DNA of 44,914 bases from Prochlorothrix hollandica PCC 9006 = CALU 1027. GTDB lineage: Bacteria; Cyanobacteriota; Cyanobacteriia; Prochlorotrichales; Prochlorotrichaceae. The notes below the pieces were generated by a model. That model ran no database searches. It was not told where the DNA came from and saw only the letters and a program-made list of their open reading frames with translations. The stretch lies in NCBI RefSeq assembly GCF_000332315.1, contig NZ_KB235941.1, positions 309,751 through 354,664 on the forward strand, in the 5' to 3' direction. The number at the start of each line of letters is the position of its first letter. Position 1 is the stretch's first letter. Shown one piece after another: positions 1-44,914 of the stretch. The position numbers and the translations under genes are program-made.

Positions 1-129
1 GAAATTCTTAAACATTTTATCCCTTTGAACAACCTGCTGAATGTGGGTTACAACTGATTTAGGGTTGCTGTAACAGCAGGGTCAGGCTCAGCCATTTTTG
101 TCCCTGTTTAGGGACTCTGGTCTACTTAA

Positions 130-227
130 GGGTACCTCGATTAATTGTGGCCGGGGCGAAGCCCCCCGCTACAACCCTTATGCTTACGTGGGTCACTGGG
201 CGAAAATGTGAATTTTTCGAGGTGCCC
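130..227. repeat. R2 element, copy a (98 bp, 4-bp target duplication)
   Basis: Founding description of R2. The element begins GGGTACCTCGA and ends TCGAGGTGCCC, so its ends are near-perfect inverted repeats. It is flanked on both sides by TTAA (126-129 and 228-231), read as a 4-bp target duplication. The interior contains a GGGGCGAAGCCCC hairpin and is too short to code. Related copies lie at 1450, 16687 and 36490, with partial ends at 23714. Confidence 0.8.
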
Positions 228-248
228 TTAAGATAGTTGGTAGTTTTA

Positions 249-347
249 CAGCAGTCCTAAATGGGTCGTGTGGTGTGCCCCCAGAGGGGGCACATCACAC
301 CAAGGGTTTCAGCCATCGAGATCCTTACAACTGATTTAGGATGGCTG
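249..347. repeat. R1 element, copy a (99 bp MITE-like)
   Basis: Founding description of R1. Each copy is 99 bp, begins CAGCAGTCCTAAAT and ends with a sequence complementary to CAGCAACCCTAAAT (12 of 14 matching). The left half holds a strong palindrome around GTGGTGTGCCCCC. TA flanks this copy on both sides (247-248 and 348-349). The size, inverted ends and TA flanks are typical of non-autonomous elements moved by IS630/Tc1-mariner transposases. That assignment is inference, as no transposase is present. A right-end fragment lies at about 50-72. Confidence 0.85.
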
Positions 348-546
348 TAGATAGTTGATAATTTTAGGGATTGGGCCACCCTAGATATTTAGTAGTTATA
401 GATACATACATTATATAAACACAGCAGTCCCAGAGGATAGTGATCCGTAGGGCAAATCCCCCGTTGGTGCCTCGTTCGTGATCAGCGGGCAGCGATCGCG
501 GCACTGCCCCTAGGTTCAGGTTGGATGCTCCCGGATCCTTAGCGGT

Positions 547-1419
547 CTATAGATCAGCCGCAGCGGTGACATTGCGTAGGGTCATGCCCTCACAGGTCCG
601 TTTAATTAAACCCGTGAGAACCTTGCCGGGACCCACTTCCGTGACGGTTTCAACGCCTAATTTGGCTAATTTCAGGGAGGTTTCCCGCCAGCGCACCGAG
701 CCGGTCATTTGTTGGCTGAGGCGATCCTTGAGAATCTCCGGATCGATGCTGGGATCGGGATCCACATTGGAGAGTACGGGAAAAGTCCCAGGGCCAAAGG
801 TTGCCCCGTCGAGGATGGTTTGATACTGACGGGCTGCGTCTGCCATGAGGGGAGAGTGGAACGCACCGGAGACCTTGAGAATTTGGGCACGTTTGGTTTT
901 GACTTGGCCGAGGAGGGTTTCGATCGCCGTGGGAGTGCCGGAGATCACCACCTGGCCGGGGTTATTGTCGTTGGCTAGGACGACCCCCTCAATGGCCGCG
1001 ATCGCCTGATCCAACGCCTCGCGATCGAAGCCCATCAGGGCTGCCATTTGCCCTCCAGACACCTGATCCATGAGCTGCGATCGTTGGTGCACCAGCCGCA
1101 ACCCCGTTTCAAAATCAAAAACCCCCGCCCCATAGAGGGCCACATATTCCCCCAGGCTATGGCCTGCCCCATAGTCCGGTAAAGATCCCTGGTTGCGCAG
1201 TAGATCCACCAATAAGCATTCCACAGTGTAGAGACAGGGTTGGGTGTAGAGGGTTCGGGATAGTTCTTCGATGGGGCTGTGGCAGCGCTCCGCCACGGAC
1301 CAACCCAGGATTTTTTCTGCTTGCTGGAGCTTATCTTGGCTGTCGGCGCGATCGAAGAGGTCTGCCCCCATACCAGTGGCTTGGGACCCTTGACCCGGAA
1401 AAACCCATGCGGTTGTCAT
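547..1419 (-). CDS. fabD: Malonyl-CoA:ACP transacylase
   Basis: Transfers malonyl from CoA to acyl carrier protein, making the extender unit for type II fatty acid synthesis in the cytoplasm. The 290-residue product starts with the family N-terminus MTTAWVFPGQGSQ. It carries the GHSLGEY nucleophile elbow (Ser about 88) and the GAFHSP histidine (about 188). An in-frame start exists at 1533, but its extra 38 codons are mostly R2 element sequence, so I place the start at 1419 where homology begins. It is the last gene of the leftward plsX-fabH-fabD series. A 432-bp gap containing an R2 element and two tandem arrays separates it from fabH, so co-transcription is not certain. Confidence 0.95.
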   Translation of the reverse strand: MTTAWVFPGQGSQATGMGADLFDRADSQDKLQQAEKILGWSVAERCHSPIEELSRTLYTQPCLYTVECLLVDLLRNQGSLPDYGAGHSLGEYVALYGAGVFDFETGLRLVHQRSQLMDQVSGGQMAALMGFDREALDQAIAAIEGVVLANDNNPGQVVISGTPTAIETLLGQVKTKRAQILKVSGAFHSPLMADAARQYQTILDGATFGPGTFPVLSNVDPDPSIDPEILKDRLSQQMTGSVRWRETSLKLAKLGVETVTEVGPGKVLTGLIKRTCEGMTLRNVTAAADL

Positions 1420-1449
1420 GATGGTATTGATCCTTAAAAACGTTGACAC

Positions 1450-1548
1450 GGGCACCTCGGAAAATCCAAATTCTCGCCCCTGTGCCAACGCAAGAATAGG
1501 GGTTGGGTTGGGCGGCTTCGCCGCCCAACCCAATTAATCGAGGTGCCC
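1450..1548. repeat. R2 element, copy b (inverted orientation)
   Basis: A 99-bp R2 copy opposite in orientation to copy a, flanked by ACAC on both sides (1446-1449 and 1549-1552). It ends 31 bp before the fabD start codon, so it occupies the likely leader or promoter region of fabD and contributes a long GGCGGCTTCGCCGCC hairpin there. Confidence 0.8.
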
Positions 1549-1781
1549 ACACTCCTCGGCTGAAAGCGGTGAGGATTTTTGATCTGGTAGGTTTGCGGGG
1601 TGAAGATAGCAACCGGGGGCTGAGGGGGGGCGGACCAAGGGACAGGTCAACGGGCAGACCAGATGCCCTAGGGGACGGGGGTTGTCCCTTCAGGGGGCGA
1701 GGCTGGGGGCGAGGCTGGGGGTGAGGCTGGGGGGTGACTGAGGCGTTGAGGAGGGTGGGCTGGCATGGTTTGATCCCAGGT

Positions 1782-1856
1782 CTGCCGATCCTTGCCCTGC
1801 CGATTCTTGCCCTGCCGATTCTTGCCCTGCCGATCCTTGCCCTGCCGGTTCTTAAC
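1782..1856. repeat. 15-bp tandem array overlapping the fabH stop codon
   Basis: Five head-to-tail units of about CTGCCGATTCTTGCC. The gene-proximal unit (1842-1856) contains the fabH TAA stop, with the remaining units extending downstream of the gene. A separate G-rich 13-bp array (GGGGGCGAGGCTG type) lies nearby at about 1690-1735. Confidence 0.8.
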
Positions 1857-2841
1857 CTAAGCCCCAGCGAAAAATCGCCGAACCCCAGCTTAGTCCAGCC
1901 CCAAATCCTGCGGTGGCCAGGGTCTGTCCGGGCTGAATTTTGCCCGCCTGCACCGCCTCATGGATCACCAGGGGAATGGACGCTGCCGAGGTGTTGCCAT
2001 AGCTGGCTAAATTACTCAGCATTTTCTCCGGCGGGATTTTAAGGCGATCGGCCACCGCGTCTAAAATCCGCTGGTTGGCCTGGTGCAACACAAACCAGTC
2101 CACTTGCTCCAGGGGAACATTGGCCCGAAACAGGGCTTTTTCAATCACTTCCGGCACCCGGTTCACCGCAAACCGATAGACCTCTTTGCCATTCATGGTC
2201 ACCGGGCTATAGCGACCCTTCGACACCGTGGCCTTGGGGTGCAGGGGGTAGGCTTCCGCTGCGTAGGCTAGGTTGAGGCAACTATTTAAACTGCCATTGC
2301 TACAGAGTTCAAACCCCAGAAACTGGTTGCTGTCATGGGCCTGCATCACCACAGCCCCTGCGCCGTCTCCAAAGAGAACACAGGTGCCGCGATCGTCCCA
2401 ATCCACCCAGCGGGATAGCACATCAGCGCCAATGACCAAAACCCGGCGGTAGGTGCCCGTTTGGATAAACTGGGCCGCCGTCACCATGGCAAAGATGAAC
2501 CCAGAGCAAGCAGCAGTGAGATCAAACACAGCCGCATGGGTCGCCCCTAAGTTGGCCTGTACCACAGCGGCGCTGCCAAACAAATCATCGGCGGTGGAGG
2601 TGGCCAAGACGATCAAATCTAGATCGATCGCGGCCACACCGCTCTGTTCCAGGGCTTGGTGGGCGGCAGCAGTGGCCAATGCCCCCAGGGAATCCGTGGG
2701 ACTGGCTAAACACCGCTCCCGAATGCCAGTGCGGGTGCGAATCCATTCGTCAGAAGTCTCAACCACGTTACTGAGATCCTGGTTCGTTAACCGCGAATCT
2801 GGAACGGCTGAGCCACTACCTGTAATTGCAATACCTATCAC
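1852..2841 (-). CDS. fabH: Beta-ketoacyl-ACP synthase III
   Basis: Condenses acetyl-CoA with malonyl-ACP to start fatty acid synthesis. The 329-residue length matches the family. The catalytic triad is visible: Cys in TAACSGF (about 112), His in LHQAN (about 255) and Asn in YGNTSA (about 285). The start is a GTG at 2841, immediately giving the expected MIGIAITGSGSAVP. It lies between plsX and fabD on the same strand. The stop codon falls inside a tandem repeat array. Confidence 0.95.
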   Translation of the reverse strand: MIGIAITGSGSAVPDSRLTNQDLSNVVETSDEWIRTRTGIRERCLASPTDSLGALATAAAHQALEQSGVAAIDLDLIVLATSTADDLFGSAAVVQANLGATHAAVFDLTAACSGFIFAMVTAAQFIQTGTYRRVLVIGADVLSRWVDWDDRGTCVLFGDGAGAVVMQAHDSNQFLGFELCSNGSLNSCLNLAYAAEAYPLHPKATVSKGRYSPVTMNGKEVYRFAVNRVPEVIEKALFRANVPLEQVDWFVLHQANQRILDAVADRLKIPPEKMLSNLASYGNTSAASIPLVIHEAVQAGKIQPGQTLATAGFGAGLSWGSAIFRWGLG

Positions 2842-3275
2842 GTCTAATTAACGGAGTCCTTATTGTTTTCAGGTTGAGGCAAAAGAAGGGGCAGGGTCTG
2901 GTGGACCTATCCCCGCTGTGCCACAGGTGTTTAATCGATTGTCCCGTGCTTTGGTTACAAAACACACAAACCCTCCCAAGACAGGGCTAGGGGACAGGCT
3001 TGATCGATCCTGTTTTGGCCCTAAAACCGAGGGCTTACCGCTGAAAGCGGGACAAGACTAACGGGGCAGTAGGGCGATCCGCGCTCCACTGTCCCGGCTT
3101 AAGTTGATACCCAAATCGAGCATACCTAGCCAGAAACCGGATCCGGCTGCTGGGGTTTAGGGGGGTGGGAGGTTGCGGGCGATCGCCCCCGATCGCAAGA
3201 TCCCCGACGAGCTGAGTGCCATCGGGGATCCTATGCCCAGGGGCTGATCTGGGTCTGGAACCGCCCGCCTTAGCC
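2842..3275. other. plsX-fabH intergenic region
   Basis: 434 bp without a gene. It contains an R3 element (3031-3112). The part nearest fabH (2842-3000) shows no recognisable terminator or regulatory motif. The apparent reading frames across 3035-3590 are shadows of plsX and the repeat. Confidence 0.5.
3031..3112. repeat. R3 element, copy a
   Basis: Founding description of R3, here reversed. The elements are about 80-90 bp, run from GGGTATCAACTTAAG to GGGAACCC (or complement), and contain two hairpins. One is built on GACAGTGGGGCGC and its complement, the other on CCCGCTTTCAGCGGG. Terminal inverted repeats are only about 4 bp. Other copies are at 6438, 16916, 22180, 22899 and 42409. Confidence 0.75.
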
Positions 3276-4388
3276 CTAGACTGCCCCAGAGGTGGGTGCA
3301 GCTTCCGATCGCGTTCCATCGGATTCAGCCCCAGAGTCGGCTGGGGAGGCACTGGCCACGGCTGCTGCTTTGGCTTTTTGGGCCACCTCAGCGGGAAACT
3401 GCATTTGATCCAGGACCTTGCGATCGACCGCTTCCTTGGCGGCTCGCACCGCATTGCAGACGGAATCAGCCTTGGAACTGCCGTGGCCGATGAGGCAAAT
3501 GCCCGCCACCCCCAGCAGCAAGCCGCCCCCATGTTCGGCATGGTCGATGCGGCGGCGCACCTTTTTCAGGTTTGGCTTCACCAATAGCGACCCAATTTTA
3601 CCGTGGAGTCCCTTGGGCAGTTCTTCCCGGAAGACCCCTAAGAAGGCTTCCCCGATGGCCTCAGCGAACTTGAGCAAGACATTGCCCACAAAACCATCGC
3701 AGACGATGACATCAAAGTGGCCCGACAGCACATCCCGCCCTTCGGCGTTGCCCACAAAATGGATACGGGTGTTGTGCTGCAACAGTTGGTAAGTGCGGAG
3801 GGCCAGATCATTGCCCTTAGTCTCCTCTTCACCAATGTTAAGCAGTCCGACTTTGGGATCCGTAACCCCCATGACAATGCGGCTATAGGCGGAACCCATC
3901 ACCGCAAACTGATCCAGGAATTGGGGGCGACAATCCACATTGGCCCCCACATCCAGCACCAGCACCTGTTGATTGGGAATCACCGTCGGCAGCAGAACCC
4001 CAATGGCCGGACGATCGACCCCTGGGATGCGCCCAAGCCGCAGCAGGGCAGCAGCCATGACGGCTCCGGAGTGCCCTGCGGAGATGACTGCATCGGCCTC
4101 TCCTTTTTTGACCAAATCCATGGCCACATTGATGGATGCCTTGGGTTTGCGGCGGAGGGCACCTAAAGCGTCCTCATCCATCGCCACTGCCCCCTCTGCT
4201 TCCACAATCCTAAAGTCACTGGCAGACGCATCGGGGGGGAAGGATGCCTCAATTTGCTTGGGGTCCCCCACTAGCACTACTTCAACATCAAGTTCCTGGC
4301 GAGCTTGGATGGCTCCGAGTACGATTTCTCGGGGAGCATGGTCACCACCCATAGCGTCTATTGCAATCCGCGCGCGAGTTGAACCCAT
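3276..4388 (-). CDS. plsX: Phosphate acyltransferase PlsX
   Basis: Makes acyl-phosphate from acyl-ACP, the acyl donor for glycerol-3-phosphate acylation in membrane phospholipid and glycolipid synthesis. The 370-residue product opens with ARIAIDAMGGDHAP, the family signature, followed by EGAVAMDEDAL and VISAGHSGAVMAAAL segments typical of PlsX. The C-terminal 30 or so residues are Ala/Ser-rich and variable. The position upstream of fabH and fabD follows the classic plsX-fabH-fabD gene order. Confidence 0.96.
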   Translation of the reverse strand: MGSTRARIAIDAMGGDHAPREIVLGAIQARQELDVEVVLVGDPKQIEASFPPDASASDFRIVEAEGAVAMDEDALGALRRKPKASINVAMDLVKKGEADAVISAGHSGAVMAAALLRLGRIPGVDRPAIGVLLPTVIPNQQVLVLDVGANVDCRPQFLDQFAVMGSAYSRIVMGVTDPKVGLLNIGEEETKGNDLALRTYQLLQHNTRIHFVGNAEGRDVLSGHFDVIVCDGFVGNVLLKFAEAIGEAFLGVFREELPKGLHGKIGSLLVKPNLKKVRRRIDHAEHGGGLLLGVAGICLIGHGSSKADSVCNAVRAAKEAVDRKVLDQMQFPAEVAQKAKAAAVASASPADSGAESDGTRSEAAPTSGAV

Positions 4389-4990
4389 TGGCTAATGTTA
4401 TAGAAACCTTAAAGATTCTATCAGACCCCCTATCCTGATTACGATCGTCGGCCCAAAGATCCCCAGATTCCTAGGGGAGATCTGGGGATTACCCAGGGGT
4501 TTAGCCCCCGGTTGCAGACCGATCGCCGTCCCCTTGCCAGACTTAGCAACAGATCCCTGGGATCCCAGACCCCAGCCGACCATGGGGGCGATCGCCGAAG
4601 ACCAGCCCCATCGCCCCGACCCTTGCTGTAACCCTGGTCCTCCTTCGTATCCCGGCCCTGGACCTGGAAACAGTCTGGAACGATCGACAATTCCGATCTA
4701 CAATTTTGATCTGAAATTTGATCTGAAAACTTGATCTGAAATTCAGCAGTCCTAAATGGGTCGTGTGGTGTGCCCCCTGCGGGGGCACACCACACCAAGG
4801 GTTTCAGTCATCGAGATACCTACAACTGATTTAGGGTTGCTGTTCGATCTGAAAACTTGATCTGAAGTTCGATCTGAAAGTTTAATCTCAACTGTGATCT
4901 GAACCGTGACCTAGAACTGGCATGAACCCCATGCCCACCGGGTTCGGAGCTGGTCCTGCTGTCTGCTGTTTGTTTAGGAAATTCCACTCC
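4389..4990. other. Divergent plsX-pdhC intergenic region
   Basis: 602 bp between the outward-facing plsX and pdhC starts, so it should hold both promoters. From 4690 to 4900 it consists of imperfect copies of TTGATCTGAAAAC, a tandem array interrupted by an R1 element. I see no clear promoter boxes. Confidence 0.5.
4744..4842. repeat. R1 element, copy b, inside a GATCTGAAA array
   Basis: A full 99-bp R1 copy whose flanks are both TT rather than TA. GATCTGAAA units continue on either side, showing that the element entered an existing tandem array upstream of pdhC. Confidence 0.8.
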
Positions 4991-6313
4991 ATGATCCACG
5001 AAGTTTTCATGCCAGCACTCAGTTCCACCATGACTGAGGGAAAAATCGTTGACTGGGTTAAATCACCCGGCGACAAGGTGGAAAAAGGTGAAACCGTCGT
5101 GATCGTTGAGTCCGACAAAGCAGATATGGACGTGGAGACCTTCTATGAGGGTTATCTTGCCACCATCATTGTGCCCGCTGGAGAGAGTGCGCCCGTGGGT
5201 GCGCCCATTGCCCTCGTGGCGGAAACCGAAGCAGAAATTGAGACCGCTAAACAACAAGCCGCCACCAAAGCTGCCCCGGCTGCTGCTCCGGCTGCTGCCC
5301 CTGCCGCGACCCCGGCTGCTGCCCCAGTTGCCGCCTCCAGTGTAGCCCCGTCTGCCCCTAGTGCTCCCGTGCCCAGTGGCCGCGTCATTGTCTCTCCCCG
5401 CGCCCGCAAACTAGCCAAATCCCTTGGGGTTGATCTGGCCAGCCTCAAGGGCAGTGGTCCCCATGGCCGCATTGTGGCCGCTGATGTGGAAGCCTTCAGC
5501 GGCAACGGAACCACGACTCCCGCCGCTCCAACCCCTGTGGCCACCCCCACGGCTGCTGCGGTGTCTGCTGCTCCCATTGCTGCTGCGCCCATTGCTGCTG
5601 CGCCCATTGCTGCCGCCCCAGTGCCTGCCCCCGCCGTACCAGGGCAAGTCGTTCCCTTCAACACCCTGCAAAAGGCCGTCATCAGCACCATGATGAACAG
5701 CCTCCAGGTGCCCACCTTCCATGTGGGCTACACCATCACCACCACGGCTCTGGATGCCCTCTATCAGCAACTGAAATCGAAGGGGGTGACCATGTCGGCG
5801 CTGTTGGCCAAGGCAGTAGCCGTGACCCTGCAAAAGCATCCGGTGGTCAATGCCAGCTATAGCGACGCAGGGATCCAATATTCCGGAGCCATCAATATTG
5901 CGGTGGCGGTGGCCATGGCCGATGGGGGGTTGATTACTCCGGTGTTGCAGCGGGCCGATCAGATGGATCTCTATTCCCTGTCCCGTTCTTGGAAAGATTT
6001 AGTCGATCGCTCCCGCCTCAAGCAGTTGCAACCCCAGGAATACAATTCCGGTACCTTTACCCTGTCCAACTTGGGGATGTTTGGGGTCGATCGCTTTGAT
6101 GCCATTTTGCCCCCCGGTCAAGGCTCTATTTTGGCCATTGGTGCATCCCGTCCCACGGTGGTGGCCTCGGAGGATGGCTCGATCGCCGTCCGTCGCCAAA
6201 TGCAGGTCAATATTACCTGCGATCACCGCATCATCTATGGGGCTGATGCCGCTAATTTCCTCAAGAATTTGGCCACCCTCATTGAAACCAACCCCCAATC
6301 CTTGACCCTGTAG
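4991..6313 (+). CDS. pdhC: Pyruvate dehydrogenase E2, dihydrolipoamide acetyltransferase
   Basis: Core subunit of the pyruvate dehydrogenase complex; passes the acetyl group from lipoamide to CoA. Domains in order: a single lipoyl domain (residues 1-80; lipoylated Lys about 43 in ESDKADMD), an Ala/Pro linker, a peripheral subunit-binding domain (about 128-168), a second Ala/Pro linker containing AAPI repeats, and the acetyltransferase domain ending with the catalytic DHRIIYGAD motif. DHRxxYG rather than DHRxxDG is, as I recall, the plastid/cyanobacterial variant. An in-frame ATG at 4922 exists, but I chose 4991 because MIHEVFMPALSSTM is the family N-terminus. E1 and E3 genes are not in the window. 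Confidence 0.95.
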   Translation: MIHEVFMPALSSTMTEGKIVDWVKSPGDKVEKGETVVIVESDKADMDVETFYEGYLATIIVPAGESAPVGAPIALVAETEAEIETAKQQAATKAAPAAAPAAAPAATPAAAPVAASSVAPSAPSAPVPSGRVIVSPRARKLAKSLGVDLASLKGSGPHGRIVAADVEAFSGNGTTTPAAPTPVATPTAAAVSAAPIAAAPIAAAPIAAAPVPAPAVPGQVVPFNTLQKAVISTMMNSLQVPTFHVGYTITTTALDALYQQLKSKGVTMSALLAKAVAVTLQKHPVVNASYSDAGIQYSGAINIAVAVAMADGGLITPVLQRADQMDLYSLSRSWKDLVDRSRLKQLQPQEYNSGTFTLSNLGMFGVDRFDAILPPGQGSILAIGASRPTVVASEDGSIAVRRQMQVNITCDHRIIYGADAANFLKNLATLIETNPQSLTL

Positions 6314-6336
6314 AACCCACCCCAGGGAAACAGATA

Positions 6337-6435
6337 CAGCAGTCCTAAATGGGTCGTGTGGTGTGCCCCCGGAGGGGGCACGCCACACCAAGGGTTTCAG
6401 CCGTCGAGATCCTTACAACTGATTTAGGGTTGCTG
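6337..6435. repeat. R1 element, copy c
   Basis: 99 bp with TA on both sides (6335-6336 and 6436-6437), 24 bp after the pdhC stop. Its palindrome could act as a 3' hairpin of the pdhC mRNA. It abuts an R3 element with no spacer. Confidence 0.85.
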
Positions 6436-6437
6436 TA

Positions 6438-6517
6438 GGTATCAACTTAAGCGGGGACAGTGGGGCGCGGAGCGCCCTACTATTCCATTAATTTTGTCCC
6501 GCCTTAAGCGGGAACCC
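6438..6517. repeat. R3 element, copy b
   Basis: Starts directly at the TA flank of R1 copy c and ends GGGAACCC. Both hairpins of the family are recognisable, the first imperfect on one arm. Confidence 0.7.
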
Positions 6518-6552
6518 AAACACATCAGGGAAATATAGCCATAATACGCCAT

Positions 6553-6590
6553 GAAAAAGGGTGGCTCGGATAACCGACCACCCCTTTTTT
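6553..6590. terminator. Bidirectional terminator between pdhC and ssrA
   Basis: A GGGTGG...CCACCC stem, with inner TCGG/CCGA pairing, is flanked by A-runs on the left and T-runs on the right. It can therefore work as an intrinsic terminator for pdhC on the plus strand and ssrA on the minus strand. Confidence 0.75.
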
Positions 6591-6634
6591 ACAGTTTCTG
6601 GGATCTGTTTTTTGGGCTAGAACTAGCCCTGTAA

Positions 6635-7016
6635 TGGAGCTGAGCGGAATCGAACCGCTGTCCGCCCTAGCTATTGACCTCGTGCTCTTTCACAGGCTTA
6701 GCCCCTCTAATCCTTAGGGCGGGAACCGTAGCTTATCCCCGACGGTGGGATTCTCTGGTGAGTTCTTAGCTTACTCGGCAACCAAAGGTACTAAGTAAGA
6801 GCATCCGTTGGGGTTTGTCCACTATCCTTAACGGAGTCGAACAGCAGACGCTCGAGTTTTTAATCCCTAAGCAGCAACAGGTGCAGCTTTACGAGCAAAG
6901 GGCTTGATTTCGTTCGCATTTACATTGCGTTTGAGCCTTGATTTACGAGAGTGGACTCCCTCTCGACCTGCATCACAGCGCAGCTTTCACTAACACGTCG
7001 AAACCATTACAGCCCC
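6635..7016 (-). ncRNA. ssrA: Transfer-messenger RNA (one-piece)
   Basis: Rescues stalled ribosomes and tags the unfinished proteins. The 5' end GGGGCTGTAATGGTTTCGACG and the 3' T-arm GGTTCGATTCCGCTCAGCTCC are both present. A seven-pair acceptor stem forms between GGGGCTG and CAGCTCC, and CCA is not encoded. The internal reading frame at 6917 down to 6867 encodes the tag ANEIKPFARKAAPVAA followed by TAG. The -APVAA end resembles other cyanobacterial tags. The uninterrupted order distinguishes it from the permuted two-piece tmRNA of marine picocyanobacteria. Ends are inferred from acceptor pairing. Confidence 0.95.
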
Positions 7017-7409
7017 AGATGTAGGCACGATCGCAGCGGCAGCCAAAGACTCCCACGGATCGCGTCGATCTCCATAGTAGCAACATTCTTGGAATTCCAC
7101 AACTGGCTTCTGGTTTCTGGGTCTGGGATCTCCATGGGACGTTCAGTTCGGGTGCGGGGCGATCGCCCTGATCTACCCTGGACTTTTTTGGGGGACTGGA
7201 TGGGTGTGGCGGGTAGCTGTGTGCTGACCATCGGTGGTCGATTTTGGTTTAACCCGTGGCCTATAGCCATCCCAAAGAGGGAGAGGGCAGCCAAAGCAGC
7301 ACCCTGAAGGGATTAGAGCTAGCACAACCTCTAGGGGAATTCTAGCTCTAGGGCGACCCTAACAGGGGATAATGGGGGGGTATCTTACCCCAACGTTTAG
7401 ATTGACTTT
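7017..7409. other. Divergent ssrA-aroB intergenic region
   Basis: 393 bp that should carry the promoters of ssrA (leftward) and aroB (rightward). The apparent frames at 6951-7307 are antisense to the tmRNA and unconvincing. I see no regulatory motif I can name. Confidence 0.4.
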
Positions 7410-8531
7410 ATGGCTGCCATCATTCCCATTCCCCTGCCCCAAAATTCCTATAACGTCGTCATTGCGGCGGGGGAGTTATCCGCCTTGGGAACCTGGATGA
7501 CCGGTGAGGTGATGGTGGGTCAGATGGGGAAACGGGCGTTATTGGTGTCCAATCCTACGGTTTTTGCCCACTATGGGGAAACGGCCCTGGCTTCCCTCCG
7601 TGCCGCCGGGTTTGAGGTGGCCCATCATTTGATTCCCGACGGGGAACAGTACAAAACGTTGGATGCGATCGCGGCGATTTATAACGCAGCCCTGGCCCAT
7701 CGTCTGGAGCGATCGTCGGTGATGGTGGCCCTGGGGGGTGGGGTGGTGGGAGATATGACCGGGTTTGCCGCCGCCACTTGGCTACGGGGGATTTCCTTTG
7801 TCCAGGTGCCCACGTCCCTGCTGGCCATGGTGGATGCGTCCATCGGCGGCAAAACGGGGGTGAACCATCCCCAGGGGAAAAATTTGATTGGGGCATTCCA
7901 CCAACCCCGCTTGGTGCTGATTGATCCGGATGTCTTGGCCACATTGCCAGAACGGGAGTTTCGGGCGGGGATGGCGGAGGTGATTAAGTATGGGGTGATT
8001 TGGGATCTGGGGCTGTTTGAGCGGTTGGAACAGTCTGCGGCCTGCGATCGCTACGATCGTACCTCCCCCGACCTGCTCCACCATATCTTGGTGCAATCCT
8101 GCCAAGCCAAGGCGGATGTGGTCAGCCGAGACGAAAAGGAAGGGGGGCTGCGGGCCATTCTCAACTATGGCCACACCCTGGGCCATGCCATCGAAAGTTT
8201 GATGAACTATGAGGGCATTGTCCACGGGGAAGGGGTGGCCCTGGGGATGGTGGCGGCGGGTCATTTGGCCCACCGCTTGGGGCTGTGGTCAGGGGCGGAG
8301 AACCAACGCCAGCAGGGGTTGATCGACAAGGCCCAGTTACCTCGCCAGATTCCTCCCCAGTTGTCGATCGAGGCCATGGTCGATCTCTTGGCGAGCGATA
8401 AAAAGGTGAAGGACGGTAAGGTGCGGTTTGTGTTGCCGACGGCGATCGGATCGGTGACGATTACGGATCAGGTGCCGGGGGATCTGATTGGATCTGTGGT
8501 GGCGGATCTCCAAGTTCCTGGGGGTTCCTAG
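7410..8531 (+). CDS. aroB: 3-dehydroquinate synthase
   Basis: Second step of the shikimate pathway, converting DAHP to 3-dehydroquinate with NAD and a divalent metal. The 373-residue length is normal. Motifs include [44 protein letters not shown] and HGEGVALGM, which supply NAD, substrate and metal ligands (Glu/His/His). The 3' end overlaps the convergent downstream gene by 71 nt. Confidence 0.97.
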
Positions 8532-8841
8532 GATCACGGTCTGGGTTGGGGAGATCGAACACGGGGTGAAAGCGGGGATGGAGGAGACGCTGCACGGGTC
8601 GATCGTCCAGTAAATGGTCTTGGGCAATGGTGGCCACATCTGCCACGGTGACGCGACAGTACCAGGCGCGATCGGGCAATACCTGTACTGTCGGGCCAGA
8701 ACTACATTGTCCCAGGCAGTCCGTACCACTGGCAAAAACCCCCGGCAACCCTAATGCCGCCAACGCCTCTAACACCGCTTCCGAACCATTGCGCTGGCAA
8801 GAGCGATGTTGACACACCAGAATACAGCGGGGTTTAGGCAT
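8461..8841 (-). CDS. Small thioredoxin-fold [2Fe-2S] ferredoxin-like protein
   Basis: A 126-residue protein with four cysteines spaced as in thioredoxin-like [2Fe-2S] ferredoxins: C10, C15, C42 and C46 (CQHRSC...TDCLGQC). These domains carry electrons or act like the NuoE-type cluster domain; the partner here is unknown. The conserved part ends near residue 85. The Pro/Asp-rich last 25-30 residues are encoded antisense to the aroB 3' end and are probably unselected extension. ribH lies upstream on the same strand, 207 bp away and separated by a tandem array. Confidence 0.8.
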
Positions 8842-8911
8842 GGGTGCGGCAAACCAGGGAACGAAGATAATTCGATCGGTGAGCTAATGCAGTTGGGTTC
8901 ACCTCAGTTTA

Positions 8912-8986
8912 GCAACTTTCACCCTTGCAACCCTCACCCTTGCAACCCTCACCCTTGCAACTTTCACCCTTGCAACCCTCACCCTC
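8912..8986. repeat. 15-bp tandem array between ribH and the ferredoxin-like gene
   Basis: Five units of GCAACCCTCACCCTT with minor variation. Apparent reading frames through it (NPHPC repeats) are artefacts of the 15-bp period. Confidence 0.85.
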
Positions 8987-9048
8987 AAGCCCGTTCCCAG
9001 GGGGGAGAGGGACTTTGCTGTAGCTTCCCTTGGCCTAGTGGCTGTTGG

Positions 9049-9537
9049 CTAAGCTGCCGCCCTAGGCAGTTTTTGCATCAGGCTGGCCATTTCAATGGCA
9101 CCCATGGCATAGTTCCAGCCCAAATTGCTCTTGATTCCGGCCCGTTCTAGGGCTTGTTGCAGGGTGTCCACGGTCAAGACTCCAAAGATCACCGGCACTC
9201 CCGTTTCGATGCCTGCTGCCGCCACTCCCTTAGAGACTTCTGATGCTACATAGTCAAAATGGGGAGTTTGGCCGCGAATAACAGCCCCCAGGCAAATGAC
9301 AGCGTTATAATGGCCTGAAGCGGCTAATTTCCGGGCTACCAGGGGAATTTCAAAGCAGCCGGGAACCCAGGCATAGTCCACCTGCGTCCCGTGGGGATCG
9401 GCATCAATGCCATGGCGCTTGAGGCAGTCTTGACAGCCTCCTAAGAGTTTTTCAGTCACTAGGTCATTGAAGCGACCAATGACAATGGCAAAACGTAGAG
9501 ACTCTGTGTGGGTAAAGCTCCCTTCAAAGACCGCCAT
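9049..9537 (-). CDS. ribH: 6,7-dimethyl-8-ribityllumazine synthase
   Basis: Penultimate step of riboflavin synthesis; forms the lumazine from a ribitylamino-uracil and a butanone phosphate. The 162-residue product shows [33 protein letters not shown] and [16 protein letters not shown], all standard RibH segments. The open frame extends to 9573, but [24 protein letters not shown] beginning at 9537 fits the family and has a purine-rich AGAGGGA upstream. No FMN riboswitch is evident upstream. Confidence 0.95.
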
Positions 9538-9659
9538 GGAGATCCCTCTATTGATAATCCAACGATAATTCAATCCGTTTCAACGGGTCATCACCCTGAA
9601 CCCGTCATCCCTCTGGGGTTCTGGGGTTTGGGTTGCAGATTGATCCCGTGATCCCGATT

Positions 9660-9700
9660 CCATAATAAAGCCCACCCGCATCAAAACGGGGTGGGCTGTT
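9660..9700 (-). terminator. Intrinsic terminator downstream of psbZ
   Basis: On the minus strand AGCCCACCC pairs with GGGTGGGCT (9669-9697) and is followed by TTTATTA. It lies beyond the tandem array that follows the psbZ stop codon. Confidence 0.75.
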
Positions 9701-9728
9701 CTCGCAACCGAGACTTGCAGTCAATGAT

Positions 9729-9803
9729 CTAGACCATGAAAAACTAGACCACGAAAAACCAGACCACGAAAAACCAGACCACGAAAAACTAGACCACGAA
9801 AAA
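9729..9803. repeat. 15-bp tandem array copying the last codons of psbZ
   Basis: Five units; the first (9789-9803) is the actual 3' end of psbZ, coding Phe-Phe-Val-Val-stop, and four near-identical units follow downstream. On the coding strand units read TTTTTCGTGGTCTAG, or TTTTTCGTGGTCTGG in the two middle ones. Confidence 0.9.
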
Positions 9804-9977
9804 GTTGACAACACCCACCAACAGGACGAGGGCAACCCAAGCCAGGGAACCCACGGTAATTAAACCCTTGGCGCGGGGTCCCACCACATCACCCGCGTAG
9901 GCTACGGGTACACCCACAACCAAAACCAAAGAGGTTAGAACCAGAGCAAGGACTAACAGTTGGAAAATTGCTAACAT
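9789..9977 (-). CDS. psbZ: Photosystem II protein PsbZ (Ycf9)
   Basis: A 62-residue thylakoid membrane subunit of photosystem II at the periphery of the core, known to stabilise PSII supercomplexes. Two transmembrane helices are visible: roughly residues 3-28 (AIFQLLVLALVLTSLVLVVG) and 38-60 (LITVGSLAWVALVLLVGVV), which is the family pattern and length. The start at 9977 has GGGAG about seven bases upstream. Frames extending upstream to 10205 are not part of the gene. A tandem array copies its last five codons downstream. Confidence 0.95.
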   Translation of the reverse strand: MLAIFQLLVLALVLTSLVLVVGVPVAYAGDVVGPRAKGLITVGSLAWVALVLLVGVVNFFVV

Positions 9978-10647
9978 TTTTTTCTCCCAGTGATAACGAA
10001 GCAGAGCAGATAGGTAGTTTCTAAGCACCAAAGCCCCCAAGGGAGCCTTGGTTATGGCGACGGATGAACCGCCCCGGAGTCCTAAGCAGTTGAATGTTTT
10101 AGGGATTCCTGATAGAAGCAAAGGGTCTAAGGGGACACAGGAGCCTATTTGACATGCTCCCCGACCTAAAGGTGCGGGGATTCTCCGGCTAGGCGAATAG
10201 TCCAAGCTGTTCGCTGTACGGCTGGCTAGACAAAGCAGTCGGATTGCCAGAAATCCTGGTCTTACGCCCGTTCTTTGTCCATTTAGAGTCTTGGGTTAGC
10301 CCCAACCCAGACTTTTCGATATGCTAACCATGATAGCAAAGATGGGGAACAGAGAGAGAAGGCTATGACCCAGCTTGTGGAAGACTGGATAGATCGGTTG
10401 CAGGAAGAAAAGCTGTCCTAGAAGGACGGGGCTTTAGACCCAGATTTTCGGTAATTCTAAACGGGCAGATTCCGGTGAGGGATTTGCCCTGGAACCGATG
10501 GCGATCGAGTCTTGGCAACGGCGAGGATGGGTTGGAATCACTCCAGCCGACGGCGTTGCCCTAGCTTTTAATCCATGGTTCAGCCTATGGTCTCCTTACA
10601 GCCCATCGTCCCATAAAGTAGACCCCTGACTCAAGGAGTTAGCCGCT
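9978..10647. other. Divergent psbZ-glycosyltransferase intergenic region
   Basis: 670 bp without a confident gene. The psbZ promoter should lie in 9978-10100. From about 10149 to 10450 there is a possible remnant of an IS200/IS605-type element. From 10450 to 10647 I see nothing beyond a HIP1-like site. Confidence 0.4.
10149..10450. mobile_element. Possible IS200/IS605 (TnpB-type) element remnant
   Basis: Bounded on the left by a hairpin of CCCCGACC and GGTGCGGGG around a TAAA loop following GACATGCT, and on the right by GTCCTAGAAGGAC followed by GGGGCTTTAGACC. Both resemble subterminal hairpins I associate with cyanobacterial tnpB elements. No transposase coding remains. A mini-frame at 10365-10421 (MTQLVEDWIDRLQEEKLS) has a purine-rich leader but no recognisable homology. 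The assignment is from memory of similar ends. Confidence 0.35.
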
Positions 10648-11625
10648 ATGGCCAGTGTCAGCATTTGTATCCCCACCTATAACCGTCAGGATTTACTGCC
10701 CTGGGCGATCGAGAGCGTGCTTCAACAAACCTTCCAGGATTGGGAGTTGGTGGTGTGTGACGACGGATCCCAGGACGGCACGGCGGATCGGATGGCCCGG
10801 TATGGCGATGGCCGCATTCGCTATCTACGCCATGGCCAGAATATTGGCAAAAGTAACAATATGAGATCGGGATTTGAAGCGACCACGGGGGACTATTTCC
10901 TTAAGTTTGACGATGACGATCGCCTTTGTCCCGATTTCCTGGAAAAAACCGTGGCTTGTTTGCAACAGCATCCCCAGGTGGCCTTTGTGGGCACGGATCA
11001 CTGGCTCATCGATCGCCAGAATCACCGCCAAGTCACTGCTACGGATCAAAACTCCCAGGTGTGGGGCCGGAGCGAGTTGCCGGAGGGTCTGGTGGCGGAT
11101 CTGTTGCAGCGGGTGTTTGTGGTGCAGAGTTTCCAGGTGGGGGCGACTCTGTTTCGGCGATCGGCCCTGGTGGCGGTGGATTTTATGCGATCGGGTCTGC
11201 GGAACTGTGAAGACAATGACCTATTGGTGCGCTTGGCCCTAGGGGGTGCCCAGGGCTATTATTTGCCCCAACGGTTGATGGAATACCGCGTCCATGGGGA
11301 ACAGCAGGGACTGGATCGGGCGATTCCCTATTTAGAGGACAAAATTCGCTATTTGGACTATTTCCAGTTCGATCGGGAGGATTTGGAACAGGTGCGGCGA
11401 TCGCGGTTGCGGGAGTCCCAATTATTGCTGGGGTTGCGCCAGGTGGAGCGGGGCCAGGATCCCCAGGGCAGAGCGTTGATTCGGGCGGCGGGCACGGCTT
11501 CCCCCAGGGCCAAGGTGGGCTTGGGGCTGTCCTATGTGCCTTTGCCCCTGCGACGGTTGTTATTCCAAGGGTTGCGGCGGTTGCGGGGCCAGGATTATAG
11601 CGATCGTATTCGCCAGGGCGGTTAG
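10648..11625 (+). CDS. Family 2 glycosyltransferase
   Basis: A 325-residue GT-A fold enzyme predicted to transfer a sugar from a nucleotide sugar to a cell-surface glycan. The N-terminus (SVSICIPTYNRQDLLPWAIESV) and VVCDDGSQDGT give the nucleotide-binding site. KFDDDDRL near residue 90 holds the metal-binding DxD motif. No transmembrane segment is evident, so it is cytoplasmic or peripheral. The donor and acceptor cannot be read from sequence. rmlD, which supplies dTDP-rhamnose, is 1.3 kb away, but the two are not in one operon. Confidence 0.85.
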   Translation: MASVSICIPTYNRQDLLPWAIESVLQQTFQDWELVVCDDGSQDGTADRMARYGDGRIRYLRHGQNIGKSNNMRSGFEATTGDYFLKFDDDDRLCPDFLEKTVACLQQHPQVAFVGTDHWLIDRQNHRQVTATDQNSQVWGRSELPEGLVADLLQRVFVVQSFQVGATLFRRSALVAVDFMRSGLRNCEDNDLLVRLALGGAQGYYLPQRLMEYRVHGEQQGLDRAIPYLEDKIRYLDYFQFDREDLEQVRRSRLRESQLLLGLRQVERGQDPQGRALIRAAGTASPRAKVGLGLSYVPLPLRRLLFQGLRRLRGQDYSDRIRQGG

Positions 11626-11687
11626 CCTGCTGGGGTCCAGATCCCCGTGTCCAGATCCCCGGTTTCCGTGACTAAAGTCGAAAGATT

Positions 11688-12500
11688 CTAGATTTCACCC
11701 AGTTCCCGTAGTCGAGCTTCTAGGGCGTTGAGTCGTTCTTCCGCAGCGACTCGCTTTTGGTGTTCCTGTTGGTAGAGTTCCTCGTTAGCGACTCGCTTTT
11801 GGTGTTCCTGTTGGTAGAGTTCTTCATTTGTGGCATAGCGGTTTCCCGTTTCATCGTACCAATAGAGCCATTCCCGATCCCAACCCCCATGGGTACCCAT
11901 TTCATAACCAATTCCGAGGCTAAGCTCTGGCATCCAAATGGCATTGCCAGTTTGCAGTACATAACGGCCCTCAGTATGCTTATAGACCTCCAGAACCGAT
12001 CGCTGCCGGAAGCGTCGCCCTTGACCCCCTTTGGGATTGTAGATTATATAATACAAAACCCCTAAATTTTCGTAATCTTGCAATTTCTGCTCATATTCGC
12101 CGTTGTACTTGTTTGAAACTACTTCTAGGGCCACAATGGGTATTGTATTCTTCTCTTGCCAGAGTAAATAGCTTAAGCGACCATCCCTATCCCGCAGCCG
12201 ATCGACCCCAACGGCCAAGAAGGCATCGGGGACGATCGCCGGTTCATCGGGGTTGTAGTAGAAGGCCATATCGACGGCGAAAAACCAATCTTGGCGATCG
12301 GCCCAGAGGCGCTGGAGGATGGTTTTCAGTAGTTGGGGAATTTCATCTTGGAGCTGGTTGTCCACAGGGGTTTCGTCGGAGTGGGGCAGGTCTTCGGCGT
12401 TGGGAAGGCGGCGGCGCAGGTAGTAAGCGAGGGCGGCTGTCATGGGGAGATCTCGATCGGGCAGGACATCGAACACAGGATCGAACACAGGATTGAACAC
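11688..12500 (-). CDS. Uma2 family (DUF820) protein with C-terminal repeats
   Basis: A 270-residue member of the large cyanobacterial Uma2 family, which has a PD-(D/E)XK nuclease-like fold and unproven function. Candidate active-site residues are the Asp in VPDAFLAVG (about 94) and the Glu in ALEVVSNKYNG (about 130). The C-terminus contains two perfect copies of a 14-residue coiled-coil unit (NEELYQQEHQKRVA), from a 42-bp tandem duplication at 11752-11835. The extreme N-terminus (NPVFDPVFD) is encoded by 12-bp repeats that continue upstream of the start. An alternative ATG is at 12443. Confidence 0.8.
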   Translation of the reverse strand: MFNPVFDPVFDVLPDRDLPMTAALAYYLRRRLPNAEDLPHSDETPVDNQLQDEIPQLLKTILQRLWADRQDWFFAVDMAFYYNPDEPAIVPDAFLAVGVDRLRDRDGRLSYLLWQEKNTIPIVALEVVSNKYNGEYEQKLQDYENLGVLYYIIYNPKGGQGRRFRQRSVLEVYKHTEGRYVLQTGNAIWMPELSLGIGYEMGTHGGWDREWLYWYDETGNRYATNEELYQQEHQKRVANEELYQQEHQKRVAAEERLNALEARLRELGEI

Positions 12501-12536
12501 AGGATCTATAGCAGCAATTCTAGAACACAGGATCTA
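12466..12536. repeat. 12-bp tandem repeats spanning the Uma2 gene start
   Basis: Units of about GAACACAGGATC repeat three times across the predicted start codon and once more at 12523. A 16-bp direct repeat TATAGCAGCAATTCTA lies at 12507-12522 and again at 12636-12651, on the other side of the neighbouring R1 element. Confidence 0.7.
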
Positions 12537-12635
12537 CAGCAGTCCTAAATGGGTCGTGTGGTGTGCCCCCGGAGGGGGCACACCACACCAAGGGTTTCAG
12601 CCGTCGAGATCCTTACAACTGATTTAGGGTTGCTG
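12537..12635. repeat. R1 element, copy d
   Basis: 99 bp with TA at 12535-12536 and 12636-12637. It sits 37 bp upstream of the Uma2-family start, probably in its promoter region. Confidence 0.85.
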
Positions 12636-12898
12636 TATAGCAGCAATTCTAACGTGCTGATTTACGACTCCCATTGGACTAGCCTGCTGGTGCCCAGGTC
12701 CCCGGTTTCTGTTGCTGAAGTTTCAAAATTCTCGATTTAACCCCATAAAGAACCAGGGATTTTCTAAAAAACAGCCATGGGTAATGATCTCTGGTTTCTT
12801 CTCGACCGAAGCCAGCCATTAAACAGCCCCCGCCAAGGAAACCAGGGATCTGTGCCTACGGGACTACCCCTAGGGAACCATCTGCGCCCACGGGACTA
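12636..12898. other. Intergenic region downstream of rmlD
   Basis: No gene is seen. It contains a degenerate repeat (about 12679-12738, CCCAGGTCCCCGGTTTCTG) that is similar to sequences at about 11634-11695 and 18630-18760, suggesting one more old dispersed repeat family. Confidence 0.4.
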
Positions 12899-13816
12899 TT
12901 AGGGCTTGGGTAACTGGGTAATGGCCTGCCGTAGGCTTTGGTGCCAGTGGGGGGGTGTGAACTGGAGAACCTGGCGCACCTTGTGGCAGTTCAGGACAGA
13001 ATAGGCGGGGCGCTGGGCTGGGGTGGGATAATCCTCCGTGGCGATCGGAATTAATTGTTTGAGCTTGAGGGACCAGCCCGCCGCGATCGCCTCCTCAAAA
13101 ATCGCCACCGCAAAGTCATACCAACTGGCGACCCCACTATTGCTGTAATGGTAAATCCCCGACAGACTGGGATCCTGGTGGATGCGCACCATCAGGGCCG
13201 CAATGACCTCAGCAATATCCCGCGCCCACGTCGGACTGCCCACCTGATCCGCCACCACCTGGAGCACCTCCCGTTCCTGGCCCAAGCGCACCATCGTTTT
13301 GAGAAAATTGGGGCGATCGTACTCGCTATAGACCCAAGCCGTGCGCAAAATCAGGTAGCGATCGCAGCCCTCCGCCACAATGGCCTTTTCCCCGGCCAAC
13401 TTCGATCGGCCATAGATGCCCAAGGGATCCGGCGCATCGGTCTCCCCATAGGGGCGATGGCCAAAGCCATTGAATACATAGTCTGTGGAAATATGCACCA
13501 GGGTTGCCCCGCAGCGGTGGGCCAGTTGGGCCAAGGACTGGAGGGCGGTGCCGTTAATTTGCTGGGCTAACTCCGGTTCCTCTTCAGCGCGATCGACAGC
13601 CGTATAAGCCGCCCCATTAATGATCACATCGGGCTTTAGGGTTTGGATGGCTTGGGCAAAGCGATCCAACTCCAAGGGCAGGTGGGTGAGGTCGCATTGA
13701 GACTTGTCCCAGGGAATCACCGTGGCCCGTGGTCCCAAAACCAGTTGTAAGGCTCGCCCCACCTGGCCCCAACAGCCCAAAATCAAAATGCGTTGGGGAA
13801 GCGTACCGTGGGCCAT
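12899..13816 (-). CDS. rmlD: dTDP-4-dehydrorhamnose reductase
   Basis: Last step of dTDP-L-rhamnose synthesis for surface polysaccharide. An NAD(P)-binding SDR-type protein: ILILGCWGQVGRAL is the dinucleotide motif, followed by DVIINGAAYTAVDRAEEE, STDYVFNG and the YGRSKLAGE catalytic Tyr/Lys pair. I set the start at 13816 because ILILG lies right after it, as in the family, and GGAG precedes it by 6-7 bases. An upstream ATG at 13870 (MSIASSPAF) would add 18 residues and has GAGG upstream. rmlA, rmlB and rmlC are not in the window. Confidence 0.93.
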   Translation of the reverse strand: MAHGTLPQRILILGCWGQVGRALQLVLGPRATVIPWDKSQCDLTHLPLELDRFAQAIQTLKPDVIINGAAYTAVDRAEEEPELAQQINGTALQSLAQLAHRCGATLVHISTDYVFNGFGHRPYGETDAPDPLGIYGRSKLAGEKAIVAEGCDRYLILRTAWVYSEYDRPNFLKTMVRLGQEREVLQVVADQVGSPTWARDIAEVIAALMVRIHQDPSLSGIYHYSNSGVASWYDFAVAIFEEAIAAGWSLKLKQLIPIATEDYPTPAQRPAYSVLNCHKVRQVLQFTPPHWHQSLRQAITQLPKP

Positions 13817-13870
13817 CGACTCCAAGGGAAAGGGACTGGCGTGAAAGGCGGGGGACGATGCAATGCTCAT

Positions 13871-14220
13871 GGACAAACCTCAGACATCCGATCGAGAAAA
13901 CCCGAACCCTTGGCCCGACTTTCCCCCCTCAAAATACCAGCAAAATGGGGCTAGTATGGATGACTCCTAGGGTCTTAGGCCACAGACCCGCCCTGAGGAG
14001 AGATAAGATAAAATCTAGGCAGTGGATTGGGATGGTTCAGGGAGGGTCAATGGGTCTCACGGTTGAAACCCTCAGATCCAGACTCCTCCCCCAATTTCCC
14101 CCCTAGCTTCCCCCAAAAGGTCGAAAGCTTCCCGTTGCCTCCGGTGCTGGAAGTTGACCCCTAGGGGTTACTCAGGGCTGAAGACCTCTGGCCTAGGGAC
14201 TGGAACCTCTGTCCCGTGGT
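13871..14220. other. Divergent rmlD-omp85 intergenic region
   Basis: About 350 bp expected to hold the promoters of rmlD and the Omp85 gene. No motif, repeat or convincing small gene is visible. Confidence 0.4.
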
Positions 14221-16647
14221 GTGGTCTTTCGTGGGAAGGGAACCTCTCCCGATATCTGCCTGTTCAATTGGTGTGTGGAAGTACAAAAAGCTGTGAATTC
14301 CAGGATTTCCGTTTTATCTGCTGTCCTTGCAGCCCTGACTGCATCAGCCACCCTCAAGGTGGCTCCCGGCGAAGCATCTACGGCCTTCGATCGCCCTGGA
14401 GAAACCGAGCTACAGGCGATCACCCCAGGAGCAGTCCAGGAGCGGCCCGTTTCCCTTACCCTCCCTGTCCTCACCCCAGATGCCATGGAGACAACAACCA
14501 CAACGGCAGCGATCGAGGCTGTTGGGGGTACCCCTCCCACCGAGTCTGTCTCCCGGATCCCCAGCGTCCTTTTCGGTGAACCCCTGTCGGACGGTGAACC
14601 CCTGTCGGACGGTGAATCCCTGTCTAATGCCGAACCCCTGCTGGACACGGCTCTGGGTTCTATCCCCAGCCGTTCCCCTGCGTCATCCCCCACCCTGGCC
14701 CAAGCCGGTGATCTGAATCCAGGCACGGCAGACCCAGGCACGGCTGAACCTGCTACGCCCTCAGTTCCCTTCTCCACCCCCACCCCAGGAACCCCCAGCC
14801 TCCAAACTAGTCCGGCTGCTGAACCCCGGGTCTTGGTCTCAGAAATTCAAGTCAGCGGTCTGGAGGGCAACCCCAACGCCCCTCTTCTGCTGGAGGCTGT
14901 CTATGGAGCCATTAGCGTAACGGCAGGGGAACCCACCACCCGATCGGCCATCCAGGAAGACCTGAACGCCATTTTTGCCACTGGTTACTTCCAGAATGTG
15001 CGCTTTACCCCCACCGACACCCCCCTCGGTGTGCGTCTCACCTTTATCGTCGATCCCAACCCCACTCTCACCGCCGTTGCTGTGAACGGTACCCGCGTTC
15101 TGCCCCCGGATCTGGTGGACGATATTTTTGGCGACAGTTACGGCGAGATCCTCAACCTCCAGGATCTGCAAGATGGGGTTCAAGCCCTCAATAAGTGGTA
15201 TCAAGACAATGGCTATGTTTTAGGCCAGGTCATTGACGCGGGCGAAATTTCCCCCGCAGGAGTTGTAACCCTAGAGGTGGCTGAAGGGGAAGTGGATAGC
15301 ATCCAAGTGCGGTTCCTCAATGATGAGGGCACGGGGTTGGATGAAGACGGAAATCCCATCAAGGGCAGAACCAAACCCTATATCGTCACCCGCGAATTTT
15401 CCCTGCAACCGGGGGATGTGTTCAATCGCAACCAGGCTGAAACTGATCTACAACGGGTCTTTGGCCTCGGTCTCTTTGAAGATGTCAACCTGTCCTTAGA
15501 TCCGTCCCCCGACGATCCCCGCAAGGTGATTGTGGTGGCCAATGTCATTGAAGGCAGCAGCGGATCGATCGGGGCGGGGGCCGGTCTCAGTTCCGACACC
15601 GGACTGTTTGGCTCCATCAGCTACCAACAGCAAAATTTCCGGGGACGGAACCAGGTCATTGGGTCGGAGTTAACCCTGGGGGAAAACGCCCTGCTGTTTG
15701 ATCTTAACTTCACAGATCCCTGGATTAAAGGGGATCCCTATCGCACCTCTTACACCGTCAATGCGTTCCGACGGCGATCGATCTCCCTCGTCTTTGATGA
15801 AGGCCCACGGGATGTCAACCTCAGCAACGGCGACACCCCCCGCATTGTCCGCACGGGCGGCGGCATTCGCTTCAACCGTCCCCTCTCCAAGGACGTGTAT
15901 AACGCCTCGGTGTGGAACGCATCCCTGGGGGTGCAATACCAGCGCGTGGGCATTCAAGACTCCGATGGCAATGCCTATGCTGTGGATGAGTTCGGCAACC
16001 AATTGACCGCCAGCGGTGATAGTGTCGATGACCTACTAACCCTGGGGTTTGGCCTTAGCCGCGACCTACGCAACAACCGTGTCCAAACCACTGCCGGATC
16101 CCTCGCCCGCATTAGTGTGGATCAATCGGTTCCCCTGGGATCCGGTAGCATTCTGATGAACCGCATCCGAGGCAGCTATAGCTACTACATCCCCCTCAAG
16201 TTTCTCAAAATTAGTCAGGGCTGCCGTAAGGCAGATGCCTCCCCCGCCGATTGCCCCCAAACCCTGGCCTTGAATGTCCAGGCAGGGACTATTTTCGGTG
16301 ATTTACCCCCCTATGAAGCCTTCCTGTTAGGGGGTAGCAGCTCTGTACGGGGCTATGGGGAAGGGGAAGTGGGCACCGGGCGCAGTTTTGCCCAGGCCAC
16401 GGCGGAATATCGCTTCCCGGTGTTCTCTGTCGTCGGCGGTGCCCTCTTTGCGGACTTCGCCACGGATCTGGGTACGGGGGACAATGTGCCGGGAGAACCG
16501 GCGGTAATTCGGGAAAAACCGGGGGGTGGCTTCGGGGTCGGCTTGGGGGTGCGGGTCAGATCTCCCATTGGTTCCATTCGGGTTGATTATGGTCTCAATG
16601 ACCAAGGTGATACCCGTTTCCACTTCGGTATTGGTGAGCGCTTCTAA
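14221..16647 (+). CDS. Outer membrane protein assembly factor Omp85/BamA
   Basis: Inserts beta-barrel proteins into the outer membrane; the cyanobacterial relative of plastid Toc75. The order is: signal peptide (SVLSAVLAALTASA), a long Pro/Ser/Thr-rich linker with an EPLSDG duplication (about residues 120-140), POTRA domains from about residue 202 to 445 (VLVSEIQVSG and VDSIQVRF begin two of them), and a C-terminal barrel carrying the VRGYGEGEVGTGRS loop motif and ending in Phe. The frame opens with GTG at 14221; another GTG at 14275, just before the signal peptide, is at least as likely. Neither has a clear ribosome-binding site. Confidence 0.93.
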   Translation: MVFRGKGTSPDICLFNWCVEVQKAVNSRISVLSAVLAALTASATLKVAPGEASTAFDRPGETELQAITPGAVQERPVSLTLPVLTPDAMETTTTTAAIEAVGGTPPTESVSRIPSVLFGEPLSDGEPLSDGESLSNAEPLLDTALGSIPSRSPASSPTLAQAGDLNPGTADPGTAEPATPSVPFSTPTPGTPSLQTSPAAEPRVLVSEIQVSGLEGNPNAPLLLEAVYGAISVTAGEPTTRSAIQEDLNAIFATGYFQNVRFTPTDTPLGVRLTFIVDPNPTLTAVAVNGTRVLPPDLVDDIFGDSYGEILNLQDLQDGVQALNKWYQDNGYVLGQVIDAGEISPAGVVTLEVAEGEVDSIQVRFLNDEGTGLDEDGNPIKGRTKPYIVTREFSLQPGDVFNRNQAETDLQRVFGLGLFEDVNLSLDPSPDDPRKVIVVANVIEGSSGSIGAGAGLSSDTGLFGSISYQQQNFRGRNQVIGSELTLGENALLFDLNFTDPWIKGDPYRTSYTVNAFRRRSISLVFDEGPRDVNLSNGDTPRIVRTGGGIRFNRPLSKDVYNASVWNASLGVQYQRVGIQDSDGNAYAVDEFGNQLTASGDSVDDLLTLGFGLSRDLRNNRVQTTAGSLARISVDQSVPLGSGSILMNRIRGSYSYYIPLKFLKISQGCRKADASPADCPQTLALNVQAGTIFGDLPPYEAFLLGGSSSVRGYGEGEVGTGRSFAQATAEYRFPVFSVVGGALFADFATDLGTGDNVPGEPAVIREKPGGGFGVGLGVRVRSPIGSIRVDYGLNDQGDTRFHFGIGERF

Positions 16648-16686
16648 GGCTCAGTTTGCCCTATTCTGAATGTCTCTCTACCCATA

Positions 16687-16785
16687 GGGCACCTCAATTA
16701 ATTGTGGCGGGCGGTGAAGCCGCCCGCCATAACCCCTATTCTTGCGTTGGTACAGGGGCGATAATTTGGATTTTTCGAGGTGCCC
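16687..16785. repeat. R2 element, copy c
   Basis: 99 bp, same orientation as copy a, beginning GGGCACCTCAATTAA and ending TCGAGGTGCCC. The flanks (CATA and TGGA) do not match, so no target duplication survives. Confidence 0.8.
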
Positions 16786-16915
16786 TGGAGGATGGTTTGG
16801 CGATCGCGTAAACCCTGGCAACGTTGGGTTTCGTGCCTTAACCAAACCTACTCCGGCAAACCTACTCAGGTCTTACCTTCAGGGGCAGGTACTGGAGCCA
16901 GAGGCTACACAAAAC

Positions 16916-16997
16916 GGGTATCAACTTAAGCCGGGACAGTGTGGCACAGAGCGCCCCACTGTCCCGTTAATCTTGTGCCGCTTTCAGCGGGAATCCC
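16916..16997. repeat. R3 element, copy c
   Basis: Complete R3 copy with both hairpins, located between the Omp85 gene and tRNA-Asp. Confidence 0.75.
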
Positions 16998-17038
16998 ACA
17001 AAACTAGATTTTAAGTTTTGCAGCTATATCGTAAAAAA

Positions 17039-17112
17039 CGGGACTGACGGGATTCGAACCCGCAACTTCCGCCGTGACAGGGCGGTGCTCTAACCGGTTG
17101 AACTACAGTCCC
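17039..17112 (-). tRNA. tRNA-Asp (anticodon GTC)
   Basis: 74 nt. The acceptor stem GGGACTG/CAGTCCC, anticodon stem CCGCC/GGCGG with loop CTGTCAC, and T-arm GGGTTCGAATCCC are all present. The discriminator base is G and CCA is not encoded. The loop gives anticodon GTC, decoding Asp. Confidence 0.97.
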
Positions 17113-17368
17113 CTGTAGTGCGCTCTCAGGTATTTGTGACAGCGAAGCTTATCATCGCAATAAAATTTCTACTTGTCAAGACCTTTGGATAAGTTCTTTT
17201 GGTAGTCAATATCTGGGTACTATCCCCCAGGGCAGACTAAAGCAGGGGAGACGGGTTCCCCTGAGAGCCGCCTGGATACCTCGTTAACCATACAGGAGAG
17301 GAGTTTGCTAGATTAAACGATACCATTAAGTATCTAAACCTATATCCCCATCATCAGTGTCCGATCCC

Positions 17369-18268
17369 ATGGAAATCCGTCGTCATCCTCCCAGTTCTGG
17401 TGTGCGAGTGCAAAGCTTGAGCTTTCAACTCGACACCCCCGATGCCAAACCTCTGCATATCTTGGAAGAAATCATTTGGCATAAAGATCAAGAGGTGACC
17501 CGGATGCGCGATCGCGTACCCCTCCTGGATTTACGGAAACAGGTTGTCGTTGCCCCGGCTCCCAAAGACTTCCTCGGTGCCCTGCAACGGGCTAGCCACA
17601 AACCCGCAGTGATTGCCGAGGTTAAAAAAGCATCCCCCAGCAAAGGGGTCTTCCGGGAAGACTTCGATGCGGTGGCGATCGCCCAGAGTTATGAACGCCA
17701 TGGGGCCACCTGTCTGTCTGTCCTCACTGACGAGCGCTTTTTCCAGGGCAGTTTCCAAAACCTCAGCCAGGTTCGCCAAGCCGTGGATTTGCCCCTGTTG
17801 TGCAAAGACTTTATGATCTCCCCGTACCAGATCTACTTAGCCCGTGCCCAGGGAGCCGATGCCATCCTGCTGATTGCTGCGGTGTTGGGTGATCAGGACC
17901 TGAAGTATTTTCTCAAAATTAGCCGCAGTCTTGGACTCACCGCCTTGATTGAGGTGCATTCTGGGCCGGAGTTAGAGCGGGTCTTAGCCCTAGGCCAAGC
18001 CCAATTACTGGGCATTAATAATCGGGATCTTAAAACCTTTCACACGTCCCTGGATACCACCTGTGATTTGCTCCAAACCTATGGGTCAGCCCTACGGGAG
18101 CAAGGCATCACCGTGATTAGTGAGTCTGGAATGCACCAAACCGCTGATTTAGACCGAGTGGCGGCAGCCGGTGCCCAGGGGGTCTTGGTGGGGGAATCCC
18201 TGATTCGTCAACGGGATCCCGGTGTTGCGTTAACTCAACTGATCGGTGTTTCTATTCCTGCTCGTTAA
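17369..18268 (+). CDS. trpC: Indole-3-glycerol-phosphate synthase
   Basis: Closes the indole ring in tryptophan synthesis. A TIM-barrel enzyme of 299 residues with [13 protein letters not shown] (catalytic Lys, phosphate contact), LCKDFMI, LIEVH, GINNRDL and VISESGM motifs in the expected order. The N-terminal [11 protein letters not shown] matches cyanobacterial TrpC, so I prefer the ATG at 17369 to the GTG at 17357. Other trp genes are absent. The next gene follows by 14 bp on the same strand. Confidence 0.96.
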
Positions 18269-18282
18269 AGGTGCTTCCATTC

Positions 18283-18555
18283 ATGTCAGCTCAACAGAAT
18301 TCTAGTCTTCCTGTTCCCTTGCCCTCGACGATCCATTACGAGGTTCCCCTCCGCATCTTGGAACAAAAAACGATGAAGGCGATCCCAATTCGAGGGAGCC
18401 AACAGCAACTGGTGCATGAGTTAATGGTGACGTTGCGCAAAGCCGTAGCCCAACAGAAGCGGCTGGAGGAAACCTTTGAGCAGGCGGGGTTACCCATTGA
18501 ACACCACTGGTCTGTGGAAACGATCGCCGGGGAGAAACCGTCCCCGCCCCAATAA
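18283..18555 (+). CDS. Small conserved cyanobacterial protein (DUF5340-like)
   Basis: 90 residues, mostly helical (YEVPLRILEQKTMKAI, QQLVHELMVTLRKAVAQQKRLEETFEQ). The sequence matches my memory of a small family restricted to cyanobacteria and annotated DUF5340, with no known function. It has no signal peptide or membrane segment. The ATG at 18283 is preferred; a GTG at 18271 would add four residues. It begins 14 bp after trpC and is probably co-transcribed with it. Confidence 0.65.
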   Translation: MSAQQNSSLPVPLPSTIHYEVPLRILEQKTMKAIPIRGSQQQLVHELMVTLRKAVAQQKRLEETFEQAGLPIEHHWSVETIAGEKPSPPQ

Positions 18556-18784
18556 AGAGGCGACTCTGTGCTGGTCCCTGAAAGCGTTAGTCCCTTCAAG
18601 CACTAGTTCCTTCAAGCACTAGTCCCTAAGCCCAGATCCCCGGCTTCCCATGGGCTACCGTCTAGACTGTTTAAACTTTGGAGCAGAAACCGGGGACCTC
18701 AGCAGTTTGGGACAGAAACCTAGAATGTTTCAAATTTGGGACAGAAACCGGGCATTTCGGCACCTAGGAATCAGTCAGACAAGA

Positions 18785-19252
18785 TTAATTGGTCAGGATT
18801 TTTTGGACAATTTCGACCCCGGTGAAGGCTTGCCAGCCAAAGAGACCGACGATCGCCACGTTGGCCAAAATATGACCATTGCGTGCCCAGTCTTGACCCT
18901 TTTGCATAAAGGGAGTGAGGGACGCAGAGAGGGCAATCAAGCCGGTCATGGCTAAACCCGCCAAGAGATGGGGACCAACGAACAGCTTTTCGTTATTCAA
19001 ATAGGTCACGGCCATGCCGCCAATGTTGCCCAGGACCATCATGGCCAACAGGAGAGAACCGATTTTATGGTGCTTCTGGTTAAACTGACCTTGAATCAGA
19101 GCTTTTTTGTCTTCGCCTTCGGCACTGCGGGTTCGGCGCACCTGAAGCCCTAGATACATGGCATAGAGGGTGAGTCCAAAGAGAACCCACATCAACAGGG
19201 GGTGGCCAAACTGTAGCCAATATTTCACATCATCGGGGAGATTAAATGTCAT
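18785..19252 (-). CDS. DUF4079 four-helix membrane protein
   Basis: 155 residues with four predicted transmembrane helices (about 14-35, 62-82, 90-112 and 125-145). Conserved-looking histidines (QFGHPLLMW, QKHHKIGSLL, VGPHLLAG, RNGHILAN) recur near helix ends. DUF4079 is found in cyanobacteria and relatives, and its His pattern is reminiscent of b-type haem ligands, but no function is established. It stands alone, facing the preceding plus-strand genes. Confidence 0.8.
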   Translation of the reverse strand: MTFNLPDDVKYWLQFGHPLLMWVLFGLTLYAMYLGLQVRRTRSAEGEDKKALIQGQFNQKHHKIGSLLLAMMVLGNIGGMAVTYLNNEKLFVGPHLLAGLAMTGLIALSASLTPFMQKGQDWARNGHILANVAIVGLFGWQAFTGVEIVQKILTN

Positions 19253-19367
19253 GGCAATTCTTAGGCTTTTCTAAAGGGTGACAGAATCTTCATAAAACTT
19301 AGCACAATGCAGTGGGTAGCATAATCTGATACTGGATCTCCCTGCGTTTCTGTCGTTCCCCCCTGCC

Positions 19368-20708
19368 ATGGCCCATTCTGTGGATCCTCTGAACCCGCCC
19401 CCTGACGATCGCTCGCCCCTCCCTACGCTCTCCAGTTTAGGATCCCCGATCGCTGACCCTGACAACCCTGGCCGCGATGTCTTGGGGGATTCCGGCGACG
19501 ATCGCCCATCCCGGATCCCAACTCCCATCAGTCCTGAATCCAGGGGCGATCGCGCCGATCCTCCCCTTCGTACCGATCCTCCCCTTCGCACCGTTGCCCT
19601 CACTCCCTTGGTGCTGCTGGGTACTGGGTTAACCCTCCTGGGTATGAGTAGCCATTTTTTCCTGTTGGGGATGGTGGCGGCCCTGGTGACCACAGTTTTA
19701 GGGCTACAACTGCTGTGGCCTGAACTCAAAGCCATTGGTCAAGAGCTATTAATCGATCAATGGGGTTCCCCCTTGGTGGCAGTGGTGGGGCTGGGGGTTG
19801 CCTGGGCAGCGGTGATTCAGTTCACCGGCTGGGGCGACGAAGTGATCTCCCTGTTGCGGCGCATTGACTGGGATATTGTCGGTGCCCTGGGGTCGGTTTT
19901 GGGAGCGGCGGGACAGATTTTGATTGCGGTGTTGGCGGTTTATATTGCATGGCGGCAATATGTGATTTCCAAAGATCTCACCATTCAACAAAACCTGCTG
20001 ACCCTGCAACAGAACCTCATTACCCAGCAACAAACCATTGACACCTATTTTCAGGGGGTGTCTGATCTGGTGTTGGATGAGGAAGGGCTGCTGGAAGATT
20101 GGCCCCAGGAGCGGGCGATCGCCGAGGGACGCACGGCGGCGATCCTCAGCAGCATTGATGCCGACGGCAAAGCCAAGGTGATCCGCTTCCTCTCCAGCGC
20201 TAAATTACTGACCCCCCTCAAACGGGATCAACACCTGGGGCGAGCCATTTTAGATGGTCAGGGGGGCTATGCTGAAGATCGGATTCGGGGGCTGCGGGTG
20301 GTGGATTTGGGGGTGATGTTAGCCAAAAGCGATTTGGCGGGAACCGATTTACGGTGGACGGATCTCAGCGGCATCAATTTGGTGGGGGCAAACTTAAGCC
20401 AGTGCGATTTAGTCCGGGCCAATCTCTCCCGCACGGTGCTCTATGATGCCTCCCTCCGGAATGCTGATCTGTTGGGGGTGCGTTTTTTCTATGGATCCGT
20501 GGAAACCGCCAGCCCCCGTAGCCGTACTGAACCACCGGACTACACCACGGGAGCCTTTACGGGGGCAGTGGTGGAAAATGCCGATTTTACAGGCGCACAG
20601 CGGTTGTCGGAGGAGCAACGGTGCTACTGCTGTGCCTGGGGGGGGAAAAAGACCCGGTCTACCATCCCAGGGGGGTGCCAGGGTATTCCCGATCGCCTGG
20701 GCCGGTAA
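19368..20708 (+). CDS. Membrane-anchored pentapeptide-repeat protein
   Basis: 446 residues. A Pro/Asp-rich N-terminal tail contains a 15-bp repeat (DPPLRT twice). Four hydrophobic helices follow (about 84-104, 105-125, 138-160 and 175-200), then a Gln-rich coiled coil (TIQQNLLTLQQNLITQQQ) and a conserved helical region. A short pentapeptide stretch follows (about 320-365; LAGTDLRWTDLSGINLVGANL pattern). Similar helix-plus-pentapeptide proteins are common in filamentous cyanobacteria and uncharacterised. The last 40 residues look degenerate. Confidence 0.8.
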   Translation: MAHSVDPLNPPPDDRSPLPTLSSLGSPIADPDNPGRDVLGDSGDDRPSRIPTPISPESRGDRADPPLRTDPPLRTVALTPLVLLGTGLTLLGMSSHFFLLGMVAALVTTVLGLQLLWPELKAIGQELLIDQWGSPLVAVVGLGVAWAAVIQFTGWGDEVISLLRRIDWDIVGALGSVLGAAGQILIAVLAVYIAWRQYVISKDLTIQQNLLTLQQNLITQQQTIDTYFQGVSDLVLDEEGLLEDWPQERAIAEGRTAAILSSIDADGKAKVIRFLSSAKLLTPLKRDQHLGRAILDGQGGYAEDRIRGLRVVDLGVMLAKSDLAGTDLRWTDLSGINLVGANLSQCDLVRANLSRTVLYDASLRNADLLGVRFFYGSVETASPRSRTEPPDYTTGAFTGAVVENADFTGAQRLSEEQRCYCCAWGGKKTRSTIPGGCQGIPDRLGR

Positions 20709-20732
20709 GCCACGGTTGGGGCGTGTCACGGC

Positions 20733-20942
20733 ACTCAGACCCTCACCCTAAATCCCTCTCCCAGAGCGGGAGAGGGACTTTGAGAAATTCTGGCTCCCCT
20801 GTACTCAGACCCTCACCCTAAATCCCTCTCCCAGAGCGAGAGAGGGACTTTGAGAAATTCTGGCTCCCCTGTACTCAGACCCTCACCCTAAATCCCTCTC
20901 CCAGAGCGGGAGAGGGACTTTGAGAAATTCTGGCTCCCCTGT
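20733..20942. repeat. Three perfect-length 70-bp tandem repeats with hairpins
   Basis: Units at 20733-20802, 20803-20872 and 20873-20942 differ by about one base (GCGGGAGAG versus GCGAGAGAG). Each contains CCCTCTCCC-AGAGC-GGGAGAGGG, a strong hairpin. The array lies between the convergent pentapeptide-protein and metal-binding-protein genes, where it could terminate both transcripts. Confidence 0.9.
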
Positions 20943-21001
20943 TCCCCTCGTGGCAGATGGGGCTGGGGGATGAGAGCGCACAATATCCGTTGCACAGCGC
21001 G

Positions 21002-22066
21002 TTAGGGCTGGGGTTCAAAGGGCCGATCGACTCCCCCCAAAGACTGGACAATCGATCGGGTATTGGTCTCAATCATGGTGCTATAGGTCTCTGCGCCGCT
21101 GCCCACCGCCCCCAGGGAGTCGGAGTAAAGCTGCTGGGGCGCTAAGATAACCCCCGCTTCCTCCGCCACCGTGCGAATAAGCTGGGGATTAAGGGTCGTT
21201 TCCGCGAATATCGTCGGGACTCCTGCGGTTTTAACCGCTTGGACTAGGCGCTGCACCGTTTGGGCGCTGGGTTGTTCCTCGGTGCTAATGCCGATCAGGG
21301 TGCCCACCACCTCCAGCCCATAGGCATGGGCATAGTACTGAAAGGCATCATGGGTGGTGACTAAACGCCGCTGGGGGGGAGGAATAGTGGCGATTTGGGT
21401 CTCAACCCAGGTGTCAAGTTGGGCCAGCTCGGCCCGCAGTGCCGCCCCATTTTGTTCCAGATCGGCCCGGTGTTGGGGCACCAGTTCCATGAGTGCTGCT
21501 TCAATGGCATCCACCATGGTGATCCCATTGGCCACATCCCCCCACACATGGGGATCCGGTTCCCGTTGACCTTTGTACTCAAAGTCCAGGGGCTGAACCC
21601 GTTCCCCCGCCGCCAGTTTTTCGGCTCCAATCCCAGCCCCATTAATTAGCTTAATTAAACCCGGTTCCAGGTTGTAACCGTTATAAATAATCAAATCCGC
21701 TTGTTCTAAGGCGCGGCTATCTTGGGGCACCGGTTCATAGACATGGGGATCGGCTCCGGGTTTCAGTAAGCCCACCAGGATAATGGTATCCCCCGCCACC
21801 TCAGCGGTCAGGTTCGCTAATACGGTGCTGGTGGCGACGACTTGGGGGCGATCGCTGTCCCCGCTGCCGCGTTCTCCCATCTCAGCCAGCCCCCCACCCC
21901 CTGGGCCACAGCTTGCCAACCCCCCGGCCACCAGCAAAACCCAGAGCCGAACCCCAGCGCTAGCTGGCCGCCCTGACGGATGGCTAACCTCTCCCGAACT
22001 CTGCAACAGTGGACTGGTTAAAACGCGACGGACAACGTTGTGGAATCGGTCAAGGCAATACACCAT
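21002..22066 (-). CDS. Mn/Zn ABC transporter substrate-binding lipoprotein (MntC/ZnuA type)
   Basis: A 354-residue cluster A-I metal-binding protein. A lipobox (VAGGLASC) near residue 53 places it on the periplasmic face of the membrane. Metal ligands are visible in order: His in GADPHVYEP, His in DPHVWGD, Glu in TIFAETTLNP and Asp in LYSDSLG. ISTEEQPSA and FAETTLNPQ resemble MntC of Synechocystis more than His-rich ZnuA, so manganese is the likelier ligand. The N-terminus before the lipobox is unusually long (about 50 residues), so the true start may be later. No ATPase or permease gene adjoins it. An 11-bp direct-repeat array lies upstream. Confidence 0.88.
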   Translation of the reverse strand: MVYCLDRFHNVVRRVLTSPLLQSSGEVSHPSGRPASAGVRLWVLLVAGGLASCGPGGGGLAEMGERGSGDSDRPQVVATSTVLANLTAEVAGDTIILVGLLKPGADPHVYEPVPQDSRALEQADLIIYNGYNLEPGLIKLINGAGIGAEKLAAGERVQPLDFEYKGQREPDPHVWGDVANGITMVDAIEAALMELVPQHRADLEQNGAALRAELAQLDTWVETQIATIPPPQRRLVTTHDAFQYYAHAYGLEVVGTLIGISTEEQPSAQTVQRLVQAVKTAGVPTIFAETTLNPQLIRTVAEEAGVILAPQQLYSDSLGAVGSGAETYSTMIETNTRSIVQSLGGVDRPFEPQP

Positions 22067-22179
22067 GGGTCTAGCACTGAGATTATGGGATTAAGGGGTC
22101 AGATGGAGGGCCAGGGATCGACTGCAACCGTGCAGGGGCTGACCGGCTGAGGTGAAGCAAGTCCCCTGGGTCAGAGCCG

Positions 22180-22260
22180 GGGTATCAACTTAAGCCGGGA
22201 CAGTGGGGCACTCTGCGCCCCACTGTCCCATTAATCTTGTCCCGCTTTCAGCGGGAACCC
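22180..22260. repeat. R3 element, copy d
   Basis: Complete copy situated between the metal-binding-protein start codon (22066) and the 11-bp repeat array (22286-22340). Confidence 0.75.
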
Positions 22261-22285
22261 GGTCTGAGCCTGATAGTGAATATTA

Positions 22286-22340
22286 TTTCATTATTATTTC
22301 ATAATTGTCTCATAATTATCTCATCTTTATTTCATAATCC
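22286..22340. promoter_or_regulatory. Array of five 11-bp direct repeats, candidate response-regulator operator
   Basis: Five contiguous units TTTCATTATTA, TTTCATAATTG, TCTCATAATTA, TCTCATCTTTA and TTTCATAATCC (consensus TYTCATAATTA), exactly 11 bp apart and far more AT-rich than the surroundings. OmpR/PhoB-family regulators bind 11-bp-period direct repeats. The nearest gene transcribed away from it is the Mn/Zn-binding lipoprotein gene, and manganese uptake in Synechocystis is controlled by an OmpR-type regulator (ManR). The link to this gene is inference. Confidence 0.5.
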
Positions 22341-22898
22341 TGAGGCGCTGCGCCCAACCTGGAAACTCAACCGGATGGGGTCTGATGTGCCCTAGTTTTC
22401 TCCGCCCCAAGGTTGGACTATTGCTCTGCCGTTTTCTAGCTATCTCCCCTAGCTCGTCTTGTGGTGTGGTCCCATTTCTTCTGCCCCATGCCTTCTGCCC
22501 CATGCCTTCTGCCCCATGCCTTCTGCCCCATGCCTTCTGCTAAGAAGTCTCAACATCTGTCCAGATGAAGACTAGAGGCTCTAAGCTGGAAAGAGTAAAG
22601 ATAGCTGGGATCATCAAGTCCTAGATGCCTCGCCACTTCTGCCCTATTGCCCCTGCGCTAATCTTTGGGGCTTGTTTTGGAATCAGACCTCTCACTGTTG
22701 TAGAGGGTTATGGATGTAACCAAGGGGATCAGACTTGGGCACCCTACTGTATGGCTTTGTCCGATCGCAGCGACTTTACCCGATCGAGGCTATGGATCTG
22801 CCGGGATAGTTGGGCTAGCGGGGTAGTAACCCGTTGCCGCCTGCCTAGGGAGTCTCCCTGGATATTCTGATCGATCGTTGCCCTGTCCCCAACATCAG
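22341..22898. other. Intergenic stretch with a 14-bp tandem array
   Basis: Contains four copies of TTCTGCCCCATGCC (22479-22534). An 81-codon frame at 22625-22870 has no ribosome-binding site, composition or homology I can support. The promoter of the upstream side is not identifiable. Confidence 0.45.
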
Positions 22899-22989
22899 GG
22901 GTTCCCGCTTTAAGCGAGACAAGATTAACGGGACAGTGGGGCGCTCCGCACCTCAGTGTCCCGGCTTAACCCGGCTTAAGTTGATACCC
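22899..22989. repeat. R3 element, copy e (with internal 10-bp duplication)
   Basis: Reversed orientation. The segment CCCGGCTTAA is duplicated in tandem, making this the longest R3 copy. It is followed 12 bp later by an R1 element. Confidence 0.75.
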
Positions 22990-23001
22990 AGCATCAGGAT
23001 A

Positions 23002-23100
23002 CAGCAGTCCGAAATGGGTCGTGTGGTGTGCCCCCTCCGGGCGAACACCACGCCAAGGGTTTCAGCCATCGAGATCCTTACAACTGATTTAGGATTGCTG
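23002..23100. repeat. R1 element, copy e
   Basis: 99 bp with TA on both sides (23000-23001 and 23101-23102). The left arm of the internal palindrome has diverged (CCTCCGGGCGAAC). Confidence 0.85.
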
Positions 23101-23201
23101 TAGAGGTAGAAGTTGGTTTAGCGACTGCTTTATCTGCCTGTATTAGCCACAAAACTCTGAATGAAGTTGCAAGAGACAGGGAACTGCAATCCTACCTCCA
23201 T

Positions 23202-23243
23202 CCATTTTGTCCACCCATTCTGTCCACCCATTTTGTCCACCCT
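23202..23243. repeat. 14-bp tandem array upstream of the response regulator
   Basis: Three units of CCATTTTGTCCACC with one substitution, ending about 70 bp before the response-regulator start codon. Confidence 0.7.
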
Positions 23244-23314
23244 GGTAAACGGGGCTTGGCCATGCTTAAGACTCTCCAGCGCCTTGGTTTTTCACACTAA
23301 TTTGCATTTTTTCT

Positions 23315-23692
23315 ATGAGCACCATCCTAGTTGTCGAAGATAGTGAAACCTATCGCACGATGATCAGCGAATTGCTGGTGGGCAACGGCTTTTCTGTAGA
23401 TACAGCCTCCAATGGCGTGGAAGCCCTGGCCAAGGTTAATGACTACCCTGCCGAAGGTCTACCGGCTTTGATTGTCCTGGACATTGTGATGCCCGAAATG
23501 AACGGCTATGACTTTTGCCGCAAGGTGAAAGGGGATCCTAAAATGAAGGATGTTCCGGTGGTGATGTGTTCTTCTAAAAGTGAAGAGTTTGATCATTATT
23601 GGGGTATGAAGCAGGGGGCAGATGCCTATTTAAATAAGCCCTTTGAACCTAAGGAATTGCTGAAAACTATTAAGCATTTGCTGAATAATTAG
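23315..23692 (+). CDS. Single-domain response regulator (CheY/PilH-like)
   Basis: A 125-residue receiver domain with no output domain. Acidic pocket Glu8-Asp9, phospho-acceptor Asp56 (IVLDIVMPEMNG), the switch Ser in VVMCSSKS and the conserved Lys in NKPF are all present. The stretch MCSSKSEEFDHYWGMKQGADAYLNKPF closely resembles PilH/PixH-type regulators of cyanobacterial motility and phototaxis operons. It is alone here, without the usual CheW, MCP or CheA-like partners, so the cognate kinase is unknown. Confidence 0.9.
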   Translation: MSTILVVEDSETYRTMISELLVGNGFSVDTASNGVEALAKVNDYPAEGLPALIVLDIVMPEMNGYDFCRKVKGDPKMKDVPVVMCSSKSEEFDHYWGMKQGADAYLNKPFEPKELLKTIKHLLNN

Positions 23693-23713
23693 GATAGTAA
23701 AGATTCGGCTATT

Positions 23714-23777
23714 GGGCATCTCGATTATTGGGCACCTTGATTATTGGGTACCTTGATTAATAGTGGCGGGTGGCGAA
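23714..23777. repeat. Truncated R2 left end, triplicated
   Basis: Three 16-bp units (GGGCATCTCGATTATT, GGGCACCTTGATTATT, GGGTACCTTGATTAAT) repeat the R2 left terminus. R2 interior sequence continues to GGCGAA, where an R4 element begins. R4 appears to have interrupted or replaced the rest. Confidence 0.7.
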
Positions 23778-24137
23778 GGTAACTATTCAGGGGGAAGGTG
23801 AGTAGGGTTTCAGCCCCACGATCGCCGGTCAGATCCGGATCAACGGGGTGCATTTCACCTGGGAAACCTCGACCTCGGCTAGGGTTATCGCCCCCGTGCC
23901 GACCCTCTTGGCGACCCACAACCGGGGCAACCACGGGGGGATTGCCCCTACCCAAATCGGTGAACCCACCCCAGGGAAATGGACCCTCTTGGGGACCCAC
24001 AACCGGGGCAACCACGGGGGGATTGCCCCTACCCAAATCGGTGAACCCACCCCAGTGAAATGGATCCTCTCCAATCGCCTCAGGTCTGTTGTCTAGAGCC
24101 TGAAACCCTCATTCTCCTCTGGACCCTTGAATAATTA
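23778..24137. repeat. R4 element, copy a (with 81-bp internal duplication)
   Basis: Founding description of R4. Begins GGTAACTATTCAGGGGG and ends near CCCTTGAATAATTACT, roughly inverted ends. The interior includes CACAACCGGGGCAACCACGG. Here an 81-bp segment is tandemly duplicated (23901-23981 and 23982-24062). No coding capacity: frames through it on both strands merely repeat. Other copies are at 31021 and 37870. Confidence 0.75.
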
Positions 24138-24158
24138 CTCTGAAAGGCCCATTTTTCC

Positions 24159-24239
24159 GTAGGTTGGGTTGAGCCTTGCGAAACCCAACACAGAGACCTC
24201 AAGGTTGCTCGTTGGGTTTCGTTCCTCTACCCAACCTAC
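24159..24239. repeat. R5 element, copy a
   Basis: Founding description of R5. Bounded by GTAGGTTGGGTTGAG and its partial complement CTACCCAACCTAC, with an inner AACCCAAC/GTTGGGTT pairing, so the transcript would fold into one long interrupted hairpin. Such sequences are common between genes in cyanobacteria. Confidence 0.75.
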
Positions 24240-24330
24240 AGCTACAGCGATCTTCTTTTGTCAGTCAAGCAGCTAGCTACCCAGGTCAAACGGGCTGGAC
24301 AGGTCAAGGGCTGGACAGGCAAGCCTTTGG

Positions 24331-25089
24331 TCAGGGGTTCACCCAGGGGGGGACATAGGCCCAGGCTTGTTTTAGGGCTTTTTCCCACTGGGCATAGTCG
24401 GGATCTTTTTGGCTGACCAAGGCCCAAAAGCGGGGGGAGTGATCCAGGTGGCGAGTGTGGCAGAGTTCGTGAATCAGCACATAGCGCACCAAGTCGGGCG
24501 GTAAAAAGAGGAGGCGATCGTTCAGGCTGATGGACTGACGGGCGGAACAACTGCCCCACAGGGTTTTCTGACTGCGGAGGGTGACCTGGCTATAGCCTAA
24601 GCCGGTGGTTTGGCTGAGGGACTGAAGCAGGGGGGGCAGAACTGCCTTGGCCTGGAGCCGGAGCCAGCGTCCCAACAGATCACAGCAGGGTGTTACGGCT
24701 TGCAGCGATCCTTGGAGCAAAAGATGGGGCGCATCAGCCCGGAGCGTGACCGTGGGGGAGGTGGAGTCTGTGGCCTGATAGGGATTGTAGGACACGTACC
24801 AGGTGGTGCCGATCGCCCGCAGTTCAATGGATTGGGGGAGGCGATCGAGGGTTTCTGGGGCCAGGGTTTGGCGGGTGGTCTTAAACCGGTCTTGGGTGTC
24901 TTGGATCCACTGGTGGTGTTGGGCCACAAAGGCGGGTACTTGGGCTAGATCAAAGCCCAGGGGAACCACCACTTCCACACGACCTTGGGGGCAAATTTTG
25001 ATGCGGGCACGGCGCGATTGGGGGCTGTGGCGCAGGCGATAGACGATCGCTAAACCGGAGTCCAGAGAGAGGGAGTGTTGTTGGGTCAT
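24331..25089 (-). CDS. YgjP-type M48-like metallopeptidase (DUF45)
   Basis: A 252-residue protein of the YgjP/SprT-like group. The zinc motif HELCHTRHLDHSPRFW near residue 205 supplies two His and the catalytic Glu. A preceding GSCSARQSISLNDRLLFLP segment is also typical of the group, and the N-terminal region contains the usual ARIKICPQGRVEVVVPLG strand. The family is predicted to be cytoplasmic protease or hydrolase; substrates are unknown. I prefer the ATG at 25089 to 25113. It starts 48 bp from, and diverges from, murJ. Confidence 0.85.
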   Translation of the reverse strand: MTQQHSLSLDSGLAIVYRLRHSPQSRRARIKICPQGRVEVVVPLGFDLAQVPAFVAQHHQWIQDTQDRFKTTRQTLAPETLDRLPQSIELRAIGTTWYVSYNPYQATDSTSPTVTLRADAPHLLLQGSLQAVTPCCDLLGRWLRLQAKAVLPPLLQSLSQTTGLGYSQVTLRSQKTLWGSCSARQSISLNDRLLFLPPDLVRYVLIHELCHTRHLDHSPRFWALVSQKDPDYAQWEKALKQAWAYVPPWVNP

Positions 25090-25137
25090 AGCAGATGGGT
25101 CATCCTGGAGCATTTATCCCACCGACGGGGCAGCGGT

Positions 25138-27213
25138 ATGATCGTACCGTTCTTTTTGAGCATCCCTTCGGGATGTCCCCCCTACCCTGTGTCTGAATTG
25201 CCCCCGTCTATCCCTGGTGTCCCTGGGTCTGATGCACCTGCATCGGCTGTCCCTGAGGCTGATTTATCTGTGTCTGGGTCTGTGTCTGGGTCTGTGTCTG
25301 GGTCTGCTGCATCATCCGTCCCACCCCCATCATCTGCACCATCGCCCTACCGATCTAGTCCCCCAGGCTCCGTGAACCAAGGGGATTCTGAAGACCAGGA
25401 TCCTAGCTTTGGGGATTCTAGTCCTGGGGATTCTAGTCCTGGGGATTCTAGTCCTGGGGATTCTAGTCCTGGGGATTCTAGCTTTGGCGATTCTAGTACC
25501 GGGGATCCTAGTACCGGGGATCCTAGTTTTGGCGATTCTAGTACCGGGGATTCTAGTCCTGGGAATTCTGGGGTTACTCAGTCCCCCACCGATCCCTCCC
25601 TGCCGGTTCCTCCCTCACCCGCCCGTTCCCTGGGGGCGATCGCCGGGATCGTGGCCGCTGCCACCCTGCTGAGCAAGGTGTTTGGGTTGGTGCGGCAACA
25701 GGCGATCGCCGCCGCCTTTGGGACGGGTGTTGCCTTTGATGCCTTTAACTATGCCTATGTGGTGCCGGGGTTTTTGTTGATTTTGCTGGGGGGCATTAAT
25801 GGACCTTTCCACAGCGCGATCGTCAGCGTTTTATCCAAACAGAACCAAAAGGACGCGGCTCCCCTGGTGGAAACCATTACCACGGTGGTGGGCCTGTTGC
25901 TGCTGGGGTTAACGGCATTAATCATCCTCTTTGCCAACCCCTTAATCAGTCTGGTGGCCCCTGGTTTAGGTACCACCGCCGCCGGAGCCGTCACCCACGC
26001 GATCGCCGTCCAGCAACTGCAAATCATGGCCCCCATGGCTCTCTTGGCCGGGTTCATTGGCATTGGCTTTGGTACCCTCAGCGCAGCGGATCACTACTGG
26101 CTCCCCTCCATTAGCCCCCTGTTTTCCAGCGTCACGGTGTTGCTGGGCTTGGGTGGCCTGTGGATGGCCCTCGGTCAAGATTTGCTGTCACCGGAGTACG
26201 CCGCCGTGGGAGGTATGGTGCTGGCGGGCAGTACTTTGGTGGGGGCGGTGTTGCAATGGCTGGTGCAATTGCCCCCCCAAATGAAGGCGGGCTACGGGGG
26301 CTTTCGCTTTCGTCTGGACTGGAACCGTCCGGGAGTGCGGGAGGTGTTCAAAATCATGGCTCCGGCCACCTTTTCCTCCGGCACCCTCCAAATTAACGTC
26401 TATACCGATCTCTTTTTCGCCTCCTATATTCCCCAAGCTGCCGCTGCCCTGGGCTATGCGGGGCTACTGGCCATGACCCCCCTGGGGATTTTGTCCAATG
26501 TGATTTTAGTGCCCCTGATGCCGGTGTTCTCCCGGTTGGCGGCTCCGGAAAATTGGGGCGATCTCAAACAGCGCATTCGCCAGGGACTGTTGCTCAGTGC
26601 TAGCGCCATGTTGCCGACGGGAGCGTTGATCATGGCGCTCAATCGACCGATCGTCCGCCTGGTTTATGAACGGGGAGCTTTCCACAGCGAGTCCTCGGAG
26701 ATCGTGGCTTCCCTGCTGCTGGCCTATGGCTTGGGTCTGTTTGTTTACCTGGGGCGGGATGTGATTGTGCGGGTCTTCTATGCCCTGGGGGATGGCACCA
26801 CCCCTTTTTATGTCAGCTTGTTTAATATTCTGCTCAATGGGGTTTTGGACTATGTGTGCGTGAAGCATTTTGGGGCACCGGGTCTCGTCTTTGCCACGGT
26901 GGGGGTCAATTTATTTACCCTGTGCTGGCTGACGGGAATCTTGCACCGGCGACTGGGGGGATTGCCGTTGCTGGAATGGGGCTGGGCGATCGCCGGTCTC
27001 AGTGGCAGCAGCGCGGTGGGGGCGGGGCTGGCCGCAGTCCTCTGGACGGGCATCAGCGGCAGTCTGGCCAGCGACAGCCTAGGGGCACAAATCTTGGCCC
27101 TCACCGTGGCGGGGGCGGGGGGTCTGGCGGCGTTTACGGCTTTGGCCCTGCGGTTACGGATTCCGGAGGTTCAGTTGTTCCTCAGTCAAATCACCCGCAA
27201 GCTCAAGCGTTAA
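25138..27213 (+). CDS. murJ: Lipid II flippase MurJ with a long repetitive N-terminal extension
   Basis: Flips peptidoglycan precursor lipid II across the plasma membrane. The MurJ/MviN core starts near residue 162 (SLGAIAGIVAAATLLSKVFGLVRQQAIAAAFG) and shows about 13-14 hydrophobic helices to the C-terminus. The core is about 530 residues, as usual. Before it lie some 160 residues of low-complexity Ser/Pro/Asp sequence: VSGS three times, then about a dozen GDSSP/GDSST units from 15-bp DNA repeats (25381-25566). Start choice is uncertain: ATG at 25138 begins MIVPFFLSIPSG, the frame opens at 25075, and internal starts would shorten the tail. Confidence 0.9.
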   Translation: MIVPFFLSIPSGCPPYPVSELPPSIPGVPGSDAPASAVPEADLSVSGSVSGSVSGSAASSVPPPSSAPSPYRSSPPGSVNQGDSEDQDPSFGDSSPGDSSPGDSSPGDSSPGDSSFGDSSTGDPSTGDPSFGDSSTGDSSPGNSGVTQSPTDPSLPVPPSPARSLGAIAGIVAAATLLSKVFGLVRQQAIAAAFGTGVAFDAFNYAYVVPGFLLILLGGINGPFHSAIVSVLSKQNQKDAAPLVETITTVVGLLLLGLTALIILFANPLISLVAPGLGTTAAGAVTHAIAVQQLQIMAPMALLAGFIGIGFGTLSAADHYWLPSISPLFSSVTVLLGLGGLWMALGQDLLSPEYAAVGGMVLAGSTLVGAVLQWLVQLPPQMKAGYGGFRFRLDWNRPGVREVFKIMAPATFSSGTLQINVYTDLFFASYIPQAAAALGYAGLLAMTPLGILSNVILVPLMPVFSRLAAPENWGDLKQRIRQGLLLSASAMLPTGALIMALNRPIVRLVYERGAFHSESSEIVASLLLAYGLGLFVYLGRDVIVRVFYALGDGTTPFYVSLFNILLNGVLDYVCVKHFGAPGLVFATVGVNLFTLCWLTGILHRRLGGLPLLEWGWAIAGLSGSSAVGAGLAAVLWTGISGSLASDSLGAQILALTVAGAGGLAAFTALALRLRIPEVQLFLSQITRKLKR
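25381..25566. repeat. In-frame 15-bp tandem array in the murJ 5' region
   Basis: About twelve units of GGGGATTCTAGTCCT and variants (GGGGATCCTAGTACC, GGCGATTCTAGCTTT). The 15-bp period keeps the reading frame and encodes five-residue GDSSP-type units. Confidence 0.9.
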
Positions 27214-27385
27214 CCGGGTTACAGCCAGGGCGGCGGGATAAACAGGGGTGGGCCGCTTTTCCCATCCCTGCCTACCGTGTACAACCCTCTCGATATCACA
27301 GTCATTTGCTGCGATCGCCCGGTCAAACCCACCCCTAGCCTCGACCAGGAGGGGCACAAGACTGGGTTGAGATTGCTAGTTTCCC

Positions 27386-28645
27386 TTAAAAAATACTGCC
27401 GAAAAACTCCACTGCTTCCTTGAGGGCCGCGATGAACACATCGATTTCTGCGGTGGTGTTGTAGAAATAGAGGCTAACGCGGGCGGTGGATTGGGCCTTG
27501 ATCACCCGGTGCAAGGGTTGGGTGCAGTGGTGTCCGGCTCGGATGGCCACCCCGGCTTGATCCAGGATCGTGGAGAGATCGTGGGGATGAACGTCCCCAG
27601 CGGTGAACGCCGCCAGGGCGGCGCGGCCACTGCCATCGGCCTGGGGTGGGGGTCCATAGAGGCGCAGGGTGGGCACTTCGGCGAGGCGCTGAAACAGGTA
27701 GTGGGTGAGTTCCGCTTCGTAGGCGTGGATGCGATCCATCCCTAGATGGGTGAGGTAGTCCACCGCTGCCCCCAGGGCGATCGCCTCGGCAATGGCCGGG
27801 GTTCCCGCCTCAAACTTATGGGGAATATCGGCATAGGTGGCGTGATCCAAAAAGACATCGGCGATCATTTCGCCTCCCCCCAGGAACGGGGGCATCGATC
27901 GCAGCAGGGCCGCTTTGCCATACAAAAAGCCAATGCCCGTGGGACCACACATCTTATGGCCCGAAGCCACCAGCCAATCGCAATCCAGGGCTTGGACATC
28001 CAGGGCCAGGTGGGGCGCACTTTGGCAGGCATCCACCAACACCGGCACCCCCTGCTGGTGGGCCAGGGCAATCACCTCCGCCACGGGATTAATGCAGCCC
28101 AGGGTATTGGAGGCATGAACCAGGGACACCAACTTGGTTTTGGCCGTCAGCAGGGTTTTGAACTGGTCCAGATCAAACTCCTCCCTCTCCGTCAGCCCCA
28201 CAAATTTCAACACCGCCCCCGTGCGCTGGGCCACCATTTGCCAGGGAATCAGATTGCTGTGGTGTTCCATCACCGTCAGGATCACCTCGTCCCCCGCCGT
28301 CAGGTTGGCCATGCCCCAGCTATAGGCCACCAAATTAATGGCTTCGCTGGCGTTGCGGGTGTAAATCACCTGCTCTGGCTTGGGGGCATTGATGAAGCGG
28401 GCGATTTTTTCCCGTGCCCCTTCATAGGCATCGGTGGCCCGGGCGCTGAGGGTGTGGGCACCGCGATGGACGTTGGCGTTGTCGGTCTGGTAATAGTCTT
28501 GGAGGGCATCCAGCACCGATCGGGGTTTTTGGGAGGTGGCGGCGTTGTCCAAGTACACCAGGGGTTGACCATGGATCTGTTGGGCCAGGATCGGAAAGTC
28601 GGCCCGGACTTGGGAGGCTAAGGTGGGGGTTTGGAGTTGGGTCAT
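27386..28645 (-). CDS. sufS: Cysteine desulfurase SufS
   Basis: Removes sulfur from cysteine for Fe-S cluster assembly, PLP-dependent. 419 residues, a group II (SufS/CsdA) enzyme. The PLP Lys lies in [14 protein letters not shown] (about 228), the PLP-contacting His in VMEHHSN, and the persulfide-forming Cys in [12 protein letters not shown] (about 373). It is the last gene of the leftward suf cluster, 81 bp after sufD and separated from it by an 11-bp tandem array. It converges on murJ with 172 bp between. Confidence 0.97.
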
Positions 28646-28679
28646 GGGTTTAGGATCGGTGAGCGGTGACAGCCAGCTT

Positions 28680-28734
28680 CGGTTACACGTCGGTTACACG
28701 TCGGTTACACGTCGGTTACACGTCGGTTACACGT
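28680..28734. repeat. 11-bp tandem array overlapping the sufD stop codon
   Basis: Five perfect units of CGGTTACACGT. The gene-proximal unit (28724-28734) supplies the sufD TAA and its preceding codons. The others fill most of the sufD-sufS gap. Confidence 0.9.
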
Positions 28735-30109
28735 CCATCATGCGGCAGGCCACACAGCGGCCCAGACTCTGGCGCAGGGACTCCAAGGGCAGCTTTTGTA
28801 GGATTTCGGCGGCAAACCCATCTAGGAGTAAATGTTGGGCACTGAGGGGATCGATGCCTCGACTTTGGAAGTAGAAAATTTCCTCGTCTTCCAACTGGCT
28901 GACGGTGGCCCCATGGGTACATTTGACGTTATCGGCCACAATTTCCAACTGGGGTTTGGTGTCTACCCGCGCCTGGGGGGAGAGCAACAAATTGCGGTTT
29001 AACTGGCGGGCATTGGTTAATTGGGCGGCTTGGGGCACATCCACCCGGCCATTGAAGACGGACCGACCGCGATCGTTGACGATCGCCTTATACAACTGAT
29101 TGCTGGAGCAGTGGGGATGCTGATACCAAATGCTGCTGTGGGTATCCATGACTTGGGCTTGGTTGACCAAAGCGAGACCAAACAGTTCGGTTTCTGCCTG
29201 TTCCCCTTGGTGAACCACTTCTAAATTGTGGCGGGACATCTGCGCCCCCAAATGGATGGCCACCCCCACATAGCGGCTATCCCGGCCCTGACTGACGGCG
29301 GTTTTGCCAATGTGGAAGGCTCCGGTGCCATCCCGTTGCAGGCGGCTGTGGTGGACAAAGGCATTGTCCCCCAAGACCATTTCCGTGACCCCATTGGTGA
29401 AGTAGGTGCCGGATGCTAACCCATTGGTGCAGCCCTCCCCCAGGGTGACGAAATCTTCCACCAGATGGAGGGAGCTACCGCGATCGGCCAAAATCAGGGC
29501 ACGGGTTTGGCTAACCACGGGACACTGGCGATCGAGGGTGGACATCCAGATCAGATGGAGGGGCGCATCCAGGATCACCCCCTCCGCCAGGTGAATCCAG
29601 GCTAAATCTTGAAAGGTGGCGGTGTTGAGGGTGGTAAACACCTCTTCATTGCCCGGTTGTTGTCCCAGCACCTGGGCTAAGCGTTGGGGATCGGCCTGGT
29701 GAATATTGCCCAGGGTGACCCCCGCTGGCAAGTCCTCCACGGACGACAAACTGGGGCTATAGTGGCCATCCACAAACACCAAACGATGGCGGGCTTCGGC
29801 AATGGTCAACGCGGCCAACTGCCCCAGGGTAAAGGAGCAAACCTGGGGGGTGGCTTGGAATTGTAATTGCACCAGGGCCGACAGATCCGTAAAGCGCCAA
29901 TCTTCATGGCGGCTGGAGGGAATGGCTAATTCTGGGATGCGGGCAGCGGCTTGGGCTTGGGCCGTGGCGATCGCGGGGGGAAGGGAGGAGGGAACCGATT
30001 GGCCGAGGGCCAGAAGGTGGGCCAGGTAGCTGGATCGCTTCTCCCCACTGGTTTGGGGGGCGATCGTGGTGGAATTGGGGCTTAAGTCGGGGGCGATTTG
30101 CACAACCAT
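28727..30109 (-). CDS. sufD: Fe-S cluster scaffold component SufD
   Basis: Pairs with SufB and SufC in the SufBCD scaffold that builds Fe-S clusters. 460 residues, ending in the beta-helix core domain shared with SufB (NRNLLLSPQARVDTKPQLEIVADNVKCTHGATVSQLEDEEIFYFQSRGI). The KCTHGAT His is the conserved SufD position that pairs with the SufB cysteine. Its ATG overlaps the sufC stop in a TAATG arrangement, indicating translational coupling. Confidence 0.96.
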   Translation of the reverse strand: MVVQIAPDLSPNSTTIAPQTSGEKRSSYLAHLLALGQSVPSSLPPAIATAQAQAAARIPELAIPSSRHEDWRFTDLSALVQLQFQATPQVCSFTLGQLAALTIAEARHRLVFVDGHYSPSLSSVEDLPAGVTLGNIHQADPQRLAQVLGQQPGNEEVFTTLNTATFQDLAWIHLAEGVILDAPLHLIWMSTLDRQCPVVSQTRALILADRGSSLHLVEDFVTLGEGCTNGLASGTYFTNGVTEMVLGDNAFVHHSRLQRDGTGAFHIGKTAVSQGRDSRYVGVAIHLGAQMSRHNLEVVHQGEQAETELFGLALVNQAQVMDTHSSIWYQHPHCSSNQLYKAIVNDRGRSVFNGRVDVPQAAQLTNARQLNRNLLLSPQARVDTKPQLEIVADNVKCTHGATVSQLEDEEIFYFQSRGIDPLSAQHLLLDGFAAEILQKLPLESLRQSLGRCVACRMMDV

Positions 30110-30939
30110 TACACCGCCACCTCCACTTTTGCAGGATTGGTTTCAGGATTGGTTTCAGGATTGGTATCTAGCACTAAATCATCAATCCAGTCATACCCCT
30201 TTTCTTCCAGTTCCAGGGCCAATTCCTTACCGCCGGTGCGAATAATTTGTCCAGCGTGCATCACATGGATAAAGTCGGGCTGAATATAGCTCAGCAGCCG
30301 CTGGTAATGGGTGATCATCAAGACCGCATTGGTGGGGTTAGTCAATTGGTTGACTCCGTCGGCCACGATGCGCAGGGCATCAATGTCGAGACCGGAATCG
30401 GTTTCATCCAAAATGGCTAAGGTGGGTTCTAAGAGGGCCATTTGCAGAATTTCGTTGCGCTTCTTTTCGCCGCCGGAAAAGCCTTCGTTGACGCTGCGGG
30501 TTAAGAAGGACGGATCCATTTTGACAATATCCAACTTGTCTTGGATCAGGTCATCAAAGTCAAAGACATCCAATTCCTCTAAGCCTTTCGCTTTTTGGCG
30601 ACTGTTGTAGGACACCCGCAGGAAATCCAGGTTGGTCACCCCTGGGATTTCGAGGGGATATTGAAAGGCTAAAAAGATACCCTTTTGGGCGCGGATATCT
30701 GCCGCCAGTTCCAGCAAGTCCTGACCTTGGAAGACCACAGATCCCCCGGTGACCTCATAGGCAGGGTGGCCCGCCAGCACCTTAGACAGGGTGCTTTTAC
30801 CGGACCCATTGCGACCCATAATGGCGTGGATTTCCCCCGCCTTAATGTCCAAGTTGACCCCCTTCAAAATGGGGACATCATCAACCCTAGCGGTTAAATC
30901 CTTGACCGAGATAATGGTCTCAGCATTGGCATTAATCAC
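30109..30939 (-). CDS. sufC: Fe-S assembly ATPase SufC
   Basis: The ABC-type ATPase that drives the SufBCD scaffold. Walker [10 protein letters not shown] (about 42-50), ABC signature FSGGEKKR and Walker [13 protein letters not shown] are intact. Near the C-terminus a 12-bp DNA repeat encodes NPET twice, then NPAK, extending the protein beyond the usual 250 or so residues to 276. Upstream in the gap to the next gene lies an R4 element. Confidence 0.97.
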
Positions 30940-31020
30940 GTTTTTACCAGTCCTAACAGCAACGAAATCAAAATAATCGGGAGGTGAGACTCTCCCGGCC
31001 CTTCTCCTGGGCAGGTCAGG

Positions 31021-31193
31021 GGTAATGATTCAGGGGTCCACAGGAGAATGAGGGTTTCAGGCTCTAGACGACAGACCTTAGGGGATTGGAGAGGGTCTAT
31101 GTCACCTGGGCAGATTCCCCGATTTTGGTAGGGGCAATCCCCCCGTGGTTGCCCCGGTGGTTGGCTAACTTCGTCCCCCCCTGAATAGTTACC
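31021..31193. repeat. R4 element, copy b (internally deleted) inside the suf cluster
   Basis: Reversed copy of 173 bp, from GGTAATGATTCAGGGG to CCCCCTGAATAGTTACC, lacking the middle part seen in the other R4 copies. It occupies most of the 300-bp gap upstream of sufC and could separate the transcription of sufCDS from that of sufB. Confidence 0.75.
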
Positions 31194-31239
31194 CCGTTAA
31201 AACAAAAAACCTGATGACCTACCCCCATCAAGACCCCCC

Positions 31240-31923
31240 TTAGGGCGAGACCGCCGGGAGGTAACCAAAGTGTTTGAAAATTTGGAACATTTGGTAAAAC
31301 TCATCATCGGATCCCCAGGTGGAAAAGGCTTCAGACACCGCAAAATGCACCTTGCCCATGGGGTTTTCGGTGTTTAGGGGGTCTGGAGTGGATAAGGGGA
31401 CAGCCTGCCGTTGCATCTTCACAAAGATAAAATTGCTAGCGGCCACCAACACCCCATAGCAGGGTTCTTGGCCGTGGAGTTGCTGCAACATAAAGGCCAA
31501 CATGGATCCCAAACCGGAACTCATGGGTAGGGCCAACCGCTCCGACTCCACCACCATCACCTTGAACTGGGCCGTGATGCTCAGGATCACCAGCTTGCCC
31601 TTAAAGACAATGCCGTCATCTTCCAACTCGATGTCTTGGGCACTTTCCTCTTGCACCTTGAAGGGAGCCGTGAAAAAATTACCCAAAAACAGCAAGGGGG
31701 ACACCACCACCGTTTGTAGCGGTCGCCCCAGGCAGGGCACATGATCCAGAAGATTGAAATAGGATTGACGAATGCGGGAGAGGAGGAGTTTATCGCTGTC
31801 GGATAGTTCCGGTAAATTCTGCCGCCATTCCCCAAAAAAGGGGTTGGCACTGACCCGTTCTAGCCCGTAGCGATCGTGGAGATCCTGGAGGGTCAGGGTT
31901 GCAGGAATGGGGGACGGGGACAT
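31240..31923 (-). CDS. Unknown protein, degenerate PD-(D/E)XK-like, within the suf cluster
   Basis: 227 residues from 31923; a GTG at 31929, well placed after GGAGG, and an ATG at 31941 are alternatives. The fold order resembles cyanobacterial proteins loosely annotated as type I restriction endonuclease subunits: LTLQDLHDRYGLERV, then FFGEWRQNLPEL, a beta region, KVMVVESER, then a helix and YGVLVAASNFIFVKM. In those relatives, from memory, the core reads G-(K/R)-(I/L)-D...ESK. Here it is GKLVIL...ESER, so the catalytic Asp and Lys seem lost. Position between sufB and sufC suggests a link to Fe-S assembly, but this is unproven. Confidence 0.6.
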   Translation of the reverse strand: MSPSPIPATLTLQDLHDRYGLERVSANPFFGEWRQNLPELSDSDKLLLSRIRQSYFNLLDHVPCLGRPLQTVVVSPLLFLGNFFTAPFKVQEESAQDIELEDDGIVFKGKLVILSITAQFKVMVVESERLALPMSSGLGSMLAFMLQQLHGQEPCYGVLVAASNFIFVKMQRQAVPLSTPDPLNTENPMGKVHFAVSEAFSTWGSDDEFYQMFQIFKHFGYLPAVSP

Positions 31924-31997
31924 AGACACAGAAACCTCCATAATGCCTGGAACGAAGGGGGTCGGTTGCCCAGGATTGGGGTTGCCCAGGGTTGGGG

Positions 31998-33437
31998 TTA
32001 GCCCACGCTGCCTTCCAACTTCAAGCTCAGCAGGCGATCGGCCTCCACCGCAAATTCCATGGGTAACTGATTAAAGACATCTTTACAAAAGCCACTAATC
32101 ATCATGGAAATGGCATCTTCCGCAGAAATTCCCCGCTGTTGGAAGTAGAAAAGCTGATCTTCTCCAATTTTGGAAGTAGAGGCTTCGTGTTCTACCTTGC
32201 TGCTGGGATTTTGCACCTGAATATAGGGGAAGGTATTGGCTTGGGCACGATCGCCCACCAACATGGAATCACACTGGGAATAGTTCCGCGCCCCCTGGGC
32301 ATTGGGACCGACTTTCACCAAGCCGCGATAGCTATTGCGGGAGCGACCTGCCGAAATTCCCTTAGAAATAATGGTGCTGCGGGTATTTTTGCCCACATGG
32401 ATCATTTTGGTGCCCGTGTCTGCCTGCTGGCAGTGGTTGGTGAGGGCCACCGAGTAAAATTCCCCGACGGAATTATCCCCCACCAAAATGCAACTGGGGT
32501 ATTTCCAGGTAATGGCCGATCCCGTTTCCACCTGGGTCCAGGAAATTTTGGAATTCACCCCCTTACAGAGTCCCCGCTTTGTGACAAAGTTATAGATGCC
32601 ACCCTTGCCATTCTCATCCCCGGCATACCAGTTTTGCACCGTGGAATATTTAATGTCCGCATTGTCCAAGGCCACCAATTCCACCACCGCCGCATGGAGT
32701 TGGTTGGTGTCAAACATGGGAGCCGTGCAGCCCTCCAGGTAGCTCACCTGACTGCCTTCTTCTGCCACAATTAAGGTGCGCTCAAACTGACCCGAATCGC
32801 CGCTGTTAATGCGGAAATAGGTGGACAATTCCATGGGGCAGGCCACCCCTTTGGGGATATAGACAAAAGAGCCATCACTAAAGACGGCTGAGTTCAAGGC
32901 AGCAAAATAGTTATCCGCCACGGGGACGACACTACCCAGATAGCGCTTAATTAAGTCGGGGTACTCGGCTACCGCTTCGGAAATCGAGCAGAAAATAACC
33001 CCATGCTCTGCCAACTGTGCCCGAAAGGTGGTGGCAATGGAAACACTGTCGAAGACTGCATCCACGGCCACATTGCCTAGGCGCTTCTGTTCCGATAGGG
33101 GAATGCCCAGTTTTTCAAAGGTTTCCAATAGAGCCGGATCGACTTCATCCAAGCTATTGAGCTTTTTCGGCTTTTGCTTGGGGGCCGAGTAATAAATAAT
33201 ATCTTGGTAATCAATGGTGGGATAGCCCACGGCTGCCCAGTCCGGTTCCGCCATCTTCAGCCACTGGCGGTAGGCTTTGAGCCGAAATTCCAACATAAAG
33301 TCTGGTTCGCCCTTTTTAGCGGAAATTAGGCGAACGACATCTTCACTTAACCCCTTGGGGATTTTGTCGGTTTCAATGTCGGTGACAAAACCATATTTAT
33401 AGGGTTGGTTGACCAGGGTTTGAACGGTTGGACTCAT
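31998..33437 (-). CDS. sufB: Fe-S cluster scaffold protein SufB
   Basis: Main scaffold on which clusters form in the SufBC2D complex. 479 residues with no intein. The C-terminal beta-helix includes [21 protein letters not shown], whose Cys is a proposed cluster ligand, and [22 protein letters not shown] with the conserved Glu. The N-terminal [29 protein letters not shown] is typical of cyanobacterial SufB. It is preceded by 224 bp after ftrC containing G-rich tandem repeats and no SufR site that I can find. Confidence 0.97.
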
Positions 33438-33490
33438 GGTCGATAATCTCTTCAGCTCAGTTCTAGTGGCTTAGGGGCGGGGAATGGGTC

Positions 33491-33560
33491 TGGGGGGTTG
33501 CTAAGGGGTTGCTAAGGGGTTAAGGGGTTGCTCAGGGGTTAAGGGGTTGCTAGGGGTTAG
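33491..33560. repeat. Short tandem repeats between ftrC and sufB
   Basis: Irregular repetitions of AGGGGTTGCTAAGGGGTT, with a 10-bp core GGGGTTGCTA, in the ftrC-sufB gap. Confidence 0.7.
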
Positions 33561-33661
33561 ACGAACCATGGAAGGCAGACCCTAATGCCCGACTAACAAT
33601 CCCGACGATTTCGGCAATCCCCCTTGACCTGCCAGCAGTTCCCCCCCAGGGGCATACCCAT

Positions 33662-34027
33662 CTACTGATGGGCGTTGGTGGTGCTGCGGATTTGTTCCGT
33701 GGTGATAGTCTGCTCTGATCCCGCAAAGTCGTTGTCGGGGGTTAGGAATAACATGCAGTGGCATTCCTTGCGCTCCCGCATGGGCACACAGGGACAATTC
33801 CAGAAGGCGGCAGCGGCCTCCGCTTCCTTGTCCTCATAGTGGCGGCAGGGGCACAGGGGCGCACCCAGGTCATCCTTGTGTTTTGCCAGTCCCTCCACCA
33901 CCACGGCAGTGACCCCTAAGTCAGTACAAAAATAGGTTCCAGTGCGCTGGGCGTAGGTTTCTGCAAACTTACGCATGGCTTCGAGGCTTTTGTCTGTGGC
34001 TTGGGTGGTGCCGGGAGGTGTAGTCAT
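33662..34027 (-). CDS. ftrC: Ferredoxin-thioredoxin reductase, catalytic subunit
   Basis: Passes electrons from photosynthetically reduced ferredoxin to thioredoxin through a [4Fe-4S] cluster and an adjacent disulfide. 121 residues, the normal length. Cysteine motifs are intact: FCTDLG, CPCRHY, FWNCPCVPMRERKECHC. The start at 34027 is chosen over 34081 because TTQATDKSLEAMRKFAETYA then follows promptly, as in homologues. It lies between sufR (divergent) and sufB (same strand), 49 bp from the nearest SufR operator, so it is probably the first gene of the suf transcript. ftrV, the variable subunit, is not in the window. Confidence 0.96.
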   Translation of the reverse strand: MTTPPGTTQATDKSLEAMRKFAETYAQRTGTYFCTDLGVTAVVVEGLAKHKDDLGAPLCPCRHYEDKEAEAAAAFWNCPCVPMRERKECHCMLFLTPDNDFAGSEQTITTEQIRSTTNAHQ

Positions 34028-34075
34028 GGGTTGGCGAGTAGGACGAACGACTATAATCTGAGAGACTGGATAAAA

Positions 34076-34089
34076 CAACACGGTTGTTG
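34076..34089. promoter_or_regulatory. SufR operator 1 (CAAC-N6-GTTG)
   Basis: CAACACGGTTGTTG matches the inverted repeat bound by SufR in Synechocystis. It lies 49 bp upstream of the ftrC start codon, in the ftrC-sufR divergent region. Confidence 0.8.
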
Positions 34090-34115
34090 CTTAACTCAAT
34101 CATAGGGTACTTTAG

Positions 34116-34129
34116 CAACAGGGTTGTTG
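34116..34129. promoter_or_regulatory. SufR operator 2 (CAAC-N6-GTTG)
   Basis: CAACAGGGTTGTTG, a second exact match, 40 bp from operator 1 centre to centre (close to four helical turns) and about 205 bp upstream of the sufR start codon. A pair of sites allows repression of both directions. Confidence 0.8.
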
Positions 34130-34134
34130 TCAAA

Positions 34135-34169
34135 GTTAAGATCCGAAGGCTGAGCCTTAAAATCTTAAC
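34135..34169 (+). promoter_or_regulatory. Nested inverted repeat in the sufR leader
   Basis: GTTAAGAT (34135-34142) pairs with ATCTTAAC (34162-34169), and inside it AAGGC pairs with GCCTT around a TGA loop. No T-run follows, so it is not an ordinary terminator. It lies between operator 2 and sufR and could be a leader RNA structure or another protein site. Confidence 0.5.
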
Positions 34170-34334
34170 CATTAGACCCGTCTGCCAACTCAAGGAAAAT
34201 TCCCTGTAACGGGGTTCCTGATGAAGGTCTGGACGAGTCTAGGGAGCATCCTTTTTCTTCTAACTGTCGGAGATGATCCGATCGGCGGCAGAAAACGGCT
34301 GCGTTTGGTGGTTGTCAGCGTTGTGGGAAAGACC

Positions 34335-35006
34335 ATGTCCATTACTCATCACCCTTCGACCAAGGAAGATATTCTGCGTTACCTGTTGCAGCAAGGTGAA
34401 GCCACAGCGCAGGCTCTCGCAGAGGCCTTGGCCATTAGTCCCCAGGCCGTGCGACGGCACTTAAAGGACTTGGAGACAGAGCAATTATTGGAGTACCAAA
34501 CGGTGCAGGTGGGCATGGGTCGTCCCCAGCATGTCTATCATCTCAGCAAAACGGGCCGATCGCACTTCCCCGAAGCCTATGATCAGTTTGCCATTGGTCT
34601 GATGGACACCTTGGCTTCTAGTTTCCCCCCGGATCAGGTGGCATCGATTCTTCGCCAGCAATGGCAGCGCAAAGCCCAGGAATATCGAGCCAAGCTGGGC
34701 AGCGGTTCTTTGGAGGAGCGTTTAACGCTGTTGGTGCAGTTGCGCCGCTTGGAGGGCTATATGACCGAGTCGCAGCGGGCTGAAGACAGTGGGGTGGCGT
34801 TACCGGAACTGCCGGATGGGGCGGGCGATCGCTACCTATTAACAGAGTTCCACTGTGCCATTGCGTCGGTGGCGGAGTCGTTTCCCAATGTTTGTGACTA
34901 TGAGTTGGAGTTATTCACGGCGACTCTGGCGGATTGTCGGGTGGAACGCACCCACTGGATGCTGGACGGGGAACACCACTGCGGCTATTTGATCCAACAG
35001 GTGTAG
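34335..35006 (+). CDS. sufR: Fe-S cluster-sensing repressor SufR
   Basis: Winged-helix (DeoR/ArsR-like) repressor of the suf operon; binds DNA when carrying an Fe-S cluster and releases it when clusters are short. 223 residues. The N-terminal HTH is TKEDILRYLLQQGEATAQALAEALAISPQAVRRHLKDLE. Four C-terminal Cys are candidate cluster ligands (FHCAIA, NVCDYE, ADCRVE, HHCGYL). The frame opens at 34221, but MSITHHPSTKEDIL at 34335 matches the family start. It diverges from ftrC and the suf genes, with two operators in between, which also implies autoregulation. Confidence 0.96.
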   Translation: MSITHHPSTKEDILRYLLQQGEATAQALAEALAISPQAVRRHLKDLETEQLLEYQTVQVGMGRPQHVYHLSKTGRSHFPEAYDQFAIGLMDTLASSFPPDQVASILRQQWQRKAQEYRAKLGSGSLEERLTLLVQLRRLEGYMTESQRAEDSGVALPELPDGAGDRYLLTEFHCAIASVAESFPNVCDYELELFTATLADCRVERTHWMLDGEHHCGYLIQQV

Positions 35007-35045
35007 GCGATCGGCGGTGGTGGATCCCATCAAACACAAGTCTGC

Positions 35046-35341
35046 GTAGGTTGGGTTGAGCGTGCTAGCCGTCTTGGCTGATGCCCAAGATTCATGGGGC
35101 GAAACCCAACGCAGAGACCTAAGGGATACAGAGATTTAAAGGTTGCTCGTTGGGTTTCGTTCCTCTACCCAACCTACAAGCCCAGGTCAGAACGGGTAGG
35201 TTGGGTTGAGCGTGCTACCACTTCAGGCACGCTGCCCCAACCGATCGGGCGAAACCCAACGCAGAGACCTAAAGGTTGCTCGTTGGGTTTCGTTCCTCTA
35301 CCCAACCTACAAGCCCAGGTCAGAACGGGTAGGTTGGGCTT
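35046..35341. repeat. R5 elements in tandem (copies b, c and a partial third)
   Basis: Copies start at 35046, 35196 and 35329 (GTAGGTTGGGTTGAG each time), joined by the spacer AAGCCCAGGTCAGAACGG. The third is cut after GTAGGTTGGGCTT. The 35007-35306 gap after sufR holds nothing else. Confidence 0.8.
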
Positions 35342-35720
35342 GGTGTTCAAAGTATTGGATGACCTGGGGCAGGGTTAGGGCCGGGATGGGCACCTGGGCG
35401 GCGATCGCGGCCTGTTGGAGGGGCTTAATGGACGACCAGAGCAATTTAGCCCAAAACGCCTGAAAATCGTCGTCCATCTCCATGGATTGGGCCAAAACCA
35501 CAGCGGTGGCGGTGGTGTCTTGGCGGAGCCAGGTTTGGATCTGGTCGGGGTTCAAGGTTTCCAGGGGCATCCCTTCGGCAGTGGCCACCTGTTGGAGGAT
35601 CCGCAGCCCATAGAGGGCAACCCGCACCGAGAAGCGATCGCGGGAAGTGAGCAGGGCCGCATCCACCTGCTGGGATTCTGATGCGGTGAGCAGGTGGGCA
35701 AACGGGTGGGGTTCGGTCAT
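35307..35720 (-). CDS. Unknown cyanobacterial protein, 137 residues
   Basis: Not recognised. A mostly helical soluble protein with no signal peptide, membrane segment or metal motif (SRDRFSVRVALYGLRILQQVATAEG, DDFQAFWAKLLWSSIKPLQQAA). Codon use is like the neighbours and it has a clean ATG. The last residues (PTRSDLGL) and the stop codon lie within an R5 repeat, so the original C-terminus has been replaced or extended by the repeat. Confidence 0.65.
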   Translation of the reverse strand: MTEPHPFAHLLTASESQQVDAALLTSRDRFSVRVALYGLRILQQVATAEGMPLETLNPDQIQTWLRQDTTATAVVLAQSMEMDDDFQAFWAKLLWSSIKPLQQAAIAAQVPIPALTLPQVIQYFEHQAQPTRSDLGL

Positions 35721-36184
35721 GGTGGGGGCTGGGGGGAAGGGCTAATGCTTGTGGATCCTACAGCAGTCCGAAATGGGTCGTGTGGTGTGCGCCCTCCGGG
35801 CGCACACCACACAAAGGGTTTCAGCCATCGAGATCCTTACAACTGATTTAGGATTGCTGTAGCAGACATTATTGTATGTAAATTTTTATGATGCTAGCCT
35901 CCGTCAGCCCCCTGCCCTCTATGTGGGTCCGTAACGAAAGGGGGACAGGGGCAGACTTCGGATCTAGGATGGATCTCGGTAACCCCAGGGATCCAGTAAC
36001 CCCTTAATGGGTTTAGGCTGCTGGCGATCGCGTTCTCTTCAAGCCCATCGCCTTAATGCCCTGGCTGTAACCGCAGCTAGTCATAACCCACTCGCCCCTA
36101 AAGCGCTCAATCCCAGGAGGGCGGTCTGGGTCTGGGGAATTTGGATCGATGTAAGGCCACCTCGCTTGATGGAGTTTTAAGGCC
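35721..36184. other. Intergenic region with R1 element
   Basis: 464 bp containing R1 copy f (35761-35859). The remainder shows no recognisable signal; the minus-strand frame at 36013-36219 overlaps the start of the next gene and is rejected. Confidence 0.4.
35761..35859. repeat. R1 element, copy f
   Basis: 99 bp with TA at 35759-35760 and 35860-35861. Its central palindrome reads GTGTGCGCCCTCCGGGCGCACAC, with compensating changes that keep the stem paired. Confidence 0.85.
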
Positions 36185-36418
36185 ATGAAAGTAGAACATT
36201 TCAATGCTAAGCCGCCCACTCTGGCGGATTCTGATCAGGTGTCTAGGGTGCGATCGGCCATTCAAAACGCCTTGGCTGATGGGGTCTTATCTCGCCAAGA
36301 CAATGACCAGATTTTGACGGTTATGTATGCCGATGGCAAGGTGAGCCAGGAAGAGTGCGAGTTGTTCCGGGTGTTGCAGGCCAAGATTTGGCGAGGGGAA
36401 GTGTGCCTAGAGGACTAG
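36185..36418 (+). CDS. Small unknown protein, 77 residues
   Basis: Not recognised with certainty. MKVEHFNAKPPTLADSDQVSRVRSAIQNALADGVLSRQDNDQIL is followed by VMYADGKVSQEECELFRVLQAKI. The two helix-loop-helix halves with DGVLSRQD and DGKVSQEE loops resemble the repeat of TerB/EF-hand-like small helical proteins, but loop lengths do not fit a calcium-binding EF hand. An AAGG sequence precedes the ATG. Likely a real cyanobacterial gene given composition and leader. Confidence 0.65.
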   Translation: MKVEHFNAKPPTLADSDQVSRVRSAIQNALADGVLSRQDNDQILTVMYADGKVSQEECELFRVLQAKIWRGEVCLED

Positions 36419-36489
36419 TTACATAGGATGGGTTCAGGCTAGTTTTGTGGGCACAGATCCCCGGCTGGTTGACTGACAAAAGAGTTTGC

Positions 36490-36569
36490 GTTGGGCGGGG
36501 TTCCCCCGCCACAACCCCTATTCTTGCGTTGGCACAGGGGCGCGAGAATTTAGATTTTTCGAGGTGCCC
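36490..36569. repeat. R2 element, copy d (left end missing)
   Basis: R2 interior and right end (…TTTTTCGAGGTGCCC) are intact; the left terminus is gone. The last base of the element is part of the TAG stop codon of the minus-strand secreted-protein gene that begins at 37750. Confidence 0.75.
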
Positions 36570-37750
36570 TATAAAACACCGGGAGAAATTTCCAAATCCT
36601 GGGAATTATCCAGGCGAGCCACCATACCCCAACCGGCGGTGCCCTGGGGGGAAGCAGACAGGGCAACGGATAGTTTATTGTTCCCTACTTTCAAGGGTAG
36701 ATATAGGGTTTCATAAAACCCGATCGTGCCTAAATGTAGCTCATTACGAGACTGAAAGCTATTATCCCCTTGGTAAAGAATCTTGCCATTGAAATAGACT
36801 TTAACAAAGTCACTATAGCCAAACTCTAGGGCTTGGCGTTGGGGGCGATCGGCGTTGAGATTGACCTGTAGCAGCACTGTATTAGCTTCAGGTGTAGGAG
36901 TGACATAGGCGCTAATATTGGCGACTCCTATCTCATCGGTTTCAATTAGAGTGGTAGTTAAATTTGACTGATCGAAATCATCCAGTTCTGTCAGAGAATC
37001 CAGAGACATTTCGGGAATCAGAGAGGACATTTCCCAGGTTGTAATCAGTCCAGAAGGTGCAGCATCTAACAGATCTAAGGTTTGTTCTACAAACGTTAAT
37101 GTGGGTTTTGTGGTGCTATAGCTGAAATTACTGAAGTGACCAGCGACCCGTTCAGGATTGAGGGCAAAAACCCCTAACATACCATCTGCCACAGGACGCT
37201 TGAGATGGGGAATCACGTATAGCGGAGTTGTCATGTCATCTACATAAACTTCCGCACTTTCCCCCGCGATCGCCAACTTCACGTGCATCCATTGATCAAA
37301 GTTAAAGGTGTAACTTCCATTGAAGCCTTCCCCGTAGTAAAGTTTCCAACTTTGGATGTCATGAAAGACTGGGGTATATTGCACAGAATCAATACTACCG
37401 GACTGTTGGGGGCGCATGAAAAAGCGTTCGTGATTTTGAAGATCGGCTGCGCGGAAAATGGCCCCCACAAATCCCCGTGAGTTGCTGAAGGCCACATCAT
37501 ATTCCAAGGTTCCTTCCTGAAAAGTTTCACCCTTCAGGGTAGCAAATCCACCTCGTAAGTAGAGGCTGTCTTGGCCTAAGTAGGACTCAAATCGACTTTC
37601 ACCACCGGGAGCAAGGCTAATGTTCCAACGATCGGCATCAAAGGGAATGGTATTGTTGGCGGGCATGATGGCCAAGGACTTCTGGCCCAGACCAATACAA
37701 AGGGTGACGACTAGAGTTAACAGCGCCAAATAAGGCAGTAATTTCTTCAT
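36569..37750 (-). CDS. Secreted LamG/concanavalin-like domain protein
   Basis: 393 residues with a clear signal peptide (KKLLPYLALLTLVVTLCIGLGQKSLA). Residues about 30-215 form a jelly-roll-like region (WNISLAPGGESRFESYLGQDSLYLRGG, GFVGAIFRAADLQNHERFFMRP, WMHVKLAIAGESAEVYVDD) reminiscent of LamG/DUF1080 sugar-binding or hydrolase domains. The C-terminal third resembles a galactose-binding-like beta domain. The catalytic role is not readable. The frame opens at a TTG (37792); I chose the ATG at 37750 where the signal peptide begins. By eye, base composition is more AT-rich than neighbouring genes. Confidence 0.75.
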   Translation of the reverse strand: MKKLLPYLALLTLVVTLCIGLGQKSLAIMPANNTIPFDADRWNISLAPGGESRFESYLGQDSLYLRGGFATLKGETFQEGTLEYDVAFSNSRGFVGAIFRAADLQNHERFFMRPQQSGSIDSVQYTPVFHDIQSWKLYYGEGFNGSYTFNFDQWMHVKLAIAGESAEVYVDDMTTPLYVIPHLKRPVADGMLGVFALNPERVAGHFSNFSYSTTKPTLTFVEQTLDLLDAAPSGLITTWEMSSLIPEMSLDSLTELDDFDQSNLTTTLIETDEIGVANISAYVTPTPEANTVLLQVNLNADRPQRQALEFGYSDFVKVYFNGKILYQGDNSFQSRNELHLGTIGFYETLYLPLKVGNNKLSVALSASPQGTAGWGMVARLDNSQDLEISPGVL

Positions 37751-37869
37751 GGAGGTATGAATGGGAGCAGTTTTTACGGAAATTGCAGACAAAACTGACT
37801 GAGGACTACTCTATTATAAGGTAACCGTTAAGGGGGGGGAGCAAAGTTAGTGTATTTCAGCCCTCCGAT

Positions 37870-38153
37870 GTAACTATTCAGGGGGGGACGAAGTTAGTAG
37901 GGTTTCAGCCCGACGATCGCCGGTCAGGACCGTCTCAAAGGGGTTCAATTTACTGGGGAACCCTCGACCTCGGGTAGGGTTCTTGCCCCCGTGCCGACCC
38001 TCTTCGTGACCCACAGCCGGGGCAACCACGGGGGGATTGCCCCTACCAAAATCGGGGAATCTGCCAAGGTGAAATAGACCCTCTCCAATCGCCTCAGGTC
38101 TGTTTTCTGAAGCCTGAAACCCTCATTCTCCCGTGACCCCCTGAATAATTACC
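37870..38153. repeat. R4 element, copy c
   Basis: From GTAACTATTCAGGGGGG to CCCCTGAATAATTACC, 284 bp, without the internal duplication of copy a. A second R4 right end (GAACCCCTGAATAGTTACC) follows at 38154-38224, suggesting a further partial copy. Confidence 0.75.
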
Positions 38154-38229
38154 CCCGAAGTGCAACGATCCTAGATTTTTAGAGCCTGAACCCGCATTTC
38201 CCCGTGAACCCCTGAATAGTTACCATATA

Positions 38230-38328
38230 AAGCAACCCTAAATCAGTTGCAAGGATCTCGATCGCTGAAACCCCTTGGGTGATGTGCCCCCGGAGGGGGC
38301 ACACCACACGACCCATTTAGGACTGCTG
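38230..38328. repeat. R1 element, copy g (reversed)
   Basis: 99 bp, TA at 38228-38229 and 38329-38330. The first base is A instead of the consensus C. Confidence 0.85.
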
Positions 38329-38395
38329 TAAGGTAGTTGTTAGCGCTGATTTATTTTAGCGCTGATTTATTTTAGCGCTGATTTATTTCCAAAAC

Positions 38396-38752
38396 TTAAA
38401 TCTTTGCATCCATGCGTCTGAGCCAATCTGCTAGCAGTCGCATGACATAAATGGCAAAGTAGGGGTTTTGTTGCACTAAGAATTGAAAGCGCTTTTGATT
38501 AACGGGCACCACAGAGCAAGTGTTTTTGGCGATCGCGGTGGCGCTGCGAGCTTTGTCATCAATCAAGGCCATAATGCCACAAATTTCACCGAGTTCAGCG
38601 GTGTAGATCCAGCGATCGTTGACCGTGATATCAACTTGGCCTTCTACAATCACATACATCTCTTCCCCATAACTACCCTGTTCAAAAATGACTTCACCAG
38701 GATTGAATCGTTTAGTGTCGGTATCATTGTGGAAAAGTTTTAGTAAATCCAT
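38396..38752 (-). CDS. Stand-alone cyclic-nucleotide-binding domain protein
   Basis: 118 residues comprising just a Crp-type cNMP-binding fold: FNPGEVIFEQGSYGEEMYVIVEGQVDIT, then the phosphate-binding cassette ELGEICGIMALIDDKARSATAIA, and a terminal helix. The cassette keeps Gly-Glu and the Arg-Ser-Ala motif but has C-G-I-M in place of the usual F-G-E-(L/M), so ligand binding is doubtful. No DNA-binding or membrane domain is attached. Probably a small regulatory or interaction module. Confidence 0.8.
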   Translation of the reverse strand: MDLLKLFHNDTDTKRFNPGEVIFEQGSYGEEMYVIVEGQVDITVNDRWIYTAELGEICGIMALIDDKARSATAIAKNTCSVVPVNQKRFQFLVQQNPYFAIYVMRLLADWLRRMDAKI

Positions 38753-38803
38753 GGGTGTAAATGTCCAGATTTGTATAGATTGATACCCGGTGAATTCCCA
38801 AGC

Positions 38804-40141
38804 TTAATCGAGGGATGGTTCACCGCTGACGGCTTGGGGGATAACGGTTAGGGTTTGGGCTTGGTTCGATCGCCGAATAACCAGGGTTAACGGCTCCCCC
38901 ACCACACTGGCCTCCACCTGGGCTTGCACCTCTCCGGTTGTTGCCACGGCTACCCCGCCCACGGTTTCAATTAAATCCCCCGACTGCAACCCTGCCACCG
39001 CAGCGGGGGACTCGGCAAGGACCCGCACCACCAAAACACCGTTATCTTGATGTAATTTTAGGCGCAAGGTTGCATCGTTTTGCAACTTTTGCCGCAACTC
39101 CGGCGTTAGGTTTACCATTTGGATCCCCATAAAGGGATGCTCCACCTTCCCCGTCGTAAACAGTTGTTCGGCAATGGCTAGGGCTTTCTCGATGGGGATG
39201 GCAAAGCCTAAACCTTGGGCATCGGAGCGAATGGCGGTATTGATGCCGATGACCTCGCCCCGATCGTTGAGCAGCGGTCCCCCAGAATTGCCGGGGTTAA
39301 TGGCCGCATCGGTTTGAATGAAGGTCACCCGCTTGTCGGGAATTCCCACTTGGGAACTGGATCGCCCCACGGCGCTGATGATGCCAGCGGTAACGGTGTT
39401 GTCTAAGCCCAGGGGATTGCCAATGGCGATCGCCCACTGACCGGGCACCACCGCCACCGATCGCCCCAGGGGCGGGGTGGACCAATTCCCTGCTGCAATC
39501 TGAATGGCGGCAATATCCGTGACCCGATCCAAGCCCACCACCGTACCGGCTACAATCTGCCCATCCCGCAGGGCCACCTCCACCCCATCCGCCCCTTCCA
39601 CCACATGGGCATTGGTGATAATGCGACCCTCCCGGCCCAAGAGGAGACCGGAGCCACTGCCCCGATCGATGGAATCGGGCTGTTGAGGTCGCCCAAACCA
39701 GTGTTGGAACGGGGAGCGATCGAGATCCGGGGCTAGGGTAACCGTGTCAATGCGCACCACCGATTCCCCCACTTGGGCCACGGCCTGGGCCATAAAGTTG
39801 GGGTTATCCAAGGGGAGGGGCGATACCCCCTGAGGGGCGGGGGATTCAATATGGGTGGCCGTGAAGGTGACGGGAAAGGACGATGGGGAACCCTGGGAAC
39901 CCAGGGCCGATAAGCGCCCCACCCACAGGCCCACGCCCCCACCCAGCAAAAAGAGGGATAGACCCCAGACCCTGGGACTGAGGATTAAGGGCTTGAGGAT
40001 TAAGGGCTTAAAGATTAAGGGCTTGAGGATTAAGGGCTTGAGGATTAAGGGCTTAAAGATTAAGGGCTTGAAGATTAAGGGCTTGAGGGTTAGGGATTGT
40101 ACACTCCAGTGCTGACGGATCCAAGACACTACAGCCGTCAT
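38804..40141 (-). CDS. HtrA/Deg serine protease with repeat-built N-terminal segment
   Basis: A 445-residue envelope protease. The catalytic triad is intact: His in ITNAHVVEGADG, Asp in DRVTDIAAIQ and Ser in NPGNSGGPLL, followed by one PDZ domain to the C-terminus. The N-terminus is unusual: seven consecutive KPLIF/KPLIL units precede the hydrophobic anchor (VWGLSLFLLGGGVGLWVG). I chose the ATG at 40141 because GAGGGG precedes it. ATG at 40255 or 40342 would add up to 67 residues. It belongs with HhoA/HhoB/HtrA of cyanobacteria, but which one cannot be decided here. Confidence 0.9.
   Translation of the reverse strand: MTAVVSWIRQHWSVQSLTLKPLIFKPLIFKPLILKPLILKPLIFKPLILKPLILSPRVWGLSLFLLGGGVGLWVGRLSALGSQGSPSSFPVTFTATHIESPAPQGVSPLPLDNPNFMAQAVAQVGESVVRIDTVTLAPDLDRSPFQHWFGRPQQPDSIDRGSGSGLLLGREGRIITNAHVVEGADGVEVALRDGQIVAGTVVGLDRVTDIAAIQIAAGNWSTPPLGRSVAVVPGQWAIAIGNPLGLDNTVTAGIISAVGRSSSQVGIPDKRVTFIQTDAAINPGNSGGPLLNDRGEVIGINTAIRSDAQGLGFAIPIEKALAIAEQLFTTGKVEHPFMGIQMVNLTPELRQKLQNDATLRLKLHQDNGVLVVRVLAESPAAVAGLQSGDLIETVGGVAVATTGEVQAQVEASVVGEPLTLVIRRSNQAQTLTVIPQAVSGEPSLD
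39979..40095. repeat. In-frame 15-bp tandem array in the htrA 5' region
   Basis: Seven to eight units of TTAAGGGCTTGAGGA/TTAAGGGCTTAAAGA type, coding KPLIL or KPLIF on the minus strand just before the membrane anchor. Confidence 0.9.
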
Positions 40142-40436
40142 GGTGCCCCTCGCCTTCCTTAGGGCGGTGCCCGGAGTTTTCCCCGATGGGATGTCCAGGG
40201 TCCGCGATCGCAGCGGCGATCGTGTCCATTTCGCTTGTTTCCATGGGAGTTTCATGGCTACACCGCCTCGGCACTCTTTTTGCAATAGCCCTATTTGTAT
40301 ATAGTAGACCTGTATCGGAGCATGATCCCCCCGGTGGTTCAATCCGGGAGTCCAACCCGCCCCCCATCACCAAGACGGTGGGTCTATTCTTCCCCTGATG
40401 GCGGGTATCACCCTTACCCCTAAAAGAATTTTTCCT

Positions 40437-41531
40437 ATGGATCTCATTGTTTTAGAAAACACCTTAGATAACGTGGTCTTTGCCACCCTATTCCTCAGTA
40501 TGTTGTTGTACTGGAGTAGTGTCGCCTTCCCCCGCATCGCCCTGCTCTGGACCTTGGGCAGCACCACCATGGGGGTTGCCAGCGTTGCCACCACCGTTCT
40601 GCTCATTGCCCGTTGGGTGGAAGCCGGTTACTTTCCCATTAGTAATCTCTATGAATCCCTCTTTTTCCTCACCTGGGGGTTAACGACGGTGCATCTGATC
40701 GCCGAGCATATGAGCCGCAACCGTTTGGTGGGAGCCTTTACGGCCCCTGTGGGCATGGCCATTGCGGCCTTTGCCACCCTGTCCCTCCCGGACACCATGC
40801 AACTCTCAGAACCCTTGGTGCCCGCCCTCAAGTCCAACTGGTTGATGATGCATGTCAGTGTCATGATGCTGAGCTATGCCACCCTGTTGGTGGGGTCCCT
40901 GTTGGCCATTGCCTTCCTGGTGGTGACCCGAGGTCAGGCGGTGGAACTGCGGGGCAGTTCCGTGGGCACTGGTTCGTTCCGCACTGTCCCTAAACCTGGG
41001 GCTGGTGTGGCTGCTGAGGCCCACTCTACCCTGGAGACTGGGGCACCCCTGGAACCGGTTCTAGCTGGGGTGCAAGATGGGCCGGCTTTTGCTACCTCTA
41101 ACTCTGCGGCTACGGCCACCGCTACGGCTACGGCTACAGTGGTGCTCACCCGGACAACGGCCACCGCTGCCCCTGTGCCTAACCCAACGGTGGTGCTGTC
41201 TCCCCAGCGTTTGACCCTGGCGGACACCTTGGACAACATTAGCTACCGCATCATTGGCCTAGGGTTTCCCCTGCTGACCATTGGCATTATTGCCGGGGCG
41301 GTGTGGGCCAATGAAGCCTGGGGAACTTACTGGAGTTGGGATCCGAAGGAAACCTGGGCGCTGATTACTTGGCTCGTGTTTGCGGCCTATCTCCATGCCC
41401 GCATCACCAAGGGCTGGCAAGGTCGTCGCCCCGCTATTCTGGCCGCGACGGGGTTTGCAGTGGTGTGGGTCTGTTACTTGGGGGTGAATATTCTGGGCAG
41501 CGGTCTCCACAGCTATGGTTGGTTTTTCTAG
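40437..41531 (+). CDS. ccsA: Cytochrome c biogenesis protein CcsA
   Basis: With CcsB (Ccs1), exports or attaches haem to c-type cytochromes on the lumen side in system II. 364 residues with about eight hydrophobic helices and the haem-handling WSWDPKETW motif (about residue 300). Conserved His residues occur in helices before it and in HSYGWF at the end. The middle loop (about residues 175-265) contains a low-complexity Ala/Thr segment ([16 protein letters not shown]) from short DNA repeats. The ATG at 40437 ([12 protein letters not shown]) is preferred to 40398. It diverges from htrA. Confidence 0.93.
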
Positions 41532-41685
41532 CCTATTGGTTTCAGGATTGCCACCACTCCCCAGGGTTTAAGGATGGGACGCGGGGACGATCCAGGCTAG
41601 CTGAACCATCCAGTACAACTGGATGATCCTGGGTAATTGCATGACCCTATGCTAGTGCCGTCCCGTTCTGTTGCTGGTGGCTACC

Positions 41686-42336
41686 TTAGGCTGCTGCTGC
41701 TAGGGCGATTTCCTGGCGGAGTTGGTCGATGTAGTGGCCCAGGCCGTCTTGGTTGAGGCGGTAGCTGAGGGGGTTGGCGATGAGGCGGGCGGTGCTTTCA
41801 AACAGCACCTCAATTTCCTGGAGGCCGTTCTCCCGCAGGGTGGTGCCGGTGGCCACCAGATCCACGATCGCCTCCGACATCCCCGTAATCGGTCCCAACT
41901 CCACCGAGCCATAGAGGGGCACAATTTCCACGGGTAAATCCACCTGATGGAAGTATTCCCGGGCGCAGTGGATAAACTTGGAGGCAATGCGGCAGTGGGC
42001 CGGGAGATCGCGGCTCGATCGGTAGGGACTGCTGTTTTTGACCGCCAGGGACATGCGGCAATAGCCATAGCCTAAATCCAGCAGATGGGCCACCTTGGCT
42101 CCCTTTTCCTTGAGCACATCGTAGCCCACCACCCCCAGTTGGGCTTGGCCATATTCCACATACACCGGCACATCCCCATTGCGCACCAAGAGCGCTTTGG
42201 CCCGGTTGCTGGGATCACAAATTTGCAGTTGGCGGTTACTGGAATCCAGGAAAGCGCTGAAGTCCAGCCCCACCCGCTGGAGGAGGGCAATGCTGTCTTT
42301 GAGGAGGGCACCCTTGGGGAGCGCGATCGTAATCAT
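41686..42336 (-). CDS. hisG: ATP phosphoribosyltransferase, short form
   Basis: First step of histidine synthesis, joining ATP and PRPP. 216 residues, the short HisG form lacking the C-terminal regulatory domain. This form needs HisZ for activity in other bacteria; hisZ is not in the window. [19 protein letters not shown] and the PRPP-binding [18 protein letters not shown] are diagnostic. An R3 element and the selO stop lie just upstream of its start. Confidence 0.96.
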
Positions 42337-42408
42337 AAAAATGGGTCCTAACCAAAATTTGCTCTACCCCAAACTAGCCTGCAACCCGTCCGCAAACCTA
42401 CTAATTTC

Positions 42409-42488
42409 GGGTATCAACTTCAGCCGGGAGTGGGGCGCTCCGCACCCCACTGTCCCGCTCATTTTGTTTTGCTTTCAGCGGTAAGCCC
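42409..42488. repeat. R3 element, copy f
   Basis: Begins GGGTATCAACTTCAG and ends at the first base of the selO stop codon, so selO terminates exactly at the edge of the element. Confidence 0.7.
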
Positions 42489-43933
42489 TAATTGCGGGTT
42501 TGGAGTTTGTGGACAAGGGCAGCGAAGGGATCCCAATCATTGGCCTGATCGATGGCTTCCCACACCGCCTCAATGTGGGGACGGGTGAGATAGGTGTGGC
42601 CATTGTGGCGATCGAGGCAGTTTTGCACCCCCTTGAGGGCGGCAGCATCACAGGCTTGCAACAACAGATGGTAACAACCGCGCCAGGTTTGCCACACCTC
42701 CGCTGAAGGCGCTTGGCTGTCGGTGTCCGGGTCTGCATTGCTGAACAGATCCAGGGGAATCAAGTCGATGTTGTCCCGCCATCGGGGTTGAAACTGGTGG
42801 CGCAGACGGCTGAAAAAGTCCCCATAGCCCACCTGGGTCATTTGCAACAGTTCCAGGGTCGATCGCACCAACTCCAGCCCTAGGGAGTCGTCCACGGTCT
42901 CAAATCCCAAGCGGTTGAGCATCCGTTGCACATAGGCGCGGCGGAAGGTTTCATCAAAGGCTTGCAGTTGTCCATCCCAATCCAGATCCGGCAGGGCCAG
43001 GGCCAAGGGCCGTTGCAGCCATTCCAAATTCAGCTTGCAGATGGGGGCTTGGTTGCCATAGGCATAGCGGCCATAGTGATCGAAATAGGCGGCTGTAAAC
43101 CGAGGATTATAGGTGGGAATAAAGCCATAGGGTCCGTAGTCAAAGCTTTCCCCCGTAATGGACATATTGTCGGTGTTGAGGACGGCATGGCAGAAGCCCA
43201 CGCTCATCCACTGGGCGGCGAGGGTGGCCACCCGTTGCACCAACTCCCCATAGAACCGGAGAGGGGCATCGGCTTCCCCCTTGAGGTGGGGATAATACAT
43301 GGCAATGACATGGTTCAGCAAGCGCTCGATCAGGTCTTTGCGCCCCAAATAGTGGTAGCGCTCGAAGGTGCCAAAGCGGATGTGGGAGCGGCTGAAGCGC
43401 ACCATCACCGCCGATCGCGTGGGGGAGGGTTCATCGCCCCGCCACAGTTGCTCCCCCGTTTCCACTAAGCTCAAACAGCGGGAGGTGCGCACCCCCAGGG
43501 CATGGAGGGCTTCCGAGGCCAGGACTTCCCGCACTCCCCCTTTCAGGGTCAACCGCCCATCTCCCCCCCGGCTCCAGGGGGTCATGCCAGAGCCTTTGGT
43601 GCCGAAGTCATAGAGTTCTCCATCTTGGCCCCGCACTTGGCCCTGGAGGAAGCCCCGCCCATCCCCCAGGTGGGGGTTATATTCCCCAAACTGATAGCCG
43701 TGGTAGCGCAGGGCGATGAGGGGATAGCGGCCTTGGAATTGGCCAAAGGCTTCGATGAAGTGATCGTCGGTGACCTGGGCGCGATCGAGGCCCAACTGGG
43801 GCAGGAGGTCATCATTGCGAAACCGCAACAGGTGCTGGGGAAATTCCGCCGCAGCTACCACGTCGTAGTAGTCATCCCCCAGGCTTTCAAAGGCAGGCTC
43901 GTAGGGCAGAGATAGGAAGGGGTTGGGGTTCAC
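42488..43933 (-). CDS. selO: Protein adenylyltransferase SelO (YdiU/UPF0061)
   Basis: A pseudokinase-fold enzyme that transfers AMP to Ser/Thr/Tyr of target proteins, linked to redox stress responses in other organisms. 481 residues. Key motifs are intact: [32 protein letters not shown], then [26 protein letters not shown] carrying the metal-binding Asn and Asp. The C-terminal redox Cys/Sec tail of some SelO proteins is absent; the protein ends HKLQTRN next to an R3 element. The start is a GTG overlapping the upstream gene's TGA by 4 bp. Confidence 0.93.
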
Positions 43934-44577
43934 GGGGTTTGGGGACGGAGGGACGTTCCCAGGCTAACCCTAGGGCAGGGTTTTTGTATAGTCGGCTTCA
44001 GGGAACGCCGACAGGAAAGGCCGACAGGAAAGGCCGACAGGGACCCACAGGCTTCTGACCGTTGCAGATCCAGATAATTGACAAAGCTGCGGCTACTGAT
44101 CCATTCGTAGGTCAGGGCGATGCCTCCCCCCAAGCAAAAGGTCGTGGTGTGGAAGGTGCCCCCCTCCCCTTCATCGTCCTGGATCCGTTGGCGGTAGTGG
44201 GGATCGGTGGCGGCAACAGGGGTGCCAAAGAGGGCAGCATAGACCCCATCGAAGGCGCTGGGATAAAAGTCGGGAGAGTCCAGTTGGCCGGGGGGAATGT
44301 CAAAGCCTTGGCCGATGCGAATGCGATCGGCGCGGTGGTTCACAAAGTCTACGGCTAAGGTCAGGGGGTCGCTGTGGAGAAAGAGGGGTCTCAGGCGCTG
44401 GGGATTGTAGGTGTAGGTGATGTGGCGATCGATGCCCCCTAGGCGCACGGTGAGCTTGCTCCAATAGGGTCCTAAGGTTTGTTCAACGGTGGCGGGATCT
44501 TGACCCAAAATTCCCAGTGCTGTTGGAGGGGCGTGGCTTTCCATCTCCATAGCCAGGACAAAATGCCAAGGAATCAT
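43930..44577 (-). CDS. Unknown protein coupled to selO
   Basis: 215 residues, not recognised. [24 protein letters not shown] opens a region with strands and tyrosines ([16 protein letters not shown]) and a helix-rich middle, with no signal peptide. The last 45 residues contain a 14-bp DNA repeat (44009-44042, GACAGGAAAGGCC) and look like read-through sequence. The gene's TGA overlaps the GTG of selO (GTGA), so the two are translated from one message. An internal ATG at 44550 is an alternative start. Confidence 0.6.
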
Positions 44578-44914
44578 TTATTTCAAGCTGAAACGATTAA
44601 TCTTCGTTAAATGCCTGGTACGGTTACGTTCGTAATAACGACTTCAGTCGTTCCCCTCCAGGAAACTATGCACCAGAGCGACTGAAGTCGCTACTACAAA
44701 CCAGAGCCTGGGACAGTTACCTTCCCCCTATGGGTACCTACCGTGTACTCACCTATCGATCGAAACCTCGAAGTTTCTGTAGGATGCGTTAGCGATAGCG
44801 TAACGCATTAAAGCCTGACCCTGCGGTGCGTTACGGCTCTGCCCAGCAATTTCAATTTTAGAATGTAGCGGGAGATACAGAAATCACAGAGAAGGTCAAG
44901 GCGAAGATGAAAAG
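44578..44914. other. Terminal intergenic region with two palindromic repeats
   Basis: Contains an inverted-repeat unit with ends GTAATAACGACTTCAGTCG and GCGACTGAAGTCGCTACTAC (44628-44700). A second lies at 44779-44836 and starts GTAGGATGCGTTAGCG, with GCGTAACGC and GGTGCGTTACG arms. Both types are familiar as dispersed cyanobacterial repeats. No gene is visible before the window ends. Confidence 0.6.

Follow-up and report, generated by a model that had tools for sequence, protein, structure and literature searches.

Five contiguous 11-bp direct repeats stand upstream of a metal-binding lipoprotein gene of the cyanobacterium Prochlorothrix hollandica, and we propose, with a probability of about 0.87, that they form the operator of ManR, a manganese-responsive regulator of the OmpR/PhoB family, for this minus-strand manganese-uptake gene. 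The proposal was derived from genome comparisons centred on a window of 44,914 nucleotides, by which we mean the whole stretch of DNA analysed. The features of the window that are used below are as follows.

21002..22066, minus strand: metal-binding lipoprotein gene of the ZnuA/MntC superfamily (PF01297), the presumed regulated gene (profile matches, neighbourhoods, tree)
22169..22178, no strand: left repeat flanking the R3 element, GGTCAGAGCC, probably a target-site duplication, with 9/10 positions matching the right repeat (read directly)
about 22179..22260, no strand: R3 element copy, 82 bp, hairpin-rich and abundant in the genome, a probable inserted MITE (copy scoring, flanks, folding)
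22261..22270, no strand: right repeat flanking the R3 element, GGTCTGAGCC (read directly)
22282..22311, minus strand: promoter-like hexamers inside the array, the candidate mntC promoter (consensus match only)
22282..22338, minus strand: proposed ManR operator of five contiguous 11-bp units (TRF, core positions, conserved motif)

TRF located the array at 22282-22338, with a period of 11, 5.2 copies, 80% matches and no indels. The minus strand, which also carries the lipoprotein gene, has five ATGARA cores, at 22286-22291, 22297-22302, 22308-22313, 22319-22324 and 22330-22335, in steps of exactly 11 bp. The earlier description of this DNA from its letters alone (the sequence-only reading), which had noted five 11-bp direct repeats with an exact period, was therefore accurate. 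Read in the direction of the gene, the array is ATTATGAAATAAAGATGAGATAATTATGAGACAATTATGAAATAATAATGAAATAAT, and it has the tandem half-sites at a constant spacing of 10-11 bp that characterise a direct-repeat site of the OmpR/PhoB family. The window is rich in short tandem arrays, with 55 TRF rows, several of them longer and more perfect than this one, so that a tandem arrangement alone carries little weight. These dozens of arrays would favour a neutral short tandem repeat that stands upstream of the gene by chance, as would the excess of five contiguous units over the pair that is usual in relatives. On the comparisons made here, what places the array above chance is the conservation of its specific sequence.

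Conservation was examined at orthologues of the lipoprotein gene, whose group is called mntC2 here for convenience. The set comprised 80 named loci, 78 of them with at least 300 bp of upstream sequence, from genomes of the same class, none of which belongs to the same family. A search of the gene strand for ATGARA-N5-ATGARA gave upstream matches in gene orientation at 64 of the 78 loci, and most of the remaining loci carried variants of the box with one mismatch. The upstream regions, 57 kb in total, contained 82 pairs, compared with 1 in the 1.31 Mb of remaining flanks of the orthologue loci, and none was present on the opposite strand of the same 57 kb. Spacing was equally uniform: 82 pairs in 79 upstream regions were spaced at 11 bp and 2 at 12 bp, with none at 8-10 bp, and no pairs at spacing 11 occurred in 240 control regions. 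The two-unit consensus is AAAAATGAAARRAWTATGAAAA. Because the boxes were collected with this search pattern, it dictates the core letters of the matrix; outside the pattern, conservation is seen as AAAA in front of the first unit, at position 8, which is always A, and at position 10, which is mostly T. Runs of two units were found in 66 of the 79 regions, usually as two, or two plus two, units. Four contiguous units were present in one genome (L033), and the five of the present array are the longest run seen.

The sequence-only reading had named a neutral repeat absent from all relatives as what would overturn an operator. The box at 64 of 78 orthologue loci, and the 82 upstream pairs against 1 in the flanks, show the unit to be conserved at orthologous positions. 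As both its sequence and its 11-bp spacing are kept at orthologues across cyanobacteria and are nearly absent elsewhere, and as exact matches elsewhere in the genome are confined to the DNA before mntA (see below), a neutral origin of the array is extremely improbable; the growth from two units to five may nevertheless have been partly neutral. No recognisable box was found at locus L067 or at five Microcystis mntC2 loci (L111, L118, L121, L130 and L145). The Microcystis loci also lack a nearby mntA, which suggests that mntC2 regulation has been rewired or lost there.

In the P. hollandica genome of 5.65 Mb, a more stringent version of the box, ATGARANNANNATGARA, matches exactly at six places, and its reversed control at none. 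Four of these matches are in the array, comprising all four overlapping pairs without a mismatch. The other two (C9:921602-618 and C9:921660-676) lie just upstream of an mntA-type ATPase gene, which is at about 921692 on contig C9, the contig that also carries the window (309751-354664), and is followed by a permease gene. When a matrix built from foreign loci only was applied to 136 kb of the genome's own DNA, the same six sites ranked first, with scores of 40.3, 29.7, 27.1, 20.4, 20.3 and 12.8, and the next site scored 9.6. Wherever mntA was found at the orthologue loci it was divergent from mntC2 (67/67), which places the box between mntA and mntC2. The P. hollandica mntA-type gene is about 590 kb from the array; the operon is thus split, and both of its parts retain boxes. 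The genome's own GDT1/UPF0016 gene pair, on contig C12, is preceded by a one-mismatch box, AATTATGAATAAACTATGAAAG, with a score of 18.6 where the next best was 0.5. A search of the genome for the motif near other metal genes, which the sequence-only reading had proposed as a check, therefore returned boxes at mntA and at the GDT1/UPF0016 pair.

The lipoprotein encoded at 22066..21002 has 354 residues and matches Pfam PF01297 with 279 bits. Every NCBIfam model scored below its cut-off, so that the assignment of metal specificity rests on the regulon. It could be argued that the gene encodes a component of a zinc transporter and that its upstream site answers to zinc, since the model with the most bits was that of the zinc-binding AztC (253 against a cut-off of 350) and the Pfam family bears the name ZnuA. 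The genome has a separate znuA, however, the other binding-protein gene, on contig C1. This gene has no box (best matrix score -17) and carries a Zur-like palindrome, TGATAATCATTCTCA. The same division holds for the Zur-type paralogues examined, that of P. hollandica included, which have Zur-like palindromes and no box. The array is a direct repeat and not the upstream palindrome by which a Zur-regulated ZnuA is recognised, and genes of true MntCAB and UPF0016 manganese transporters have the same box. A zinc-responsive site is therefore very improbable, and the substrate of the lipoprotein's clade, itself of ambiguous ZnuA/MntC-like type, is likely to be manganese.

Orthology of the lipoprotein to Synechocystis MntC was considered and rejected. 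It scored 133 bits to 1xvl, compared with 389 bits for a true MntC of another cyanobacterium, and in the tree Synechocystis MntC falls in a distant, separate clade; the znuA-type proteins form another supported clade. The earlier statement that the downstream gene resembles mntC consequently holds at the level of the ZnuA/MntC superfamily, and fails as a statement of orthology to the Synechocystis gene.

The box is found well beyond mntC2. A scan of 390 genomes of the class with a stricter box, AAAATGARANRAWTATGAAAA, gave matches in 106 of them, and the reversed control gave 0 in every row. Most of the neighbouring genes examined were mntC2/mntA, true mntCAB operons or half-size UPF0016 pairs. 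For the true MntC family, the PDB sequence of Synechocystis MntC served as query, and the 30 nearest loci were taken. All 30 had a box upstream, with a best matrix score of at least 24, and scores elsewhere in the same loci were no higher than 8.9. The box was present upstream of mntC in the two closest Synechocystis-like genomes, whose MntC is 94-95% identical to the query, and in one of these it reads ATTATGAGACGATAATGAAAAATGAAATGATCATGAAA directly before the gene.

Boxes before Synechocystis-type mntCAB, where the binding protein is very distantly related to the one in the window, were seen at L171, L173, L176-L182, L192 and L198-L227. Those before half-size UPF0016/GDT1 pairs were seen at L155-L162, L164, L165, L168-L170, L174, L183, L188, L189, L191 and L193; the pairs at L155, L160, L188 and L191 were checked with Pfam, and the others were assigned by similar gene layout or sequence. 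Two boxes had no obvious fit, one near a YqiJ/flotillin gene pair (L190:3830-3857) and one near a gene without a Pfam match (L194:3871). They are possibly further ManR targets, or chance matches.

ManR was recognised among the OmpR-family proteins of a Synechocystis-like genome by the termini MANILL and YCFEA-, taken from published cloning primers, and was then followed by reciprocal best hits. The P. hollandica orthologue, on contig C5 at about 109.9-110.6 kb, is the reciprocal best hit of the Synechocystis-type protein (58% identity, 244 bits, the next at 161-184). The manR primer sequence itself had no match in the 390 genomes, and looking for manR among the neighbours of mntC yielded no consistent result. 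In Synechocystis, ManR is reported to bind the mntCAB promoter and to repress it when manganese is sufficient (PMC7020235, PMC4361706), and, of the manganese-dependent transcriptional systems of cyanobacteria, ManSR is said to be the only one known with confidence (PMC7020235, PMC11649195). A UPF0016 gene of Anabaena sp. PCC 7120 is reported to be under ManR control (Huang and Wu 2004, as quoted in PMC7380456). No printed ManR consensus for comparison was found in the open literature, the primary ManR papers being outside the scope of the search. The conserved 11-bp period, the box at 30/30 MntC relatives and at UPF0016 genes, and the ManR orthologue give strong comparative support to the earlier prediction of an OmpR/PhoB-type operator, bound by ManR, at a manganese-uptake gene.

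ManR is one of 11 OmpR-family proteins encoded in the genome, and the sites of this family often look alike. The array might accordingly be the operator of RpaB, of SphR or of an uncharacterised OmpR-family protein, or else of Fur or Zur, and cross-regulation of iron and manganese genes has been reported (PMC11649195). Nearly all of the identified targets, however, are manganese or manganese-type transporters, the published ManR target is the Synechocystis mntCAB promoter, and Zur-type genes bear a different, palindromic site. Moreover, the RpaB HLR1 and the SphR Pho boxes have core sequences other than ATGARA. We regard another regulator as quite improbable. A response regulator gene at 23315-23692 adjoins the array. 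Its product was rejected as the array-binding protein because it consists of a receiver domain only (CheY-like), without a DNA-binding domain; one search of a structure library with this protein returned nothing.

On the gene strand, the hexamers that most resemble a promoter fall inside the array: GAGACA (22311-22306) and AATAAT (22287-22282), separated by an 18-bp spacer and with TG before the second. Between the array and the gene is the R3 element at about 22179-22260, as the sequence-only reading had observed. It is one of many genomic copies, of which 40 of 370 candidate places were scored. Its 10-bp flanking repeat is imperfect, and short flanking direct repeats also occur at several other copies; R3 is therefore probably an inserted MITE. 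Its predicted structure has strong hairpins (-63 kcal/mol for 116 nt, z -6.0). A gap of 215 bp separates the array from the annotated start codon; in relatives this gap is mostly about 25-80 bp, and here it would be 123 bp without R3 and one copy of the repeat.

This extra distance, and the position of a probably transposed element with its likely target-site duplication between array and gene, would be expected if R3 had displaced a working operator from its promoter, leaving the array as a relic and mntC deregulated in this strain. As the best hexamers are inside the array and upstream of R3, promoter and operator would have stayed together, and each of the four overlapping pairs in the array still fits the strict pattern exactly; a relic is therefore unlikely. 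R3 probably lengthened the leader and did not separate operator from promoter. The suggestion that an element had displaced the operator by about 80 bp is thus supported by the flanking repeats as far as the insertion is concerned, and is made less likely by the hexamers as to any removal of the operator from its promoter. If the promoter is in the array, R3 would be part of the mntC mRNA leader. No Rfam family was found in 21900-23400, and hence no known manganese riboswitch was detected.

A second, diverged R3 copy lies at 22899-22969, inverted and 640 bp from the first, so that the array is between two inverted copies; recombination between them might have helped to split the operon. A further R3 copy is directly upstream of the manR orthologue (L063:1417-1500; C5 at about 109819-109900), with the same orientation to its gene that the mntC copy has. 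Given the abundance of R3, this may be chance.

The computation establishes the motif, how it is conserved, its targets across the genome and the ManR orthologue; we infer binding by the strain's own ManR, a repressing sign and the position of the promoter. In the proposed mechanism each 11-bp unit would be a ManR half-site, and ManR dimers would bind head-to-tail on one face of the DNA, over the promoter embedded in the array. In the simplest model, occlusion, phosphorylated ManR would fill the half-sites and block transcription when manganese is plentiful, and its release under manganese limitation would allow transcription. The five contiguous units, an expansion of the usual pair, would give room for two dimers and one further protomer, and the additional half-sites might raise affinity or steepness. 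The ancestral operator may have stood between divergent mntC and mntAB and, when the operon was split here, both halves would have kept boxes. A bolder version, which we consider doubtful, would have a class-wide manganese operator code spanning two non-orthologous manganese ABC importers and UPF0016 genes, a steeper or multi-step response from five half-sites, and shared RNA-level control by R3 hairpins in the mntC and manR leaders.

Manganese is the metal used to split water in photosynthesis. With the box motif made explicit, the putative ManR regulon can be read from genome sequence. The natural variants with two, two plus two, four or five half-sites provide material on how half-site number relates to response, and the retention of boxes by both parts of the split operon points to selection on the site.

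The arrangement resembles the ManS/ManR-mntCAB system of Synechocystis sp. PCC 6803 in having a manganese-uptake gene as the predicted target of an OmpR-family regulator, here the ManR orthologue, and in the box itself, which stands directly upstream of mntC in the two Synechocystis-like genomes with 94-95% MntC identity. It differs from that mntCAB in that the binding protein is of a distant clade, the operon is in two separate parts, each with boxes, and the array runs to five contiguous units, with a MITE-like element in the probable leader. The boxes at UPF0016/GDT1 genes, here and in many genomes, parallel the ManR control of UPF0016 in Anabaena sp. PCC 7120. The Zur box of cyanobacterial znuA likewise stands upstream of a paralogous binding-protein gene, but it is a palindrome whereas the array is a direct repeat, and the two did not occur together at any of the genes examined. 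The PhoB/SphR Pho boxes and RpaB HLR1 share with the array the direct repeats of about one helical turn per half-site, and the Pho box also has a period of 11 bp; the array is distinguished from them by its ATGARA core and by its manganese transporter targets.
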